Position numbers and translations under genes: made by a program. From assembly GCF_040144835.1 (NCBI RefSeq), contig NZ_CP151632.1, positions 1,860,001 to 1,924,000 on the forward strand: 64,000 nucleotides of DNA. Reading direction: 5' to 3'. Source of the stretch: Microbacterium sp. LWS13-1.2. GTDB taxonomy: Bacteria > Actinomycetota > Actinomycetes > Actinomycetales > Microbacteriaceae. Below are positions 1-64,000 of this stretch, one piece after another. Every line of letters starts with the position of its first letter. The stretch's first letter is position 1. The notes under the pieces are model-generated. The model was not told where the DNA came from and did no database searches. It was given only the letters and a program-made list of their open reading frames with translations.

Positions 1-1009
1 GGACGACGCTGGTGTAGTTGCCCTGCGCGTTCGGGTAGCCGACGCTCAGGTCGGCGACCTGCAGAACCGCCTCGCCGTCGTCGATCACGGCCGGCTGCCG
101 CCCCGCCGCCGGGATGACCGGGAGAGCTTTTCGGGGCGCCTTGATCTCGCGGCGATCTTCCAGTGCGTCGCGGATCGCGTTCCCCAGCAGCACCAGTGAG
201 CAGATGGTGATGCCGATCGCAAGGGCCGGCCAGAGCATCAGGGAGGGCTGGGTGTAGATGTTGTTGAACCCGTCGCCGAGCATCGCACCCCAGGATGCCT
301 CGGTCGGGTCGCCCAGTCCGAGGAACTGCAGGCCGGACTGCACCGCGATCGCGACTCCGCAGATCAGAGCCGTCTGGATGATCAGCGGTGCACGGACGAC
401 GGAGAGGATGTGCCGCGAGATGATACGGGCATCGCTCAGCCCCACCACGCGCGCCGCGTCGACGTACAACTCGTTGCGGACGGACTGCACGGCGGTGCGG
501 GTCAGGCGGTAGTAGCTCGGGCTGATGAGGATGCCGAAGAAGATCATCGAGATCCACACCGATGGTCCGAACGCGGCGCGGACGACCAGCAGCACGATGA
601 TGCCGGGCAGCGCCATCAGCATGTTCGAGAACCAGTTCGACGTGCTGTCGAACTGGCCGCTGTAGTAGCCGGCGATCAGACCCGCCGGAAGCCCGATCGC
701 GATCGCGACGCTCGCACACAGGAGCGCCGAAAGCAACGTGAGCCGGGCCCCGTAGAGCAGCCGCGAGAAGACGTCACGACCCGCGCTGTCGGTGCCGAGC
801 AGGTTCTGCCCGCCCGGGTCGGCGAGGGTGTTGCCGATGTCGGCGAAGTTCGGATCGAACGGTGCGATCAACGGCGCGAACACCGCCGCAAGCACGATCA
901 CGGTGAGCAGGGAAAGCGAGACGATGCCGAGCGGATTGCGCAGCATCCGCCGCAGGGTCCCGCGCTGGGAGCGCTTCGGGACGGAGGGGGTCCTGATGAC
1001 GTCGGTCAT
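1..1009 (-). CDS. Peptide-type ABC transporter, permease fused to ATPase (partial)
   Basis: Inner-membrane permease of the DppC/OppC type. The reading frame begins at the ATG on the minus strand at 1009 and runs off the window. About 290 residues of permease are visible: an N-terminal cytoplasmic stretch, a first membrane helix (NPLGIVSLSLLTVIVLAAVF), the periplasmic GTDSAGRDVFSRLLYGAR block typical of DppC, then further helices. After the last helix the frame continues through a basic linker into VLQVADLSVGYPNAQG, the opening of an ABC ATPase domain, so this looks like the permease/ATP-binding fusion seen in actinobacterial peptide and nickel importers. Its start overlaps the stop of the DppB-type gene by four bases (ATGA), so the two are translationally coupled. 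The substrate cannot be read from the sequence. Confidence 0.88.
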   Translation of the reverse strand, partial: MTDVIRTPSVPKRSQRGTLRRMLRNPLGIVSLSLLTVIVLAAVFAPLIAPFDPNFADIGNTLADPGGQNLLGTDSAGRDVFSRLLYGARLTLLSALLCASVAIAIGLPAGLIAGYYSGQFDSTSNWFSNMLMALPGIIVLLVVRAAFGPSVWISMIFFGILISPSYYRLTRTAVQSVRNELYVDAARVVGLSDARIISRHILSVVRAPLIIQTALICGVAIAVQSGLQFLGLGDPTEASWGAMLGDGFNNIYTQPSLMLWPALAIGITICSLVLLGNAIRDALEDRREIKAPRKALPVIPAAGRQPAVIDDGEAVLQVADLSVGYPNAQGNYTSVV

Positions 1010-1947
1010 GACACGCGCACCTTCGGGTTGAGGGCGCCTTGGGCGACGTCCACGAGCAGATTCACGATGATGACGATCACCACGGTGACGATGGTCATCC
1101 CCATCACGACGGGGATGTCTCCGACCGTGGTCGCGGTGACGAAGAGGGGGCCGATCCCGGGGATGGCGAAGATCTGCTCCAGGATGATGACTCCGCCGAG
1201 GAGGCCGATGAACTGCAGGCTGAGCACGGTCAGACCGGCCGGCGCGGCGCTGCGTAGCACGTTCTTGAGCACGATCTCCCGCTCTCCCAGCCCTCTGCTG
1301 CGGAGCGTGCGGACGTAGTCCTTGTCGAGTTCTTTGATGACGGCGCTGCGGATCTGCTGGGCGCTTGAGGTCACGTAGTTCACCACGATCGCGATCACCG
1401 GGAGGCTGAGAGAGACGATCCACGCCTCGGCCCCCGCCCCTGGGCGGATGGTGGAGACGGCAGGGAACCAGCCGAGGTTCACCGCGAAGATCGTGACGAG
1501 AACGAGGGCCATCACGAAACCGGGAATCGCATCGCCCACCACCGCGCCGACCTGCACCGTCTGATCCACCCATCCGCGACGGACGGCGGCGAGTACCCCG
1601 AGCGCCGTCGCGATGAGCGCCACCAGCACGATGGAGACGATCATCAGGACGAGGGTGACGGGCAGGCGGTTCAGGATCGTCTGCGTGACGGGCTCGCCGT
1701 TGAACCAGGACTGGCCGAGGTCGCCGCGCAGTGCCGCTCCGGCCCAGCTGAGAAAGCGCACCGGAAGCGGCTGATCAAGACCGAGCTCCGCCTCTTTGAG
1801 GGCGATCTGCTCGGGCGTGGCCTGCTCTCCTAGGAGGTTGCGGGCGATGCTCGTGCTTGAGAAGAAGAGAAGCGTGTACGTCAGCATCGAGATGGCGACC
1901 AGCAGCCCGAGACCCGACGCAAGGCGTCGGAGCGTGAACGTGAGCAT
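1006..1947 (-). CDS. ABC transporter permease, DppB/OppB type
   Basis: 313-residue inner-membrane permease of a binding-protein-dependent importer. Six membrane helices can be read: the first at about residues 9-30, then a large extracytoplasmic segment (about 31-95) containing the GEPVTQTILNRLPVTL block that precedes helix 2 in DppB proteins. The cytoplasmic EAA-type loop that contacts the ATPase lies at about 211-231 (YVRTLRSRGLGEREIVLKN). The gene lies 78 bases downstream of the binding-protein gene and overlaps the permease-ATPase fusion by four bases, giving a three-gene import operon. The length matches the family. The cargo may be peptides or, given the LacI regulator next door, oligosaccharides; that is inference. 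Confidence 0.92.
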   Translation of the reverse strand: MLTFTLRRLASGLGLLVAISMLTYTLLFFSSTSIARNLLGEQATPEQIALKEAELGLDQPLPVRFLSWAGAALRGDLGQSWFNGEPVTQTILNRLPVTLVLMIVSIVLVALIATALGVLAAVRRGWVDQTVQVGAVVGDAIPGFVMALVLVTIFAVNLGWFPAVSTIRPGAGAEAWIVSLSLPVIAIVVNYVTSSAQQIRSAVIKELDKDYVRTLRSRGLGEREIVLKNVLRSAAPAGLTVLSLQFIGLLGGVIILEQIFAIPGIGPLFVTATTVGDIPVVMGMTIVTVVIVIIVNLLVDVAQGALNPKVRVS

Positions 1948-2025
1948 GAGAATCCTCCGCTTTGGGAGGGCGGAGGCGACTGACGCGCAATGTGCGGTCG
2001 CCGCCTCCGCCGATCCGTCGTCTAC

Positions 2026-3561
2026 CTACTCCGCCGGGGAGAAGTTGTAGATGAAGGGCATCGCCGACTGCGTCTGCGCGACCACGGTGACCTTCTCAGG
2101 ATTGAACACGCTGATCTGGTCGTTGCGGTACAGCGGCAGGAACCAGGCGTTCTCAGTGACGTAGCGATTCACCTCTTGCGCGGCCTCGGCGCTGCCGTCG
2201 CCGCCCTGCTGCACGCCCGAGATGAGCTCTTCCAGTTCGGGCTCTGTGGTGCCGAACGGGTTGTACGTCGCGGACGGCGCGATCAGCTGATTGATCGCCA
2301 CCCAGGCCTCGCCCTGGAAGAGATTGAAGTTGAAGGCCTCGAACTTCTGCAGCAGGACGTCCTGGACATAGTTCGCCTGTGGGACCGCCTCCTGAGTGAC
2401 CGTGATGCCGACCTCGCCGAGCTGCTGCGCGAGCGCCGTTATCTGGGTTGCGAACGCCGGGATAACCGGCACCTTGAGCTCGAACCCGTCCTCGAAGCCC
2501 GCTTCCTCCAAGAGCTCTTTCGCCTTCTCAGGGTCGTATGTGTAGTACTCCTCGAGGTCCTCGACGAACGCGCCGCTGTCGGGTCCGAACACCTGGCTCG
2601 TGGCGGTCCCGCGACCCAGCTGCAGCTGCTCCAGGAGCGTGTCCCGGTCGACGGCGTAGTTGATGGCCTGACGGACGCGCTCATCAGCGAGCGCCGGGTT
2701 GATGACGCCGTCGCGGTCGAGGAAGGTCATGCCGGTCCAGTCCACCTGGTAGTCCGGGATGAGCTCGAGCCCGGCGTCTTCGGCCTGGTCGGCCGACTTC
2801 GCGTCGAGAGTGGCCCAGTCGACCTGACCAGAGATGATCGCGTTCACGCGTGCCGAGACATCCATCAGAATACGCAGTTCGACCTGGTCGAACTTTTGCA
2901 GTTCGGGGTTCCAATAGTCCTCCTTGGCAGTGAAGAAGGACTGGGAGTCACGCACTGAGTTCGCCTTGTCGTACACGTACGGGCCGGTGCCGACCGGGTC
3001 GGTCTCGAGCGTCCCTGCCTCGATCGCCGCAGGGCTCGCCATGAGTCCCGCGGCCTGGCTGAAGTAGTAGTCCAGTGCGGGGTCGGGCTGCGCGAGGGTG
3101 ATCTCGACGGTGTCGTCGTCCACCGCGGTCGCCGACTCGAACTGGGTCAGCTGCGTTGCCTGGCGGCCGTTGCCCGCCTTGAAATGCTCGAGGTTCGCCA
3201 CCACCGCCTCAGCGTCGAAGCGCTCGCCATCCGAGAAGGTGACGTCGTCGCGCAGCTCCAGCGTCAGCACAGTTCGATCGTCGTTGTAGGTCCAGTCCGT
3301 GGCGAGCATCGGGCTGAGCTCACCGTCTGGCTCCCGGAGGATGAGCGTGTCGTACACCAGCTGGTAAGGCACCAACTGATGCCCTACGTGCGCCTGGGCC
3401 GGATCCCACGAGGCGACGTCACCGAACTGACCGATCGTGAGCGCACCGCCGCGTGCGGGTGCCCCGTCGGTCTCTTCGGCTTCGGGTGTATTGGCGGCGC
3501 AGCCAGCGAGCAGGAGCGCTCCAGCAGCTATTGCGCCGACCTTCTTGATGGTGGAGTTCAT
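2026..3561 (-). CDS. ABC transporter substrate-binding lipoprotein, family 5
   Basis: Extracytoplasmic solute-binding protein (SBP_bac_5/DppA fold) that delivers ligand to the two downstream permease genes. A lipoprotein signal is clear: KK, a hydrophobic stretch and the lipobox LLAGC, followed by an acidic linker. The mature part holds family blocks such as GGALTIGQFGDVASWDPAQ and VRQAINYAVDRDTLL. The longest frame starts at 3576, but GAGGA lies directly upstream of the ATG pair at 3564/3561, so 3561 is the better start (511 residues). It is the first gene of the operon and is divergent from a LacI regulator whose candidate operator sits between them, so it is probably repressed by that protein. 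Ligand unknown. Confidence 0.9.
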   Translation of the reverse strand: MNSTIKKVGAIAAGALLLAGCAANTPEAEETDGAPARGGALTIGQFGDVASWDPAQAHVGHQLVPYQLVYDTLILREPDGELSPMLATDWTYNDDRTVLTLELRDDVTFSDGERFDAEAVVANLEHFKAGNGRQATQLTQFESATAVDDDTVEITLAQPDPALDYYFSQAAGLMASPAAIEAGTLETDPVGTGPYVYDKANSVRDSQSFFTAKEDYWNPELQKFDQVELRILMDVSARVNAIISGQVDWATLDAKSADQAEDAGLELIPDYQVDWTGMTFLDRDGVINPALADERVRQAINYAVDRDTLLEQLQLGRGTATSQVFGPDSGAFVEDLEEYYTYDPEKAKELLEEAGFEDGFELKVPVIPAFATQITALAQQLGEVGITVTQEAVPQANYVQDVLLQKFEAFNFNLFQGEAWVAINQLIAPSATYNPFGTTEPELEELISGVQQGGDGSAEAAQEVNRYVTENAWFLPLYRNDQISVFNPEKVTVVAQTQSAMPFIYNFSPAE

Positions 3562-3635
3562 CATTTCCTCATTCACGTCATTGGAAAAGAGCAGGTGCGG
3601 GTCCCGCAGGTCCTAGGGAAACGCGCCTGGCACGC

Positions 3636-3690
3636 GGAGTCAAACAATTGCCAAAGCTTGCCAATTCGAGTCGTCCCCTCTATGGTCGTC
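3636..3690. promoter_or_regulatory. LacI-type operator and divergent promoters
   Basis: A 21-base imperfect palindrome spans 3646-3666, centred on 3656, with outer arms AATTG and CAATT; 8 of 10 base pairs match. It also reads as two direct TTGCCAA copies at 3648 and 3658. On the plus strand the second copy gives a -35 box TTGCCA (3658-3663), 17 bases before TATGGT (3681-3686), a good promoter for the regulator gene. On the minus strand a TTGACT (3639-3644) could be the -35 of the importer operon. Repressor binding would cover both, so autoregulation plus importer control is inferred. Confidence 0.6.
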
Positions 3691-3710
3691 AGGACGGCGA
3701 AAGGACATTC

Positions 3711-4694
3711 ATGCGAGTGACGGCGAAGGCGGTTGCCGAGCGCGCCGGCGTCGCCGCATCTACGGTCTCGCGGGCGCTGAACAGTCCTGGGCGCATCAAC
3801 GAGGACACACGCCAGCGCATTCTGGATGCCGCGCGCGAACTGGGTTACACCAGCTCCAGTACAAGCGCCCGGACCGCCGCCCGTAAGGGGCTCGTGGCGC
3901 TGCTGGTGCCGGACGTGACCAACCCGTTCTACTTCGACATCATCCGTTCGACGCAGGAGCAGTTGCGCACGGCCGGCTTTATGCAGCTGCTGATCGACAC
4001 CGGCGAGTCGCATTCGACCGAGGCCGAGACCCTCGCACAGCTGGAGAGCATCGTCGATGGCGTCATCCTGTCGGCGACGCGCCTGGATGAGACCGCGCTG
4101 CGGGAGGCCACCGCGCGGCTCCCCCTGACCGTCATCAACCGCCAGCACGAGCAGATCCCCAGCGTGCTGATCGACATCCGGACGGGCCTGACCCAGGCCA
4201 TCGATCACCTCAAGGCGCTGGGACACGAGACGATCGCCTTCGTGTCGGGACCACCCGGGTCGTGGCAGAACCACTGGCGCGGGAAGGAGTTCGAGGAGCA
4301 GGTGCGCCGTCAGTCCCTCACCCCGATCGTCGTCGGCCCGTACACCCCGACGCGCACTAGCGGGGTGGCGGCCGCGGACGCCCTGCTCGTCACCGGTGCC
4401 ACGGCCTGCGTCGCCTTCAACGACCTGCTCGCGATCGGCGTGCTCCAGCGACTCCGACAGCGCGGCGTGCGGGTCCCTGATGATATGAGCGTCGTCGGGT
4501 GCGACGACATCTTCGGCGCCGATTTCAGCGCCCCGCCGCTGACAACCATCGCCGGCGACACCGAGCAGGCGGGCCGCCTCGCGGCCAGTCGCCTCATCTC
4601 GATCCTGAACGGTGAGCCACCGCGCGTGGGGACCACCCTGATCCCCACGCACCTGCTGGTCCGCGAGTCGACGGGACCGGTCGCGTCAAGATAA
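3711..4694 (+). CDS. LacI family transcriptional regulator
   Basis: 327-residue repressor. Residues 1-50 hold the LacI helix-turn-helix (VTAKAVAERAGVAASTVSRAL, then the hinge helix RQRILDAARELGY). The rest is the periplasmic-binding-protein-like sensor domain, with typical blocks LVALLVPDVTNPFYFDIIRS, DGVILSATR and AFNDLLAIGVL...VPDDMSVVGCDDI. The frame stays open upstream to 3648, but the start at 3711 is preferred because GAAAGGA lies just before it and the protein then begins in the HTH as family members do. It is divergent from the peptide/oligosaccharide importer; with the intervening palindrome this suggests a local regulator whose inducer is the imported ligand or a breakdown product. 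The effector cannot be identified. Confidence 0.9.
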   Translation: MRVTAKAVAERAGVAASTVSRALNSPGRINEDTRQRILDAARELGYTSSSTSARTAARKGLVALLVPDVTNPFYFDIIRSTQEQLRTAGFMQLLIDTGESHSTEAETLAQLESIVDGVILSATRLDETALREATARLPLTVINRQHEQIPSVLIDIRTGLTQAIDHLKALGHETIAFVSGPPGSWQNHWRGKEFEEQVRRQSLTPIVVGPYTPTRTSGVAAADALLVTGATACVAFNDLLAIGVLQRLRQRGVRVPDDMSVVGCDDIFGADFSAPPLTTIAGDTEQAGRLAASRLISILNGEPPRVGTTLIPTHLLVRESTGPVASR

Positions 4695-4872
4695 TGAGCG
4701 CACAGCGCGAGAGGGCTGCCTCGGCGCGAGGAAACGCGGCGGAAGTCCCACCCGGCTGATTCGAAAGGCAAGCGGGCGGGTTCAGACGCCCCACGCCGGG
4801 AGCCAACCGTCTGATGCGTCGACTCATTCACGTGTCTCGCCGCGAGGTCGCGCCTAGCGCGAGCAGCGCGCC

Positions 4873-5391
4873 TTGAAGTGGTGTAGCCCACGGTGGCCGG
4901 CTCGTCGCTCGCGACGTGAGTGCGGTCATATTGTCGACCCTGCGAGCGTGCTCGCTGAAGTCCTGACCGACGCGTCTCCGGATCTGATGCGCAGTCTGCT
5001 GCAGACCACGATCAACGCGCTCCTCTCCGCGGACGTGGACGCCGTCGTGGGCGCAGAATGGGGCAAGCCTTCGCCCGACCGGCTGACGCAACGCAACGAC
5101 TACCGGCACCGCGACCTCGATACGCGTGTCGGCACGATCGATGTCGCGATCCCGAAGCTCCGCCCGGGCACCTACTTCCCGGAATGGCTGCTCGAGCGCC
5201 GGAAACGTGCGGAGACGGCGCTGATCAGGGTCGTCGCGGACTGCTACCTCGCCGGAGTCTCCACCCGTCGGGTGGACAAGTTGGTCAAGACCCTCGGGAT
5301 CCACTCGCTGTCCGAGTCGCAGGTCTCCCGGCTGGCAGCAGACCTCGACGAGCAGGCCGACCAGTTCCGACACCGACCGCTCGGCGCGTGA
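4873..5391 (+). pseudogene. IS256-family (mutator) transposase, 5' fragment
   Basis: Remnant of an IS256-type transposase. Recognisable similarity starts at about 4933 (VDPASVLAEVLTDASPDLM) and runs through the N-terminal domain with AEWGKPSPDR, RNDYRHRDLDTRVGTIDVAIPKLR and GVSTRRVDKLVKTLGI. It stops at FRHRPLGA, exactly where full-length relatives continue into the catalytic core. About 150 of the usual 400 or so residues remain and all DDE residues are absent, so no active enzyme is made. The break is followed at once by unrelated sequence carrying the repeated end of another element, so a second insertion or deletion probably truncated it. Confidence 0.85.
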
Positions 5392-5418
5392 TCGATCACG
5401 CGGTGCTGCGAGACAAGC

Positions 5419-5493
5419 CGAACAGCTGACAGCTTGCGTGGCGCCGTTGACAGACCCCTGGCGCTACTGACACCTCGCGTGGCGCCACTGACA
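5419..5493. mobile_element. Multi-repeat insertion-sequence end (IS21-like remnant)
   Basis: Three copies of TGGCGCC(G/A)(T/C)TGACA-like sequence at 5439-5452, 5459-5472 and 5480-5493, plus a half copy ending CTGACA at 5432, recur with a 20-21 base period. Regularly spaced terminal repeats ending in TGACA/TGTCA are characteristic of IS21-family ends, where the transposase binds several sites. No istA or istB coding sequence is recognisable nearby, so this is a solo end, directly downstream of the truncated IS256 transposase. Family assignment is from pattern only. Confidence 0.5.
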
Positions 5494-5590
5494 AGATCCG
5501 CGTCGCCGGACACCGGGCGGACTCACAGGAAATGAATCACAAAAAGATAACGACGAACCCTTCCCTTCGTTACCTCGCCGTTATAGAGTG

Positions 5591-5630
5591 CATGCACGGT
5601 AGTTGTTTTGCTGTGGCAACTACCGGCATG
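5591..5630. other. Stem-loop in a gene-free stretch, possible small RNA
   Basis: In the 336 bases between the IS remnants and the DUF222 pseudogene (5494-5829) the only structure is this long stem-loop and the terminator at 5661-5694. Arms CATGC-A-CGGTAGTTG (5591-5605) and CAACTACCGGCATG (5617-5630) pair over about 14 positions with an 11-base loop. Upstream at 5582-5587 lies TATAGA, an acceptable -10 without a convincing -35. Base composition here is visibly less GC-rich than around it. A short transcript ending at 5694 is possible but unproven. Confidence 0.3.
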
Positions 5631-5660
5631 TGATTGCAGGACACTCTTGGTGCAAGGGAC

Positions 5661-5694
5661 AAGGGCCGGTCGGTAGCCTCTCCGACCGGCCCTT
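5661..5694. terminator. Strong hairpin terminator
   Basis: Perfect 13-base arms AAGGGCCGGTCGG (5661-5673) and CCGACCGGCCCTT (5682-5694) with an 8-base loop; symmetric, so it could work in either direction. There is no complete gene directly upstream on the plus strand, so what it terminates is unclear. The same stem core recurs at 6951-6979. Confidence 0.7.
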
Positions 5695-5829
5695 ACTCTT
5701 GCCCTCGGCGTCGGCGCCTCCTCCACAGCAGACGCGGCTCGCTCGTCCTCGTAGGTTACCCACAGAAATTCTGCTTGACCTGCGATTTCCCCCCACAGGA
5801 ATGTCGGAACCCCTCGGCATGATGGGGGT

Positions 5830-6897
5830 ATGACCTTCCCACTCGCCGACCTCCGCGACATCGCAGCGGTGCTGGGCGACGCTTTGAGGGAACCGCTTGA
5901 TCGCGAAGGGCATCGCGCGCTCTCCGACCACGATCTCGTCGAGACACTGAAGGTGGTCGAAGAGATCGGCCGATGGGCGGATGCCGCACGCCTCGGCATC
6001 GCCGGAGAGGTGGGGCGACGCAGCGAACCGGGTGCCGCTGACGTCATGCTGACGGCGTTCGGCTGCGACAGCCCGATCGAGTTGCTGGAGCGTGCCGCTC
6101 CCGTCTCGAACGCTGGCCCAGACGTGGGCGCTGTTCCTCGATCCCGACGGGACCCTGCCCGACGAAGACAGCGAACGCATGCGCACCTCTCGGCTCGGAC
6201 GCGAACGCAACAGCCTCTCCCCCGTGCACGGCAACGTGACCGCAGACGTCGCTGCCGCCCGGCAACGGCTGCTCGACGCCCAACTCAGTTCCCGCGTCCA
6301 GGACCGCGCTCCGCGGTTCGTCGACGTCGAGCCGTCGGGCGCCGGCGGGTCGGCCGCGGGCGAGCACGTCCGCGATCCGCGGACCGCCGATCAGAACCGG
6401 CACGACGCGTTCGCCGGACTCCTCGCCGCGGCGGCCGCGTCCGCCGACAGCCCCACGCTGAGCGGTGCGCCGCCCACTCTCGTGGTCACCGTGGCCGCAG
6501 ATCAGCTGGAGCGCGCAGACGGCGTCGCCTTCGTCGACGGGCCGGACGGCGAGATGCCGGTATCCGCGACCTTCGCGCGTCACATCGGGTGCCACGGCAC
6601 CATCCATCGTGTCGTGCTCGGCGCCAACGGCCGGATCAAGGCCCTTGCGGTCACCGACCGGGTGTTCACGCATTGGCAGCGCAAGGCCATCGCCGCTCGC
6701 CACGGCGGCTGCGTGATCCCCGGATGCCGGGTCCGCGCCGCGTGGTGCGAGATCCACCACGTCGTCGAGTACGCGAGGGGCGGGCCGACCCCGACGGCGT
6801 CCCCTATGTGCGGCCACCGACGTGGGTGGATCAACGAAGACGGTGGCGATCCGCCAACCGGGTGCTCCACAACGACCTGCGAGTGAGATCGGCATAG
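5830..6897 (+). pseudogene. DUF222 / HNH endonuclease domain gene, decayed
   Basis: Actinobacterial DUF222-HNH protein with at least three lesions. The start (MTFPLADLRDIAAVLGDAL) reads in frame to DSPIELLERAA near 6090; the continuation RTLAQTWALFLDPDG is in the +1 frame and lacks roughly 100 residues that intact relatives carry between these blocks. That frame keeps the C-terminal DUF222 part and the first half of the HNH motif (GCVIPGCRVRAAWCEIHHVVEYARGGPTP). At about 6795 a deletion removes the second histidine half (normally LCxxHHR), and the tail DGVPYVRPPTWVDQRRRWRSANR is found in the original frame. The nuclease centre is therefore incomplete and the gene dead. Intact family members are multicopy and of uncertain function. 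Confidence 0.85.
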
Positions 6898-6950
6898 CGG
6901 GGCGCCGTGAGACCCGAAGCCCGAACGCGCCGACATGGCCGCAACAACAA

Positions 6951-6979
6951 GGGCCGGTCGGGAACGTCCCGACCGGCCC
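6951..6979. terminator. Terminator of the symporter operon
   Basis: Perfect 13-base stem GGGCCGGTCGGGA / TCCCGACCGGCCC with a 3-base loop, 18 bases beyond the stop codon of the symporter gene (minus strand). It shares the GGGCCGGTCGG core with the hairpin at 5661-5694; together they bracket the DUF222 pseudogene. Confidence 0.8.
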
Positions 6980-6997
6980 TCGCCTCCGCGGGGACTT

Positions 6998-8611
6998 CTA
7001 GTGGTTGACCGCCTTCTCGGCACCGATGCCGGTGAGCGAGCGCACCTCCATCTCGGACTGCTTGGCCGCGTCCTCGGGCGTCTTGTCGAGCACGCTCACG
7101 ATCCAACCCAGCAGGAATGCGAGCGGGATCGAGATGATGCCGGGGTTCGACAGCGGGAACCAGGCGAAGTTGATCGCCTCGGTCTTCAGCATCGACGTCT
7201 CAGATCCCGAGACCACCGGCGAGAACACGATGAGCAGGATCGCCGAGGCGAGACCGCCGTACATGCTCCACAGGGCGCCCTTCGTGGTGAAGCGCTTCCA
7301 GAAGAGCGAGTACACGATGGTCGGCAGGTTGGCCGACGCCGCGACGGCGAAGGCGAGCGCGACCAGGAACGCCACGTTCTGGCCGTTCGCGCCGATGCCG
7401 CCCACGATCGCGACGATGCCGATGATGACCACCGTGCGGCGCGCGACCTTGACCTCGGCGCCCGGCTCGGGCTTGCCCTTCTTCACGACCGACGCATAGA
7501 TGTCGTGCGCGAACGAAGCCGCTGCGGTGATCGTGAGACCGGCGACCACCGCGAGGATCGTCGCGAACGCGATAGCCGAGATGAGGCCGAGCAGCAGCGG
7601 TCCGCCGAGCGAGAACGCGAGCAGCGGGGCCGCCGAGTTCGGGCCGCCGGGGGCCGCGGCGATGACCGCCGGGCCGACGAGTGCAGCCGCACCATAGCCG
7701 AGCACCAGCGTGAAGACGTAGAAGATGCCGATCAGCCAGATGGCCCAGACCACCGACTTGCGCGCCTCCTTGGCCGTGGGCACGGTGTAGAACCGCATGA
7801 GCACGTGGGGCAGTGCGGCGGTGCCCAGCACGAGGGCGAGGCCGAGCGAGAGGAAGTCGATCTTCGCGACCTCCGATACGCCGTACTTCAGACCCGGGTC
7901 GAGGATCGCCGGGTTCTCGGCGACGGCGACGGCCTTGTCGAGAAGCGCGGAGAAGTCGAACCCGTTGATCGCCAGCACCCACACGGTCATCACGCCGGCG
8001 CCGACGATGAGCAGCACCGCCTTGATGATCTGCACCCACGTGGTGCCCTTCATGCCGCCGATGAGCACGTAGAGGATCATCAGCGCGCCCACCACCGTGA
8101 TGACGAGAGCCTGACCGAGCTGGTCGCCGATGCCGAGCAGCAGCGAGACCAGACCACCGGCACCCGCCATCTGCGCGAGCAGATAGAAGAAGCAGACGAC
8201 GAGCGTCGTCGTGGCCGCGGCGATGCGCACCGGACGCTGCTTGAGGCGGAACGACAGCACGTCGGCCATCGTGAACTTGCCCGTGTTGCGCAGGAGCTCC
8301 GCGACGAGGAGGAGCGCCACCAGCCAGGCCACCAGGAACCCGATCGAGTAGAGGAACCCGTCGTACCCCGTCATGGCGATCGCGCCGACGATGCCCAGGA
8401 ACGACGCCGCAGACAGGTAGTCGCCGGCGATCGCTGCGCCGTTCTGGCCGCCGGTGAACGACCGCCCTGCGGCGTAGTAATCGGCGGCCGTCTTGTTGTT
8501 CCGGCTGGCGCGGAACACGATGACCATCGTCACCGCGACGAACGCACCGAAGATGGCGATGTTGAGCCAGGGCTCGCCGGGCGAGGTGCTCGCCGCTTCG
8601 AAGTGCAGCAT
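6998..8611 (-). CDS. Sodium:solute (cation/acetate) symporter, ActP/MctC type
   Basis: 537-residue integral membrane protein of the solute:sodium symporter family, which imports small monocarboxylates such as acetate, pyruvate or propionate with Na+ or H+. The start at 8611 (MLHFEAASTSPGEPWLNIA) overlaps the stop of the DUF485 gene (ATGA); the longer open frame upstream is not homologous. Thirteen or so hydrophobic segments can be traced. Family signatures are RNNKTAADYYAAGRSFTGGQNG, the unwound-helix motif AIAGDYLSAASFLGIVGAIA and ALPHVLMRFYTVPTAKEARKS. It is partnered with DUF485 as actP is with yjcH, and divergent from lytS/lytR and a second DUF485-symporter pair. Substrate is inferred as a C2-C4 carboxylate. 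Confidence 0.93.
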   Translation of the reverse strand: MLHFEAASTSPGEPWLNIAIFGAFVAVTMVIVFRASRNNKTAADYYAAGRSFTGGQNGAAIAGDYLSAASFLGIVGAIAMTGYDGFLYSIGFLVAWLVALLLVAELLRNTGKFTMADVLSFRLKQRPVRIAAATTTLVVCFFYLLAQMAGAGGLVSLLLGIGDQLGQALVITVVGALMILYVLIGGMKGTTWVQIIKAVLLIVGAGVMTVWVLAINGFDFSALLDKAVAVAENPAILDPGLKYGVSEVAKIDFLSLGLALVLGTAALPHVLMRFYTVPTAKEARKSVVWAIWLIGIFYVFTLVLGYGAAALVGPAVIAAAPGGPNSAAPLLAFSLGGPLLLGLISAIAFATILAVVAGLTITAAASFAHDIYASVVKKGKPEPGAEVKVARRTVVIIGIVAIVGGIGANGQNVAFLVALAFAVAASANLPTIVYSLFWKRFTTKGALWSMYGGLASAILLIVFSPVVSGSETSMLKTEAINFAWFPLSNPGIISIPLAFLLGWIVSVLDKTPEDAAKQSEMEVRSLTGIGAEKAVNH

Positions 8612-8991
8612 CAGCGTGCCTCCTCGTTCTCCAGAGCGCCGGACTCGAAGGTGCCGGTCTCGATCTCGTCGCGGATCTCTTCCGCGAGCGGGTCGAGGCG
8701 ACGGTTGGCGTAGTGCACGTACCAGGTCGTCACGGCGAAGGTGGTGACCACCTGGGCCATGCCGAGCACCATCGCGATGTTGACGCTTCCGAACACTCGG
8801 GTGGACATGAAGTCGTGCGCATAGGTGGCGAGCAGCACGTAGGCGAAGTACCAGGCGATGCATGCGCCCAGAACGGGGAAGACGAAGCTCCGATGCGTGC
8901 GCCGGAGCCGTTGGAACTCGGATGATGATTGGACCGCGCCGTAGTCGACCTCTGCGAGATCTATGGCGGCGCGCGGGGCTTCGTTGCCCAT
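8611..8991 (-). CDS. DUF485 small membrane protein (YjcH-like)
   Basis: 126-residue protein with two membrane helices (HRSFVFPVLGACIAWYFAYV and VNIAMVLGMAQVVTTFAVTT) between charged ends, the DUF485 layout. DUF485 proteins are encoded directly before ActP-type symporters and are presumed accessory subunits; their biochemical role is not settled. The true start is 8991 (MGNEAPRAAI) with AAGGAGAG upstream; longer frames in this phase are antisense to lytS. It is the first gene of the minus-strand operon and is coupled to the symporter by a four-base overlap. Confidence 0.88.
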   Translation of the reverse strand: MGNEAPRAAIDLAEVDYGAVQSSSEFQRLRRTHRSFVFPVLGACIAWYFAYVLLATYAHDFMSTRVFGSVNIAMVLGMAQVVTTFAVTTWYVHYANRRLDPLAEEIRDEIETGTFESGALENEEAR

Positions 8992-9100
8992 GACGTCTCT
9001 CCTTCGAGGGGGGTCGGCGCGCCGTCGGCCGCGCCGCTGCGTTGACAGTGCGACCATGCTCGCGCGCGGCCGGGCGGGCCGGGGGGTGGCCGCCGCTCGT

Positions 9101-9171
9101 CGTCGGTGAACGGCATGCACGGTGCGACGAACGGCGGATCGGCGACGACGAACGACGGCTACGCTGGCCGC
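9101..9171. promoter_or_regulatory. Three phased direct repeats and lytS promoter, candidate LytTR sites
   Basis: GAACG(G/A) recurs at 9108, 9129 and 9150, exactly 21 bases apart; the last two are within identical CGACGAACG blocks (9125-9133, 9146-9154). Read on the other strand they give (G/C)CGTTCRYCG, close to LytTR recognition elements, which are 9-base direct repeats about two helical turns apart. TACGCT at 9160-9165 would be a -10 box with lytS starting at 9172, implying a leaderless message. Binding by the adjacent LytR-type regulator is inference. Confidence 0.5.
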
Positions 9172-10416
9172 ATGCCCGAGTCGATGCTGCTCGCCGCTGC
9201 CGCCGGCGTCGTCGCCGGGGCGCTGGCGGTCGGAGTGGTCATCCTGCTGCGGCGCATCGTCGCATCGAAGGATCTCGGCACCGACGTCGAACAGGCGACG
9301 TATCAGACGCTTCACCTCGCGAGCCGCGCCGCCCAGCACCTCCGCGGCGGCATCGCCGAGGGCGACGCCACGCGAGCGGGGCGGCATCTGCGGGCGCTCC
9401 TCGGGTGCGAGACGCTCGCGCTCGTCGACCCGGCGGGCCATGTGACGGTCGAGGGGGACGACGCCGTCCGTGAGGTCGCGGGACGGCTCGCCGCTGAGGC
9501 GCGCGCGTCGAACCGTCCGCAACTGCAGCGGCGGATCCGGATCGGCGACCGGGAGACGGATGTCGTCGCCGCGCCGATCCTCGCGGGCGGCGTGCCCGCC
9601 GGAGCAATCGTCGCCTTCGCCCCGCGTGTGCGGGCCGGTCTCGTGCGCGCGACCGGCGAGGTGGCGGATTGGGTCGCAGCTCAGGTCGAGCTCGGCGAGC
9701 TCGACGCCTCGAGGGCCGCGCTCGCCGAGGCCGAGGTGCGCGCGCTGCGCGCGCAGATCAGCCCCCACTTCATCTACAACTCGCTGAACGCGATCGCCTC
9801 GTTCATCAACACCGACCCGGCCAAAGCACGGGAGCTGGTGCTCGAGTTCGCCGATTTCACCCGCTACTCGTTCCGCCGGCACGGCGACTTCACCACGGTG
9901 GCCGAGGAGCTCCGCTCGATCGACAGCTATCTGAAGCTCGAGCGCGCACGGTTCGGCGACCGACTGAAGGTGACGTTGCAGATCGCCCCGGAGGTCCTCT
10001 CGACGGTCGTGCCGTTCCTCTCGATCCAGCCACTCGTCGAGAACGCGGTGAGGCACGGGCTCGAAGGCAAGGAGGGCGGTGGACGCATCACGATCGAGGC
10101 ATCCGACCAGGGCGCGTTCGCCGAGATCAGCGTCGAGGACGACGGCGTCGGCATCGATCCTGCCGCACTCGAAAGCGCGCTCGCCGGCGTGGCGACCGGC
10201 CAGCACGTCGGCCTGCGCAACGTGGACGCGCGGCTGCGGCAGGTGTACGGCGACGAGCACGGGCTGGTCGTCGAGACGAATGTGGGCGCCGGCACCCTGG
10301 TGCGGATGCGCGTGCCGAAGTCGCAGCCGGGCCGCGTCGCGGCATCCTCCTCCGCTGCGGGCCGGACGGCGGCATCCCCGGCTCCGGCCGCCGCGGAAGG
10401 GAGGCGGGAACGGTGA
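9172..10416 (+). CDS. LytS-type sensor histidine kinase
   Basis: 414-residue membrane sensor. One N-terminal helix (residues 6-27) anchors it; about 30-180 forms a GAF-like input region; then a His_kinase (PF06580 type) dimerisation segment with the phospho-acceptor in AQISPHFIYNSLNAI (His199), and a HATPase_c domain with the N-box LVENAVRHGLEG (about 288-299) and DDGVGIDP. The frame is open from 9106, but ATG 9172 is favoured by a -10-like box seven bases upstream and by the membrane helix following at once. It overlaps the regulator gene by GTGA. LytS/LytTR systems next to carboxylate transporters (BtsSR, YpdAB) sense pyruvate, so a similar ligand is plausible here. Confidence 0.9.
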   Translation: MPESMLLAAAAGVVAGALAVGVVILLRRIVASKDLGTDVEQATYQTLHLASRAAQHLRGGIAEGDATRAGRHLRALLGCETLALVDPAGHVTVEGDDAVREVAGRLAAEARASNRPQLQRRIRIGDRETDVVAAPILAGGVPAGAIVAFAPRVRAGLVRATGEVADWVAAQVELGELDASRAALAEAEVRALRAQISPHFIYNSLNAIASFINTDPAKARELVLEFADFTRYSFRRHGDFTTVAEELRSIDSYLKLERARFGDRLKVTLQIAPEVLSTVVPFLSIQPLVENAVRHGLEGKEGGGRITIEASDQGAFAEISVEDDGVGIDPAALESALAGVATGQHVGLRNVDARLRQVYGDEHGLVVETNVGAGTLVRMRVPKSQPGRVAASSSAAGRTAASPAPAAAEGRRER

Positions 10417-11156
10417 TCTCGGTGCTCATCGCCGACGACGAGCAGCCAGCGATCGACGAGCTCGCCTTCCTGCTCGGGCAGGACCCCCGCATCGGCGTCA
10501 TCCACCAGGCGGCGTCGGGCGCCGAAGCGATCCGGCTGCTCACACGCGAGCGCGTCGACGCCGCGTTCCTCGACATCCACATGCCCGGCCTCAACGGCTT
10601 CGACCTCGCCCGCGCACTGCAGCGCTTCGAGCGCCGGCCCGCGCTCGTCTTCGTGACCGCCGACGAAGAGAGCGCACTCGAGGCATTCGACCTCGCCGCC
10701 GTCGACTATCTGCTGAAGCCGGTGCGCACCGAGCGCCTGCACCGCTCGGTCACCCGTGTCGTCGAGGCCATGAAGGCTCAGGCTGCGCCGGCGACGGATG
10801 CCGCGGCATCCGCTCAGCCCGAGATGATCGCCGTCACGCTGGGCGGCACGACGCGCATGATCCGACGCGACGAGGTGCGGTACGTGCAGGCGCAGGGCGA
10901 CTACGCCCGGCTGCACACGGAGGAGGCCAGCTACCTCGTGCGCGTGCCGATGTCGGACCTCGAACGGCAGTGGGCCGACACGTTCGTGCGCATCCACCGC
11001 TCGTACCTCGTCGCGATCCCGCACCTCGCGCGCCTCCGGCTCGTCGGCGACCACCCGAGCGTCGTCGTCGGCGGCGCCGAACTGCCGGTGAGCCGGCGCC
11101 TCCTGCCGGCGCTGCGGGATCGACTCGAGTCGACGACGATCCGGCCGCGGTCATGA
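10413..11156 (+). CDS. LytTR-family response regulator
   Basis: 247-residue regulator that starts at GTG 10413 within the kinase stop, with GGGAGG about 8 bases upstream. Residues 1-120 are a receiver domain: acidic pocket ADDE (8-10), phosphorylated Asp54 in AFLDIHMPG, Thr in FVTADEE and the lysine of YLLKPV. After an alanine-rich linker (about 122-138), the LytTR DNA-binding domain runs to the end (DEVRYVQAQGDYARLHT, FVRIHRSYLVAI). It is the partner of the kinase and is followed by DUF485 and symporter genes in the same operon, so it probably controls both flanking symporter operons through the phased repeats upstream of lytS. Confidence 0.93.
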   Translation: MISVLIADDEQPAIDELAFLLGQDPRIGVIHQAASGAEAIRLLTRERVDAAFLDIHMPGLNGFDLARALQRFERRPALVFVTADEESALEAFDLAAVDYLLKPVRTERLHRSVTRVVEAMKAQAAPATDAAASAQPEMIAVTLGGTTRMIRRDEVRYVQAQGDYARLHTEEASYLVRVPMSDLERQWADTFVRIHRSYLVAIPHLARLRLVGDHPSVVVGGAELPVSRRLLPALRDRLESTTIRPRS

Positions 11157-11605
11157 CCTCGCGCCCCTCGAACAGCAGCGCCGACGGAGACTCCGACGAC
11201 GACGCCGCCGACGACCCCGCGCCTCGGGATGCAGCACCACTCCAGCGCGTGCGGGTGACCGCGCCGCGCGCAGGGTCGCCCGCAGCCTCGGCCCGGCCGG
11301 TGTCGCACAATGCGGCCGATGCCCCGACGAGCGATATCGCCGGAGTGTATGTGCGTTCGCTGATCCGCTCGCAGCTGCGACTCGGGGTCGTGTTCGCGGT
11401 CGGATTCGCCGCGGCGACGGCGCTGTTCGTGCTCGCGATCGCGTTCGCACCCGAGCTGGACACCACATTCGTAGCAGGTGTGCCCCTGTCGTGGCTCCTG
11501 CTCGGCGTGGGCGTCTACCCGCTGGCCATCACCGTCGCCGGACTCTATCTGCGCGCGGCTTCGCGGAATGAGGCACGCTACCGGTCGCTGACGGAGGACG
11601 AGTGA
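11153..11605 (+). CDS. DUF485 domain membrane protein with long N-terminal tail
   Basis: 150-residue accessory protein of the second symporter. Residues 1-65 are a disordered, acidic then proline/alanine-rich tail absent from the first copy. The DUF485 core follows: YVRSLIRSQLRLGVVFAVGFAAATALFVLAIAF and a second helix around WLLLGVGVYPLAITVAGLYL. The ATG at 11153 overlaps the regulator stop (ATGA), and the gene ends inside the GTG start of the symporter (GTGA), so four genes from lytS to the symporter are chained by start-stop overlaps. The extra tail may bind a partner; nothing more can be said. Confidence 0.85.
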   Translation: MTSRPSNSSADGDSDDDAADDPAPRDAAPLQRVRVTAPRAGSPAASARPVSHNAADAPTSDIAGVYVRSLIRSQLRLGVVFAVGFAAATALFVLAIAFAPELDTTFVAGVPLSWLLLGVGVYPLAITVAGLYLRAASRNEARYRSLTEDE

Positions 11606-13083
11606 ACGCCGCCATCGGCTACATCGCGATTGCGGCCGTCGCGATCGTGTCGGCGCTCATCGGGTTCTACGGCCTGCGGGTTTCACGCACGACGAGCGAC
11701 TTCTACGTGGCGAGCCGCACGGTGCGGCCGTGGTGGAACGCGTCCGCCATCGGCGGGGAGTACCTGTCGGCAGCGTCGTTCCTCGGCATCGCCGGCCTCA
11801 TCCTGCTCACGGGGTCGGCGGCGCTCTGGTTCCCGATCGGCTACACGGCTGGATACCTCATGCTGCTGCTGTTCGTCGCCGCACCGCTGCGCCGCTCGGG
11901 CGCCTACACGATCCCCGACTTCACCGAGGCGCGGCTCGACTCGGTCTGGGCACGCCGGGTGACGAGCACGCTCGTCATCGTCATCGGCTGGTTCTACATC
12001 GTGCCGCAGCTGCAGGGCGCGGCGCTGACCGTGCGGATCACCACCGGCCTCCCCGCCTGGGTCGGCTCGCTCGCCGTCGCGGTGATCGTCGCCGTCGTCG
12101 TCGCGGCCGGCGGCATGCGGTCGATCACGTTCGTGCAGGCGTTCCAGTTCTGGCTGAAGCTCACGGCACTCGCGATCCCGGTGGTCGCGATCCTGCTTCT
12201 CGTCGGCGACGTGCCGCCGGCGCTGACGCCCGTCGAGGCGTTCCCGGCGAGCGCCGGTCCCGGCGAACTCGAGGTGTACCGGACGATCTCACTCATGGTC
12301 GCGCTGCTGCTGGGCACGTTGGGGCTCCCCCACGTACTGGTGCGCTTCTACACCAACCCCGACGGGGTGGCGGCGCGACGCACGACCGTCATCGTGCTCG
12401 TGATGCTTTCGGTCTTCTACCTGTTCCCCACGGCGTTCGGGCTGCTGGGGCGGGCGTTCGCCCCCGACCTCGCCGCCTCCGGCGACGCCGACGCCCTCGT
12501 CCTGCTGCTGCCGGGCCGGCTGGTCGCCGGGCCACTGGGCGACGTGCTCACAGCGTTCGTCATCGCCGGCGCGTTCGCGGCATTCCTCTCCACGTCGTCG
12601 GGTCTCGTCGTCTCGCTGGCCGGCGTGATCAGCCAGGACCTTCTCGGCGGCAGCGTCCGGGGGTTCCGCATCGCGGCCGTGCTCTCATCGTTCGTCCCGC
12701 TCGTCGTGGCGCTCGCCACGGAGTCGGCGGGGCTGGCCGGCAGCGTGGGGCTCGTCTTCGCGTTCACCGCGTCGACGCTGTGCCCGGTGCTCCTGCTCGG
12801 CATCTGGTGGCGCGGTCTCACGGCGCGAGGGGCGATCGCCGGCATGCTCACCGGCGCGGTGCTGTCGGGCGTCGCGATCCTCGGCGGCGGGATCGTCTCG
12901 GCGTGGCTGCCTGCGCTGCGCCCGTTCCTCGAGCAGCCGGCGGCCTGGACGGTGCCGATCGCGGTGGTCGTGATCGTGCTCGTCTCACGCGGCGACCGCC
13001 GCGGCATCCCGCGCGGCACTGATCTGTTCCTCACCCGGCTGCACGCGCCGGAGGGGTCCCGACGCCTCGGACTCGACGGCTGA
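11602..13083 (+). CDS. Second sodium:solute symporter, ActP/MctC type
   Basis: 493-residue solute:sodium symporter, paralogue of the one at 6998-8611 but shorter. Signatures: TTSDFYVASRTVRPWWNASA, the ion-site helix IGGEYLSAASFLGIAGLIL, GTLGLPHVLVRFYTNPDGVAARRT and FLSTSSGLVVSLAGVISQDLL. The start is GTG at 11602, overlapping the DUF485 stop. It is the last gene of the lytS-lytR-DUF485 operon, so it is likely expressed together with its sensor. Two paralogous carboxylate symporters around one sensor suggest different affinities or substrates; that is inferred. Confidence 0.92.
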   Translation: MNAAIGYIAIAAVAIVSALIGFYGLRVSRTTSDFYVASRTVRPWWNASAIGGEYLSAASFLGIAGLILLTGSAALWFPIGYTAGYLMLLLFVAAPLRRSGAYTIPDFTEARLDSVWARRVTSTLVIVIGWFYIVPQLQGAALTVRITTGLPAWVGSLAVAVIVAVVVAAGGMRSITFVQAFQFWLKLTALAIPVVAILLLVGDVPPALTPVEAFPASAGPGELEVYRTISLMVALLLGTLGLPHVLVRFYTNPDGVAARRTTVIVLVMLSVFYLFPTAFGLLGRAFAPDLAASGDADALVLLLPGRLVAGPLGDVLTAFVIAGAFAAFLSTSSGLVVSLAGVISQDLLGGSVRGFRIAAVLSSFVPLVVALATESAGLAGSVGLVFAFTASTLCPVLLLGIWWRGLTARGAIAGMLTGAVLSGVAILGGGIVSAWLPALRPFLEQPAAWTVPIAVVVIVLVSRGDRRGIPRGTDLFLTRLHAPEGSRRLGLDG

Positions 13084-13125
13084 CCGCGGCGCGATCCGCG
13101 GAGCCCGAGCAGTCAGGACCCGACC

Positions 13126-14925
13126 TCACACGCCGCCGCCGCCTCCGCCACCACCGCCGCCGCCGGCAGAACCGCCGCCCGACGACCCGCCCGAGGACGA
13201 CGATGCGGAGGCCGACGACGACAGCGTCGAGATCCCTGCGGAGAAGGCCGCCGCGTGGAAGCCCGACGATCCGGCGTACCAGGTCGGCGAGTTCCCCTCG
13301 CCGTAGAGGACGGCGAGCTCTTCCGCCCACCGCTTCTCCTGTCCGAACACGACGGCGTACGGAAGGAGGGTCTCGTACAGCTTCAGCTTCACCCGCGGAT
13401 CGGAGACGTCGACGGGCACCCGTTCGGCGCCTTGCGGCGACTGCAGCATCCGGATGCGGTCGGCCTCCGCCCACTCGATGAACTGCTTCAGCCCCCGCAG
13501 GTGGTCGCGGGCCTCCGCCCCGGCGGCGGTGAGCGGCTTGTGCGACACCGTGCCCGCCACCACCAGTACGACGATCACGGCCCCGATGATGAGCACCACC
13601 GGAACCCACGGCGTCACGTAAGCGACGAGGGCGCCGATGCCGAAGAGCAGGACGAGCACGGCGGAGATGACCGCGATCACGACCGGCCACGCCCGGCGGC
13701 CGATCGGCACTCTGCGACGGAGCCCCCGCGTGGTCAGCTCGGACGTCGCCGCCTTCAGCACCTTCTGCGCCGTCGACGAGAACCTGGTGTCGGTGCGACC
13801 GAACTCGAATTCCTCGCCCGGCATGCCGGACGGGAAGAGGCCGGGAAGCAGCATCCGTCCATCTCCGTCTGCGAGCGACGGGTTCTGGAGCACGGCCTTC
13901 AGCCGGGTCCCGCCGAACCACTTCTGCGGGCCCTCCTCGATGCGGATGCTGCCCACCACCGCCTGCTCGAGCACCTCGGCCGGGATCGCCTTGGACGTGT
14001 GGCCGAGGAGCACGGCACTCTCGAGCGCGTCGATTCCGCGCGGCGGCGTGTACTCCGCGATGATGACCGGGCGGCCGGGCTCGTCGCGCAGGTGCCGCGC
14101 ACGCGTGACGCCCGCGAAGACCACTGCCGTGCCGAGTCCGAGGAGAGCGACCGCTGCCTGCAGCCAGCCCCAGGGCGACGCCAGGTAGGAGGTGTCGAAC
14201 TCGGTGAAGGTGTCCGGCTCGAACCCGATCGCGATCGTCATCGTCTGGTACGGCTGGACCCCTTCGACGGTTGCCACGACGGCGCCGTCGGAGTCGCCGA
14301 TGGGGCACGTCCGGGTGTCGTCCTGGTAGCCGACATAGCAGGACTGCCTACCCGTGCGCGCGGCATCCACGTCGTCCTGCATGGTCACACGCGCGGTGAC
14401 GCGACCGAACGACTGGGGCCAGGCGGTGCCGTTCACGTCCCAGTAGAACTCGTCCGAACCGGTGTCGGCGAAGTACCGCGTGACGTTCTCGAGCGTGTAC
14501 GTGAAGACATAGGTCTGGCGACCGTGGACGAACTCGCCGGCACGCGAGGTCATCGAGAAGAGGCCGTCTTCCGCCTCGGTCTCCGCCTCTCGCGCCACAC
14601 CGTTCTCGTCCGTGATGGAGACGAGCTGCGGGTTCAGCGGCGCACCCTGGTAGTTGTCGGGGATCACCCGCCGCATGCCGCGGTTCTGGTCGGACTCGGG
14701 GAAGAGCGCGACGAACGTCTCGACGACGGTGAGCGTGCTCGTGCCGTCCTCGGCGCGACCGAGCTGGTACTCGACATCGAGGCTCTCGAACGAGAAGTCC
14801 TCGACGTCCGCACGAGCGGGAGCGGCGCCGATGCCCGCGAGGAGCAGACCCGCGAAGACGGCGAGCAGCAGCCCCATGACCCCGAGACGGCGCGCGCGCC
14901 ACGACGCGATTGCAGAAGACGCCAT
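13126..14925 (-). CDS. DUF2207 membrane protein with glycine-rich C terminus
   Basis: 599 residues. A signal peptide or first helix (RRLGVMGLLLAVFAGLLLAGIGAAPARA) is followed by the extracytoplasmic DUF2207 domain (about 38-235; EDFSFESLDVEYQLGRAEDGTSTLTVVETF), a membrane helix near 245, a cytoplasmic region, two further helices around 415-460, and a tail of serine and poly-glycine ending in GGGGGGGGGGGV. This layout matches predicted membrane proteins of the DUF2207 family, whose function is unknown. It is convergent with the symporter and divergent (42 bases) from a MarR gene. Confidence 0.88.
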   Translation of the reverse strand: MASSAIASWRARRLGVMGLLLAVFAGLLLAGIGAAPARADVEDFSFESLDVEYQLGRAEDGTSTLTVVETFVALFPESDQNRGMRRVIPDNYQGAPLNPQLVSITDENGVAREAETEAEDGLFSMTSRAGEFVHGRQTYVFTYTLENVTRYFADTGSDEFYWDVNGTAWPQSFGRVTARVTMQDDVDAARTGRQSCYVGYQDDTRTCPIGDSDGAVVATVEGVQPYQTMTIAIGFEPDTFTEFDTSYLASPWGWLQAAVALLGLGTAVVFAGVTRARHLRDEPGRPVIIAEYTPPRGIDALESAVLLGHTSKAIPAEVLEQAVVGSIRIEEGPQKWFGGTRLKAVLQNPSLADGDGRMLLPGLFPSGMPGEEFEFGRTDTRFSSTAQKVLKAATSELTTRGLRRRVPIGRRAWPVVIAVISAVLVLLFGIGALVAYVTPWVPVVLIIGAVIVVLVVAGTVSHKPLTAAGAEARDHLRGLKQFIEWAEADRIRMLQSPQGAERVPVDVSDPRVKLKLYETLLPYAVVFGQEKRWAEELAVLYGEGNSPTWYAGSSGFHAAAFSAGISTLSSSASASSSSGGSSGGGSAGGGGGGGGGGGV

Positions 14926-14967
14926 GGGGCCAGCCTAGGGTCCACCGCCTGCCCTACTCTTGACGAT

Positions 14968-15408
14968 ATGACCGACCGCCGTCTCGCCATCGACGCCTGG
15001 GAGAGCCTCTTCCGGGCCCAGCACGAGGTGTTCGGCGACATCAACGGCGACTTCGACGAAGAGATGCTGAGTCAGGCCGAGTACGACGTGCTCCTCACCG
15101 TCACTCGCTCCGACGACCTCACCGCGCGGCTGCGCGACGTCACCGCGAACATGCTCATCAGCCAGCCCAGCGTCTCGCGGCTCGTCGACCGCATGGTGGC
15201 GCGCGGACTGCTCACGAAATGCGCCGATCCCGACGACGGGCGCGGGGCGCTCGTCCACGCGACGGATGCCGGTGCGTCGCTGTTCCGCCGCATCGCCAGC
15301 GCGCACGGCAAGGCCATCGCCGAGCGGATGTCGCTGCTCTCGGACGCCGAGCTCAGCCAGCTGCGGGACCTCACCGCCAAGCTGCGCAAGACGCAGCCCA
15401 GCTGCTGA
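14968..15408 (+). CDS. MarR family transcriptional regulator
   Basis: 146-residue winged-helix regulator. The core reads LSQAEYDVLLTVTRS (dimer/HTH lead-in), RLRDVTANMLISQPSVSRLVDRMVARGLL (recognition helix) and the wing CADPDDGRGALVHATDAG. The start at 14968 is preferred because longer frames in this phase are antisense to the DUF2207 gene; TACTCT at 14955-14960, seven bases upstream, suggests a leaderless mRNA. Ligand and targets are not evident. It stands alone, followed by dispersed palindromic repeats. Confidence 0.88.
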   Translation: MTDRRLAIDAWESLFRAQHEVFGDINGDFDEEMLSQAEYDVLLTVTRSDDLTARLRDVTANMLISQPSVSRLVDRMVARGLLTKCADPDDGRGALVHATDAGASLFRRIASAHGKAIAERMSLLSDAELSQLRDLTAKLRKTQPSC

Positions 15409-15418
15409 CTCCCGGCTC

Positions 15419-15583
15419 GGTCGTTGAGCGAGCGCAGCGAGACGAAACGCCCCAGCCGGCGTCGCACGTCGGCCCACTGCGTTTCGTCTCGCTCGTTCCT
15501 CGCTCGCTCAACGACCGGTCGTTTCCGGCCGCTGAGCGCTGGGGCGTTTCGTCTCGCTCGTTCCTCGCTCGCTCAACGACCGG
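15419..15583. repeat. Cluster of three dispersed palindromic repeats
   Basis: One forward copy (15419-15454, GGTCGTTGAGCGAGC followed by GCAGCGAGACGAAACGC) and two inverted copies (15479-15516 and 15544-15583) of the same roughly 35-base sequence. Forward and first inverted copies can fold into a long hairpin between the convergent MarR and ABC permease genes, so the cluster may act as a bidirectional terminator. Related copies lie at 19149-19224 and 52241-52332. Confidence 0.8.
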
Positions 15584-15598
15584 TGGCTCCCGGCCCCC

Positions 15599-16333
15599 TC
15601 ACGGGGTGCGGCGCCGGAGCGTGAGCGAGGCGAGGATCAGCGCTCCGACCGCGAACGCCACCACGACCAGCAGCGGACCGAACACGTCCCAGCCCTCGTC
15701 GCCGGCCGTCACGGCGTTGATCGTGTCGATGGCGTAGCTCAAAGGCAGCACCTTCGAGATCTGGTAGAGCGCCTCGGGCATGTCCTCGCGCGGCATGAAC
15801 AGGCCGCCGAGGATGATCTGCGGGAACACGATCAGCGGCATGAACTGCACGGCCTGGAACTCGGTACGGGCGAACGCACTGGCGAGCAGCCCGAGCGCGC
15901 TGCCGAGGATCGCGTCGACGACGGCCACCAGTCCCAGCTGCCACAGCGGCCCGTCGACCTCGAGGCCGCACACCCACACGGCGAAGGTGACGGTGATGAC
16001 CGCCTGCAGCGTCGCCATCAGCCCGAACGCGAGGCCGTATCCGACGATGAAGTCGGCCTTGGCGATCGGGGTGGTCATCAGGCGCTCGAGGGTCCCCGAC
16101 CGGCGCTCGCGGAGCGTCGTGATCGAGGTGATGAGGAACATCACGATGAACGGGAACAGCGCCAGGATCGGTCCGCCGAACTGGTCGAACACCCCCTCCT
16201 GGTCGCTGAACAGCCAGGCGAACAAGCCGACGAGCAGGCTCGGCGCGACGAGCATGAGCACGATCGACCTCGGGTCATGGCTGAGCTGGCGGAGCACCCG
16301 TCCGGCGGTCGCGAGGGTGAGCATGCCGTTCAC
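15599..16333 (-). CDS. ABC-2 type exporter permease (DrrB-like)
   Basis: 244-residue inner-membrane permease with about six helices (LMLVAPSLLVGLFAWLF, ILALFPFIVMFLITSI and so on) and the ABC-2 signature RERRSGTLERLMTTPI at about residues 75-90, plus the late block QFMPLIVFPQIILGGLFMPRE. The start is GTG at 16333, forming a GTGA overlap with the ATPase stop; a start at ATG 16324 would give almost the same protein. It pairs with the ATPase as in daunorubicin-resistance-type exporters. Repression by the upstream TetR protein is likely. Substrate unknown. Confidence 0.9.
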   Translation of the reverse strand: MNGMLTLATAGRVLRQLSHDPRSIVLMLVAPSLLVGLFAWLFSDQEGVFDQFGGPILALFPFIVMFLITSITTLRERRSGTLERLMTTPIAKADFIVGYGLAFGLMATLQAVITVTFAVWVCGLEVDGPLWQLGLVAVVDAILGSALGLLASAFARTEFQAVQFMPLIVFPQIILGGLFMPREDMPEALYQISKVLPLSYAIDTINAVTAGDEGWDVFGPLLVVVAFAVGALILASLTLRRRTP

Positions 16334-17187
16334 GATGCCCGCCCGTCGTCCGTGGGATCCGTCTGCGACTCGTGCGGGTGCCCTTCTCGAAGCTCGCGGC
16401 GCGTGAGCGGGTGCGGTTCGACGGGCGAATCGCCCGCGCGCGACCCCTGCGCCTGCGCCTGCCGGACGGCGTCGCGTTCGATCAGCGTGAGGAAGGCGGC
16501 ATCCGGATCCGTCGTCCCAGTGTCGGCGAGCAGGCCGCCCGGCGTCGTGTCGGCGATGATCCGCCCCGCCCGCATCAGCACGAGGCGGTCGCACCGCACC
16601 GCCTCGTCCATCACGTGGCTCGAGACGACGAGCGTCGCCCCGGCGTCTGCCAGACCACGGAAGAGGTCCCACAGCTCGGCCCGGAGCAGCGGATCGAGCC
16701 CCACCGTGGGCTCGTCGAGCACGAGCAGCTCGGGATCGCCGAGCATCGCCACCGCGAGCGAGACGCGACTCTCCTGCCCGCCGCTGAGCGAGTCGATCGT
16801 CTGGTCGCGCTGGTCGGCGAGGCCGACCTGCTCGATCACCCGATCGACATCGCGACCGGGCGCTCCGACCAGCCGGGCGAAATAGCGGAGGTTCTGCCGG
16901 ATGGTGAGGTCGCCGTACACCGACGCCGCCTGCGTGTCGTACGCCACCCGCCGTCGCAGTGCGCGTGATCCGCCCGGCTCGCCCAACACGGTCACCGAGC
17001 CGCCGGCGATCTTCTGCACGCCCACGATCGAGCGCATGAGCGTCGTCTTGCCGCACCCCGACGGACCCATCAAGCCGGTGATCTGGCCGCGTGGGATGTC
17101 GAGATCGAGAGACGTGAAGACCTCGGTCTTGCCGCGTCGGACGTGCAGATCGCGCACGCTGACGGCATCCGTCCTCAGGCTATTCAT
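16330..17187 (-). CDS. ABC exporter ATP-binding protein (DrrA-like)
   Basis: 285-residue ATPase. Walker A is GPSGCGKTT, the signature is LSGGQESRVSLAVAM, Walker B LLVLDEPTVGLDP and the switch histidine SSHVMDEA; a C-terminal extension carries EPHPLTRRELREG. The start at 17187 (MNSLRTDAVSVRDLHVRRGKTEVF) lies inside the 20-base palindrome, so operator and start codon overlap; the longer frame to 17226 adds promoter sequence only. The gene is coupled to the permease by GTGA and lies 64 bases downstream of the tetR-type gene on the same strand. Confidence 0.92.
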   Translation of the reverse strand: MNSLRTDAVSVRDLHVRRGKTEVFTSLDLDIPRGQITGLMGPSGCGKTTLMRSIVGVQKIAGGSVTVLGEPGGSRALRRRVAYDTQAASVYGDLTIRQNLRYFARLVGAPGRDVDRVIEQVGLADQRDQTIDSLSGGQESRVSLAVAMLGDPELLVLDEPTVGLDPLLRAELWDLFRGLADAGATLVVSSHVMDEAVRCDRLVLMRAGRIIADTTPGGLLADTGTTDPDAAFLTLIERDAVRQAQAQGSRAGDSPVEPHPLTRRELREGHPHESQTDPTDDGRAS

Positions 17188-17226
17188 CACGTGATGAATA
17201 ATGGGCCCGCCGTGCCCCCGGGTCAA
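17181..17226 (-). promoter_or_regulatory. TetR-type operator in the ABC exporter promoter
   Basis: TATTCATCACGTGATGAATA at 17181-17200 is a perfect 20-base palindrome. On the minus strand TTGACC (17221-17226) and CATTAT (17198-17203) are separated by 17 bases, a good promoter whose -10 overlaps the palindrome; transcription would begin at or next to the ATPase start codon (17187). A repressor here would block polymerase directly. The adjacent TetR gene is the obvious candidate. Confidence 0.75.
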
Positions 17227-17251
17227 GGGGTCCGGCGGCGACTCCCTGGCG

Positions 17252-17863
17252 TCACGAGCCGTAGAGGTAGCCCTGTACCGTGGGCCCCACGCGCCGGATC
17301 AGTTCGTCGACGGATGCCTCTCCCAGCGCCGGCAGTCGCAGGACGTAGCGGGCGATCAGCAGACCCGCGACCTGCGAGGCCACGAGCGCCGCTCGCAGCT
17401 CGGCGTCTTCGACGTCGAGCGCCCGGACGATGCGCGAGAGCAGCTCGCGCGAGATGAACCCCGCCAAGAGGGGCGTCGTGAGCTTGTTTCCGATGGTCGT
17501 GCGCAGGAGGGCCACGCCGCGACGGCGCACATCGGCGTCCTCCCAGGTCTCCAGCAGGTACCGCACGATGCGCTCGCCCACCTCGTCGCGGGGCCCTGCG
17601 AGGATCTCGGGGATGGCGAGGTCGGGCCGCATCGGCGCGCCCACCGTCTCGCCGAAGAGATCGGCCTTGGTGCCGAAGTAGTGGTGCACGAGGGCCGAGT
17701 CGACGCCTGCCCTGCCGGCGATGCCGCGCATCGTCGCGCCGTCGTACCCGAGTTCGCCGAACTCGTCCATGGCAGCGGCGAGGATCCGCTCGCGCGCATC
17801 GGACTGCCCGGCGCGCGGGCGGCCGCGACGTCGCTTCGGCGCCGGCACGGCGTACTCCACCAC
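17252..17863 (-). CDS. TetR family transcriptional regulator
   Basis: 203-residue repressor. The basic N terminus (PKRRRGRPRAG) is followed by the TetR helix-turn-helix: ARERILAAAMDEFGELGYDGATMRGIAGRAGVDSALVHHYFGTKADLF (about 23-70). The C-terminal ligand domain is of the TetR_C type with ELIRRVGPTVQGYL at the end. It is directly upstream of, and codirectional with, the exporter genes and their palindromic operator, so it most likely represses the exporter until a drug-like ligand binds. Whether it also controls itself is not evident. Confidence 0.9.
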   Translation of the reverse strand: MVEYAVPAPKRRRGRPRAGQSDARERILAAAMDEFGELGYDGATMRGIAGRAGVDSALVHHYFGTKADLFGETVGAPMRPDLAIPEILAGPRDEVGERIVRYLLETWEDADVRRRGVALLRTTIGNKLTTPLLAGFISRELLSRIVRALDVEDAELRAALVASQVAGLLIARYVLRLPALGEASVDELIRRVGPTVQGYLYGS

Positions 17864-17934
17864 GGGGTCAGCCTACGTCGGCAGTCGACTGGCGGCCACG
17901 TGATCCGATTCCGGTCGGACGTAGTCTGGGCGCC

Positions 17935-18519
17935 ATGCACACGCGCACTCAGGCGAGGCTGCAGGTCGTCGCAGGTCCCATGTTCGCCGGCAAGTCCGAG
18001 GAGCTCATGCGTCGCGTCCGCCGCGCCCGCATCGCCGGCCTGTCGGTCGATGTCGTGAGCCACGCCCTCGACGATCGTCGCGGCGAGGGGCAGGTCAGCT
18101 CCCACTCCGGGCTCAGCGTGCCGTCGCGCTCGGTGCCCGACGTCGAAGCGCTCGTCGCCTCGGTCGAGGGCCGCGCGCTCGACATGGTCGCGATCGACGA
18201 GGCGCAGTTCTTCGGGCCGGACCTCATCGACGCCGTGAATGCGCTGGTGACGGAAGGCGTCGACGTCGTCGTCTCGGGCCTCTGCGTCACCTTCGACGGC
18301 CGGCCGTTCGACCCGCTGCCGGCGCTCATGGCGATCGCAGAGGACGTCCTGAAGCTCACAGCGGTGTGCGCGGTGTGCGGTCAGGACGCGGCGTTCCATC
18401 AGCGGCTGTCGGCCGGCGGCGCCGGCGATCCGCTCACTCCGACGAGCGACCAGGTGGGAGGCATCGAGTCGTACCAGGCGCGATGCCGCCGCCACTTCAC
18501 GGGCGCGGCGCGAACGTAG
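17935..18519 (+). CDS. tdk: Thymidine kinase (type II)
   Basis: 194-residue cytosolic enzyme of pyrimidine salvage: thymidine + ATP gives dTMP + ADP. P-loop GPMFAGKS is at 14-21, the catalytic glutamate in AIDEAQFF is Glu89, the flexible lasso region follows SGLCVTFDGRPFDPLPALMAIAEDVLKL, and structural zinc ligands are Cys145 and Cys148 (CAVC) with Cys184 and His187 (CRRH). The length matches bacterial TK1-like enzymes. TAGTCT seven bases upstream of the ATG suggests a leaderless transcript. Monocistronic, ending at a perfect hairpin shared with hsp20. Confidence 0.95.
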   Translation: MHTRTQARLQVVAGPMFAGKSEELMRRVRRARIAGLSVDVVSHALDDRRGEGQVSSHSGLSVPSRSVPDVEALVASVEGRALDMVAIDEAQFFGPDLIDAVNALVTEGVDVVVSGLCVTFDGRPFDPLPALMAIAEDVLKLTAVCAVCGQDAAFHQRLSAGGAGDPLTPTSDQVGGIESYQARCRRHFTGAART

Positions 18520-18533
18520 GCGCCGGGAACAAC

Positions 18534-18565
18534 GGATGCCTCGTCCCGGCCGGGACGAGGCATCC
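18534..18565. terminator. Bidirectional terminator between tdk and hsp20
   Basis: A perfect 32-base palindrome with arm GGATGCCTCGTCCCGG (18534-18549), located 15 bases after the tdk stop and 13 bases before the hsp20 stop on the other strand. The symmetric stem suits termination of both convergent genes. Confidence 0.85.
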
Positions 18566-18578
18566 ACTGTCAGAGCGC

Positions 18579-19034
18579 CTACTGCTCGATCGGCTGCGGC
18601 GCGTCGTTGGACTCGTGCGCCTGGATCGTCGGCGTGCCGCCCTCGGACGTCACCTCGATCTTGCGCGGCTTGGCCTTCTCGCTCACCGGGATCGTCACGC
18701 TCAGCACGCCGTTGTCATAGCTGGCCGAGATGCGCTCGGTGTCGATGCCCTGGCCGAGGTTGAGCTGGCGCAGGAAGCTCGCCGCCTCGCGCTCGCGGGT
18801 GATCCACTTGACGTCGTCGCCGCTGGTGAGCGTGCGCTCGGCGCGGATCGTCAGCAGCTGGCCGTCGACATCGATGTCGACCGAGCCCGGGTCGATGCCC
18901 GGCAGGTCGGCGGTCAGGACGTAGTGGTCGCCGTCGCGGTAGAGGTCCATCGGCATGCGGCGCGGACCGCGGCGCGTCTCGAAGAGACTCGACGCAAGAC
19001 GGTCGAGGTCACGGAACGGGTCGTAGGTTGCCAT
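18579..19034 (-). CDS. hsp20: Hsp20/alpha-crystallin small heat-shock protein
   Basis: 151-residue ATP-independent chaperone that holds unfolding proteins. The N terminus (MATYDPFRDLDRLASSLFE) is typical of actinobacterial Hsp20. The alpha-crystallin domain spans about 27-125 with YVLTADLPGIDPGSVDIDVDGQ and the closing ISASYDNGVLSVTIPV block; the C-terminal tail holds PRKIEV in the place of the I/V-X-I/V anchor. AGGAGA lies just before the ATG. Upstream are both an HspR-type inverted repeat and a CIRCE element, so heat-shock control is expected. Confidence 0.95.
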   Translation of the reverse strand: MATYDPFRDLDRLASSLFETRRGPRRMPMDLYRDGDHYVLTADLPGIDPGSVDIDVDGQLLTIRAERTLTSGDDVKWITREREAASFLRQLNLGQGIDTERISASYDNGVLSVTIPVSEKAKPRKIEVTSEGGTPTIQAHESNDAPQPIEQ

Positions 19035-19056
19035 GGGAATCTCCTCTCTGTCCAGA

Positions 19057-19115
19057 AGTTGAGCCCACTTGGCTCAACTACGTTCAGATTAGCACTCTCA
19101 CCATGCGAGTGCTAG
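19057..19115 (-). promoter_or_regulatory. HAIR (HspR) and CIRCE (HrcA) operators of hsp20
   Basis: GTTGAGC-N7-GCTCAAC at 19058-19078 matches the HAIR consensus CTTGAGT-N7-ACTCAAG in spacing and core; it sits in the 5' leader. TTAGCACTC-N9-GAGTGCTAG at 19089-19115 matches CIRCE in all but the last base. A TAATCT (minus strand, rc of 19085-19090) could be the -10 box between them. The two operators imply repression by both HspR and HrcA; neither repressor gene is in the window. Confidence 0.85.
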
Positions 19116-19148
19116 ATGGGTCCGCGTTCGCCGTGAACGAACACGGGC

Positions 19149-19224
19149 GCGTTTCGTCTCTGCGTTTCGACTCGCAAGCTCGCTCAACGACCGGTCGTTG
19201 AGCGAGCGAAGCGAGACGAAACGC
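19149..19224. repeat. Dispersed palindromic repeat, head-to-head pair
   Basis: An inverted copy (19149-19192, slightly expanded: GCGTTTCGTCTCTGCGTTTCG then CTCGCTCAACGACC) directly abuts a forward copy (19193-19224, GGTCGTTGAGCGAGCGAAGC then GAGACGAAACGC). The pair forms a large hairpin just beyond the stop of the serine dehydratase gene, where it may serve as terminator. Confidence 0.75.
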
Positions 19225-19236
19225 CCAGACAGTTCG

Positions 19237-20832
19237 TCAGCACTCGATGACGTTGACCGCGAGGCCGCCCTCGCTCGTCTCCTTGTATTTGTGCGACATG
19301 TCGATGCCCGTCTGCCGCATGGTCTCGACGACGGCGTCGAGCGAGACGTAGTGCGAGCCGTCACCGCGCAGCGCGAGACGCGCCGCCGTCACGGCCGTCG
19401 ACGCGGCGACGGCGTTGCGCTCGATGCAGGGTATCTGCACGAGACCGCCGACAGGGTCGCACGTCAGACCGAGGTGGTGCTCCATCGCGATCTCGGCCGC
19501 GTTCTCGATCTGCCGGTTGGTTCCACCCATGACGGCCGTCAGTCCACCGGCCGCCATCGCGCAGGCCGATCCCACCTCGGCCTGACAGCCGCCCTCGGCA
19601 CCCGAGATCGAGGCGTTGGCCTTGAACAGCGAACCCAGCGCGGTGGCGGTGAGGAGGAACCGACGGATGCCGCGGCGACGGTTCGCCTCAGCCCTCTGCT
19701 CCTCGCTCCACTGCGCCGGCTCGGGAGAGCCAGGGGCCTGGCCGGGATACCCGAGCAGGGCGCTGCCCACGAGCTCGCCGTACGGGGTGACCGCGTTGCC
19801 CACGCCGAGCCCGGAATCGGCGAGGAAGCGCCACCAGTACATCGCCACCGCGGGCACGATGCCGGCGGCGCCGTTCGTGGGCGCCGTGACGACCCTTCCG
19901 CCCGCCGCGTTCTCTTCGTTGACGGCGAGCGCGAAGGCGCCCAGCCACTCCCCCGGCAGCTCACGACGGCCGTCGGCCTCGGCAGCCTCGAGCTGCTCGC
20001 GGATCGACGCCGCACGTCGCTTGACACCCAGCATCCCCGGCAGCACGCCGCCGGTTCCGAGGCCCGCCTCGACGCAGGCGGCCATCGCATCCCAGATGGC
20101 ATCCAGGCCCGCGGCGATCTCCTCGTCGGGTCGCCGGGCCTCCTCGTTGAGGCGTGCCGCCTCGGCGATCGTGATGCCGCGCTCATCGCACAGCGCCAGC
20201 AGCTCCTCCGCGCTCGCGAAGTCCAGGGGGAACGCGCCCGGGCCACCGGGCTCGGCGCTCGTCGGCGGATCGCCCTCACGGCGGATGAACCCGCCGCCGA
20301 CGGAGTAGTAGGTCTCGCGGACGAGGAGTCCGGCATCCGTGGCGGGAGCGACAGCCGTCACCGACGACGATCCGGTCTCGCGCACGCCTGCCGCGGCCAC
20401 CGCGCGCGCCGGCCCGTCGTCGGCCGAGGTCCACGCTTCGAGCGTCATGGCATTCGGGTGACCGGGCAGCCGCGTGCGCGGTGCGAACACGACGTCGCCG
20501 CGTTCGAAGCGCACGGCCCGGATGCCGGCGAGCACGAGCGGCTGCCCGTCGGGCCAGGCGCCCCACGCCGAGCGCACGGCATCCGGATCCACCGTCTCGG
20601 GTTCGAGTCCCCGCAGCCCGGCGACGACCGCGTCGGGTGTCCCGTGGCCGATGCCGGTCGCACCGAGCGAGCCGTACAGCGTGCAGGTCACCCGGCCGAC
20701 CTGCGGCAGCACGCCGGCCTCGCGCAGGCGGACGACGAAGTCATGGGCGGCCCGCATCGGGCCGACCGTGTGGGAGCTCGAGGGTCCTACGCCGATGGAG
20801 AACAGCTCGAACGCCGAGACATAGGCGCTCAT
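19237..20832 (-). CDS. sdaA: L-serine ammonia-lyase, single-chain iron-sulfur type
   Basis: 531-residue enzyme converting L-serine to pyruvate and ammonia with a [4Fe-4S] cluster. The N-terminal beta domain starts FELFSIGVGPSSSHTVGPMRAAHDFV; the alpha domain follows with SISGAEGGCQAEVGSACAMA, TCDPVGGLVQIPC and the C-terminal VNVIEC, which supply the cluster cysteines. It is some 60-70 residues longer than common SdaA proteins, with inserts around RRAASIREQLEAAEADGRREL and GQAPGSPEPAQWSEEQ. The start at 20832 is chosen over GTG 20838 because TAGCCT seven to eight bases upstream fits a leaderless promoter. Monocistronic. Confidence 0.93.
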   Translation of the reverse strand: MSAYVSAFELFSIGVGPSSSHTVGPMRAAHDFVVRLREAGVLPQVGRVTCTLYGSLGATGIGHGTPDAVVAGLRGLEPETVDPDAVRSAWGAWPDGQPLVLAGIRAVRFERGDVVFAPRTRLPGHPNAMTLEAWTSADDGPARAVAAAGVRETGSSSVTAVAPATDAGLLVRETYYSVGGGFIRREGDPPTSAEPGGPGAFPLDFASAEELLALCDERGITIAEAARLNEEARRPDEEIAAGLDAIWDAMAACVEAGLGTGGVLPGMLGVKRRAASIREQLEAAEADGRRELPGEWLGAFALAVNEENAAGGRVVTAPTNGAAGIVPAVAMYWWRFLADSGLGVGNAVTPYGELVGSALLGYPGQAPGSPEPAQWSEEQRAEANRRRGIRRFLLTATALGSLFKANASISGAEGGCQAEVGSACAMAAGGLTAVMGGTNRQIENAAEIAMEHHLGLTCDPVGGLVQIPCIERNAVAASTAVTAARLALRGDGSHYVSLDAVVETMRQTGIDMSHKYKETSEGGLAVNVIEC

Positions 20833-20877
20833 CGCCACCAGGCTAACGCCGCAGTCGATGCGAACTGCACGCCGTTA

Positions 20878-20908
20878 CCGAGTCGAGAGGCAGGATGCCT
20901 CGACTCGG
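20878..20908. other. Hairpin upstream of sdaA
   Basis: Arms CCGAGTCGAG (20878-20887) and CTCGACTCGG (20899-20908) enclose an 11-base loop. It lies in the 215-base gap between sdaA and a small membrane ORF, where nothing else is recognisable. A terminator role is unlikely as no gene ends here; it may be an operator or chance. Confidence 0.35.
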
Positions 20909-21047
20909 GTGGCCAGCGCATGCAGTGTGATGACTGCCGTGCGACGCCGACGGCGCACCGTTGCCTCTGGTGAATCGTGCGGCGTTGCGATAGGCAGGTA
21001 CCAGCCCCGCGCGCACGCGACGGAGGCGGTTCGAGAGAGGGTCCGCG

Positions 21048-21221
21048 ATGCTCTTCGTCCTTTACCTCATCCTGCTCCTGGGCGGCATGTACCTGGTCGG
21101 CTCGGCCTTCGCGGCCCCGTTCCTGCCGGCGCTGGTGTTCGTCGCCGGAGTCCTCTGCATCTCGCTGGCGGTGGCACTGCCCATTGCGGCGCAGCGGATC
21201 GACAGCGGCCCCCGGAAATAG
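21048..21221 (+). CDS. Small hydrophobic membrane protein, 57 aa
   Basis: Short frame reading MLFVLYLILLLGGMYLVGSAFA, then APFLPALVFVAGVLCISLAVAL and a charged end AAQRIDSGPRK. Two hydrophobic segments of 18-20 residues would make a membrane hairpin. GAGAGAGGG seven bases upstream is a convincing ribosome site. No family recognised. Good ribosome site and membrane character support it being real; direction matches the following small gene. Confidence 0.6.
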   Translation: MLFVLYLILLLGGMYLVGSAFAAPFLPALVFVAGVLCISLAVALPIAAQRIDSGPRK

Positions 21222-21317
21222 CCGGCTCGCAGTCCCGAGCGGGGTTTGTCAACCCCGAGAACACCCGGCCTGTTGTCGACCAGAATCGACTCGCTGCATC
21301 AGCTTGGAGGCACCGAA

Positions 21318-21371
21318 ATGAGAACAGCGACATCCGCATCGCCGTGGTCCGACACCGGACAGGAGAGGTGA
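21318..21371 (+). CDS. Possible 17-residue leader peptide
   Basis: ATG at 21318 is preceded by TTGGAGG at seven bases and encodes MRTATSASPWSDTGQER. It ends seven bases before the next gene and its last codons contain that gene's ribosome site (GGAGAGG), so translation of the two could be linked. It may simply be an upstream ORF; no attenuator structure was recognised. Confidence 0.3.
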   Translation: MRTATSASPWSDTGQER

Positions 21372-21378
21372 GCGAACG

Positions 21379-21690
21379 ATGGTGATGCTCGAACCACAGG
21401 TTCGTCCGACAGGGCGGCAGTACGACCTGCAGCGCGTGGATCAGTCGACGTGGATCATCCGCGACGCGCACGTCCCCACGACCGACGCGAGAAGTGTCGT
21501 CGCCTGCGTCAGCGAGGCCGCCTGGGACGGCGTCGATGTGCTCTGGCTGCACCCGGTCGGCCTGCCCACCCACTACCGCACCGCCGACGCGGCGCTGCGC
21601 GACCTGATCCGCCACGGTCGCCGGAGCTCTGGGACCACCCGGCCCATACCGATCCCGCATCGTCCGCCGGTGAAGCCCGAGCGCTGCTGA
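21379..21690 (+). CDS. Hypothetical protein, 103 aa
   Basis: Begins MVMLEPQVRPTGRQYDLQRVDQSTWIIRDAHVPTTDARSVVACVSE and ends with a proline/arginine-rich tail. GGAGAGG lies about 11 bases upstream of the ATG. Soluble, with no membrane segment and a plausible small alpha/beta fold (IIRDAHV, VDVLWLHPVGLPTHY). Not recognised beyond similarity in style to small conserved Microbacteriaceae proteins. It is 13 bases upstream of the P450 start and may be cotranscribed with it. Confidence 0.65.
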   Translation: MVMLEPQVRPTGRQYDLQRVDQSTWIIRDAHVPTTDARSVVACVSEAAWDGVDVLWLHPVGLPTHYRTADAALRDLIRHGRRSSGTTRPIPIPHRPPVKPERC

Positions 21691-21703
21691 TGCGGCCGCC
21701 GCG

Positions 21704-22996
21704 ATGAGGCCGTCGCTCGCCGACGACTCGCTGTCCGTCCTCGTCCAGGGCTATGACTTCGGCGAGCGGATCTGGCGACGGGTCCGCGACGGTGGGCGGT
21801 CCGCCCCGATGCGATTGCTGGGCCGCGACGCGCTCCTCGTGCGCGGCTCAGCGGGCGCGGCGGTGTTCTACGACCAGGCGCGCATCGCCCGGCACGGTGC
21901 GATGCCCGCGATCGTGCAGAACACGCTGTTCGGACACGGATCCGTGCACAGCCTCGACGGCGACGAGCACCGCCACCGCAAAGCGACGTTCGTCGACGTG
22001 GCGTACGAGGATGCCGAGGTCGAGCGCCTGCAGCCGCTGCTCGAGCGCGAATGGCGCCACGAGCTCGACGCCTGGCTCAAAGGCGGCGAGCGCACCGCCT
22101 ACGATGCGGCAGTCGGTGCACTGGGCCGGGCGATCATGGTGTGGGCCGGACTGCCGGGCACCCCCGCCGCGAAGACCCGCTGGGCGGCGCGTCTCGCGCA
22201 GATCGTGGACGGATTCGGTGCGCCCTACTCCCCTGCCTACGTCGCCGCTGCGGTGAACCGACGCTGGTCCGACCGGCATGCGCGACGCCTCATCGAGGCC
22301 GTGCGCGCGGGCGACCTCGCCGCGGCGGACGGGACGGCGCTCCACTCCTGGGCCTGGCACACGGATCCCGCCGGTGAGCTGCTGCCCGCACAGCTCGCAG
22401 GGGTGGAGCTGCAGAATTCGATGCGCCCGATGATCGCCGTCGCGCGCTTCGTCGCCTTCGCTGCCAAGGAACTGCACGACCGGCCCGAGTGGAGGGCTCG
22501 CATCGCCGCCGAGACGGCGGAGCGGGCGGCGCTGGTGGGCGGTCCCCTCGCGATCATGTTCGCTCAAGAGGTCCGGCGCACCGCGCCCTTCGTGCCGATG
22601 CTGCCCGGATGGGCGAAGCAGGACGTCGAGCTCGACGGTCAGCACCTCGCCGCCGGCGGTCGGGTGGTGCTCGACATCCTCGGCACCGACATGGACGCCG
22701 GTTCGTGGGAGAACCCCGCCGCCTTCGACCCCGAGCGGTTCCGTGGCGTCGAGGATTACGAAGCGCTGACAGCCTTCATCCCGCACGGCGGCGCCGAAGT
22801 TGCGACCGGCCACCGCTGCCCGGGTGAGAAGCTCGCGATCGCCGGCCTCGCGGCCGCGATAGCCGTGCTGAGCGATCCCCGGCTGACAATCCTCGACTCC
22901 GGGCTCTCCGTGAACCGCCGCCGGCTTCCGACGATGCCGAGATCGGGAGCACGCGTGCGGGCGGGCGGGGCGCCGTCACGCTGCCCGATCCACTGA
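21704..22996 (+). CDS. Cytochrome P450 of the CYP152 (fatty-acid peroxygenase) type
   Basis: 430-residue soluble haem protein. Haem ligand Cys372 lies in PHGGAEVATGHRCPGE, the CYP152 form of the P450 loop; the ExxR motif is EVRR (Glu289-Arg292). In the I-helix the usual acid-alcohol pair is absent and Arg241-Pro242 (NSMRPMIAVARF) takes its place, which in P450-BSbeta and P450-SPalpha binds the fatty-acid carboxylate and lets the enzyme use H2O2 directly without a reductase. The N-terminal SLDGDEHRHRKATF block also fits. Predicted reaction: hydroxylation (or decarboxylation) of fatty acids with peroxide. No redox partner genes are near, as expected. Regiospecificity cannot be read. Confidence 0.88.
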   Translation: MRPSLADDSLSVLVQGYDFGERIWRRVRDGGRSAPMRLLGRDALLVRGSAGAAVFYDQARIARHGAMPAIVQNTLFGHGSVHSLDGDEHRHRKATFVDVAYEDAEVERLQPLLEREWRHELDAWLKGGERTAYDAAVGALGRAIMVWAGLPGTPAAKTRWAARLAQIVDGFGAPYSPAYVAAAVNRRWSDRHARRLIEAVRAGDLAAADGTALHSWAWHTDPAGELLPAQLAGVELQNSMRPMIAVARFVAFAAKELHDRPEWRARIAAETAERAALVGGPLAIMFAQEVRRTAPFVPMLPGWAKQDVELDGQHLAAGGRVVLDILGTDMDAGSWENPAAFDPERFRGVEDYEALTAFIPHGGAEVATGHRCPGEKLAIAGLAAAIAVLSDPRLTILDSGLSVNRRRLPTMPRSGARVRAGGAPSRCPIH

Positions 22997-23040
22997 CGAC
23001 GGATGAGGCATCCCGCGCTCACGCAGTGCCGGGCGAGAGT

Positions 23041-23184
23041 TCACGTATCCGGGAAGTGGTGGTCCTCGGCACGGCGGACGTCGGCGAGCGTCGCCTTCCA
23101 AGTGCTCCGCCGCGGGCGCCGACGGTCGAAGAGCCTCCTCAGGGAGTCTCCGACGGAGCGGAGAGCTGATCCGATTGTGATCAT
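23041..23184 (-). CDS. Small basic ORF divergent from dinB, 47 aa
   Basis: MITIGSALRSVGDSLRRLFD followed by an arginine-rich stretch (RRRPRRSTWK) and ATLADVRRAEDHHFPDT. GAGGTGAG lies seven to eight bases upstream of the ATG, a good ribosome site. No family recognised; amphipathic N terminus and basic middle. It starts 150 bases from dinB on the opposite strand. Could be a genuine small protein or chance. Confidence 0.4.
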   Translation of the reverse strand: MITIGSALRSVGDSLRRLFDRRRPRRSTWKATLADVRRAEDHHFPDT

Positions 23185-23334
23185 GGCTGCTCACCTCAAG
23201 CAGTGGGGGTTTGTCTGTGGAACAGGGATATCCCGTGGGGTGCCACGGCGTCTTGGGGCTTGACCTGGCGCCCGAGGTGTGGTGTCCCCGGTAGGTGCGA
23301 TGATCCGCATGGGGATGATCGGCGGGAGGGCGGG

Positions 23335-24531
23335 ATGCGGGGCGAGGCGACCGTGCTGCACGCCGACCTCGACGCCTTCTACGCCTCGGTCGAGCAGCGC
23401 GACGCGCCCGCACTGCGCGGACGACCCGTCATCGTCGGCGGTGGCGTGGTGCTGGCGGCGAGTTACGAGGCGAAGGCCCGTGGCGTGCGCACTGCGATGG
23501 GCGGCCGGCAGGCCCGCGAACTCTGCCCGGATGCGGTGGTCGTCCCCCCACGGATGGACGCATACTCCACGGCCAGCCGTGAGGTGTTCGCGATCTTCCG
23601 CGATACGACACCGCTCGTGGAGGGGCTCTCGATCGACGAAGCCTTCCTCGAGGTCGGCGGTCTGCGGCGCATCGCGGGCACGCCCGAGCAGGTCGCCGTG
23701 CGCCTGCGTGAGCGGGTTCGCACGGAGGTCGGACTCGCCATCTCGGTCGGGGTCGCGCGGACGAAGTTCCTCGCCAAGGTCGCCAGCGCGGTCAGCAAGC
23801 CCGACGGCCTGCTCGTCGTCGAGCCCGATCACGAGGAGGCGTTCCTGCTCCCGCTGCCGGTCGAACGGCTGTGGGGTGTCGGGGCCGTGACCGCGGAGAA
23901 GCTGCACCGGCTCGGCATCCATACCGTCGGGCAGCTGGCCGAACTCGAAGCCGCCACCGCCGAGAGGCTGCTGGGCAGGGCTGCCGGTGCACACCTCCAC
24001 GCGCTCGCTCGCCTGCGCGACCCGCGCCCTGTCGACACCACGCGGCGCCGCGGGTCGATCGGCTCTCAGCGTGCGCTCGGCAACCACCCGCGCTCGGCGG
24101 AAGAGCTCGACCTCTTCTTGACGCAGATCGTCGACCGGCTCGCCCGCCGCCTGCGCGAGCGGGACCGGGTGTGCCGCACGGTCGTGCTGCGCCTGCGCTA
24201 CGGCGACTACGCGAAGGCCACCAGATCCCGCACGTTCCGCTTCGCGACCGACCGCACCGCCCTGCTGCTCGAGGTCGCGCGGGGGCTGCTCGCCGCCGCA
24301 CAGCCCGAGATCGAGCAGCGCGGCATCACCCTCATCGGGGTGTCACTGTCGCAGCTGGGCCGCGCCGACAGCGTCCCGCCGGAACTGCCCATCGACTGGG
24401 ACGACGGGTCTCGCCTCGACGGGGTGCTCGATGCGGTTCGCGACCGCTTCGGCGCGGCGTCGGTGGCACGCGCCGCGCAACTCGGTCGCGATCCGGGCTG
24501 GTCGACGCCGCTGCTGCCGGAACACGAGTGA
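23335..24531 (+). CDS. dinB: DNA polymerase IV (Y family)
   Basis: 398-residue translesion polymerase. Catalytic carboxylates are in HADLDAFYASVEQRD (near residue 10) and SIDEAFLEV (near 103), with the steric region YEAKARGVRTAM between. The thumb HhH region reads LWGVGAVTAEKLHRLGIHTVGQLAEL, and the little-finger domain runs to VSLSQLG. There is no obvious beta-clamp pentapeptide at the very end (TPLLPEHE), although QLGRADSV could contribute. The start at 23335 follows GGGAGGG directly; the upstream extension is not homologous. No LexA/SOS box was found upstream. Confidence 0.94.
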   Translation: MRGEATVLHADLDAFYASVEQRDAPALRGRPVIVGGGVVLAASYEAKARGVRTAMGGRQARELCPDAVVVPPRMDAYSTASREVFAIFRDTTPLVEGLSIDEAFLEVGGLRRIAGTPEQVAVRLRERVRTEVGLAISVGVARTKFLAKVASAVSKPDGLLVVEPDHEEAFLLPLPVERLWGVGAVTAEKLHRLGIHTVGQLAELEAATAERLLGRAAGAHLHALARLRDPRPVDTTRRRGSIGSQRALGNHPRSAEELDLFLTQIVDRLARRLRERDRVCRTVVLRLRYGDYAKATRSRTFRFATDRTALLLEVARGLLAAAQPEIEQRGITLIGVSLSQLGRADSVPPELPIDWDDGSRLDGVLDAVRDRFGAASVARAAQLGRDPGWSTPLLPEHE

Positions 24532-24594
24532 CCGCGAGAACCGCGTCCGAGCGCGCACGGCAGGGATGTCGCCGGCCCTGCTTACCCTGCTCCC

Positions 24595-25482
24595 ATGGCG
24601 GAGCGTGTCGAACTGTGGTGGGCCCGCCGCCAGTTCTCAAAGGGGTCGGAAGTCCCCTACCCGGTGGGGAGCTACCGCGAGGCCTGGGCGCCGTTCCCCG
24701 CGCTCATCCGCCAGTACCATCCCGAGCTCAACGCCGGCATCGTCTTGAGCCAGGTCCCGCCCGCGGCGGACGTGCTGCTGCTGTGGCAGTGCGAGGCCGG
24801 CCACAAGTTCGCGGCCACTCCCGACGAGCAGCGCAACCGACCCGGACGTGAACGCCGGCGCTCCGCCTGGTGCCCCGACTGCGCCGACCTCGCCCGGCCC
24901 GCCCACGCACTGCCGATGCGCGACGTGGTGACTCCTCCCGACTCCCCGGTCCCGGCCGCCGTCGCGAATCCCACCGGTCGCGCGGTTCTGCGGCCGCGCA
25001 CGCCGAGACACAGGCTGCAGGTGTGCGCGAAGACGCCTGACCTGCCCGTCGGCGAGCCCTTCCGCTCGGAATGCGCGCCGAAGCCGGCATCCGCGGTCGA
25101 GGCGCAGCTGCGCGCCGGCCTGTTCGCCCGCCTGTCGGTCACACCCGGCTCGAACGCCGTGCGCGTCGCGCGCCCGTTCTTCGACCACGTGGAGGTGTGG
25201 CCCGACATCCTGCTTCCCGAGCTGCGCGTCGCCATCGAGTACGACAGCACCGGCCGGCACGGTCTCGAACACGTCGGCAAGCGCGAGGACGCAGACCTGC
25301 GCAAAGACCGCGCGCTGCGCTCTGTGCGGTGGGAGGTCGTCCGCATCCGCACCGGCAAGCTCGAGCCGCTGGGCCCGTTCGACCTGCAGATGTCGGCCTG
25401 GAACACGAAGGGCCTCGAGCGCCTCATCGACACTCTCCGAGACATCCGCGGACCACTGCTCGTCGACCCGTACCTCGCCTGA
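24595..25482 (+). CDS. Zinc-ribbon plus PDDEXK-like (Vsr/DUF559-type) protein
   Basis: 295 residues. The N-terminal part has a zinc ribbon: WQCEAGHKF ... WCPDC (about 63-95), similar to probable zinc-ribbon domains found with DNA-acting proteins. After a variable linker, the C-terminal part (about 160-260) reads VEAQLRAGLFARL ... FFDHVEVWPDILLPELRVAIEYDSTGRHG ... DADLRKDRALRSVRWEVVRIR, the layout of Vsr/DUF559-like endonucleases: glutamate in the first helix, Asp in PDILLP, E-x-D on the next strand, then a basic helix. This suggests a DNA-binding nuclease, perhaps in repair. Close to dinB but with its own start. The nuclease role is inference. Confidence 0.6.
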   Translation: MAERVELWWARRQFSKGSEVPYPVGSYREAWAPFPALIRQYHPELNAGIVLSQVPPAADVLLLWQCEAGHKFAATPDEQRNRPGRERRRSAWCPDCADLARPAHALPMRDVVTPPDSPVPAAVANPTGRAVLRPRTPRHRLQVCAKTPDLPVGEPFRSECAPKPASAVEAQLRAGLFARLSVTPGSNAVRVARPFFDHVEVWPDILLPELRVAIEYDSTGRHGLEHVGKREDADLRKDRALRSVRWEVVRIRTGKLEPLGPFDLQMSAWNTKGLERLIDTLRDIRGPLLVDPYLA

Positions 25483-25504
25483 CGCGAACCGTCGGCGACA
25501 GCGT

Positions 25505-25966
25505 CTATCCGAGGTGGCGGGCCAGAGCTTCGAGGATGCCTCGCGTTCCTTCTTCGCGGTTGACCCCGTCTGCCCAGAACCGGTCGAAGAAGATGCCGTG
25601 CTCGGCATGCGTGAAGCGTGTTCCCTCGGGGATCCGCTCGAACTCGAGGGATGCCACCGACGTGGACATGTGGATGCCGTCGAGCCACATGTCATAGGTC
25701 GTGACGATGCGCACGTGCTCGACGATGTCGGTGTAGACGGCCTCGTACCGTGACAGCGGTCCACCGTGGAACTGCGCCTCGTCGACGTCACGCCCGCCGA
25801 CACGGAAGTCGAATGCCCACTCGCGCGAGTCGAAAGCATCGCTGTCGCCGAACCAGCTGCGCTTCTGCGTCTCGTCGGCGAACGCCTGCCACACGTCCTC
25901 GACGGGCACGGGATAGTCGCGGGTGAGCGTGAACCCGGCGTGGGCGAGTCGGCGCTCGACCGTCAT
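25505..25966 (-). CDS. SRPBCC/AHSA1-like ligand-binding protein
   Basis: 153 residues with the activator-of-Hsp90-ATPase homologue 1-like fold: FTLTRDYPVPVEDVWQAFADETQKRSWFGD at the start, then strands RVGGRDVDEAQFHGG and YEAVYTDIVEHVRIVTTYDM, and the C-terminal helix GILEALARHLG. Such proteins are hydrophobic-pocket binders of undefined ligand. Its ATG overlaps the stop of the RibD-type gene (ATGA), in an ArsR-RibD-AHSA1 cassette; the ArsR plus AHSA1 pairing is common. Function otherwise unknown. Confidence 0.85.
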   Translation of the reverse strand: MTVERRLAHAGFTLTRDYPVPVEDVWQAFADETQKRSWFGDSDAFDSREWAFDFRVGGRDVDEAQFHGGPLSRYEAVYTDIVEHVRIVTTYDMWLDGIHMSTSVASLEFERIPEGTRFTHAEHGIFFDRFWADGVNREEGTRGILEALARHLG

Positions 25967-26622
25967 CGCTGCTCCTCTCGGGTGAAGGTGACGTGGATGG
26001 TGCCGCTTTCGGCGACCTCCGTGGTCACGCGGTGTGTGTGCTCGAGGCCGCGAAGGTCATCCCACACGCGGTTGCCCTGGGAGAGCACGATCGGTGCGAT
26101 CCCTACGTGCAGATCGTCGACGAGACCGGCCCGCAAGAATTCCTGCGCGGTGCCCACGCCGCCGCCGACCCGGACGTCGAGCCCGCCGGCGGCGGCGGTG
26201 GCCTCCGCGAGCACGTCCTCGATCGCGCCGGTTCGGAAGTGGAAGGTCGTGCCGTTGCCCATCGCGATCGACGGGCGGGGTGCGGAGTGCGTGAGCACGT
26301 AGACCGGGCAGCCGAACGGCGGCTCTTCGCCCCACCACCCCTTCCAGTACGGGTCGTCGGGATTCGCGTGCAGACCGAACATGGCTGCGCCCATGATCTC
26401 GGCGCCGACGCCGGTGAAGAACGCTGCGGCGTACGACTCGTCTACGCCGGTCGTGCCCGCGCCGCTCGTGTCGCCGAAGACCCTCTGCCGGAAGGTGCGG
26501 GTGGCCGCGTATGCCGCCGTGAGGGGTCCCCAGTCCTCACCCATGGGGTTGTCGGCCAGAGGATCGGGCGCCGCGGTATACCCGTCGAGCGACGAGAACA
26601 GGTCGATGCGAACTCGGGTCAT
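25963..26622 (-). CDS. RibD C-terminal/dihydrofolate-reductase-like reductase
   Basis: 219-residue protein of the bifunctional deaminase-reductase C-terminal family (DHFR fold, NADPH-dependent). N terminus RVRIDLFSSLDGYTAAPD is the typical first strand with the SLDG turn; also GAEIMGAAMFG, PVYVLTHSAPRP and the cofactor loop VRVGGGVGTAQEFLRAGLVDDLHVGIAPIVLSQG. These stand-alone copies are not riboflavin enzymes and their substrates are unknown. It overlaps arsR upstream and the AHSA1 gene downstream by four bases each, so all three are made together. Confidence 0.9.
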   Translation of the reverse strand: MTRVRIDLFSSLDGYTAAPDPLADNPMGEDWGPLTAAYAATRTFRQRVFGDTSGAGTTGVDESYAAAFFTGVGAEIMGAAMFGLHANPDDPYWKGWWGEEPPFGCPVYVLTHSAPRPSIAMGNGTTFHFRTGAIEDVLAEATAAAGGLDVRVGGGVGTAQEFLRAGLVDDLHVGIAPIVLSQGNRVWDDLRGLEHTHRVTTEVAESGTIHVTFTREEQR

Positions 26623-26963
26623 TGCGAGGTCTCCTTGTCAGTGATGCGGGTCAAATGGATGCCGAGGCGGTCTGCCTGCCGCTCGGCGGGTGTGCGCTGC
26701 TCGCCCAGCCAGACGTGCAGGACGTCGAGCGCGCCGGGTCGCAGGCTCACCGTGCGGACGCGTCCCTGTTTGTTCGACGTGACGATTCGCGCGTCCTCGA
26801 GGATGCGCAGGTGCTGAAGCAGCGACGGCAGCGTCATCGAGACCAGCCCCAGGAGGTCGGACACGATCGCCGGGGACTTCGCGAGCCGCTCGACGACCAT
26901 CCGCCGAGTCGGATCCGCGAGAGCACGGAGCACCGCGTCCAGCTCCACGGAATAGTTAGGCAT
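26619..26963 (-). CDS. ArsR family transcriptional regulator
   Basis: 114-residue winged-helix repressor. ELDAVLRALADPTRRMVVERLAKSPAIVSDLLGLVSMTLPSLLQHLRILEDARIV contains the HTH (about 7-65). No cysteine pair for metal binding is present, so it is not a metal sensor of the ArsR/SmtB kind; it belongs with the ArsR proteins that accompany AHSA1 genes. The start at 26963 (MPNYSVELD) lies inside a 26-base palindrome and seven bases after a -10 box, giving a leaderless mRNA. Likely represses itself and the two downstream genes. Confidence 0.9.
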   Translation of the reverse strand: MPNYSVELDAVLRALADPTRRMVVERLAKSPAIVSDLLGLVSMTLPSLLQHLRILEDARIVTSNKQGRVRTVSLRPGALDVLHVWLGEQRTPAERQADRLGIHLTRITDKETSQ

Positions 26964-27000
26964 ATGCCTAACTATTGCGCATGCCACCACAGCGCGTCAA
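26951..27000 (-). promoter_or_regulatory. 26-bp palindromic operator in the arsR promoter
   Basis: A perfect 26-base palindrome at 26951-26976 with arm AATAGTTAGGCAT. On the minus strand TTGACG (26995-27000) and AATAGT (26971-26976) are separated by 18 bases, so the -10 box and the arsR start codon (26961-26963) both lie inside the palindrome. This is a textbook autorepression layout. The 250 bases beyond it up to the next gene (27001-27253) show no gene I can support. Confidence 0.8.
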
Positions 27001-27253
27001 CCGGCTCTCTCAGACATCTCCTCGTGGGTGAACCGCCTCCGTTCTCGGGGCGCTCGACGATCGCCGAGGTCGGCATCGAAGTGCCCCCGACGGTGAAGGC
27101 CGAGGGCTAGAGTCGGTCGTGGAGAGCCGGGAAGCCTGGTCGGCGCAACATCGACGTTGCCGACGAAAGGCCAGACCGTGCAGGCATCCGACACTCAGGC
27201 ATCTCGGCCGATCGTCGACCCGCGCACGACCTCGATATGAGAGGAACCCCGCC

Positions 27254-28177
27254 ATGCCTTTCGCGATTCAGACTCGTGCGCTCACGAAGCGCTACGGCTC
27301 GCACACCGCGCTGCACGGACTCGATCTGCGGGTCGAGTCGGGCAGCGTGTTCGGGCTCATCGGCCCCAACGGGGCCGGCAAGACGACGACCCTGCGTCTG
27401 CTGCTCGACATCATCCGACCGACCGGCGGCGAGATCAGCGTACTCGGCGAGAATCCTCGAGCGGCGGGGGCGAAGCTCCGCCGACGGATCGGCTACATCC
27501 CCGGGGAGCTCCGTCTGGAGGGTCGGGTGAAGGGGGGCGCGCTCCTGAAGCAGCTCGCCGAGATCAGCGGCCCCGTTCCGCCCGGATCGATCGAGCTTCT
27601 GGCGGAGCGACTGGACCTGGACCTCACGCGTCCCGTCCGGACGCTCTCGAAGGGCAACAGGCAGAAGCTCGGTCTGGTGCAGGCATTCATGCATGAACCG
27701 GAGCTGCTGGTCCTGGACGAGCCGACGAGTGGACTCGATCCGCTGGTGCAGCGGGAGTTTCTCGCGATGCTCCGTGAAGCGCGGCACGCGGGGCAGACCG
27801 TGCTGCTGAGCTCGCATGTGCTCAGCGAGGTCCAGCAGGCAGCCGACGACGTCGTCGTCCTCGCCGGCGGCCGGGTCGTCGCAGAGGGCGCGGTGGCGGA
27901 ACTGCGGCTCGCCGGCGTCCGCCGCATCCGGGCCACGCTCACCGGGACGACCGTCGAGTCCGTGCAGCTTCTTCTGATGGCGGTGCCTGACCTCGATGAC
28001 GTGGACGTCACGGTGGCACCGGGCGACCTGGTACGGGTGTCCGCAACCGCACGTGGCGAGATCGATCCGGTCATCCGCGCTCTCGCGAGAGCGACGATCC
28101 GCGACCTCACCGTCGAGGAACCCGATCTGGAGGAGTCCGTGCTCGATCTGTATGCCCAGACGCAGGCGGCATCATGA
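27254..28177 (+). CDS. ABC exporter ATP-binding protein
   Basis: 307-residue ATPase for the permease that follows. Walker A GPNGAGKTT, signature LSKGNRQKLGLVQAF (LSKGN in place of LSGGQ), Walker B LLVLDEPTSGLDP, switch LSSHVLSEV. A C-terminal domain of about 90 residues (RRIRATLTGTTVESVQLLL...) is typical of CcmA/BcrA-type exporters ending EESVLDLYAQ. The start at 27254 has GAGAGGAA just upstream; the extension to 27119 is not homologous. Overlaps the permease by ATGA. Substrate unknown; such two-gene systems often confer tolerance to polyketide or peptide antibiotics. Confidence 0.92.
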   Translation: MPFAIQTRALTKRYGSHTALHGLDLRVESGSVFGLIGPNGAGKTTTLRLLLDIIRPTGGEISVLGENPRAAGAKLRRRIGYIPGELRLEGRVKGGALLKQLAEISGPVPPGSIELLAERLDLDLTRPVRTLSKGNRQKLGLVQAFMHEPELLVLDEPTSGLDPLVQREFLAMLREARHAGQTVLLSSHVLSEVQQAADDVVVLAGGRVVAEGAVAELRLAGVRRIRATLTGTTVESVQLLLMAVPDLDDVDVTVAPGDLVRVSATARGEIDPVIRALARATIRDLTVEEPDLEESVLDLYAQTQAAS

Positions 28178-29004
28178 CTGCCGTCGCGGTGTCACGCGGC
28201 CGTTCGATGCGGGCGCCGCTGCCGGTGTTCCGGGGTTGGCTTGCCGAAGGGTGGCGCGGGCTGCTGGGCTGGGCGGTGGGACTGGTCGCTGTCGCACTCG
28301 TCTACCTGCCGCTGTTCCCGACGATGCAGTCACCGGAACTGTCGGGGCTGATTGAAACACTGCCGCCGGAACTGGTTCGCACGCTCGGGTACGAGAACAT
28401 CACCTCGGGGGCGGGCTACACCCAGGCGACGTTCTTCGGCTTGATCGGCTTCGTGCTGGTGACGATCGCCGGGATCGGCTGGGGCGCTTCGTTCATCGCC
28501 GGTGCGGAGGAGTCGGGACGACTCGAGCTGACGTTGGCGCACGGCGCCGGGCGCGTGCAGTATGCGCTCGAAAGCGCTGCTGCCCTGACCGTGAAGCTGC
28601 TCGCGCTCGGGCTCGTGGCCCTGCTCGCCGTGGGAGCGGTGAACGGTCCCGCAGAGCTCGAGCTGGACCCCGTCAACCTGCTCGCGGTGACCAAGGCGCT
28701 GGTCGGTGTCGGCATGTTGTCGGCCACAGCTGCGCTCGCCGGCGGGGCACTCACCGGGCGTCGCATCTGGGGAGTCGGGGTCGGATCCGCGATCGCCGTC
28801 GGGGGGTACGTGCTGCAGGCGATCGCGAACAACAGCGAGGATCTCGACTGGCTGCGGGCGCTCTCGCCGTTCGACTGGGCGTTCGGTGAGGCACCGCTCG
28901 CCAACGGCATGGATTGGACCGGGCTGGCGCTCCTCTGGGGCGGCACGGCGGTGCTGATCACGCTCGCCACGGTGGGACTCGCGCGGCGAGACGTCCTCGG
29001 CTGA
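28174..29004 (+). CDS. ABC exporter permease
   Basis: 276-residue membrane protein with about six helices (GLLGWAVGLVAVALVYLPLF, ATFFGLIGFVLVTIAGIGWGASF, ALTVKLLALGLVALLAVGAV and others), an extracytoplasmic segment after helix 1 (PTMQSPELSGLIETLPPELVRTLG) and the motif AGAEESGRLELTLAHGAGR, all typical of the ABC-2-like permeases that pair with LSKGN ATPases in polyketide-antibiotic exporters. Coupled to the ATPase by ATGA. Resembles one half of the TipG/TnrB-like permeases, which are often about twice as long, so it probably works as a dimer. Confidence 0.85.
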   Translation: MTAVAVSRGRSMRAPLPVFRGWLAEGWRGLLGWAVGLVAVALVYLPLFPTMQSPELSGLIETLPPELVRTLGYENITSGAGYTQATFFGLIGFVLVTIAGIGWGASFIAGAEESGRLELTLAHGAGRVQYALESAAALTVKLLALGLVALLAVGAVNGPAELELDPVNLLAVTKALVGVGMLSATAALAGGALTGRRIWGVGVGSAIAVGGYVLQAIANNSEDLDWLRALSPFDWAFGEAPLANGMDWTGLALLWGGTAVLITLATVGLARRDVLG

Positions 29005-29125
29005 CGGGCGGCGCCATCGGTCGAGTCGCATCACCCGCCACGTCGCCGCGATGACCAGGGTGAGGGCTTGGGAGGGCTTCACGGGTATGGTCGACGCGTC
29101 GAGATCACCACCGGAGAATCGATAG

Positions 29126-29587
29126 ATGCGGAGCGACATGGACACGGCGTCGAGCGTCACGGTACGACCGTGGAGACCCACCGATGACATCTCGGTATTG
29201 GAGGGTTTCGTCGCGACGTACAACGGCGAGCCATGGAACGACTCATGGACTGTCGAGTCCGCCGCCCAGTACCTCGGGGAGTTCCGAGCCGTGCCGCGCT
29301 CAACCACCCTCGTCGCCGTCGCGGCGGACCGCGTGGTCGGCGCCGTGTACTTTCATGGCCGCACGTGGCAGGACACGTCCGAGATCTTCATCGATGAGTT
29401 CTTCATCTTCCCCGCGTCGCAGCGCCAGGGAATCGGCCGCGCGCTCATGGCGGCCGTCCGCGATCGAGCGGCTGCGGAAGGTGCGGCGGCTCTCACACTG
29501 ATCACCGACCGCGAGATGCCCGCGTTCGGTTTCTACGCCGGGCTCGGATTTCGAGAAGGTTCGACTCAGGTGTTCATGATCGGATGA
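29126..29587 (+). CDS. GNAT family N-acetyltransferase
   Basis: 153 residues in the acetyltransferase fold. Acetyl-CoA motif A is FFIFPASQRQGIGRALMAAVRDRA (pantetheine-binding Q-x-x-G-x-G), with motif B around AFGFYAGLGFREGS. The GGAGAA site nine bases upstream supports ATG 29126; ATG 29138 is an alternative. The substrate amine is not predictable. Sits downstream of the exporter in the same direction but 121 bases away, so probably separate. Confidence 0.88.
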   Translation: MRSDMDTASSVTVRPWRPTDDISVLEGFVATYNGEPWNDSWTVESAAQYLGEFRAVPRSTTLVAVAADRVVGAVYFHGRTWQDTSEIFIDEFFIFPASQRQGIGRALMAAVRDRAAAEGAAALTLITDREMPAFGFYAGLGFREGSTQVFMIG

Positions 29588-29646
29588 CGGCCAGGCGGTC
29601 GTTTCCGTCACCAGACCGTTCCCCACCCCACCACAGGAGCACTTCG

Positions 29647-30267
29647 ATGTCGATATCCCTCGCCGTTCCCGGCGTCCCGTTCGAGCTGACCCCCTCGGAG
29701 GGCTCGGAGTGGACCGTCGCCCCCGACCGGGTGGAGGTGCTCGCCCCTGCGCACAGTGATCTCTTCGTCGATCCGAGCGGCAAGAGCGGGACCGCGGCCG
29801 AGACGATGCTCAACGCGGTCACGCTGCTCGGCGCTCCCGGAGCGGGCGATTTCGTCTTCTCGGCCCGCGTGGGCGCGGACTTCCGGGCGATGTTCGACGC
29901 TGCCGTCCTCCTCGTCTGGGCCGATGAGCGGCACTGGGCGAAGCTGTGCTTCGAGCGGTCGCCGGCCGGACAGGCGATGGTGGTGTCGGTCGTCACTCGC
30001 GGGGTGTCGGATGACGCCAACTCGTTCACCGTCGACGGCGACGCGGTCTGGCTCCGCGTCTCGCGGATCGGGCGGGTATTCGCGCTGCACGCCTCCACCG
30101 ACGGCGACTGGTGGCACTTCGTCCGCGCATTCGCGCTCGGAGACGACATTGGCGACGTGCGGCTCGGGTTCGAGGGTCAGAGCCCGACGGGTGACGGATG
30201 CGCCGTGTGGTTCGACCGAGTGAGCTTCGCGCAGACGACCCTCGGCGACCTGCGCGACGGCAGCTGA
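29647..30267 (+). CDS. DUF1349 (concanavalin-like) protein
   Basis: 206 residues matching the DUF1349 family of regulation-of-enolase-like proteins with a lectin-like beta sandwich: WTVAPDRVEVLAPAHSDLFVDPSG, TLLGAPGAGDFVFSARVG, AAVLLVWADERHWAKLCFERSPAG, and WLRVSRIGRVFALHASTDGDWWHFVRAF. The start at 29647 has an AGGAG site; the frame upstream is not homologous. Cytosolic, no signal peptide. The biological role of the family is unclear; a carbohydrate-binding role is suggested by fold only. Confidence 0.87.
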   Translation: MSISLAVPGVPFELTPSEGSEWTVAPDRVEVLAPAHSDLFVDPSGKSGTAAETMLNAVTLLGAPGAGDFVFSARVGADFRAMFDAAVLLVWADERHWAKLCFERSPAGQAMVVSVVTRGVSDDANSFTVDGDAVWLRVSRIGRVFALHASTDGDWWHFVRAFALGDDIGDVRLGFEGQSPTGDGCAVWFDRVSFAQTTLGDLRDGS

Positions 30268-30278
30268 CTCGGAACGAC

Positions 30279-30321
30279 GAACGGCGGCCGCCCGACCGAT
30301 GTGGTCAGGTGGCCGCCGTTC
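30279..30321. terminator. Bidirectional terminator
   Basis: Arms GAACGGCGGCCGCC (30279-30292) and GGTGGCCGCCGTTC (30308-30321) pair over 14 positions with one G-T, loop 15 bases. Lies between the convergent DUF1349 gene and the PepSY-like gene. Confidence 0.75.
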
Positions 30322-30333
30322 CTCGCGCCGGCC

Positions 30334-31134
30334 TCAGTCGTCGCTCTCGACCCCGGCGGCGATCACCGCGAACTCGGCGTCGAGGTCGATCTCGACGAAC
30401 TCGCCGGCGGCGGTCAGAACCGTGACGTCCCACGGTGAGGTGCTGTCGTCGTCGGCCTCGATCTCGACGACGCGCCCGTCGGCCTCGGCGAGCGCCGCAT
30501 CCACGATCGCCGCGATCGCGTCGGCGTCGAGGATGTTCTGGGGCGCGGTGTCGTCGGAGTCGGCGGACTCGGTGGACGTGACGGATGCCGCGCCCGATGC
30601 GTCGACCCGCACCTCGGTCTCGGCGCCGCCTTCGGCCTCGAGCGTCACCTCGGCGCCGCCATCCCGCTTCAGATCGATCGACACCGGTTCGCCCTCGCCG
30701 GCGGCCGATGCCGCGTCGATCATCGCGACCAGGTCGTCGGCGGAGGAGGTGCCAAGAGTCGACAGGTCGCCGCCGGCGCTGTCGTCGCCGGTGCTGTCGT
30801 CGCCGGTGCTGTCGTCGCGCGAGTCGTCGTCACGGGAGTCCTCATCCCGCTCGCCCGACACCGACGACGTGGTGTCGTCTTCGTCGACCTCGTCCGCGAT
30901 CGCCGCGCCGACCGCGATGCCGCCCCCGGCGAGGACGGCCGCCGCGAGCACTGCGCCTCCGGCGATCAGCAGGCCGCGGGTACGGCGGCGCTTCGGGGCG
31001 GGAGCGGCCGCGGGCATGCCCGCGTCGGCTCGCCCGCCCGGGGCGGGGGCGGGAGTCGCGGCGACCACCTCGGTCTGCTCGGCGTCGGCGGGGCGGGCGG
31101 GGGAAGTCTCGGGGGTGCTGTTCTTGTCATCCAT
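30334..31134 (-). CDS. Membrane-anchored PepSY-like protein with acidic repeats
   Basis: 266 residues. A proline/alanine-rich cytoplasmic N terminus (about 1-47) precedes one membrane helix (RGLLIAGGAVLAAAVLAGGGIAVGAAIA). Outside is an acidic low-complexity segment with the repeat DDSTG (about 85-110, encoded by 15-base repeats at about 30780-30825), then two domains with PepSY-like pattern: DDLVAMIDAASAAGEGEPVSIDLKRDGGAEVTLEA and DAIAAIVDAALAEADGRVVEIEADD. It is the third gene after a response regulator and sensor kinase and has CTGAA repeats upstream, so it may be a target or modulator of that system. Similar PepSY proteins accompany many OmpR-type systems. Confidence 0.7.
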   Translation of the reverse strand: MDDKNSTPETSPARPADAEQTEVVAATPAPAPGGRADAGMPAAAPAPKRRRTRGLLIAGGAVLAAAVLAGGGIAVGAAIADEVDEDDTTSSVSGERDEDSRDDDSRDDSTGDDSTGDDSAGGDLSTLGTSSADDLVAMIDAASAAGEGEPVSIDLKRDGGAEVTLEAEGGAETEVRVDASGAASVTSTESADSDDTAPQNILDADAIAAIVDAALAEADGRVVEIEADDDSTSPWDVTVLTAAGEFVEIDLDAEFAVIAAGVESDD

Positions 31135-31157
31135 GCTCCGATGGTGCCGACCGGTCG

Positions 31158-31194
31158 CTGAAGCAGGCCTGAAGCATCCTGAAGCCATGTTCAG
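31158..31194 (-). promoter_or_regulatory. CTGAA direct-repeat operator before the PepSY-like gene
   Basis: CTGAA at 31158, 31169 and 31179 (spacing 11 and 10), with an inverted TTCAG at 31190-31194 that contains part of the kinase stop codon. Direct repeats one helical turn apart are the classic OmpR/PhoB-family arrangement. The same repeats occur upstream of the response regulator, so autoregulation and internal control are inferred. Confidence 0.55.
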
Positions 31195-32495
31195 GATGCC
31201 GCGGGAAGCACGACCGAGAACCGCGCGCCGCCGAGCTGAGAGTCCTCGACGGCCACGCTGCCGCCCTCGGCCTCCGCGATCGCACGGACGATCGCAAGGC
31301 CCAGCCCACTGCCTCCGGCGTCGCGTGCACGTGCCTCGTCGAGGCGCACGAAGCGCTCGAAGATGCGCTCGCGCTCCGCCGCCGGAACGCCCGGGCCGTC
31401 GTCATCGACTGTCAGCAGCACCTGCCCGTCACGCTCGAGCACCCCGATCGCGACAGCCGACCGTGCGTGCCGCGCCGCGTTGTCGGCGAGATTGCGCACG
31501 AGCCGGCCCAGCAAGCGGACGTCACCGCGCACCCGTGCGGCATGGATGCCGGACCCATCGACCACCGCACCCCCGGCGCGGAGCCGTGTGATCTCCGCGA
31601 AGGCGAGGTCGTCGAGGTCGACGGCCTCGTGTTGGATCACGGGACTCTCGTCGAGCCGCGTCAGCAGCAGGAGCGCGTCGACGAGTTCCTGCATCCGCAG
31701 CCCTTCGTCGTGGACCACCCCGGCAAGATCGTCGATCGATGTCGCTTCCGGGTGCAGCTGCGCCAGCTCTGCGTGCTGGCGGATCGTCGCGAGCGGGGAT
31801 CGCAGCTCGTGCGAGGCATCCGATACGAACTGTCGCTGCGCAGCGGCTGCGGCATCCAACCGATCCAGCATTCGATTCATCGTGCAGGCGAGCGCGGCGA
31901 TCTCGTCGCCCGATGCCGGCACGGCGACGCGCCGGTCGAGGCGATCGGCGGAGATGTCATCGACCTCTGCGCGGATGCGCTCCACCGGGCGGAGAGTACG
32001 CCCGACCACCCACCACGTGATCGCGGCGACCAGCGCGACGACCCCGGCGACGGCGACGGCGAGCAGCACCGCGACCGTGGCGAGGGTGCTCTGATCGTCC
32101 TCCACAGACACGGCCAGGAGCAGCGCGCCGCCATCGTCGAGGTCTTCCCGCACGACGACCATCGGTTCGTCGTCGTACGTGATCGCGGGGGCTCCGTCGA
32201 TGTCGGGCAGGTCGCCGCTGTCGGCTTCCTCCGACGTGGCGACGACACGCCCGCCCTCGTCGAGCACCTGCGCGATGTCGTCGTCCAACCCGGTCACCAC
32301 GGCCGGCCCTTCGGCGTCGATCCGGGCCGCGAGCTGCTCGGCGCGCGTCTCGGCAGCACGCACGGTGGCCTCACGGATGCTGACGGACAGGATGCCGTAG
32401 AACGCCAGCGCCCCTCCCACCAGCGCGGCGGCGACGACCAGCGTTGAGGCCGCGGTGATGCGGGTCCGCAGCGAACGGCGACGCCGCTCAGCCAC
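31191..32495 (-). CDS. Sensor histidine kinase (HAMP type)
   Basis: 434 residues. Helix 1 (about 12-33), an extracytoplasmic sensor of about 100 residues (acidic: GLDDDIAQVLDEGG), helix 2 (LATVAVLLAVAVAGVVALVAAITWWVVG), HAMP, then the H-box FVSDASHELRSPL, N-box NLADNAARHA, G1 DDDGPGVP and G2 GGSGLGLAI. All catalytic motifs are intact. Start GTG 32495 overlaps the stop of the response regulator by eight bases. Partner of the frameshifted OmpR-type regulator; signal unknown, though the PepSY-like protein in the operon may influence it. Confidence 0.93.
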   Translation of the reverse strand: MAERRRRSLRTRITAASTLVVAAALVGGALAFYGILSVSIREATVRAAETRAEQLAARIDAEGPAVVTGLDDDIAQVLDEGGRVVATSEEADSGDLPDIDGAPAITYDDEPMVVVREDLDDGGALLLAVSVEDDQSTLATVAVLLAVAVAGVVALVAAITWWVVGRTLRPVERIRAEVDDISADRLDRRVAVPASGDEIAALACTMNRMLDRLDAAAAAQRQFVSDASHELRSPLATIRQHAELAQLHPEATSIDDLAGVVHDEGLRMQELVDALLLLTRLDESPVIQHEAVDLDDLAFAEITRLRAGGAVVDGSGIHAARVRGDVRLLGRLVRNLADNAARHARSAVAIGVLERDGQVLLTVDDDGPGVPAAERERIFERFVRLDEARARDAGGSGLGLAIVRAIAEAEGGSVAVEDSQLGGARFSVVLPAAS

Positions 32496-33166
32496 CGTCG
32501 GCCGCCAGACGGTAGCCCGCGCCGCGGATGGTCTCGATCGCTGCTCGGCCGAACGGCCGGTCGACCTTGCGCCGCAGGTGACCGACGTAGACCTCGACGA
32601 TGTTCGGGTCGCCCTCGAAGTCGTCGTTCCAGACGCCGGCGATGAGGTCGCGCTTGGAGATCACCTGCCCGCGGTGACGCATGAGGTGCTCGAGCACGGA
32701 GAACTCCCGCGACGTGAGCTCGACATCGGTATCGCCGCGCCGCACCGTGCGGGCACCGGGGTCGAGCCGAAGATCGCCCGCCTCGAGCACCGTCGGCCGC
32801 TCGACACCGCCCCGGCGGATCAGCGCACGCAGGCGGGCGACGAGCACGGCGAACGAGAAGGGCTTGGTCACGTAGTCGTCGGCGCCGGTCTCGAGCGCCT
32901 CGATCTGGTCCCACTCGCCGTCCTTTGCGGTGAGCATGAGCACCGGCGTCCAGTTTCTCCTCCGCCCGCAGCGCCTCGCAGACCCGCCATCCGCTCATGC
33001 CCGGCATCATCAGGTCGAGCACGATGGCGTCGTACGCGGTTTCTCGGGCACGCCACAGTCCGTCCACGCCGTTGTGGGCGATGTCCACCCCGAACCCCTC
33101 CGCCTCGAGTCCGCGACGGATGCCGTCCGCGAGGCGCACCTCATCATCCACCACGAGAATCCGCAT
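32488..33166 (-). pseudogene. OmpR-family response regulator, frameshifted
   Basis: The receiver starts normally (MRILVVDDEVRLADGIRRGLEAEGF, Asp in IVLDLMMPGMSGW), reaches CEALRAEEKL, and then shifts: the expected TPVLMLTAKDGEWDQIEALETGADDYVTKPFSF and the winged-helix domain (LTSREFSVLEHLMRHRGQVISKRDL, IRGAGYRL) are in another frame. The slip lies at about 32948-32962, consistent with one extra base. The second part has its own ATG at 32943, so a truncated DNA-binding half might be made. Because the kinase downstream is intact, a sequencing error or a recent mutation is likely; programmed shifting cannot be excluded. The GTG of the kinase overlaps its stop. Confidence 0.8.
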
Positions 33167-33172
33167 CGGCCC

Positions 33173-33206
33173 CAGTCTGGCCCCCGCCGGCTGAATCCTG
33201 CCTGAA
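33173..33206 (-). promoter_or_regulatory. CTGAA repeats and promoter of the two-component operon
   Basis: CTGAA at 33191 and 33202, 11 bases apart, at about the -35 position of a candidate -10 CAGACT (minus strand, 33173-33178), which is six bases from the regulator ATG. Matches the repeats at 31158-31183. Confidence 0.5.
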
Positions 33207-33303
33207 GCGCCGCCCTCTTCGACGCTCGCCCTGGTGGCCAGCGGTCATCGACGATCAGCCGCGCCAGCCTGAGACGAGGGCGCGATCATGGCTCAGGAGC
33301 CGG

Positions 33304-35043
33304 TCAGCCCGTCGGGCGCCTGGTGCGGTCGAACTGCAGGCCGCTCTCACCCTCGCCGAAGGCGGGAGTGACCAGGCGGCCGATCCAGACGCTCCAGGTG
33401 CCGTCTGCCCTCCGCGCGGCACGCGGGATCCGCTGGACGCGGACTCCCTGCCGCGGAACCTCCGCCGCGATGAGCACTTCCTGCGCGTCCTCGGCGAGGA
33501 GCCGGCCCTTCGCCGCACCATCCACGGCGTCCGCCATGCGGGCCCGGCGCAACAGGACGCCGTCCTCGCTGACCTGGGCGACGTAGGGGTGCCAGTTGTC
33601 GGGCACGAAGGTCTGCAGCTCGTATCCCAGCACCTTCTCGGCCGGCGCGTCGCCGGGGTTGATCGGGCGCGGAGGCGGCATCGCCCCCGCCTTCACGGGG
33701 GCGGGATCGCCCGACACCGCCGGCACGGTCTGCTCGATGGCCCAAACGAGGTTCGCGGTCTCGTCGCGCAGGAAGCGCACGTCCTCGATCGGCGGACCCT
33801 CGAACACCGCCGCGGCCGCGGGCGGCACGAACAGCCCTTCGAGCTCGCCGCGGGGCGCGCCAGGTTCGGGGGCGGCCTCCGTCGTCGTGAACATCCGCCA
33901 CGGCGCGGCGGCGGCGCCGGCGGGCACCGGGGTCGGCTGCTCGGTGAGTTCCCACAGAGATCCGAAGGTGTCGACCCACCGCACACCGTGCACGCGCAGC
34001 ACACCGCCGGGCGGCGTGTCGACGGGCAGCACGAGCCAGTCGTCGCCAGTGACGATCGCGGCTTCGACGACGAGCACGCGAGCGAGCTCGTCCGGGTCGG
34101 CGTAGACGGCGCCGAGCGACACCGCCGCATCCTCGAACTCCCAGAATCTCGAGACGGGCGATCCCGGGAACTCGAGGCGTGACGCGAGCACGTTGCGGGT
34201 GATCGGCTCGGGCGCGTGGCCCGCGGCATCCGGTGCGTTCTCTCGTGGGAGCAGATCGAAGCTCGACCAGCCCACAGTGCCGCCGCCGTACTCGGGGGCG
34301 CTGAGCACTTGCGCCGTCGTCGCCACGCTGAACCCGTACTCCAGGCGTCGGCCCACCCAACTGGACGGGGCGGCTTCGGCTCCACTCTCTTCGGCGAACC
34401 ACGCGCGCCACTCCTCGATCGCGGCGCGCGCGGCCTCGCGGCCTTCGCGCCTGAGAGCGGCGGTGAGCCAGGCCGGATGACTCCGCGCGATCGCGGTGGC
34501 GAACGCTTGGGCATCGAAGGTGCGACCCACGAGCATGCGCTGCGTCTGCGCCCAGTCGCTCGCGTCGTCGCCGAGGGCCGTCACGGGGAACCGCTGCACG
34601 ATCCTCGCGATTGTGGTGGCCTCGCCGAGCTCGGCGAGAACGTCCTGCAGCGCCCACGCCGCAACCGCCGCGAACCGCGTGTGCCCCGAGCCGTCGGGTG
34701 GAGGATCGGATGCCTCGGCCTCGACGTGCGGCTCGAGCAGGTCGCCGGCGCGCCACGCCTGCCAGTCGCGGGAATCCCCCTCTTCGGGAAGCGGTCCCGG
34801 GTGCCAGGCTGTGATCGGATCGAACTCGGCCGAGACGGTCACCGCGAGCGGGGTCCCGGTGTCTTCGCCGGCGAACTCGCCGAACTGCCATTGCCGGCCC
34901 AGCATCCACAGTGGATCCCAGACCTGAGCCATGAGGCCGACCTCGGGGTCACCGCTGACCGGGTTCGGCTCGATCCGGGTCGCGAAGGGCACGATGCCCG
35001 TCACCGCACTGATGGCCGTCGCGGGCCGGAACACACTCGCCAT
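33304..35043 (-). CDS. Unknown protein, 579 aa, last gene of the four-gene giant cluster
   Basis: Not recognised as any characterised family. The N-terminal 100 residues hold the striking block LMAQVWDPLWMLGRQWQFGE followed by FAGEDTGTPLAV, which looks like a family signature. The middle is aromatic- and arginine-rich (DWQAWRAGDLLEPHVEAEA, WLTAALRREGREAARAAIEEWRAWF), and the C-terminal third is beta-rich (VLGYELQTFVPDNWHPYVAQVSEDG, WSVWIGRLVTPAF). No signal peptide, no membrane helix and no obvious catalytic motif. AAGGAG precedes the ATG. It is 27 bases downstream of the 1375-residue gene, so it is made with it. A structural or assembly role is a guess. Confidence 0.85.
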   Translation of the reverse strand: MASVFRPATAISAVTGIVPFATRIEPNPVSGDPEVGLMAQVWDPLWMLGRQWQFGEFAGEDTGTPLAVTVSAEFDPITAWHPGPLPEEGDSRDWQAWRAGDLLEPHVEAEASDPPPDGSGHTRFAAVAAWALQDVLAELGEATTIARIVQRFPVTALGDDASDWAQTQRMLVGRTFDAQAFATAIARSHPAWLTAALRREGREAARAAIEEWRAWFAEESGAEAAPSSWVGRRLEYGFSVATTAQVLSAPEYGGGTVGWSSFDLLPRENAPDAAGHAPEPITRNVLASRLEFPGSPVSRFWEFEDAAVSLGAVYADPDELARVLVVEAAIVTGDDWLVLPVDTPPGGVLRVHGVRWVDTFGSLWELTEQPTPVPAGAAAAPWRMFTTTEAAPEPGAPRGELEGLFVPPAAAAVFEGPPIEDVRFLRDETANLVWAIEQTVPAVSGDPAPVKAGAMPPPRPINPGDAPAEKVLGYELQTFVPDNWHPYVAQVSEDGVLLRRARMADAVDGAAKGRLLAEDAQEVLIAAEVPRQGVRVQRIPRAARRADGTWSVWIGRLVTPAFGEGESGLQFDRTRRPTG

Positions 35044-35070
35044 GTCACACTCCTTCCCTTGGCACGGGTC

Positions 35071-38000
35071 TCATTCGTTCTTCAGGAAGGCCGGAACCGA
35101 GAGCGCGACAGCGAGCAGGGCCCTCGGATCGACCGTGTGCGCGTCCACCCGCGACCAGTGGTCGAGGCTGATCGCCGGCAGGATCTCCCCCATCTCGGCG
35201 ATGTCCGCGGGGGTCGCGACGCGCATTCGCACGAGACTGCTGACCTCGTCGAGCAGGTCCAGCAACCGCTCCTGCGACCACCCCTGCTCATCCGGCGGAA
35301 CGGCGAGCAGGAGCGCCTGGGGCGCTCGTGCCGACGGTGCCTGCGCGTGCACGGCCAGACCCGTCGTGACGAGCGCAGTACGCGTGTCGTCCTCCATGCG
35401 GCGCAGCGCCGGCCGCTTCTCGGCCCACTGATCGACGACGAGGCCGGAAAGAGCGCCGCCCGGCGAGAATCCCCGCGGCGGCGAGGTCGGCCCGAGCAAC
35501 TCGACGACGACCGAGGTCACCGCATGATTCGGGTCGGGAAGATCGGCATCCCCCGCCCAGCGCTCCGCGCCGAACAGCGCGATGCGCAGTGCTGCGGGGC
35601 TCCCGGACGCGCGTCGCAGGGCGGCGAGCGTCGCCCATGCGGCGACCGGCGGCCGCACCGTCGACATGCGGGCGAGCCAGCGGCGGACGACCGCTGCGTC
35701 CGTCGCGGCCGGACGCAGCGCGGCCACGATCGCCGGGGCATCGGGGGCGGCGGGGGGATCGAGAACCTGGACGACCGGCAGGCGCCCCACGATGTCGCCC
35801 AGCGCAGCGCCCGCGCCGGCGCCGGCGGCATCCGCCGCCGCGAGACGACCCTGGGCGACCGCGGCGAGGCCTCCCACGTAGCCGGCAAGCAGCTCCGGAT
35901 CGATCGTGGCCGCATCCACATCGTCGCCGATGCCGATCGCGGCGAGTTCGTCAGCGCGCCGCAGCAGTGCGGAGGTGCTCGCACCCGGCGGAACGTCGGC
36001 GATGCCCTCGATGCCCCGGCGGGCCGTCTCCAGCCGGGCACCGAGGTCGGCGCCGTCGACGACGTGCCGGGGGTCGGTCGAGCCATTGCCCACCAGGTCG
36101 TCGGGTGCCAGGCCGCGGGCCGACGACAACACGGCGCGGGCGGCCGCGGCCAGTTGCCAAGCCTCCGCGATCGTGATGCGGGACGCGGCCAGCACCGCCG
36201 GCCGGACGGTCAGCGGCTTCTCCGGCAGACCTGCAGAGCCCCGACGGCATCGCGCCCAGAACCGCTCGAGTCCTTGCGGGCTGCCGTCGGAGGCCATGAC
36301 GAACTCGAGGGCGGACACCCGGGCTCGGGCGAGCGTCCGCTGCGCTGCGGGTCCGGTGACAGAGATCGCGATCCGGGTGGCCGGTCCGAGGACGCCTCGG
36401 CACCAGAGCTCGAGGAAGGGATGCGCGCCGCTGCGGATTCCGGACACCCAGCCACTGTCGTCGTCGTCCGCCGCCCTGGTCGCCCCGCCGACGACCGCCA
36501 GGCGGTACGTCGCGCCGTCCTGTTCCGGCGCTGCGAAGGGGATCTGGGGCTCTTCCGGGATCGTGTCGCCGGAGACCGCATTCATGGCGGCGGCGGCACG
36601 CGCGGGGTTGCCTGAGACGAGCTGGTGGACGCCCTCGGCGAGCAGCAGGTCCGACACCGCGTCGGCGAGCTGGTCGAGACGGTCGACGCACGCCACGACC
36701 TTGTCGAGATCGTCGACTCCCGGTGCGCCCGGAGCTCGGAGCGTCGGCGCGCGCCAGCCCTCGTACGTCTGTGGCGCGGTGAGCACGGGCTCGAGGATCT
36801 CCCGACGACGTGCGGGATCATCGAGTCTCTTCAGCAGCCCCAGTCCGTCGACGACCGCGCCGGTGTGCGACATCGGCGTCGCACCGTCCGCCGGCGTCTC
36901 GCGCCCGACGACCAGCGGCGCGAACGCGCGGAGGACCAGGAGGAACCTGTTGAGGGAGGCATCCGTCTCATGCAGCCGGCGTTCGAAGCGGTAGCCCAGG
37001 AGCGCACCCAGGTCCTGCCCGGCGCGCATGCCGCGCACGATGTCGACGGCCTGCCGCATGCGGGTGCTGCTGACGTCGAGCTCGAGCGGCGAATCCGGCC
37101 CATCCATCGGGGCATGCGTCAGCCGGGCACCACGCAGCACGGCGGCCGCCGCGGCATGCGCCGTGGTGGGGGCCTGAATCCAGCCGACCCCGCTGGCGGC
37201 GGCGACGTCGTCGGCGGCGCGGGGCGTCAGCGCGATGTCTTCGAGCCATGCGAACGCGCCGATCGTCACACCGTCGGGCGCGCCCTGACGCACCTCGGAG
37301 AGGCGCCGGGTCGCCAGCGACGTCACCCACGCGTCGAGGCGGTGGGAGGCGGCATCCAGGGCGCCCGCGAGCAGCTGCTCGCGCACCTGCGAGTCGTCGA
37401 CCGTCGTGAGGTTGCGGATGCTGTCGCGGGTGCGGCCGGCGAACGCGAGGGCGACGACGTACTCGACCAGCTGCGCGAGCGCACGCAGCGCCCGCGTGTA
37501 CGCCCCGAACTGTTGCCGGACGCCGCGCAACCGCGCGGTCACCCTCGTGCGGGCGGCAAGGCTCGTCACCAGTTCCCCGAGGCGGGACCTCAACAGATCG
37601 ATCACCCGAGCGCCGGTCTCGGCATCCAGGGCCGCGGGGACGTCGAAGAGGGCGGGATCGAAGATCGCGTCGAGCAGCTCGTCGAACGCGCCCTGATCCG
37701 CGACGAGCTCCCGGAGGGGCTCCAGCGTCTCGCGCAGCGCCGGAGCGAGCTCACCCGGCTCCCCGTGCCCGACGGAGTCGAGCAGCTGTCGCAGCTGGAA
37801 TCGCGCATCGGCTTCGGCTGCCGCCCACGCCGAGCTCAGCAGCAGCTGAAGGACGCTTCCCTCGCACACCGCGTCGGGAGACTGTGCGAGAGCCTCGATC
37901 GCGGGCACATCGTCGTCGGCGACGAGCGGCAGAGCGAGCATCCGAGGACCTCCGAGATGCGGCACGCGCTGCAGCGTGAACGGCCTGAGACCCATGCCTT

Positions 38001-39198
38001 CCTCGAGCTTGCGCGTGACGTCATCACGGTCGGCCTCGTCGGCGGCGAAGCGACCGGCCGACAGCGCCGCGCCCAGCGGGCCGCTGGTGGGCAGCATCCG
38101 TCGCACGCGCACGTTCCGGCTCGCCGGCGCGAGCCCCAGGATCCACGGGAGCGTCTCCGCCAGATCACCCACCCGCACCGTGCGGGGCTGCGCATTCGCC
38201 CACATCGGCCACGCGGCGCGTACCGCCCGTTGCACCAGCGCGTGCCCCCGGACGCCGGACGCGAGGGCACTCGTGAGCGTCACGGGCACGATGCCGTAGG
38301 GCTGGCGTCCGACCCGCACCGCCGGGTACGGTCCCGCGGGCCGCACGAACGTCCGCACATGGTCGGCCACGTCGAGGCGATCGAACGGGCCGATCGCCCG
38401 CGGGCGGATGGCCCGGCTCAGCCACGGACCCCATGTCACGGGCCACAGCGCATCGGCCATCCAGGAGGCTCGGGCGTCCACGGCGGTCGCGCCGGGCCAG
38501 TCCGCGAAGCTTCCCGCTTCGAGGCCGAGGGCTCGGGCGAGCGTGCCCGCACCGCCACCGGTCGTCGGGTCTGCGTCGCCCGCGGTGGCGGTTCCCCAGC
38601 CGGAGCGAGCGGCATCCGTGTTGTTCGTGGGTGTGCCCGCCGCGACGAGGGCGCGGTCGGGGTGGGCCTGCAGAGCGGCGAGCACCTCACGTGCCGCGGC
38701 GGCCGGATCGAGTGGGTCGGATCGGCGCAAGCCGATGACCACCAGGCGCTGAATCGTGGCTGTTCCCGCGCTCAGCGGCACGGTGATCGCCAGGCCCGCG
38801 CCGACCGCGGCCTGGTAGTCGCGCAGCCAGAGGGCGGTTCCACCCGTCCCCTCGGCGAGCGATCGCAGCGACGCGATGCCCTCGTCGAAGGCGTCGGTCT
38901 CACCTTCAGCGGGCGGCTGATCGATCTTCCCGAGTGGGATGCCGAGCGCCGCCGAATCGATCGGCGCGCCCTCGGCGATGGACTCGATCCCATCCTGCGT
39001 GACGATGACACGGAACGCGTCGGGCAGCAGGCGCAGCGCCCCGGCGGGATCGGTCGCGACGTCGTCAGGCCAGATCCGCACGCGGAGGTCGACGTCGCCC
39101 CCCGGCGCGTCACGCCAATACGACTTCGTCTCGACGCGGACGGGCACGAGCAGCAGCGGGAGCTCGGAAGCGGCGTCGAGCCATGGGTCCATGTCCAT
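35071..39198 (-). CDS. Unknown giant protein, 1375 aa, third gene of the cluster
   Basis: A single uninterrupted frame, reading MDMDPWLDAASELPLLLVPVRVETKSYW at the start, a beta-rich opening. Notable segments are YPAVRVGRQPYGIVPVTL (about 290-310), followed by long alanine/arginine-rich helical regions, AFGWLEDIALTPRAADDV-like blocks in the middle and a final FSPGGALSGLVVDQWAEKRP. No signal peptide, no clear membrane helix, no nucleotide-binding loop, no protease or nuclease motif recognised. It begins three bases after the stop of the 1041-residue gene (TGACGCATG), so translation is probably coupled. Sense codon use and GC pattern look like neighbouring genes. Large antisense frames over it are shadows. 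Function unknown. Confidence 0.85.
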   Translation of the reverse strand: MDMDPWLDAASELPLLLVPVRVETKSYWRDAPGGDVDLRVRIWPDDVATDPAGALRLLPDAFRVIVTQDGIESIAEGAPIDSAALGIPLGKIDQPPAEGETDAFDEGIASLRSLAEGTGGTALWLRDYQAAVGAGLAITVPLSAGTATIQRLVVIGLRRSDPLDPAAAAREVLAALQAHPDRALVAAGTPTNNTDAARSGWGTATAGDADPTTGGGAGTLARALGLEAGSFADWPGATAVDARASWMADALWPVTWGPWLSRAIRPRAIGPFDRLDVADHVRTFVRPAGPYPAVRVGRQPYGIVPVTLTSALASGVRGHALVQRAVRAAWPMWANAQPRTVRVGDLAETLPWILGLAPASRNVRVRRMLPTSGPLGAALSAGRFAADEADRDDVTRKLEEGMGLRPFTLQRVPHLGGPRMLALPLVADDDVPAIEALAQSPDAVCEGSVLQLLLSSAWAAAEADARFQLRQLLDSVGHGEPGELAPALRETLEPLRELVADQGAFDELLDAIFDPALFDVPAALDAETGARVIDLLRSRLGELVTSLAARTRVTARLRGVRQQFGAYTRALRALAQLVEYVVALAFAGRTRDSIRNLTTVDDSQVREQLLAGALDAASHRLDAWVTSLATRRLSEVRQGAPDGVTIGAFAWLEDIALTPRAADDVAAASGVGWIQAPTTAHAAAAAVLRGARLTHAPMDGPDSPLELDVSSTRMRQAVDIVRGMRAGQDLGALLGYRFERRLHETDASLNRFLLVLRAFAPLVVGRETPADGATPMSHTGAVVDGLGLLKRLDDPARRREILEPVLTAPQTYEGWRAPTLRAPGAPGVDDLDKVVACVDRLDQLADAVSDLLLAEGVHQLVSGNPARAAAAMNAVSGDTIPEEPQIPFAAPEQDGATYRLAVVGGATRAADDDDSGWVSGIRSGAHPFLELWCRGVLGPATRIAISVTGPAAQRTLARARVSALEFVMASDGSPQGLERFWARCRRGSAGLPEKPLTVRPAVLAASRITIAEAWQLAAAARAVLSSARGLAPDDLVGNGSTDPRHVVDGADLGARLETARRGIEGIADVPPGASTSALLRRADELAAIGIGDDVDAATIDPELLAGYVGGLAAVAQGRLAAADAAGAGAGAALGDIVGRLPVVQVLDPPAAPDAPAIVAALRPAATDAAVVRRWLARMSTVRPPVAAWATLAALRRASGSPAALRIALFGAERWAGDADLPDPNHAVTSVVVELLGPTSPPRGFSPGGALSGLVVDQWAEKRPALRRMEDDTRTALVTTGLAVHAQAPSARAPQALLLAVPPDEQGWSQERLLDLLDEVSSLVRMRVATPADIAEMGEILPAISLDHWSRVDAHTVDPRALLAVALSVPAFLKNE

Positions 39199-39201
39199 GC
39201 G

Positions 39202-42200
39202 TCATCCCTCGCCGATGAGTTCCTGCACGCGCCAGCCGACCCGCGCCGGTTTCTGGAAGAGCGCCCACGCGATACGAGCGCTCGTGTAAGTCCCCTCGGG
39301 TTCGGGCACGCCCGGCGGGTTACCCGGCGGTCGCGGCGGCCAGATCCTGGGGACGAACGCGTTGAGGTGCTCACCCTCCTTCTTCCAGTGCTCCCACGTC
39401 AGCTCGTCCCGAACCGGCTGAGGTTCGATCGGGTCCTCCGGCTCATTGATGTCGAGCCCGAACCGCGGAGCGCCTATGTGCTCGGCCAGCGTGAACCAGT
39501 TGGCACCCGACGCGGGATGGACCGGATCGGTTGTGGGGTCCTGTGCCTTCGCGACCTCGTCGGTGAGGTCGAATCCGGCGAGAAGCAGGTCCGGCGTCAG
39601 CGGGATGCGGAAGATCGGCTCCACCGGCTGCGCCGCGTACTTCACGGGGTAGTCCGGCGCAGTCGAACGGACCACCGTCGCGATCACATGGGGGAAGCGC
39701 CGGATGAGCTCGCCGCGCACGACGAACACGAGCTTGCCGGCTCGTTCCGGATCGGCCAGGGCCCCGAGCCCTGCCGGTCCGCGGAGGGTGTGGATCGGCG
39801 CGATGTCAGGCTCCGTCGTCCAGAAGCGTCGCAAGCTCGACGCGCGGCCGTCTGTGGGGTACTCGCGCCAGACCAGCTCCCGCGCGAACTCGTGGTTGGC
39901 GCCGATGAGGAACGAGGACACGAAGCGTCCGTTGGTCTCCATCGCCGTCACCATGTCGTGGGGCTGGATGGCCGCCACCCCCGGCATGATCCACTCCTGG
40001 TCGTACCGGTTGAGCGCCTCGATGAGCGGCCGGCGGAACTCCGGCGCCGCCATCACAGTGTCGAGGTCGTCGGGAGCGCGCCCGAACATCTCCGCCAGAC
40101 CCGGGAGGCGCGTACGCAGTCGTCGCGGCACCGTGAGAGCGGGCAGCAGCCGCCCCGATAGATCCAGCACCGTCAGGTCGAGCCTCGGGCGCGGCGCCTC
40201 GACGGGCTCGGGGTCACGAACCACCGCCTCGTTGAACGTCTCGAGGACGACGCCGCTCGGCCCCTCGAACAGCGGGCGGATCTCTCCTTCGTCGGGCCCG
40301 AACTCCTCCCAGTCGAGCGCGACGCCCTCGATCCCCTCTCCCTCGCAGACCCGCCGGACCTCCTCACCGATCGGATCGAAGACCCAGGCTCGCAGCTCGT
40401 CTTGAGCGAAGGAGCGATACCCCGGTTCCGGCGGCAGACCGCTCGCCGGGAACCGCGCCAGGCAGGCCATCGGCAACTCCCACTCCTGGCGACTGCGCGC
40501 AATCCCCCACGCGAGGGCCACGTCGGCGGCCGCATCGTCGAGCCGACCGGCGAGCGCCGTGTCACGCTGCCAGGCGTCGATCTCCTCCGGGAGTGGAAGG
40601 GCGTCCAGCAGGTCCGCCAGGATCGCTGCCGCCTCGCGCTCGCCGTCGACGTGGAAGACGTCCTCGAGCCCCTCTCCTTGTTCGAGCAGACGCATGGGCT
40701 CGGTATGGGTCAACACGCCGGGTCCGGGTACAGGAAGCACCCAATCGGCCCCGTTGCCGTCGTCGTCCGCGAGGAGCGCGGTCGCCGCGAGCGTCCTCTC
40801 GTCCGCCGCCGTGAACCGCGCGACGCGCCCGAAGGGCCGGGCGATCCGTCGCATGGTGGCGCCCGCAGCCGCGAACGGCAGAGCACTGGCCGAAACGGCG
40901 CCGCGCGCGGTGAGCTCGTCGCCGACCGGAATGTGGGCCAGGGCGCGCTGCGTCACGCCGAGCGTGTCGCCGGCGCTCATGCGCGCGATCGTGCGGCGGT
41001 GCAGCGCGGTCGACGCCAACTCCGCGAACCGGGCGCGGTTCAGCACGCGGTTGGCCTCGAGCACATTCTGCAGCTGCGACCATGCACCGGCCATCAGCGG
41101 CTCCTGGTCCATCCGGACCACGGATGTCCCGAGCCCGGCCGCGATCCGCTCGGCCGGGTCGAGATTCAGCTCGGCGAGCCAGGGCGGGTTCTCTCCCTCC
41201 GCAGGCAGCGCCGTCGCGAGCACGTGCGCTCCCCCGTAGAGCGGAGGACCGACCTCCGGATCGGCGTCGGTCGAGGCGGGCACGTCAACGAGGTCGCGCA
41301 GCCTGACCTCTGAGGCGGCGGTCAGCTGCCCAGGGTCGCCGGGCGCCGGTGCCGTCTCTGCACCGGGCGCCACGAGCGCTCCGAAGACGTCGCGCGGACC
41401 GACGGCGCCGGTGACTCCCATCCCTGCATCGGAGGTGTCGACGAGCCGCCGGCCGAGACCTTCGGGAGTGGGGACGCCCTCGATCCGTTCGGCGAGCTCT
41501 TCGAATCCGAGCAGCCCTGCGGTCGCGAACTCCCACGTGTCGTACCCCGGAAGAATGACCTTCGAGTCCGGCCCCGCCGCAGGACTCCACGACCAGGCCA
41601 GCGTGGCCATGGGAGCACGCCCGAGAGCCGCGTCGACTCCCGCCTGGAAGGTCGGCACCACGATCGCACGCCACTGCCGGTCGGGTGCCAGCCGGCGCGG
41701 TGCGAGCAGTCGCGACAGATTCAGCCGTGGCGACCCCGAGCCGAGGCTGCGGGCGAGGAGTCCGGCATCCGTCCTGTGTGTTCCGAGCACCTGCGCGTGC
41801 GCCCATCCCCATGCCTCGTCTGGCCGCGGAAGGTCACCGATCCTCAGTTCGAAGGTCTCCGGCAGCTCCGGCCGCAGCGGCGGCTTGCGGACGGCGTTCT
41901 CGGCCGGCACGACGACCAGCCGCAGCCACGGCGGGAGCCTGCCGTCTCCGCTCGGTGCGGTCGGTGTGAACAGCCAGGGCAGGTCGGGCTGGTCGAATTC
42001 GATGTGGGCGAGGTCGCCCGTCGTCGCATCCGCCGTGCCGGGTGCCGGGTAGCGCCGGATGATCTGCGCCGGGTCGATGCCGAGCACGGCCCCGGGACCG
42101 CGCACCTCCACCTCCTGCTGCACCCGTGCGAGGCCGCCGTGTCCGTCGGACAGGTCGAACGACACGTCGATGCGCGCGGTCGCCGAGGCATCGGTGGAGA

Positions 42201-42327
42201 ACTGCGGATGACGGATGCCGGCTGCGGCGCCGGTGCGGAAGTAGGGCACGAAGGTGAAGCTCTCGCCGTGCGCAGGTTCGGCGATCACGGCCGGAAGCCG
42301 TGCCGCGACGTCGACCATGCCCATCAC
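39202..42327 (-). CDS. Unknown giant protein, 1041 aa, second gene of the cluster
   Basis: Starts MMGMVDVAARLPAVIAEPAHGESFTFVPYFRTGAAAG and overlaps the stop of the 930-residue gene by four bases. The first 200 residues look like beta-sandwich (ATARIDVSFDLSDGHGG, LPPWLRLVVVPAENA). A conserved-looking core lies in the last third: FGRAPDDLDTVMAAPEFRRP, then GRFVSSFLIGANHEFAREL and VWREYPTDGR. The C-terminal tail is proline-rich (PRIWPPRPPGNPPGVPEPEG). No secretion signal or enzyme motif seen. By order and size it belongs with the other three cluster genes; no function can be assigned. Confidence 0.85.
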   Translation of the reverse strand: MMGMVDVAARLPAVIAEPAHGESFTFVPYFRTGAAAGIRHPQFSTDASATARIDVSFDLSDGHGGLARVQQEVEVRGPGAVLGIDPAQIIRRYPAPGTADATTGDLAHIEFDQPDLPWLFTPTAPSGDGRLPPWLRLVVVPAENAVRKPPLRPELPETFELRIGDLPRPDEAWGWAHAQVLGTHRTDAGLLARSLGSGSPRLNLSRLLAPRRLAPDRQWRAIVVPTFQAGVDAALGRAPMATLAWSWSPAAGPDSKVILPGYDTWEFATAGLLGFEELAERIEGVPTPEGLGRRLVDTSDAGMGVTGAVGPRDVFGALVAPGAETAPAPGDPGQLTAASEVRLRDLVDVPASTDADPEVGPPLYGGAHVLATALPAEGENPPWLAELNLDPAERIAAGLGTSVVRMDQEPLMAGAWSQLQNVLEANRVLNRARFAELASTALHRRTIARMSAGDTLGVTQRALAHIPVGDELTARGAVSASALPFAAAGATMRRIARPFGRVARFTAADERTLAATALLADDDGNGADWVLPVPGPGVLTHTEPMRLLEQGEGLEDVFHVDGEREAAAILADLLDALPLPEEIDAWQRDTALAGRLDDAAADVALAWGIARSRQEWELPMACLARFPASGLPPEPGYRSFAQDELRAWVFDPIGEEVRRVCEGEGIEGVALDWEEFGPDEGEIRPLFEGPSGVVLETFNEAVVRDPEPVEAPRPRLDLTVLDLSGRLLPALTVPRRLRTRLPGLAEMFGRAPDDLDTVMAAPEFRRPLIEALNRYDQEWIMPGVAAIQPHDMVTAMETNGRFVSSFLIGANHEFARELVWREYPTDGRASSLRRFWTTEPDIAPIHTLRGPAGLGALADPERAGKLVFVVRGELIRRFPHVIATVVRSTAPDYPVKYAAQPVEPIFRIPLTPDLLLAGFDLTDEVAKAQDPTTDPVHPASGANWFTLAEHIGAPRFGLDINEPEDPIEPQPVRDELTWEHWKKEGEHLNAFVPRIWPPRPPGNPPGVPEPEGTYTSARIAWALFQKPARVGWRVQELIGEG

Positions 42328-45116
42328 GCACCCACCCTCGTCATCGCGGCGAGTCCGCCCTGGACACCCCGGGCGCTAAAGAGCGCATCGCTCCAGGGCG
42401 CGAAGTCCGCGCGCAGGGCGCCGGAGGCGACATCCGTCACGCGCACCTCCGACACCGGGCGCACCTCGATGCGTCGCTCGGCCAGCTGGGGACGCCAGTC
42501 CTCCGCGCTGCGCAGCGCCGAGCTGCCGGCGGGACCCGCGTCCAGCAGGAGCCGGAGCATCGCATCCGAGATGAGCAGGCGCATGGGCTCGATGGGTTCC
42601 TCGGGCCGGCCGGGCCACGAGTCCTCGTATTCGAGCTCGACGGAGTGCACGAATGGCAGGAGGGCTGCGGCATCCGTCTCCGCCGTGGAGAGGTCGATGG
42701 TGAGCCCGCCTTGGCGGTCCTCGAAGTCGGGTGCGCCGAGCTGCGCGTCCGCCGAGAGCTGGAGGAGCTGGCCGATCGCGAACGACTCCGTCACCGAAGA
42801 GGAATCGACGGCGGCGCCGGGCGCTCCGCCGACCGCACCGACACGGACGCCGCCGGGGACGGCGAGCCGGCATTTGGCGGGGGCGACGGGCGCTGCTCCG
42901 ACGCGTTCGATGGTCATCTGCCACGGGAAGCGCCGCTGTGAGCACCGGACGAGCTCCCACGGCGCGATGACAGTGGGGCTGTCGCCGCCACCCGCGGGCA
43001 CACCAGGGACGGGTGTCATGCGGACCGGCACGTACTGACCGGCGCGTTCCGCGCGCTGCCACGCCTCGGGAAGGTTGAGGGCCTCCGCGACCTTGGCGAG
43101 CGGCGCGACGGCCTCGAGCGCGGGTGACGCCGGGCGCGAGGGGCCGAAGGTGATGGGTCCGACGTCGATGCTCGGGTCGGGCAGCGGCCACGGCAGCGAG
43201 AAGCGCCCGCGCCCCTCGATGGTCCAGGGGCTCGGGCCGGTCAGGCGACCGGACAGCTGCACGCCGAGGAGCGCGATGCCGAAGGCCTCCACGTGCACGC
43301 CGGCGCTGATCGCGACCTCGAACCCGAACGGGTCGAGCTGGATGAGGGCGTCCAGGGTGAGGCTCCCCCGCACGGCGGCGACCGCAACGGAGTAGCCGAT
43401 CTCGATCGATCCGCCGAACTGCACCGTGTTCGGCGTGACGGCGACGTAGCCCTCCAACCGGAGTTGCAGGCCGACGGGCGGAGACATCTCTGCGCCGATG
43501 CGCCGCATCCCGGTGAGCTCCCCGGGGATCGCCGTGAACTTCGGGTGGAACCCGCCGGCGCTGAGGTAGACGCCGGGGTCGTCGAACCGGATGAGCAGTC
43601 CGAGGCTGCCGTAGACGGAGAACAGTGCGATGCGCGAGTTGTAGAGCTCGGCACGCAGCAACACCTTTCCGCGGCCGAACTGCGCCATCACCCCCGCGCG
43701 CAAGTCGATGATCGGGGCCTCTTCGGTGGGGAGCGCCGCCCTGGCAAGGCCGACGATCACGATCACCGGGTCGGGGGCGGCGAGCACGACCCCCACGTCG
43801 AGCGTGAAGAGGCTGATCGGGCGACCCCACGCGAGCTGCACCATGGGACCGACGACGAAGCTTCCGGCCTTCGCCGGAAACACCCGGCCCAGCGTCTGAA
43901 GGATCGTCGGGGCAGCGGCGACGACGTCGGGCGGGAACATGAGCTGTTCCAGCACGCCGTCCTTGATGCCGGCGGCGATCGCGTCGGGCATCACGTCGAC
44001 CCCGAGACCCACGATGCCGCCGACCGCGTTCAGCGTGAAGAGGAGCCCCAGTTCGATCGGCACCGGGAACCGCATCGACATGACGACGACGAACGACATC
44101 GCGCCGTCGACTTCGCGGAAGAGCCCGAAGGCATCGACCTTGACGGGTCCGATCGTGAGGGCGAGCGCGCCCCCGAACCCGCCCTGAACCACTCTGAGGT
44201 AGCCGCCGCCGGAGACCGGTCCGGCGTCGAGCGAGATGCCGATCGCCTCGGGCACGAGAAACGACGGGTCGCCGAACGGCTGCTGGCCGGCGAGGATGCG
44301 GGCGGGGTCGATGGGCAGCCGGAGTCCGGCCCCGTCGACTCGGGCTTTGAGGACGCCCAGCAGCTCTGTGAGCAGCCGACTGCGGAGATCGATACGCAGG
44401 TCGCCGCCCTCGGCATTCAGCGCCAGATCGAGTCCCTGCAGCTCGACCACCTGCGCATCGAGCCGGGCGGGCAGTGCGATCGGCCCCACGGCGCCCCGCG
44501 TCGTGACGCCGCGCGCGTCGACGGTGAAAGCCAGGTCGGTCGATGCCGACCCTGCAGCGCCGATGAGCTTGCGGATGAGTCCGTCGGTGCCGCGGCCGAG
44601 ATCGATGCTCGCACCGCTGCCCGCGACGGTCATGCTGAGGCCCGGCGCACCGAACCGCACCGTGAGCTCGACCGCGTCGACCTGGAACGGCGGAGCCGAT
44701 GCGCTGGTTCCCTTCCAGGTCACCTCGAGGAGCGGTGAGCCGTTGTCGTCGGCCTTCATGGCGGCGACGGGCGAGCGCAGGCCGAGGCCCTGGAGGAGCG
44801 CTCGCGGCGGGGCCTCCTCGATCGCCTTCTGCGCGACCACATCGAGCTTCACCCCGAGAATGGTCGCGGCCGCGTCGACTTCGCCCAGTGCATCCCACAG
44901 GTGCCGCGTCCCATTCGCCAGGTCACCGGCGTCCAGCGCCGTGACCGCGGTGGCGAGCTGCGTGCCGGCAGTGGTCAGATGGCCCTGCACCTGCACCGCA
45001 TCCGCGAGCGGCTTCTCGACCAGTTCCGCGAGCTTCTGCGCCGTGTCGAGGGTGGCGAGTCTGCCTGCCGCGTAGCGCAGCGCGGCTGCAAGCAGCTTTC
45101 GAGCGGTATCGTCCAC
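42324..45116 (-). CDS. Large beta-rich protein, 930 aa (DUF6603-like), first gene of the cluster
   Basis: Start GTG 45116 with AGGGA nearby. Residues 1-115 are helical (KLAELVEKPLADAVQVQGHL...). From about 120 to 650 the chain is built of short alternating-hydrophobic strands with glycine turns (LSMTVAGSGASIDLGRG, GGFGGALALTIGPVKVDAFG, VTPNTVQFGGSIEIGYSVA), the pattern of a long beta solenoid, groove or barrel. Residues 650-930 form a different domain (VIAPWELVRCSQRRFPWQMT). The middle resembles what I recall as DUF6603, a domain without known function; that match is from memory and unverified. No signal peptide. It heads the operon and has a perfect -35 TTGACA about 145 bases upstream. Confidence 0.85.
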   Translation of the reverse strand: MDDTARKLLAAALRYAAGRLATLDTAQKLAELVEKPLADAVQVQGHLTTAGTQLATAVTALDAGDLANGTRHLWDALGEVDAAATILGVKLDVVAQKAIEEAPPRALLQGLGLRSPVAAMKADDNGSPLLEVTWKGTSASAPPFQVDAVELTVRFGAPGLSMTVAGSGASIDLGRGTDGLIRKLIGAAGSASTDLAFTVDARGVTTRGAVGPIALPARLDAQVVELQGLDLALNAEGGDLRIDLRSRLLTELLGVLKARVDGAGLRLPIDPARILAGQQPFGDPSFLVPEAIGISLDAGPVSGGGYLRVVQGGFGGALALTIGPVKVDAFGLFREVDGAMSFVVVMSMRFPVPIELGLLFTLNAVGGIVGLGVDVMPDAIAAGIKDGVLEQLMFPPDVVAAAPTILQTLGRVFPAKAGSFVVGPMVQLAWGRPISLFTLDVGVVLAAPDPVIVIVGLARAALPTEEAPIIDLRAGVMAQFGRGKVLLRAELYNSRIALFSVYGSLGLLIRFDDPGVYLSAGGFHPKFTAIPGELTGMRRIGAEMSPPVGLQLRLEGYVAVTPNTVQFGGSIEIGYSVAVAAVRGSLTLDALIQLDPFGFEVAISAGVHVEAFGIALLGVQLSGRLTGPSPWTIEGRGRFSLPWPLPDPSIDVGPITFGPSRPASPALEAVAPLAKVAEALNLPEAWQRAERAGQYVPVRMTPVPGVPAGGGDSPTVIAPWELVRCSQRRFPWQMTIERVGAAPVAPAKCRLAVPGGVRVGAVGGAPGAAVDSSSVTESFAIGQLLQLSADAQLGAPDFEDRQGGLTIDLSTAETDAAALLPFVHSVELEYEDSWPGRPEEPIEPMRLLISDAMLRLLLDAGPAGSSALRSAEDWRPQLAERRIEVRPVSEVRVTDVASGALRADFAPWSDALFSARGVQGGLAAMTRVGA

Positions 45117-45233
45117 CGCGTGTCCCTGCGCTCAGAACTGATCAGAGCCCGGTGGAGCCCCATACCACCGGAGCGAGGCCCGGCGATCGTCGCACCGGAC
45201 GACCGCGGGTTCGAGGAAGGCGCATATCTGCGC

Positions 45234-45266
45234 GTTATCGTCCTCGCCTCCGGACCTGGCTGTCAA
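45234..45266 (-). promoter_or_regulatory. Candidate promoter of the giant-gene cluster
   Basis: In the 170-base gap between the oxidase-like gene and the cluster, the minus strand carries TTGACA (45261-45266) followed after 18 bases by GACGAT or after 21 by GATAAC. The -35 is perfect, the -10 weak. No repressor-like palindrome is obvious, and no other promoter was seen inside the cluster. Confidence 0.4.
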
Positions 45267-45286
45267 GACCGTGCGCACGCACCGGG

Positions 45287-45754
45287 CTACAGCACGGGCA
45301 CCCGGTTCTCGTGCTCGTCGAGCACCCATACCTGCAACGCCGTCGCCAGGTACAGCCGGTGGGGAGCGTCTGCCGAGACCGCCGACATGTCCCACGTCGA
45401 CAGTCCGGATGCCTCGCACTTCGCGTTGAATATCGCAAGCGCGCCCGCGAGTTCGTGGTCCGGCACCTGCGCCGCGGCCGCCTCGACGTAGACCGCGCTC
45501 GCGGAGCCCGCTTGGACAGTCGAGTCGAAGACGACGAGCGCGATCTCGGCGCGCTGTGCGACGTTCAGCGAGTGCCGCCGCGTGGTTCGGGACACCCAGA
45601 CGTACCGGCGCAGACCGCGCTCCGCGAACCAGATCGGCGTCACCCACGGGCGACCGTCCACGTCGGCGGTGGCGAGTGTTGCGTAGGAGTTCTCGTCGAT
45701 GATGCGGCGCGCGGCATCTGTCGGCGACTCGTCTGCCGTGAATGTCATGCTCAT
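45287..45754 (-). CDS. Pyridoxamine 5'-phosphate oxidase-like (FMN/F420-binding) protein
   Basis: 155 residues with the split-barrel flavin-binding fold: ARRIIDENSYATLATADVDGRPWVTPIWFAERGLRRYVWVSRTTRRHSLNVAQRAEIALVVFDS holds the core strands. In such proteins this domain binds FMN or F420 and reduces or senses small molecules; it is not necessarily a PdxH. The start is ATG 45754 or 45748. Oddly, its start codon overlaps the start region of the aldo/keto reductase on the other strand, leaving no room for a promoter between them. It ends 170 bases upstream of the giant cluster, on the same strand. Confidence 0.85.
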   Translation of the reverse strand: MSMTFTADESPTDAARRIIDENSYATLATADVDGRPWVTPIWFAERGLRRYVWVSRTTRRHSLNVAQRAEIALVVFDSTVQAGSASAVYVEAAAAQVPDHELAGALAIFNAKCEASGLSTWDMSAVSADAPHRLYLATALQVWVLDEHENRVPVL

Positions 45755-46571
45755 GGCTACCAGACGGTGCCCGGCCGAGGCCGTGGCATCCGCCCTGCAG
45801 ACCGGATACCGGCTCGTCGACACCGCCGCCGCGTACGCGAACGAGCGTGGCGTGGGCGACGCCCTCCGCGCGTCCGGCATCGACCGTGACGACGTCTTCC
45901 TCGAGTCGAAGGTGTGGATCTCGGACTACGGATACGACGAGACCCTCCACGCCTACGAGAAGAGCGCCCGGAAGCTGCAGGTCGACGTCATCGACCTGTT
46001 CATCCTGCACCAGGCCCTTCCCGGCGAGTTCGACAAGACGATCGCGGCGTACAAGGCGCTGGAGCAGCTGCTCGCCAACGGCAAGGTGCGCGCCATCGGC
46101 GTCAGCAACTTCATGATCGACCACCTCGAACGGCTGCTCGCGGAGACGACGATCGTGCCGTCCGTCAACCAGATCGAAGTCCACCCATACTTCCCGCAGA
46201 AAGAACTGCAGGCCCTCGGCGCCGAGCGCGGCATTCTCACGCAGGCGTGGTCGCCGATCGGCGGCATCACCTCCTACCGTGGAGACGACGCCAAGAGCAC
46301 CTTCAACGACCCGGTCATCCTCGAGATCGCCGCGGCACACGGCAAGACCGCCGCCCAGGTGATGCTCCGCTGGCACATCCAGAACGGTGTCCAAGCCATC
46401 CCGAAATCGGTCAAGCCCGAGCGGATCGCCGAGAACTTCGACGTGTTCGACTACGAGCTCACCGACGATGAGATCGCTCGCATCGACGCCCTCGACACGG
46501 GCGTTCGCGGCGGGCCGGCGCCCGAGGCCATCACCCTCGAGACATTCGGGCGCGACACCCCGGAGGAATGA
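45753..46571 (+). pseudogene. Aldo/keto reductase, 5'-truncated
   Basis: 272 residues if started at ATG 45753 (MATRRCPAEAVASALQTGYRLVDTAAAYANE). Intact relatives begin about 20 residues earlier with a strand and NNGVEMPxLGFG-type segment that caps the barrel; here this is missing and the frame runs straight into the divergent neighbour. The catalytic tetrad (Asp in VDTAAAY, Tyr in AAAYANE, Lys in ESKVW, His in ILHQ) and NADPH-binding IPKSVKPERIAEN are present. Either a deletion removed the 5' end and promoter, or a shortened protein survives. Codirectional with the broken XRE gene just downstream. Confidence 0.7.
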
Positions 46572-46595
46572 GCCGGACACTCAAGGAGGAGGAGC

Positions 46596-46762
46596 GTGGC
46601 AGGCGTGGACAACCAGACCGAGGTGCGCGAATTCCTCGCCACCCGACGAGCGCGGCTCACCCCGGAGCTGGCCGGAATCATCGGTCGTGGGCGTCGCTGC
46701 GTCCCGAGGAAGTCGCGATGCTCGGGCGGCGCCGTATCTCGACGGACCCGCCGCGGGCATAG
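46596..46762 (+). pseudogene. XRE/HTH regulator fragment, frameshifted
   Basis: GTG 46596 with AGGAGGAGGAG upstream opens MAGVDNQTEVREFLATRRARLTPELAGII, the N terminus of actinobacterial XRE regulators of the kind found next to AKR genes. Near 46680-46690 the frame shifts: SWASLRPEEVAML, corresponding to the family's RRVPGLRREEVALLAG, is in another frame. Similarity stops at about 46745, so most of the protein is gone. With the truncated AKR gene this marks a decayed regulator-reductase pair. Confidence 0.7.
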
Positions 46763-46818
46763 ATGTGTGCACCAAGCCGCGCGCCGGCATACCGACGCAA
46801 ACTCCGGAAACACGAAAA

Positions 46819-46836
46819 CCCGCGGAAATCCGCGGG
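46819..46836. terminator. Hairpin downstream of tRNA-Arg
   Basis: CCCGCGGA-AA-TCCGCGGG, an 8-base stem 29 bases beyond the tRNA 3' end on the minus strand, followed on that strand by GTTTTCGTG. A plausible tRNA terminator. Confidence 0.65.
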
Positions 46837-46865
46837 CTTCCGATCAGTACTGTCTCAACACAGTG

Positions 46866-46938
46866 CGCGCCCGAAGGGACTCGAACCCCTAACCTTCTGA
46901 TCCGTAGTCAGATGCTCTATCCATTGAGCTACGGGCGC
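46866..46938 (-). tRNA. tRNA-Arg (anticodon ACG)
   Basis: 73 bases. Acceptor stem GCGCCCG/CGGGCGC, D arm with AGCTCAATGGATAGAGC, anticodon arm TCTGA-CTACGGA-TCAGA (anticodon ACG at the loop centre), T arm GGGGTTCGAGTCCC with the invariant TTCGA. CCA is not encoded. ACG (read as ICG) decodes CGT, CGC and CGA. Its 3' side faces the decayed AKR/XRE pair and the giant cluster; no att duplication or integrase was seen. Confidence 0.96.
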
Positions 46939-47053
46939 GTGTCGTTCGCAGCAGCGCACAACGTCGTCAAGAATACCTCACGGCCACCCACGGCGCGAAT
47001 CGGCGGGAGGATGCCGGATTCCCGGGCGTGTTCACGCGCTCCCGGCCCGTTGT

Positions 47054-47260
47054 TCACAGGTCCTGGGCGTCGAGTGCGCGAAGCTGCCGCTGCAGGGCGA
47101 CACGACGGTACGAGGTGTCGAGGAGCTCCGCGAACAGCTCCCAGTCGCCGGTATCCGCCTCCACACGGATGGCGAGCCAGCCGGACGCACCCTCGTAGGC
47201 CGGCACGTAGGCGTCGTCTCGCTCGAGCAGCGCCTGACGCTCGACGTCGGGAGGGTACGC
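47054..47260 (-). pseudogene. MmcQ/YjbR-like protein, 3' fragment
   Basis: The frame ending at 47054 reads YPPDVERQALLERDDAYVPA, then YEGASGWLAIRVEADTGDWELFAELLDTSYRRVALQRQL, the C-terminal half of an MmcQ/YjbR-like DNA-binding-fold protein (usual length about 110-120). A TAG stop (47261-47263) directly precedes this segment and there is no start codon, so the 5' half is lost. The upstream gene ends just 17 bases away. Confidence 0.6.
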
Positions 47261-47277
47261 CTACGTCCCACGGATGG

Positions 47278-47907
47278 TCAGGAGTCGAGCTCGCTGACGT
47301 CGATGCCCGAGATGCGCGGCGACGCCGCGGCGGGCTCGGCGGCGGGCTCGGCATCCGTGTCTTCCTCGTCGCGGTGGCGCTTGTGCGCGGCCAGACGCGG
47401 GATGTCGACCAGACGGATGGACTGCATGCGGGCGGCGCGCATGCGGTCGTAGTCCGGATCGAGATCGGGCCGCATGCCTTCGACGCGCAGGCGACGCTGC
47501 AGGTTGGCCTCGACGTCGCCCCACGCGGCATCACGCGACTGCTCGATGAGGGACCGCACGACGCGCGGGTCGTCGGCCATGCGCCGGAGCGCCTGCGCCA
47601 CGCCGGCGTACTGCCGACCGCGCCGGCGGAGATTTCGGGTGTCGCGATCGCGGTAGTCGTGCGTGCCGTCGGGATCGGTGAACTTGCCCCATGCCTTCTT
47701 GCGCTGGCGCCTCACGAGTGCCGCCGCCTCGTCCTGCTCGTCGGCCAACGCCGTCAGCGTCTCGCGAGCGAACGGGGTGAAGGCGACCACGTCGAACTGC
47801 TCGTCATGCGCGATCGTCTCGACCAGGATGCGGTTGCGGATCGCCAGCCGTGCTGCGGCGGACGCGATGGACACCCCTTCGGCGATCGCCTCTGCGGTCT
47901 TGCCCAT
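47278..47907 (-). CDS. Conserved hypothetical protein, 209 aa
   Basis: Starts at 47907 (MGKTAEAIAEGVSIASAAARLAIRNRILVETIAHDEQFDVVAFTPFARETL); the frame further upstream is antisense to the SDR gene. Highly charged and helical: ETLTALADEQDEAAALVRRQRKKAWGKF, DYRDRDTRNLRRRGRQYAGVAQALRRMADDPRVV, then an acidic, alanine/proline-rich tail EEDTDAEPAAEPAAASPRIS. Soluble, no enzyme motif. I recall similar proteins in Microbacteriaceae genomes, sometimes labelled asparagine synthase without basis. The SDR gene diverges 102 bases away. Confidence 0.75.
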   Translation of the reverse strand: MGKTAEAIAEGVSIASAAARLAIRNRILVETIAHDEQFDVVAFTPFARETLTALADEQDEAAALVRRQRKKAWGKFTDPDGTHDYRDRDTRNLRRRGRQYAGVAQALRRMADDPRVVRSLIEQSRDAAWGDVEANLQRRLRVEGMRPDLDPDYDRMRAARMQSIRLVDIPRLAAHKRHRDEEDTDAEPAAEPAAASPRISGIDVSELDS

Positions 47908-48009
47908 CGCACCTCCCCTCAGAAGGCTAGCGTCCGAAGCGGCGTCGCGAGTCAGCGAGAATCGTAAGCAGGGCTCGTCGACGGCGACGAGCGCAGCGAG
48001 AGGTAGCAG

Positions 48010-48858
48010 ATGACGAAGATGGCGCCCCTGGACGTGCGCGGACGCACCACCGTCATCACCGGCGGCGCCGCGGGGATGGGCGCCGAGGTCGCTCGCCAGC
48101 TCGCCTCCCGCGGTGCCCGCATCGCGCTGCTCGACCGCAACGCCGACGGGCTCGCCGCCGTCGCCGCGGGCCTCGAGGGCGCGGGCCACACGACGCACGT
48201 CGTCGACCTCACCGACGACGACGCAGTGGCAGCCGTCGTCGCCGCGGTCGAGGCATCCCATCCTCACGTGCAGTCCCTCGTGACGTGCGCCGGGTCGTCG
48301 ATGCTGGGCGACATCGATCAGCTCACGATGGCCGAGATGCGCTGGCTCATGGACGTCAACCTCTGGGGCACGGTCAACGTCACGAAGGCGCTCCTGCCGG
48401 CGCTTCGTCGCGAGCCGGCCGCCCACATCACGCACCTGGTGTCGATCTACGGACTCGCCGCCCCCGCCGGGCGCATCCCGTACGCGATGAGCAAGTTCGC
48501 GGTGCGGGGGTTCACCGAATCGCTGCGGCACGAATTGGAGCGCTCCACGATCACCGTCGGCGCGGTCTACCCGGCCGGGGTGAAGACCGGCATCATCCTG
48601 CACGGCCGGTATGCCGCGGCGATCGATCCCGCGGTCGCCCAGCGTGCAGCCTCGGCCCAGGCCGCGATGTACCACACCGAGCCTGCGGAGGCCGCGGCGC
48701 GCATCGTCGAGGCGACGATCCGCCGTCGCCCCCGCACCATGATCGGGCGGGAGGCGCGGCTCGTCGACGTGCTCGTGCGCGTCATGCCGATCCGCTACTG
48801 GGCGCCGATGCGTCGGCCGCTGCGCGACGCGATCGACACCACGACGCCGCTCCGCTGA
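48010..48858 (+). CDS. Short-chain dehydrogenase/reductase
   Basis: 282-residue NAD(P)-dependent oxidoreductase. Cofactor motif TGGAAGMG at about 18-25, NAG-equivalent VTCAGSSML, catalytic Ser in THLVSIYGLAAP and Tyr-x3-Lys in RIPYAMSK. Followed by the substrate lid (YPAGVKTGIILHGRYAAAI) and a basic C-terminal extension of some 60 residues (ATIRRRPRTMIGREARLVDVLVRVMPIRYW), as in SDRs associated with membranes or acyl substrates. Substrate unknown. The start at 48010 gives a normal N terminus (VRGRTTVITGG). Divergent from the hypothetical gene. Confidence 0.9.
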   Translation: MTKMAPLDVRGRTTVITGGAAGMGAEVARQLASRGARIALLDRNADGLAAVAAGLEGAGHTTHVVDLTDDDAVAAVVAAVEASHPHVQSLVTCAGSSMLGDIDQLTMAEMRWLMDVNLWGTVNVTKALLPALRREPAAHITHLVSIYGLAAPAGRIPYAMSKFAVRGFTESLRHELERSTITVGAVYPAGVKTGIILHGRYAAAIDPAVAQRAASAQAAMYHTEPAEAAARIVEATIRRRPRTMIGREARLVDVLVRVMPIRYWAPMRRPLRDAIDTTTPLR

Positions 48859-48878
48859 CGGCTGCGGCCGCGGCCGCG

Positions 48879-49130
48879 CTTGCGCCCTGCGGCTGCGCCG
48901 AGCCCTGGGCTTGCGCCCTGCCGCTGCGCTGCGTCCTGCGGCTGCGCCCTGCGCCCTGCGGCTCGCGCTTGCGCCCTGCGGCTGCTGTCGCCGGCGGCCG
49001 CGCTTGCGCCCTGCGGCCCGCGCTTGCGCCCTGCCGCTGCGCTGCGTCCTGCGGCTGCGCCCTGTGCCCTGCGGCTCGCGCTTGCGCCCTGCGGCTGCTG
49101 TCGCCGGCGACGGCGGCGACCCTCCGTGTA
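48879..49130. repeat. Direct 88-bp repeat within low-complexity TTGCGCCCTGCGGC array
   Basis: The 359 bases between the SDR and the small charged protein hold many copies of the 14-mer TTGCGCCCTGC(G/C)GCT. Two 88-base units, 48909-48996 and 49022-49109, are identical except one base (GCGCCCTGCGCC versus GCGCCCTGTGCC) and are offset by 113 bases, so the array grew by segmental duplication. No gene is supported here. Confidence 0.85.
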
Positions 49131-49217
49131 TCAAGAGGCCCGCGTCTGTGCAACCCCCTGATCCGGCCGAAGGCCCCGGCGTAACGTCGATGTCATCCCT
49201 CATGAGAGGAGAGATCG

Positions 49218-49418
49218 ATGGGATTCATGGACGACGCGAAAGAGACGGCCGAGGCCGTCGGCGAGAAGATCAAGGACGCGTGGGAAGACACCACCGATCG
49301 AGTCGGAGACAAAGTCGACGAGATGAAGGCTGATGCCGACGTCAAGAAGGCCGAAGCCGAGCGCGACTCGGTGAAGACGCGCAACGACATCAAGGAAGAC
49401 CTGCGGGACAGCACCTGA
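49218..49418 (+). CDS. Small highly charged helical protein (CsbD/YtxH-like style), 66 aa
   Basis: MGFMDDAKETAEAVGEKIKDAWEDTTDRVGDKVDEMKADADVKKAEAERDSVKTRNDIKEDLRDST: all-helical, lysine/aspartate-rich, without cysteine or membrane segment; periodic K/E pattern suits an amphipathic or LEA-like helix, common among stress-induced actinobacterial proteins. GAGAGGAGAG is placed correctly before the ATG. Ends 16 bases before a strong terminator. Exact family not certain. Confidence 0.82.
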   Translation: MGFMDDAKETAEAVGEKIKDAWEDTTDRVGDKVDEMKADADVKKAEAERDSVKTRNDIKEDLRDST

Positions 49419-49433
49419 ACCCCGCTCACGATG

Positions 49434-49467
49434 AAGGCGGAGCCGACCGGGGGGCCGGCTCCGCCTT
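49434..49467 (+). terminator. Terminator of the small charged protein gene
   Basis: AAGGCGGAGCCG (49434-49445) pairs perfectly with CGGCTCCGCCTT (49456-49467), 10-base loop, followed by CGTCGTGT. Confidence 0.82.
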
Positions 49468-49541
49468 CGTCGTGTGCGGCAGCGATCGCGGGAGCTACCG
49501 CGATCGCGCGATCAGCAAGGGCGCTGATCGCAAGACTTCGA

Positions 49542-50486
49542 TCAGCCGATGGCGCCGATCCGCCACGACGCGGTGACGGAGGCGTCGGGCTCGACGACGA
49601 GGAGCCCCGCGTCGTAGTCGTACGACCCGGCGTTGAAGGCGTCGGGTGCGCAGGTCATCGGCTCGACCGCGAGACCCAGCCGGCTCTGCGCAGCGTCGGG
49701 CTTGTCGGCGGTGTGGACCTGCACCCATGGGCACGCGGCATCCCACGACATCTGGACACCCGAGCCGGCGGCATCCGTCACCCGCACCGTGGCCGTGCCG
49801 TCGGCGTCACGGGTGAGACCGGTGTACGCGTGATCGATCTCGGCGGAGCCGATCGGCCGCGCCGAGCGGTAGTCGAAACGCTCCGGATCCTCGGCATCGA
49901 CCGCGACGAGACCGGTCGGGATGAGGCGGTCGGGCGTGACGGCGAGCACCTGCGTCGCGGGCAGCTCGAGCGTCCACTCGTCGACGCGGCCGTCGGCGGC
50001 GACGAGGTACGGGTGCGGCCCGGTCCCCCACGGCGCCGGCTCGTCGCTCTCGTTGTGGGCGGTGACGGACTGGGTGAGCCCGTCCGGCCCGAGCGCGAAG
50101 GTCGTCGTGACGACGAGGCGCCACGGGTAGGCCGTCTGCGGCTGGATGACGGCGGCCAGGGTCACGTGGTCCGGCCCCTTGTCGATCGCCTCGAAGTCGA
50201 GCCACGTCGCCAGGCCGTGCAGCGCGTGCGAGCGCGCGGGCTCCGTGAGCGGCAGCTGGAAGTCCCGCCCGCCGAACGAGTAGCGCCCGTCGACCACACG
50301 GTTCGGCCACGGCGCGAGGGTCGCACCGCGGTGCGCGGGACGCACCTCGTCGGCCTCGAACGGCACGACGAGGTCGCGACCGCGATATGTGAGCGAGCGG
50401 AGCGTCGCGCCGACGCTCGCGACGACGGCTTCGTAGTCGCCGGCGCGGAGCGCGTGCTGGGTTCCTGATGCGGGGGGTCGTGCCAT
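49542..50486 (-). CDS. galM: Aldose 1-epimerase
   Basis: 314-residue mutarotase interconverting alpha and beta anomers of aldoses. GalM-type blocks: GATLRSLTYRGRDLVVPFEADEVRPAHRGATLAPWPNRVVDGRY, HALHGL (first histidine), GTGPHPYLV (catalytic His) and GLAVEPMTCAPDAFN (catalytic Glu). Cytosolic. It lies 222 bases downstream of araA on the same strand, beyond a strong nested hairpin, so it may be expressed with the arabinose genes only by read-through; the sugar context is consistent with arabinose or galactose mutarotation. Confidence 0.92.
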   Translation of the reverse strand: MARPPASGTQHALRAGDYEAVVASVGATLRSLTYRGRDLVVPFEADEVRPAHRGATLAPWPNRVVDGRYSFGGRDFQLPLTEPARSHALHGLATWLDFEAIDKGPDHVTLAAVIQPQTAYPWRLVVTTTFALGPDGLTQSVTAHNESDEPAPWGTGPHPYLVAADGRVDEWTLELPATQVLAVTPDRLIPTGLVAVDAEDPERFDYRSARPIGSAEIDHAYTGLTRDADGTATVRVTDAAGSGVQMSWDAACPWVQVHTADKPDAAQSRLGLAVEPMTCAPDAFNAGSYDYDAGLLVVEPDASVTASWRIGAIG

Positions 50487-50615
50487 GAGTTTCGAATCCT
50501 CTTCAGATGCAGGGAAGTTCGCCGCAGATCACGGTACCGGGATCGCTCCCAGGCATGGTCCCTGCCGGCTTGGGGCGCAGCCCTGTCGCCCGTGGCGCGT
50601 GGCGTGGCGCGGCGC

Positions 50616-50686
50616 GGTTTGGGGCGCACCCCGCTCGTTCGGGGCGCACCGCGCGCGCCCCGAGCGGACGCCATGCGCCCCAAACC
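50616..50686. terminator. Nested hairpin after araA
   Basis: Outer arms GGTTTGGGGCGCA (50616-50628) and TGCGCCCCAAACC (50674-50686) pair perfectly. Inside, CCGCTCG/CGAGCGG and GGGGCGC/GCGCCCC give a second stem. A likely transcription terminator for the araDBA operon. A similar TTCGGGGCGCG palindrome recurs at 58713-58778. Confidence 0.65.
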
Positions 50687-50708
50687 CCGGATGACTGGGT
50701 CCCAGGGA

Positions 50709-52220
50709 TCAGAGACCCTGCGCGAGACGGTAGTAGGCCTGGTTCCAGCGCAGCTCGCGCTGGAAGCCGCGCGCCGTGGTGTCCTCGTCGATGACGACGA
50801 GCTCGGTCGCCGCGATCTCGGCGAAGTCCCGGAACACCTCGATGCCGACCGAGGTGGTCATGACCGTGTGGTGCGCGGCACCGGCCGCGAGCCAGCAGGC
50901 GGCGCTGGTGGCGAAGTCCGGCGCGGGCTTCCACACGGCGCGTCCGACGGGGAGCTTCGGCAGGTCGGGCGCATCCACGTTCTCGACGATGTTGGCAACA
51001 AGGCGGAAGCGGTCGCGCATGTCGCTCATCGCGACGACCAGCGCCGGTCCGGGATCGGCCGTGAAGACGAGACGCACCGGGTCGTCCTTGCCGCCGATGC
51101 CGAGCGGGTGCACCTCGAGGCGCGGCTTCGCCGTGGTCAGCGACGGCGAGACCTCGAGCATGTGGGCGCCGAGGATCTTCTCGTCACCGGCGACCAGGTC
51201 GTAGGTGTAGTCCTCCATGAGGCTCGCGCCGCCGGGGAGGCCCGCGCCCATGACGTTCGCGACGCGCACCAGGATGGCGGTCTTCCAGTCGCCCTCGGCG
51301 CCGAAGCCGTAGCCCTCGGCCATGAGGCGCTGCACGGCGAGACCAGGCAGCTGCTTCAGCGCGCCGAGGTCCTCGAACGAGGTCGTGAAGGCGCCGAAGC
51401 CGCCCTCCTCGAGGAAGCTCCGCAGGCCCAGCTCGATCGCCGCGCCGTCGCGCAGCGACTGGTGGCGGTCGCCGTCCGGCCGCAGCTCGGGCGCGACGTC
51501 GTAGGACTCGAGGTACTCGGCGACCAGTGCGTCGACTTCGGCGTCGGAGGCGGCATCCACCGCCTCCACGAGCTCGTTCACGCCCCACGTGTTCACCTGC
51601 ACGCCGAAGCGCAGCTCGGCCTCGGTCTTGTCACCCTCGGTGACGGCGACGTAGCGCATGTTGTCGCCGAAGCGGGCGAGCTTCAGCGAGCGCGAGGCGG
51701 CCCAGCCGGCTGCCGCACGCTGCCAGTCCTCGACCTGCTGCCGCACCGCCGGGTTCGAGACGTGACCTACCACGGTCTTGCGGGCGACGCCGAGGCGGGT
51801 CTGGATGTACCCGAACTCCCGGTCGCCGTGCGCAGCCTGGTTCAGGTTCATGAAGTCGAAGTCGATCTCGGCCCAGGGCAGCTCGACGTTGGCCTGCGTG
51901 TGCAGGTGCAGCAGCGGCTTCTGCAGCGCGTCGAGTCCCGCGATCCACATCTTCGCGGGGCTGAACGTGTGCATCCACGCCACCACGCCGATGACCTCGT
52001 CGCGCGCGTTGACGTCGAGGGCGAGGCGGCGGATCGAGTCGGAGTCCTTGAGCACCGGCTTCCACACGACCTTGACCGGAAGGCCCGCGAGGCCCTCCGC
52101 GACGGCCTGGGACTGCGCCGCGACCTGGCGCAGGGTCTCTTCGCCGTAGAGGTTCTGACTGCCGGTGACGAACCAGATCTCATAGGCGTCGAGCGAGGTG
52201 GACAGGGGCGTGCGTGTCAT
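50709..52220 (-). CDS. araA: L-arabinose isomerase
   Basis: 503-residue enzyme converting L-arabinose to L-ribulose, the first catabolic step. Starts [20 protein letters not shown], the AraA hallmark; [21 protein letters not shown], the metal-site region [38 protein letters not shown] (Glu in the [10 protein letters not shown] block), MLEVSPSL, and the His-containing end [12 protein letters not shown] are all present. Length matches the family. It is the third gene of the ara operon; the araB-araA gap (100 bases) holds a palindromic repeat pair that could set relative expression. Confidence 0.96.
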
Positions 52221-52240
52221 GAGACTTTCCTTTCGCGAGA

Positions 52241-52332
52241 ACCGGTCGTTGAGCGAGCGAGGAACGAGCGAGACGAGACGCAGTGACAGCCGTCGGAGCG
52301 TTTCGTCTCGCTTCGCTCGCTCAACGACCGGT
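52241..52332. repeat. Dispersed palindromic repeat pair between araB and araA
   Basis: Forward copy ACCGGTCGTTGAGCGAGCGA then GGAACGAGCGAGACGAGACG (52241-52280) and inverted copy GCGTTTCGTCTCGCTTCGCT then CGCTCAACGACCGGT (52298-52332). The inverted copy includes the last codons of araB: Thr-Gly-Arg-stop is read from ACCGGTCGTTGA. The pair can fold into a long intercistronic stem. Confidence 0.85.
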
Positions 52333-53934
52333 GAGTGACGTGACGGCGGCGGCCTCGACGGCCAGGCCCGCGCGGTAGCGGTCGAGATAGGCGGCGAAGC
52401 CCGCGACATCGGCGGGGTCGGGTTCGGCGGTCGCGATCGCCGCGTTCGCGAAGACCCGGTCGTCGAGATAGGCGGCGAGGCTCAGCTCGCCGGCGTGCGG
52501 GAGGTAGGCGGCGAGCACCGCGATGCCCCACGCCCCACCCTCCGAGGCCGTGTCGCCGACCGACACCGGAGCGCCGAGCGCACCGGCGAGGAAGCGCTGC
52601 GCGACCCCGGCGGTGCGGAACATGCCGCCGTGCGCGAACATGCGGTCGAGGCCGACCCCTTCGTCGTCGAGCACGCGCATCCCGAGCGCGAGCGTGCCGA
52701 ACACACCATAGAGCTGGGCCCGCATGGCGTTCGCGAGCGTGAAGCGGCTGTCGGGCGTGCGCACGAACAGCGGGCGACCCTCCGAGAGGCCGGCGATCGG
52801 CTCGCCGGCCAGATGGTTGTAGGCCAGCAGCCCACCGGCATCCGCATCGCCCTCGAGCGCCTCGCGGAACAGGGTCTCGTATACGGCGTCGTCGGCGAGC
52901 GGCGCGCCCGACGCGGCGGCGAACCGGGCGAACATGCCCGCCCAGGCGGCAAGCTCGCTCGCCCCGTTGTTGCAGTGGACCATCGCCACCACGTCGCCGG
53001 ACGGTGTCGTGACGAGGTCGAGCTCGTGGTGGACGCGTTCGAGCGGCCGCTCGAGGACGACCATCGCGAAGATGCTCGTGCCTGCGCTGACGTTGCCGGT
53101 CCGCGGCGCGACGGCGTTGGTCGCGACCATGCCCGTGCCCGCGTCCCCTTCGGGAGCACAGAACGGGATGCCGGGACGCAGCGCGCCGGTCGGGTCGAGG
53201 AGCGCGGCGCCCTCCTCCGTCAACGCGCCGGCAGGAGCACCGGCGGCGAGCACGCGGGGCAGCAGGTCGGACACATGGCCGACGGAGAGCCTTCCGGCAG
53301 CCGGTCCTTGAGCCTGTCGGAGGGCGTCGTAGCGCGCGAGCATCCCGGCGTCGTAGTCGCCCGTGACAGAGTCGATCGGGAACATCCCCGACGCGTCGCC
53401 GACGCCGAGCACCTTCTCCCCCGTCAGGCGCTGGTGGACGAAGCCGGCGAGCGTCGTGACGAAGCGAATGTCGGGGACGTGCGTCTCGGCATCCACCACA
53501 GCCTGATGCAGGTGGGCGATCGACCATCGCAGCGGGATGTTCACGCCGAACGCATCGGTGAGCTCCACGGCCGCGGGTCCGGTGTTCGTGTTGCGCCACG
53601 TGCGGAACGGCACGAGCAGCGTGCCCGCCTCGTCGAAGGCGAGGTAGCCGTGCATCATCGCCGAGACGCCGATCGCGCCGAACGTCTCGGGCGCGACGCC
53701 GTGGCGATGCTGCGCGTCGGAGACGAGATCGGCGTACGCGGCCTGGAGCCCCGACCACACGTCGTCGAGCGAGTAGGTCCACAGGCCCGACTCGTAGCGG
53801 TTCTCCCACGCGTGGGAGCCCACGGCGAGCACGTTCGCCGGATCGTCGGCATCGACGAGGCATGCCTTGATGCGCGTCGACCCCAGTTCGATGCCGAGGG
53901 CGGTGCGCCCTGCCCGGATCGCGTCGGCGCTCAT
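52321..53934 (-). CDS. araB: FGGY carbohydrate kinase (L-ribulokinase)
   Basis: 537 residues, ATP-dependent phosphorylation of L-ribulose by context. FGGY blocks: [15 protein letters not shown] (phosphate loop), [25 protein letters not shown] (sugar-binding region), catalytic-base region [15 protein letters not shown] and nucleotide site [21 protein letters not shown]...[15 protein letters not shown]. Two intrusions of dispersed repeats: [11 protein letters not shown] near residue 215 is encoded by the common CTCCGACAGGCTCAAGGACC repeat (53303-53324), and the stop codon comes from the repeat at 52321. The start at 53934 overlaps araD by four bases. Xylulokinase activity is the alternative; neighbours favour ribulose. 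Confidence 0.9.
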
Positions 53935-54701
53935 CGGCCGGCCTCTTCCGCGCGCTCGCCGTCGCCGTCACGACGCTCGTCGGACGACTGGCCGTAGACG
54001 TTCTGGTAGCGGTCGAAGAGGCGGTCGATCGCGTCCTGCGGAATGGGGATCAGGGGGCCGGCCTCACGCGCGTAGTGCACGGTGCGGGCGACGTCCTCGA
54101 CCATGACCGCGGCCTTGACGGCGTCCTTCGCCGACACCCCGATCGTGAAGGGGCCGTGGTTCTGCATGAGTACGGCGCGGGAGCGATGGTCCGTCAGCGT
54201 GTCGACGACTCCGCGGCCGATCGAGTCGTCTCCGATGGTCGCGAACGGACCGATGGGGATCGGCCCGCCGAACTCGTCGGCCATGGCCGTGATGACGCAC
54301 GGGATCTCTTCGCCGCGCGCGGCCCAGGCGACGGCGAACGTCGAGTGCGTGTGCACCACGCCGCCGACGTCGGGCATGTGGCGGTACACGTAGGCATGCG
54401 CCGCCGTGTCGCTGGAGGGGCTGCGGTCGCTGCCCGGCGTGCCGGGGACGACGTTGCCGTCGAGATCGCACAGGATCATGTTCTCGGGGCCGAGGTCGTC
54501 GTACGAGACGCCCGATGGCTTGATGACGAAGAGGTCGGCGCCGGGCACGCGCCCGGACACGTTGCCCCCGGTCCAGACCACGAGTCCGTAGCGCACGAGT
54601 TCGCCGTGGAGTTTCGCGACATCGACCCGGATGGCGGCGATGGATGCCTCGACCTCGGGTGTGAACGCGGGTGCCGGCGTCGTCGGCTCGGGGCTGGTCA
54701 C
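53931..54701 (-). CDS. araD: L-ribulose-5-phosphate 4-epimerase
   Basis: 256-residue class II aldolase-fold enzyme converting L-ribulose 5-phosphate to D-xylulose 5-phosphate. Zinc ligands His117 and His119 lie in [12 protein letters not shown], with the third in [10 protein letters not shown]; phosphate-binding GNVSGR and SSDTAAH are present. Start GTG 54701 with GGAGGA upstream. First gene of araD-araB-araA; the promoter 55-80 bases upstream has an operator between -35 and -10. N-terminal 15 residues are a variable proline-rich tail. Confidence 0.94.
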
Positions 54702-54756
54702 GGGGTCCTCCGTCGGGTCTCGTGCGGTCGGGCGACTCGCTCGGTCGCGCGCATCG

Positions 54757-54784
54757 ATGTTACCGGTAACAACCGATGGCGCAA
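54757..54784 (-). promoter_or_regulatory. araDBA promoter with embedded LacI-type operator
   Basis: TGTTACCGGTAACA (54758-54771) is a perfect 14-base palindrome with a central CG, as LacI-family operators have. On the minus strand TTGCGC (54779-54784) and TAACAT (54757-54762) flank a 16-base spacer that contains most of it. The neighbouring LacI-type regulator is the natural ligand-responsive repressor. Similar sites precede the sugar importer at 62.2 kb. Confidence 0.75.
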
Positions 54785-54789
54785 GTGGT

Positions 54790-54899
54790 CGCGCGTACCC
54801 AACTCAGGATCAACCGGCCCCGGCGCGCCACCCTGCCCCGGAATCACGCGGGTGGCGCCGCGCGCTACTGCTTGTGATCCTGAGAACGGTACGGGCGCG
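54790..54899. other. Long inverted repeat between ara regulator and operon
   Basis: Within the 329-base gene-free stretch 54702-55030, CTCAGGATCA (54803-54812) and TGATCCTGAG (54875-54884) face each other, extended by GTACC/GGTAC and CGCG matches on the outer sides. It lies downstream of the regulator's 3' end (minus strand), so it may be a terminator, or the ends of a small repeat element. Confidence 0.4.
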
Positions 54900-54990
54900 A
54901 ATGCCGCACACTGCCGAGCATCCGCCGCGGCGTCGGGTGCCGCGACGCGGCGGGATCAGGCCAGCGGGATCAGGCCGGGGCGCTGCAGAG

Positions 54991-55049
54991 TCAGCGCGGC
55001 GGCGCGGTGCTCAGCGCGGCGGCGCGGTGCTCAGCGCGGCGGCGCGGTG
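54991..55049. repeat. Three 20-bp tandem repeats at the 3' end of the ara regulator
   Basis: TCAGCGCGGCGGCGCGGTGC at 54991-55010 and 55011-55030, and a third at 55031-55049 ending GG. The third copy contains the stop codon (TCA on the plus strand); the first two lie just beyond it, so the gene end has been tandemly duplicated without altering the protein. Confidence 0.9.
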
Positions 55050-56041
55050 GAGGCGCGCACGACGAGCCGGGGTGCGCCGGCGGCCGAGGGCCGCTCGCCG
55101 AGGACGGCCGCGACGGCGCGGCGCGCCTCCCCCGCCAGGTCGAGGCCCACCGTGGTGAGCGCCGGGCGGTAGAACGCGGCATCCGGATTGTCGTCGAACC
55201 CCACGATGCTCACGTCGCCCGGGACGTCGACTCCCGCTTCGCGCAGCCCCGCGATGAGGCCCAGCGCCATCTGGTCGTTGGCCGCCGCCACCGCGGTCGG
55301 CCCGCCGGGCGTGCGGACGGCGGCGGCGATGCGCCCGGCGAGCGCAGCACCGGCGGCGGCGGTCCAGTCGCCGCTCCAGTGCGGCTCGGCCTCCAGGCCC
55401 GGGCCCTCGAGCGCGCGTCGCATGCCCGCTTCGCGCGAGCGCGCCTCGAGCCATTCCGCGGGCCCGGCGACCCGGCCGATGCGGCGATGGCCGAGCTCGA
55501 TGAGGTGCGAGATGGCGAGGGCGGCGCCGGCCTCCTGCTGCTCGGCGCCCGGCCCGGTGTGCAGCGCAGCGATGGCGACCCCTGGGTGCGCGCCGGTGAG
55601 CGCCGTCAGCGTGGCCGCGTGCGGTGCGAGCACGATGAGCCCGTCCACGCCCTGGCCGAGCAGCCGATCGGCCGCATCCCGGACGGATGCCTCGTCCGAG
55701 GCATCCGAGTACGCCGTCGCGATCCAGCGTCCGGCGTCGCGCGCGGCCGCCTCGAGCGCGGCGATGCCGACCGCGGGCCCGTACAGCGTCGCATCGGAGG
55801 CGATGACGCCCAGGGTGCGGGTCGTTCGGGTGCCCAGCGTGCGGGCGGCATTGTTGACCCGGTAGCCGAGCGCGGCGATCGCCTGCAGCACGCGGTCGCG
55901 GGTCTCCGGCCGGATGTTCGGGTGCTCGTTGATGACGCGCGACACCGTCTGCGTCGATACGCCGGCGGCCCGCGCCACGTCGCGCACGCCCACACGGGTG
56001 GGGTCGGCGGTCAGCGGCCTCGTGTCGTCCATGGCGGACAC
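55031..56041 (-). CDS. araR: LacI family regulator of the arabinose genes
   Basis: 336 residues. HTH and hinge: VGVRDVARAAGVSTQTVSRVINEHPNIRPETRDRVLQAIAALGYRVNNAARTL (about 16-68). The sensor domain has TRTLGVIASDATLYGPAVGIAALE, VDGLIVLAPH, GDWTAAAGAALAGRI, AANDQMALGLIAGLREAGVDVPGDVSIVGFDDNPDAAFYRPALTTV. Ends STAPPR at tandem repeats. It sits directly upstream of araDBA on the same strand with an operator between, so it likely represses them in the absence of sugar. Whether the inducer is arabinose is inferred from context; the symbol is assigned by role. Confidence 0.88.
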   Translation of the reverse strand: MSAMDDTRPLTADPTRVGVRDVARAAGVSTQTVSRVINEHPNIRPETRDRVLQAIAALGYRVNNAARTLGTRTTRTLGVIASDATLYGPAVGIAALEAAARDAGRWIATAYSDASDEASVRDAADRLLGQGVDGLIVLAPHAATLTALTGAHPGVAIAALHTGPGAEQQEAGAALAISHLIELGHRRIGRVAGPAEWLEARSREAGMRRALEGPGLEAEPHWSGDWTAAAGAALAGRIAAAVRTPGGPTAVAAANDQMALGLIAGLREAGVDVPGDVSIVGFDDNPDAAFYRPALTTVGLDLAGEARRAVAAVLGERPSAAGAPRLVVRASTAPPR

Positions 56042-56091
56042 CCTATCCGTCAGTCCGCGCCCGTCAGCGCACGGGGTGGCACGCTGGAGTC

Positions 56092-57030
56092 ATGGGTGCA
56101 CGCTCTGCGAAGACGCGCCGGCCGACGCTGCGCGCGCGGCTGCTGACCGCCCTCGCCGGCGACCCCGATGGCACGCCGCACTGGGTGCGGGCCCTCGCCG
56201 AGGGCGACGACGCCGGGTACTTCGCCGACGGCGGCGCCATATGGACGGTGCACGCGGGCACGGCAACGTTCGTCGCCGGCATCCGGGCGCTGCTCATCCA
56301 GGCGCTGCACCCGGGCGCGATGGCGGGCGTCCACGACTTCTCGCGCTACCGGGACGATCCGATCGGGCGCCTCACGGGCACCGTCCGGTGGATCATCTGC
56401 GTCACCTACGGCTCGACCGCTCAGGCCGCGCGAGAGACACAGCGCGTTGCGCGACTACACGAGCGGGTCGGGGGCTCGTACGAGTCCGCCGCGGGCGAGC
56501 GCGCCTATTCGGCGGCCGACGCCGACCTCGTCGAGTGGGTGCACCTCGCCTTCACGGAAGCGTTCCTCGGCGCGCACCAGCGGTGGGGCGGGCCGATTCC
56601 CGGCGGTCCCGACGCATACGTCCGGGAGTGGGCGCAGGCCGGGCGCCTCATGCGCCTGAAGAACCCCCCGCTGACCGAGGGCGAGCTGCTCGCGCGAATG
56701 GACGGGTTCCTCACCCGCGGCGAGCTCCGCCGCGACGAGCGCGTGGACGACGTGGTGCGGTTCCTCCGCGCGGCGCCCTTCACGGGCGTCATGCGCATCG
56801 CCTACCGCGTGCTGTTCGCGGCGGCCGTCGCCAGCCTGCCGCGCAGCTACCGGCGCCTGCTCGGACTGCGCCGGTCTCCGCTTCCCGTCGTGACCCTCAC
56901 GAGGATCGTGCTCGCGGTGTCGGCGAAGGCGCTCGAGGAAGGCCCGCGCGCGCAGGATTTCGCCCGGCAGCGGCTCCGCCGGCTCAGCGGTACGACGTCG
57001 GCGACCCCCGGTGCGACCGCCGCGCACTGA
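56092..57030 (+). CDS. DUF2236 (MpaB/rubber-oxygenase-like) protein
   Basis: 312 residues of the DUF2236 family, all-helical haem proteins that include latex-clearing oxygenase and MpaB. Key block: GIRALLIQALHPGAMAGVHDFSRYRDDPIGRLTGTVRWIICVTYGS, with the conserved histidine of LHPGAMAGV and Arg of FSRYRDDP; later EWVHLAFTEAFLGAHQRWG and a hydrophobic C-terminal helix pair (VMRIAYRVLFAAAVASLP). Haem binding is known for family members only; the substrate here is unknown. Divergent from the ara regulator with 50 bases between. Confidence 0.88.
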   Translation: MGARSAKTRRPTLRARLLTALAGDPDGTPHWVRALAEGDDAGYFADGGAIWTVHAGTATFVAGIRALLIQALHPGAMAGVHDFSRYRDDPIGRLTGTVRWIICVTYGSTAQAARETQRVARLHERVGGSYESAAGERAYSAADADLVEWVHLAFTEAFLGAHQRWGGPIPGGPDAYVREWAQAGRLMRLKNPPLTEGELLARMDGFLTRGELRRDERVDDVVRFLRAAPFTGVMRIAYRVLFAAAVASLPRSYRRLLGLRRSPLPVVTLTRIVLAVSAKALEEGPRAQDFARQRLRRLSGTTSATPGATAAH

Positions 57031-57215
57031 CGGCACGCCCCCATCGCCCCGGCTACCCCGCCGCCAGGCCGCCCCGCCGCCCGGCCGCCCCGCCGCCCAG
57101 CTGCCCCGCACCCCGGCCGCCTCATCGCCCCGCCGCCCCAGCTACCCGGCCGCCTTATCGCCCGGCCACCCCGGCCACTCCGGCCACCCCGGCCGCCCCG
57201 GCAGCCCGGCGCAGT
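57031..57215. repeat. Low-complexity CCCCGCCGCC/CCCGGCCACC tract
   Basis: The gap between two plus-strand genes consists of degenerate repeats of CCCCGGCCGCC, CCCCGCCGCC and CCGGCCACTCC, with almost no G-poor interruption. No hairpin stands out and there is no coding signal. Probably slipped-strand expansion. Confidence 0.8.
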
Positions 57216-57229
57216 GGCAGGCTGGTGTC

Positions 57230-58081
57230 ATGCGCATCGCACTCACCGGCTCATCCGGAAAGCTCGGCACCGTGGTCGCCCGCGAACTGCGCGCGGCCGG
57301 CCACGACGTCCTCGGCATCGACGTCGTCGGCACCCGCGGCCCCGATTTCGTCCAGGTCGACCTCACCGACTACGGCCAGGTCGTCGACGCCCTGACCGCG
57401 GTGGGCGATCGCCACGACGGGTTCGACGCGGTCGTGCACCTCGGTGCGATCCCGGCCCCCGGCATCCGCTCCGACGTCGCGACCTTCCACAACAACATGA
57501 ACGCGACGTTCAACGTGTTCTGGGCGGCCGTGAGGCTCGGCATCCGTCGCATCGTCTACGCGTCGAGCGAGACCGTCCTCGGCCTGCCGTTCGACGTGCC
57601 GCCGCCGTACATCCCCGTCGACGAGGAGTACCCGCCCCGCCCCGAGTCGGTGTACTCGCTCGTGAAGACGCTCGAGGAGCGCATGGCCGTCGAACTCGTG
57701 CGGTGGCACCCCGAGCTGTCGATCACCGGCCTGCGGTTCTCGAACGTGATGGTGCCGGAGGACTACGAGGCCTTCCCCTCGTACGACGCCGACGCGCGCC
57801 AGCGCAAATGGAACCTGTGGGGCTACATCGACGCCCGCGACGGCGCCCAGGCCGTAGAGCGCGCGCTCGAGGTCGCCCCTCCCGGCTTCGAGACGTACAT
57901 CATCGCCGCCGCCGACACCGTGATGTCGCGGCCCAACGCCGAGCTCGTCGCCGAGGTCTTCCCCGGCGTGCCGACCCGCGAGTTCGGCGAGCACGACACC
58001 CTGCTCTCGATCGACAAGGCCCGGCGTCTGCTCGGGTACGACCCGCAGCACTCGTGGCGGGATCACATCTCGGGCTCATGA
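57230..58081 (+). CDS. NAD-dependent epimerase/dehydratase
   Basis: 283-residue extended SDR. Cofactor motif GSSGKLG (7-13), VDLTDYG, LGAIPAPG, the catalytic Ser-Ser in YASSETVLGLPF and Tyr-x3-Lys in SVYSLVKTLEE. The C-terminal half is adapted to a sugar or sugar-like ligand (GLRFSNVMVPEDYEAF, GYIDARDGAQAVERAL). This subgroup resembles uronate/aldose dehydrogenase-like and NDP-sugar epimerase-like proteins; substrate not determined. No clear ribosome site, possibly leaderless. Its stop overlaps the DUF1992 start (ATGA). Confidence 0.88.
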   Translation: MRIALTGSSGKLGTVVARELRAAGHDVLGIDVVGTRGPDFVQVDLTDYGQVVDALTAVGDRHDGFDAVVHLGAIPAPGIRSDVATFHNNMNATFNVFWAAVRLGIRRIVYASSETVLGLPFDVPPPYIPVDEEYPPRPESVYSLVKTLEERMAVELVRWHPELSITGLRFSNVMVPEDYEAFPSYDADARQRKWNLWGYIDARDGAQAVERALEVAPPGFETYIIAAADTVMSRPNAELVAEVFPGVPTREFGEHDTLLSIDKARRLLGYDPQHSWRDHISGS

Positions 58082-58665
58082 CCGAGGGGCCGCGCGAAGC
58101 CGCCGAGCGCTACCGCTTCGAGAAGTGGCAGCGCGAGCAGGGCTACACATCGGACGAAGAGGATGCCGCGGATGCCGCCGCACCGCCGGCACGGGGCTTC
58201 TCGGCGGCCGAGCGGGCTGCGGTCGTCGAGAACTCGATCCAGCAGGCGATCCGGCGGGGAGAGTTCGACGACCTGCCCGGTGCGGGCAAGCCGATCCCCG
58301 GACTCGGCGCCACGCATGATCCCGACTGGTGGATCCGCCGGAAGATCGAGACCGAGAAGCTCACCGGACTCGGCCCGCCGGCTCTGAGGCTCCGGGTGGA
58401 GGACGCCGAGCTCGACGCCCGGCTCGACGCGCTGTCGCGCGAGGCCGAGGTGCGGGAGGCCATCGAGGACTTCAACCGTCGCATCATCGAGGCCCGGCGG
58501 CAGCTGCAGGGCGGCCCGCCGGTCGTGACGCCCACCCGCGACGTCGACGCCGAAGTGGCGGCGTGGCGCGAGCGACGCAGCGCACGCGTCGCAGCGCAGG
58601 CGGATGCGGAGGATGCCGCGGCGCGGCGTCGTCACCCCTGGTGGCGGCGCCGCGGGCGCGCGTAG
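58078..58665 (+). CDS. DUF1992 (DnaJ-homologue subfamily C member 28-like) protein
   Basis: 195 residues. The family core AAVVENSIQQAIRRGEFDDLPGAGKPIP (about 45-75) is unmistakable; then DPDWWIRRKIETEKLTG and a long arginine-rich helix (LDALSREAEVREAIEDFNRRIIEARRQL), ending in a basic tail HPWWRRRGRA. Function unknown; relatives are linked to DnaJ only by a distant eukaryotic homologue. Translationally coupled to the epimerase gene. Confidence 0.92.
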   Translation: MTEGPREAAERYRFEKWQREQGYTSDEEDAADAAAPPARGFSAAERAAVVENSIQQAIRRGEFDDLPGAGKPIPGLGATHDPDWWIRRKIETEKLTGLGPPALRLRVEDAELDARLDALSREAEVREAIEDFNRRIIEARRQLQGGPPVVTPTRDVDAEVAAWRERRSARVAAQADAEDAAARRRHPWWRRRGRA

Positions 58666-58712
58666 CGCCAGCGCCGCGGCGCGGGTAGCCGCCGGTACCC
58701 GTTCTCTGCCGG

Positions 58713-58778
58713 TTCGGGGCGCGTCGTGAGCGTGCGGGCGCGCGCGGTGCGCCCCAGCTGTACGTGGCGCGCCCCGAA
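58713..58778. terminator. Hairpin between convergent genes
   Basis: TTCGGGGCGCG (58713-58723) pairs with CGCGCCCCGAA (58768-58778); the loop holds more GC-rich partial palindromes. It lies between convergent DUF1992 and DUF4287 genes and shares the GGGGCGC motif with the hairpin after araA. Confidence 0.6.
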
Positions 58779-58788
58779 TCGGGGGCGG

Positions 58789-59079
58789 TCAGGGATGGGG
58801 GTTCGTCGCCTTGCCGTCGAGCCACAGCATGTTCGACGGATCCGAGTGGGCGGTGCCGGTGCCGACGTGCTTGTCGCTGATCTGCGGACCCTTGGTGATG
58901 ACGTGGACGAGGGCCATCGCGTGCCCGCGGCCGAGGCCGTAGTCGGCCGCGAGCCACTCGACGATCGGCGTGGCCTTCGTGCCCTCGTCGAAGCCCTTCT
59001 CGTGGGCGAGCTCGACGAACTGCCGCGGCGTGATGCCTGTCTTCTGCTCGATGCTGTCGAGATATGCCCGGAATGTCAT
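58789..59079 (-). CDS. DUF4287 domain protein
   Basis: 96 residues. MTFRAYLDSIEQKTGITPRQFVELAHEKGF and PIVEWLAADYGLGRGHAMALVHVI match DUF4287, a small helical domain of unknown role; the C terminus (GTAHSDPSNMLWLDGKATNPHP) is poor in structure. It lies 13 bases downstream of the cupin gene on the same strand, so the two are probably cotranscribed. Confidence 0.88.
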   Translation of the reverse strand: MTFRAYLDSIEQKTGITPRQFVELAHEKGFDEGTKATPIVEWLAADYGLGRGHAMALVHVITKGPQISDKHVGTGTAHSDPSNMLWLDGKATNPHP

Positions 59080-59092
59080 GAACCGGATCCGA

Positions 59093-59476
59093 TCAGTCGC
59101 TGGTGGGAATGTCGAGCACGCCGGGTTCGTCCTGCCACTCCTGGATGATGCGGTCCGAGGCGTGGATGCAGAGCACGCGCAGCCGGCCGCTTCCCGCGTT
59201 CTTGAAGCCGTGCCACGCCCCAGCGGGGGCGGTGGCCGTGTCGCCGGCGACGGCATCCAGCGTCGCGCCGTCTATCGTGATGCGCGCCTCGCCCTCGAGC
59301 AGCACCCAGGTCTCGGCGTAGGGGTGGCGATGGATGTCGGGACCCTGCCCGGGCTCGTTGTCGACGAAGAAGTACGAGACGGCTGCGCCGTGCTCGACGC
59401 CGATGAAACGGCGCAGGCTGCCCGCGCCGACGACGAGGTCGGCGGCGGGGACGATGGCCGGAATGGTGGTGGTCAT
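59093..59476 (-). CDS. Cupin domain protein
   Basis: 127-residue single-domain cupin. Metal-binding motif 1 is PDIHRHPYAETWVLLEGEA (His, His, Glu) and motif 2 PAGAWHGFKNAG (His). The barrel starts GVEHGAAVSYFFVDNEPGQG. Such proteins act as small dioxygenases, isomerases or sensors; the substrate is not deducible. Diverges from the HTH regulator 74 bases away, whose candidate operator sits in this gap, so it may be a target of that regulator. Confidence 0.9.
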   Translation of the reverse strand: MTTTIPAIVPAADLVVGAGSLRRFIGVEHGAAVSYFFVDNEPGQGPDIHRHPYAETWVLLEGEARITIDGATLDAVAGDTATAPAGAWHGFKNAGSGRLRVLCIHASDRIIQEWQDEPGVLDIPTSD

Positions 59477-59543
59477 GAGGTGCTCCGTCCGCTTGCTGGT
59501 GGTGTGTCCTCAGCCTCCTCGCCGTCCACGAGTCGGCCTATAG

Positions 59544-59561
59544 TTTCGATGTGGATCGAAA
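59544..59561. promoter_or_regulatory. Inverted repeat over the regulator start codon
   Basis: TTTCGAT-GTGG-ATCGAAA: perfect 7-base arms with the GTG start (59551-59553) in the middle. TATAGT at 59539-59544, seven bases upstream of GTG, gives a leaderless promoter. Probable autoregulatory operator. Confidence 0.6.
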
Positions 59562-60537
59562 GTTCGTCGACTTCCAGCTCGCGCCGGACGACCTCACCGC
59601 GATCCGGTTCGGCGTCTCGCCCGGCCACGAGCTGTGTCACGCGGTGCGCGCGCTGCTCCGGCCCGACGAGTACCCGCTGCAGTGGGGATGGATGCGGGCC
59701 ACCCGCAGCGCGATCCCGCGCGAGGACTTCGAGGTGCTCGCTCTGCTGATCCGCGAAGAGGGCTACTTCCCCGACTTCTTCACGACCACTCCGACGTGGG
59801 AGCTCACGCCAGAGGCGGAGGCGGAGCGGCTGCGTGACATCGACGACGAGCGCTTCCGCGTCGACATGACCAAAGTGCTCGTGCGCACCGAGGGCGCCCG
59901 TCAGGCCGCCGTGCAGCGCATGCTGGACCAGCCCGACCGCGCCCGGGCCATGATCGCGGAGGCGTGGCTGTCGGTCTGGAACGCCGGCGTCGCCCCGGTG
60001 TGGACGCAGCTGGAGCGGCTGCTCCGCGCCGACATCGCGGTGCGGTCGCGGCGCATCGCCGAGAGCGGCATCGGCGCCATGATCCAGACGCTGCACGATC
60101 GCGTCGCGTGGACCGACGGAGCGGTGCGCGTCACGATGCGGATCTGGAGCGAGGTCGTCGACTGCCGCGGCAGCGGACTGGTGCTGGTGCCGTCGGTGAT
60201 GGGCACCTCCGGGTGCAACGTGCTCACCGAGCCGCCCGCGCAGCCGACCCTGTTCTACCCGGCCCAGGGAGTGACGGCGACGTGGGCACGCGACTCCGCC
60301 GACGCGACCACGGCCCTCGGCGCCCTGCTGGGGCCGGCGCGCGCCCGCATCCTGCTCGACGCGCACGAGCCGAGGACGACCTCCCAGGTCGCCCGCGAGA
60401 CCGCCCTCGCTGTCTCCACCGCGTCGCACCACCTGGCCGTGCCTCATGCGGGCCTCCTGTCGAGCACGCGCGAAGGCGTGCGCGTGCTGCACCGCCGCAC
60501 GCCCCTCGGCGAGGCGATGGTCGGCGCAGTGCTTTGA
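59551..60537 (+). CDS. HTH regulator with DUF5937-like N-terminal domain
   Basis: 328 residues. An N-terminal domain opens VDFQLAPDDLTAIRFGVSPGHELCHAVRALLRP, typical of actinobacterial ArsR-like regulators of this class; the C terminus holds the winged helix: LGPARARILLDAHEPRTTSQVARETALAVSTASHHLAVPHAGLLSSTREG. In most ArsR proteins the HTH forms the whole protein; here it is the tail of a long protein. Start GTG 59551 is chosen because of the -10 box seven bases upstream. Divergent from cupin. Effector unknown. Confidence 0.85.
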   Translation: MDRKFVDFQLAPDDLTAIRFGVSPGHELCHAVRALLRPDEYPLQWGWMRATRSAIPREDFEVLALLIREEGYFPDFFTTTPTWELTPEAEAERLRDIDDERFRVDMTKVLVRTEGARQAAVQRMLDQPDRARAMIAEAWLSVWNAGVAPVWTQLERLLRADIAVRSRRIAESGIGAMIQTLHDRVAWTDGAVRVTMRIWSEVVDCRGSGLVLVPSVMGTSGCNVLTEPPAQPTLFYPAQGVTATWARDSADATTALGALLGPARARILLDAHEPRTTSQVARETALAVSTASHHLAVPHAGLLSSTREGVRVLHRRTPLGEAMVGAVL

Positions 60538-60689
60538 CGCGCACCACCGGCCGCCGGCATACCACCGACCGCCGACACCCTCGCCCCCATGAGACCGGCA
60601 GCCAGGCCCCGCTCAGGTGGCATCGGTAGACTGGCCGGGCCATCCTCGATGTGCATCTACCTGTCTGCGGCCCTCTCCGCTGCGGACAA

Positions 60690-60708
60690 GGCGGCACGCA
60701 ATGCCGCC
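60690..60708 (+). other. Leader hairpin before the MFS gene
   Basis: GGCGGCA-CGCAA-TGCCGCC, a perfect 7-base stem 28 bases upstream of the MFS start, in a 199-base gap. I compared it with ykkC-type leaders and found no convincing match; it may only affect mRNA stability. Confidence 0.3.
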
Positions 60709-60736
60709 ATCTGCGGCCGGAAAGCCCCGAACCACG

Positions 60737-61984
60737 ATGCACACGACACTCACCGATGCGCGACAGCGCCCTGCGAGCACCGCCCCGCGCCCGAGCCTCA
60801 TCCGCGAGGCCGGCTACGCGTACTTCCCCATCGCGCTGATCGCGCGCCTTCCGTTCGCGATGATGGTGGTCGGCATCCTGACGCTCGTCGTATCGGCGCG
60901 CGGATCGCTCGCCCTCGGCGGTGCGACGAGCGCGATGACCGGCCTCGGCACCGCGCTCGTCGGGCCCCTCCTGGGTGCCGCGGCCGACCGCTTCGGTCAG
61001 CGCCGCGTGCTGCTGATCGCCGGCGCGGCCAACAGCGTCATGCTCGCGACCTTCGCATGGCTGGCCTTCGCACCGGTGCCGGATGCCGCCCTGCTCGCGG
61101 TCGCCTTCTTCATCGGGGCGTCGATGCCGCAGGTCGCACCCCTCTCGCGGAGCCGCCTGGTCGGCATCATCGGGCGGGCGTACCCGAAGGAGCGCCGCAC
61201 GCCCGTCGTGAACGGCGCGATGGCATACGAGTCCGCGGCGGACGAGATCGTGTTCGTCTTCGGCCCCGTCATCGTCGGCCTGCTGGCGACGACACTGAAC
61301 CCCGCGGCACCGGTGATCGGGGCCGCTGTGCTGGGCCTGGTCTTCGTCACCGCGTTCGCGCTGCATCCGACCGCGGCGAAGGCGGCGGCATCCGCAGGAG
61401 GCGTCCGCCCCGAGCAGGCGCCGCTCGGTGAGCTCTTCCGCGCACGCGTCTTCGCGCCCGTCGTGGGCGCACTCGGCATGGGCCTGTTCTTCGGCGCCAT
61501 GCTGACCTCGCTCACGGCGTTCATGGCCGAGCGCGGCGTGCCCGAGCAGGCCGGCCTCGTCTACGGGGCGATGGGCATCGGATCCGCGGCGCTCGCCCTC
61601 GGCGTCGCGCTCTTCCCAGCCCGCTTCAGCCTGCGGGCACGGTGGCTGACGTTCGCGGCGATCCTCGTCGCCGGAGCCGTCCTGCTGCCCTTCGTCGGCA
61701 CGGTCGGCGCGATGGCGATCTGCCTGCTCGTGATCGGTGTGGGCATCGGGCCGACGCTCGTGACCCAGTACAGCCTCGCGGCCGCCTTCAGCCCCCGCGG
61801 ACGCTCGGCGACCGTCATGACGATGCTCGGCTCGGCCGTCGTCGTCGGGCAGTCCGCCGCATCGGCCGTCACCGGTCTCGTGGCCGACACCTCGGGGGCG
61901 GCGACCGCCCTCGTCGCTCCCCTGGTCGCCGCCGCCGTCGTCCTCGGCGCGGGCGTATGGAACGCGGTCGCTTTGCGACACTGA
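60737..61984 (+). CDS. MFS transporter
   Basis: 415 residues with twelve hydrophobic segments. The A-motif between helices 2 and 3 reads GAAADRFGQRRVLLIAG. The start at 60737 (MHTTLTDARQRPAST) leaves a normal 30-residue cytoplasmic tail before helix 1 (YFPIALIARLPFAMMVVGIL). The protein resembles efflux-type facilitators of the sugar/drug group often found in actinobacteria; the substrate is unknown. Stands alone. Confidence 0.9.
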   Translation: MHTTLTDARQRPASTAPRPSLIREAGYAYFPIALIARLPFAMMVVGILTLVVSARGSLALGGATSAMTGLGTALVGPLLGAAADRFGQRRVLLIAGAANSVMLATFAWLAFAPVPDAALLAVAFFIGASMPQVAPLSRSRLVGIIGRAYPKERRTPVVNGAMAYESAADEIVFVFGPVIVGLLATTLNPAAPVIGAAVLGLVFVTAFALHPTAAKAAASAGGVRPEQAPLGELFRARVFAPVVGALGMGLFFGAMLTSLTAFMAERGVPEQAGLVYGAMGIGSAALALGVALFPARFSLRARWLTFAAILVAGAVLLPFVGTVGAMAICLLVIGVGIGPTLVTQYSLAAAFSPRGRSATVMTMLGSAVVVGQSAASAVTGLVADTSGAATALVAPLVAAAVVLGAGVWNAVALRH

Positions 61985-62164
61985 CACCGAGGCGTCCCGG
62001 CCGACAGGTGTCCTCCGCGGGCGCGTTGTGAACGCGCTCATGTGCTCCGAGAGAGACCACGACGGCGTCGGCTGACGCTGCGCGGCGGATGTGATCCCTC
62101 ACTTCCGCGAAGTTGCGCGAGATTTCCCGACCGAAGGACCCGCACAAACTCCCGCGTTACGCAA

Positions 62165-62213
62165 ATGTTACCGCTCACATCTTGTGCTACCCCCGAATGT
62201 GAAGGCTAACATT
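62165..62213 (+). promoter_or_regulatory. Two LacI-type operators before the sugar importer
   Basis: In the 311-base gene-free stretch 61985-62295, ATGTTACCGCTCACAT (62165-62180) and AATGTGAAGGCTAACATT (62196-62213) are imperfect palindromes sharing the ATGT(T/G)A...T(A/C)ACAT frame; their centres are 32 bases (three helical turns) apart. The first shares TGTTACCG with the araDBA operator. Control by a LacI-family repressor, maybe the ara one, is inferred. Confidence 0.6.
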
Positions 62214-62295
62214 CAGGCGGACGGGCGGCATGGGTGCGGCCCGGTGCACAGTGATACCGGCGTCGATGCCGGACCCGAACGAGGAGGTTTTGGGA

Positions 62296-63273
62296 ATGAA
62301 GAACAGGATTCTCGCCGGTGCAGCGCTTCTGGGAGCGATGGCACTGGTGGCCACAGGCTGCGCGAGCCCGGGCAACGGGGCCGGCGCAGGTGGCGACGAG
62401 CTCGTGACGGTCGGCTTCGCGCAGACCGGTTCCGAGTCGGGCTGGCGGAGCGCCAACACCGAGTCGATGAAGGAGGCATTCTCCGAAGACAACGGCTTCG
62501 AGCTCATCTTCAACGCCGCCGACAACGACCCGGCGGCGCAGATCGCGGCGGTCCGCGACTTCATCAGCCGGGGCGTCGACGCGATCGTCATCGCCCCGAT
62601 CGTGGAGGACGGGTGGGACGACGTGCTCCAGGAGGCGTCGGATGCCGGCATCCCGGTCGTGCTGGAAGACCGCACGGTCACCTCATCCGACGATCTCTTC
62701 GCCAGCTGGGTCGGCCTCGACTTCAAGAAGGAGGGCGTGACCGCCGGCGAGTGGGCGGCCGAGAACTTCGCCGACACTCCGACGAAGATGGTCGTGCTCG
62801 AGGGCACCACGGGCTCCGCGCCTGCGAACGACCGCGCCGAGGGATTCAACGAGGCGATCGAGGGCACGGCCATCGAGACGATCGACTCGCAGACCGGCGA
62901 CTTCACGCGCGACGGCGGCAAGACGGTCATGGAGGGCTTCCTTCAGAAGTACGGCGTGGACGGCATCGACCTTCTGTACGCGCACAACGACGATATGGCG
63001 CTGGGCGCGATCGAAGCGATCGAAGCGGCAGGCGGCGTACCCGGCGAGGACATCAAGATCATCTCGATCGACGCGGTGCATGACGGCATGCAGGCCCTCG
63101 TCGACGGCAAGATCAACTTCATCGTGGAGTGCAACCCGCTGCTCGGCGAGCTCGCCGCGGGCCTCGTGACCGACGTCCTCGACGGCAAGGACGTCGAGAA
63201 GGAGGTCTATGTCGAGGACCAGTCCTTCACGCAGGAGCAGGCCGCCGAGGTCATCGACTCCCGCGCGTACTGA
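62296..63273 (+). CDS. Sugar ABC transporter substrate-binding lipoprotein (YtfQ-like)
   Basis: 325 residues. Signal peptide with lipobox VATGC (Cys22). The mature part is a type I periplasmic-binding fold: VTVGFAQTGSESGWRSANTESMKEAF, FELIFNAADNDPAAQIAAVRDFISRGVDAIVIAPIVEDGWDDVL, VLEDRTV, VYAHNDDMALGAIEAI. The RSANTESMKEAF-type block is close to the YtfQ (galactofuranose/arabinose) group. GAGGAGG precedes the ATG. Followed by an ATPase gene after a strong hairpin. Likely imports a pentose or furanose sugar; arabinose is suggested by its operators. Confidence 0.9.
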   Translation: MKNRILAGAALLGAMALVATGCASPGNGAGAGGDELVTVGFAQTGSESGWRSANTESMKEAFSEDNGFELIFNAADNDPAAQIAAVRDFISRGVDAIVIAPIVEDGWDDVLQEASDAGIPVVLEDRTVTSSDDLFASWVGLDFKKEGVTAGEWAAENFADTPTKMVVLEGTTGSAPANDRAEGFNEAIEGTAIETIDSQTGDFTRDGGKTVMEGFLQKYGVDGIDLLYAHNDDMALGAIEAIEAAGGVPGEDIKIISIDAVHDGMQALVDGKINFIVECNPLLGELAAGLVTDVLDGKDVEKEVYVEDQSFTQEQAAEVIDSRAY

Positions 63274-63285
63274 TCCCCGTCCCCG

Positions 63286-63325
63286 CGTCCGTCGGGGATC
63301 GGCTGAGGCCGATCCCCGACGGACG
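63286..63325 (+). terminator. Intercistronic hairpin between binding protein and ATPase
   Basis: CGTCCGTCGGGGATCGGC (63286-63303), TGAG loop, then the perfect complement (63308-63325): an 18-base stem. In sugar-importer operons such hairpins protect the binding-protein mRNA and partly stop transcription, raising its level over the membrane subunits. No U-tract follows, so read-through is likely. Confidence 0.75.
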
Positions 63326-63348
63326 TCGGACTCGACACGAAAGCACGG

Positions 63349-64000
63349 ATGCGCATGATCGTCAACGAAGACACCCCCGCCGTCGCGATGCGGGGCATCA
63401 CCATCAGCTTCCCCGGCGTCCTCGCCCTCGATCACGTCGACTTCACGCTGCGCCGCGGTGAGATCCACTCCCTCATGGGCGAGAACGGCGCCGGGAAGTC
63501 GACTCTCATCAAGGCCCTGACCGGCGTGTACCAGATCGACAGCGGCACGATCGCCGTCGACGGCGAGGAGCGGGTGTTCTCGGCGACCGCGGACGCGCAG
63601 GCAGCGGGGATCTCCACCGTCTACCAGGAGGTCAACCTCTGCGCCAACCTCTCGGTCGGCGAGAACGTGATGCTCGGGCACGAGCCGAGAGGCCGCGCGG
63701 GCATCGACTGGAAGGCCGTCCACCGGCTCGCCGCCCAGCACCTCGCGGGCCTCGGCCTCACGATCGATACGCGGTCGATCCTCTCGAGCCACTCCATCGC
63801 GATCCAGCAGCTCGTCGCGATCAGCCGCGCCATGGTGCTCGACGCCAGGGTGCTCATCCTCGACGAGCCGACCTCGAGCCTCGACCGCGGCGAGGTCGAG
63901 CGCCTGTTCGCGGTCATCCGAGAGCTCCGCGACCACGGCGTCGCGATCCTGTTCGTCAGCCACTTCCTCGACCAGGTCTACGAGATCTCCGACCGCATCA
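63349..64000 (+). CDS. Sugar ABC transporter ATP-binding protein (partial)
   Basis: First about 217 residues of a two-domain sugar importer ATPase (YtfR/RbsA type, usually about 500). AMRGITISFPGVLALDHVDFTLRRGEIHSLMGENGAGKSTLIKAL holds Walker A; Q-loop YQEVNLCANLSVGENVMLG; the signature is the divergent SIAIQQLVAISRA used by the YtfR group; Walker B VLILDEPTSSLD and switch FVSHFLDQVYEISDR. The start at 63349 (MRMIVNED) or 63355 has only a weak ribosome site, GAAAG. Permease genes are expected beyond the window. Confidence 0.92.
   Translation, partial: MRMIVNEDTPAVAMRGITISFPGVLALDHVDFTLRRGEIHSLMGENGAGKSTLIKALTGVYQIDSGTIAVDGEERVFSATADAQAAGISTVYQEVNLCANLSVGENVMLGHEPRGRAGIDWKAVHRLAAQHLAGLGLTIDTRSILSSHSIAIQQLVAISRAMVLDARVLILDEPTSSLDRGEVERLFAVIRELRDHGVAILFVSHFLDQVYEISDRI

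Follow-up and report, generated by a model that had tools for sequence, protein, structure and literature searches.

Four chained genes on the minus strand

We analyzed a 64,000-nucleotide stretch of the genome of Microbacterium sp. LWS13-1.2 (contig NZ_CP151632.1, positions 1,860,001 to 1,924,000), referred to below as the window, in whose own coordinates positions are given unless a locus or record is named. Between positions 33304 and 45116 the minus strand carries four chained genes, G1 to G4, which encode proteins of 930, 1041, 1375 and 579 aa, or about 3,900 residues together. The coordinates, lengths and spacing that an earlier note on this DNA had given for them were reproduced exactly: G1 and G2 overlap by 4 bases, G2 and G3 are separated by 3 bases, and G3 and G4 by 27 bases.

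G1, 42324..45116, minus strand: 930 aa, GTG start; DUF6603 (PF20248); model pLDDT 83.7
G2, 39202..42327, minus strand: 1041 aa, GTG start; open reading frame with profile relatives
G3, 35071..39198, minus strand: 1375 aa, ATG start; the longest subunit
G4, 33304..35043, minus strand: 579 aa, ATG start; model pLDDT 79.6

The earlier note had read the unbroken frames as a sign of selection. At the GC content of the window DNA (about 72%) opposite-strand frames are kept long too, with plus-strand shadow frames of 1178 and 799 aa lying opposite the cassette, so that long open frames are weak evidence of coding. All four genes are nonetheless real, because homologues of each are kept across phyla. 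A codon score also ranked G1 to G4 among the likely genes of the window, although it was trained on these same four genes and is hence not independent. The single-contig genome of 4.33 Mb contained one match for G1 and one for G3.

A gene for an aldo-keto reductase, at 45699 and divergently oriented, is the next one upstream of G1, 582 bases away. The candidate promoter of the earlier note did not reappear in a sigma-70 consensus scan (0 found against 0.1 expected), a weak test in a high-GC organism, for which the consensus says little. Neither the list of open reading frames nor a scan of the flanks showed a co-directional enzyme gene abutting G1 in the window.

At the other end, G4 is adjoined by a response-regulator gene on the minus strand (32294-33166 and 32488-32943) whose receiver and DNA-binding parts lie in different frames. 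The same gene is one open frame in a close relative, and the split is either a broken gene or a sequencing error.

G1 is a DUF6603 protein with a predicted beta-meander

The view that the four proteins have no recognised function held, with the addition that G1 belongs to a named family. It matched Pfam DUF6603 (PF20248) with 297.3 bits against a cut-off of 27 over residues 222-789 (42750-44453). DUF6603 is a named family of unknown function, and the open-access literature that we searched contained no mention of DUF6603 or PF20248. In many relatives 340-420 aa precede the DUF6603 core of G1. A crude script found a signal-like start in 0 of 65 G1 proteins. The model of G1 was divided into two regions:

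G1 N-terminal helical head, 44784..45116, minus strand: residues 1-111, from the secondary structure of the model
G1 beta-meander, 43146..44780, minus strand: residues 113-657, about 30 antiparallel amphipathic strands in the model, with lower model confidence over residues 113-240

The alternation score for strand amphipathicity was 2.64, compared with 1.19 ± 0.17 for shuffled sequences, and none of 2000 shuffles scored as high; in the model the meander shows one hydrophobic face. Porins, LptD and ApoB100 were returned as structural neighbours of the G1 model, with an rmsd of about 9-10 Å and a TM score of about 0.17, so only the general build, a large amphipathic antiparallel beta-meander, is common to G1 and these proteins. 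Differences from outer-membrane barrels, LptD and ApoB100 are that the crude script found no signal-like start, that the hosts include Actinomycetota and haloarchaea, and that the superposition is poor.

G2, G3 and G4 in family and fold searches

G2 consists of two conserved halves and a variable middle. It had no match in Pfam, NCBIfam, PHROG, PADLOC or the PDB, and its profile matched 75 open reading frames across the 80 loci described below. For G3, relatives of which are encoded in 419 stretches (contigs, one genome per species), no match exceeded the cut-off in Pfam, NCBIfam, PHROG or PADLOC, and the best PDB E-value was 0.43. G4 has at least 238 protein relatives; it gave no match above the cut-off in Pfam, NCBIfam or PADLOC, and comparison of its model with solved structures gave no convincing fold. 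The only PHROG match for G2 to G4 was weak (E 0.1, function unknown), and profile searches of solved structures returned nothing useful for these three proteins.

For all four window proteins, PADLOC returned 0 families at E 1, Pfam and NCBIfam showed no NTPase or nucleic-acid-binding domain, and Pfam and PHROG showed no phage-tail, sheath, RHS or Tc family. Confident hits to housekeeping families, which the earlier note had named as evidence against its proposal, were not found for any of the four. Sheath, tube, baseplate and ATPase families were likewise absent from 20 flanking open reading frames scanned with Pfam.

The four genes are conserved as one unit

The gene-neighbourhood survey suggested in the earlier note was run on a set of loci chosen by G3, namely the best 80 of the 419 G3-encoding stretches, with one genome per species and gene starts set by a codon script. 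It showed the same order in distant genomes. With profiles of the four proteins, G1-G2-G3-G4 were all present, with order and strand kept, in 67 of the 80 loci. Twelve of the remaining 13 were interrupted by a contig end before the missing gene, and L044 was the sole locus with upstream room yet without G2, which is either real or a bin error. The junction between G1 and G2 was an overlap in 44 of the 67 loci, and in 40 loci its length was 4 bases exactly.

Pairwise distances of the four proteins were correlated (r 0.78-0.91 over 36-48 loci), compared with permuted maxima of 0.10-0.33, and G3 and G4 were found in one open frame in L034, L051, L062 and L142. The kept order and strand, the correlated divergence and the fusions together strongly support the earlier note's claim of a single system. 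The G4 tree by itself has rows from nine bacterial phyla.

Plasmid records contained relatives of G2 (13 records) and G4 (14 records), four haloarchaea among them. All four profiles matched in order on the Salinigranum, Halalkalicoccus and Natrinema plasmids. On the Halobellus plasmid NZ_CP134947 (L102) only G1 to G3 were in order, with G1 annotated short and G3 in two open reading frames; the protein behind G3 failed the G4 profile, a G4 relative was located elsewhere (68833-70821 of the record), and the cassette looks rearranged. A Rhizobium plasmid encodes G2 and G3 each from two overlapping open reading frames.

Viral contigs gave no confirmed relative of the cassette. The record MT835531 (L108), filed as a phage from human faeces, contains G2 to G4 together with a portion of G1 and has the look of a bacterial contig of high GC content.

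Some DUF6603 genes lie outside the cassette

Independent occurrence of homologues, which the earlier note had named as an argument against a system, was found in part. In a phylum sample of 396 genomes, DUF6603 was present in 12 and G3 in eight. Among the four DUF6603 genomes without G3, the contig of L097 stops inside G2, and in the other three (L096, L098 and L099; 3 of the 12 DUF6603 genes of the sample) DUF6603 adjoins other large genes, with no G3 or G4 by profiles. One of these neighbours appears remotely related to G2: the profile of relatives of the large L098 protein matched the initial part of G2 (hhalign 95%, E 3.4e-8). The large protein of L099 gave a weak match to the G2 profile (43.8 bits), and among the relatives of the L098 protein some have CBM96 or cellulose-binding modules. 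Judged by these profiles, the DUF6603 loci L096, L098 and L099 are a sister type of the cassette.

The cassette is sparse and apparently transferred

Within the genus, G3 was present in 3 of 149 genomes, the window's own included, and the three genomes carry the cassette at three different places. In the window its neighbour is a two-component system; in M. ureisolvens (L003) the neighbours are a PRK-family kinase gene (by Pfam; pantothenate kinase-like by eye) and a gene that is glmS-like by eye; and in the genus member G081 the neighbour is, by eye, glutamine synthetase-like. A blastn comparison of the window with L137 (G049) showed similarity that ends at 33216 and resumes at 46804, which defines the following feature:

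Strain-variable stretch, 33217..46803, no strand assigned: the cassette and the aldo-keto reductase gene; blastn against L137 (G049)

In the close relative, 4.4 kb that show no blastn similarity occupy this site, and its histidine kinase is 94% identical.

The G4 tree mixes phyla. The phylum label required 21 changes with L102 included, and 0 of 200 shuffles were as low; without L102, a doubtful row with no G4-profile match and a very long branch, it required 20 changes against a minimum of 8. Both trees were built from G4 alone with a quick method, and the mixing that they display fits repeated transfer but does not prove it. Since it is sparse, occupies three genomic places in the genus and mixes phyla on the G4 tree, the cassette is apparently horizontally transferred.

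A varying enzyme gene precedes G1 in many relatives

Beyond what the earlier note had described, many relatives carry, directly ahead of G1, a gene for an enzyme or a binding-domain protein whose family varies. A co-directional gene in this place (the front gene) was scored in 49 of 62 loci, within 63 bases of G1 in 41 and overlapping it in 19. The script skipped L012, L018 and L041, in which the match to G1 is split in two, and counted L048 as having no front gene; in all four the gene is present by similarity or gene table. Several of the 13 loci scored as without a front gene had little upstream room.

A family scan of 20 representatives placed close-lying front genes above the cut-off in the PhoD, phospholipase D, M64, M14, beta-lactamase-like and S8 families, and also in Het-C, galactose-oxidase-like, LGFP and WD40. 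The trypsin match lay just below the cut-off and the PKD match below it; the front genes of L058, L061, L008 and L062 had no family match, and that of L079 had a single one, below its cut-off. The PhoD-like family lay ahead of G1 in 14 loci and on the Salinigranum plasmid, with further relatives in L140 and L105, and the trypsin-like family in seven loci. The trypsin triad residues His, Asp and Ser were invariant in seven aligned front proteins, as were the PhoD-site motifs in their front-protein alignment; we take these residues to be catalytic. Members of the PhoD-like family are not confined to the cassette: strong matches were also obtained in genomes of the phylum sample that have no DUF6603. 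More distant front genes (PRK, ferritin-like and M23, at gaps of 180-252) may be ordinary neighbours. In a crude test, none of 46 front genes showed a signal-like start, compared with 43 of 381 other neighbours.

Two side observations concern the front genes. In L035 (1-750) and L016 (948-1334) a second, separate open reading frame repeats the domain found at the C-terminus of the trypsin-like front protein, as if this domain were an adapter common to several partners. The same front gene, of an unknown family, was present in L058 (1728-2549) and L141 (13330-14199), an alphaproteobacterial bin and an actinobacterial genome.

When the types of tight partners were placed as labels on the G4 tree, 15 states over 33 rows required 15 changes; taken singly, the PhoD-like label required 4 changes and the trypsin-like label 5. 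On this tree partners of one type tend to cluster, with a degree of exchange. The counts do not establish repeated free swapping, because the 15 changes compare with a least possible number of 14 and several types are single rows.

The part of G1 that precedes the core had a median length of 370 aa where a tight front gene was present (43 loci) and of 172 aa where it was absent (18 loci; Mann-Whitney P 6e-5, not corrected for kinship). This test skipped L024, in which G1 is split, and five loci with a cut or near-end G1, and sorted L018 as without a front gene; an earlier hand-made grouping of 39 versus 14 loci, which left out five short-headed Streptomyces-type loci and L024, gave the same P. 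A short head despite a tight front gene was found in L049 (13 aa), L050 (14 aa), L058 (23 aa) and L008 (182 aa), and a long head without a tight front gene in L052, L056 and L069. No tightly linked front gene was present in the window, in its Microbacterium relatives L003 and L004 or in G081, so the enzyme does not belong to every version of the cassette.

Surface-type modules and a membrane-type hairpin

Several cassette proteins are fused to additional modules: Kelch repeats on G1, FG-GAP on G2, lamin-tail (LTD) domains on haloarchaeal G4, and PG_binding_1 on the G4 homologue P0151. These are mostly of a type familiar from extracellular proteins. A Streptomyces plasmid carries a peptidoglycan-binding domain on a front gene, and some Streptomyces loci have peptidoglycan-active or -binding neighbours. 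A crude script found a hydrophobic, membrane-type hairpin region in 10 of 71 G2 proteins, the carriers of which are not one clade. In L027, Kelch repeats stand at the end of G1 and a separate Kelch gene lies between G1 and G2; the gene table gives L073 the same layout.

Discussion

Our best explanation, to which we give about an even chance, is that G1 to G4 make up a single cassette, moved horizontally, for a large four-subunit complex, here called the chassis. The earlier note's suggestion of a single large assembly, not a pathway, agrees with the evidence and is kept here as a proposal, while its delivery or structural system is one reading among several. Of the steps that we infer, we are most confident that the G1 to G4 subunits bind each other, as the G3-G4 fusions and the translational overlaps suggest. 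With less confidence, the front-gene enzyme would dock on the chassis, perhaps at the N-terminal extension of G1; such docking would have exceptions, because head length breaks the rule in both directions (four and three loci). Third in confidence, the beta-meander of G1 would be the scaffold, its hydrophobic face turned in on the sheet itself or covered by a partner subunit or by lipid. The arrangement of parts is most likely a scaffold formed by G1 with G2, a part formed by G3 and G4, and an enzyme held in front where its gene exists. The window version, which lacks an adjacent enzyme gene, might use an enzyme coded elsewhere or be a binder or structure only.

The step in which we have the least confidence is that the complex acts at the cell envelope or outside. 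This location is proposed as probable because of the peptidoglycan-binding, lamin-tail, Kelch and FG-GAP modules, the peptidoglycan-binding front gene and peptidoglycan-type neighbours in Streptomyces, and the hairpins in some G2 proteins. Despite the proposed location, almost no cassette protein showed a signal peptide in the crude scripts; the complex might get there by lysis or by an unrecognised route, or stay at the inner membrane by means of the hairpin. More broadly, and tentatively, the cassette may stand for an undescribed class of machines of bacteria and archaea, in which a four-subunit chassis that is mobile and has no origin in phage tails presents an exchangeable enzyme at the envelope or beyond it, or delivers it there; we hold this to be possible, at somewhat less than an even chance.

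Other readings were weighed against these observations. An intracellular conflict (defence) system, in which G1 to G4 sense and hold and the front hydrolase is the effector inside the cell on infection, would agree with the sparse and apparently transferred presence, the plasmid copies, the strain-variable site and the varying front hydrolases without signal-like starts. However, known anti-phage defence systems gave no PADLOC model match for G1 to G4, no NTPase or nucleic-acid-binding domain was found in the window proteins, the fused modules are mostly of the extracellular-protein type, and several copies have no adjacent effector, and we regard this reading as unlikely. We consider quite improbable a particle, either released or bound to the surface, that works like contractile or Tc-type machines without deriving from them and carries the front enzyme to other cells. 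The lack of any match to phage-tail, sheath, RHS or Tc families in the four window proteins, the lack of a confirmed relative in viral contigs and the copies without an adjacent payload speak against it, although a chassis with a varying payload without signal-like starts, the neighbours in some Streptomyces loci that act on or bind peptidoglycan, and the hydrophobic hairpin in some G2 proteins would all suit a delivery device.

Handling of lipids or other hydrophobic molecules was also considered, with the one-sided sheet of the G1 model as a lipid-carrying groove or barrel and front enzymes that modify the lipid. A lipid-binding beta-belt or bridge-like lipid transfer protein would hold lipid in a hydrophobic groove; in the G1 model one hydrophobic face was observed. 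The amphipathic meander, its porin, LptD and ApoB100 neighbours, and the phospholipase D and PhoD families among the front enzymes point this way, but the superposition is so poor that only the general build is common, and several partners (trypsin-like, M14, M64, subtilase) are proteases. We think it very unlikely that this is what the cassette does.

Compared with known systems, the four-subunit chassis that we favour has at most a possible analogy to contractile injection systems, tailocins and Tc toxins, in its conserved chassis and varying enzyme without signal-like starts. None of the contractile or tailocin families was matched in G1 to G4 in Pfam or PHROG, and no TcA, TcB or TcC match (RHS, SpvB, pore) was found in Pfam, a comparison made at sequence level for G2 and G3. 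Nothing on the cassette was found in the open-access literature, subscription papers and preprints being outside that search. Three of the four proteins matched none of the families and systems searched, with G2 and G3 compared by sequence and G4 by sequence and model.

This set of about 3,900 residues, in which three of the four proteins matched no searched family, stays linked in at least nine bacterial phyla and in haloarchaea. The breadth, the fixed order and the varying enzymes would be surprising to a specialist. If the proposal is true, such a chassis and its varying enzyme would amount to a machine of a new kind and would offer a natural means of holding or presenting enzymes.
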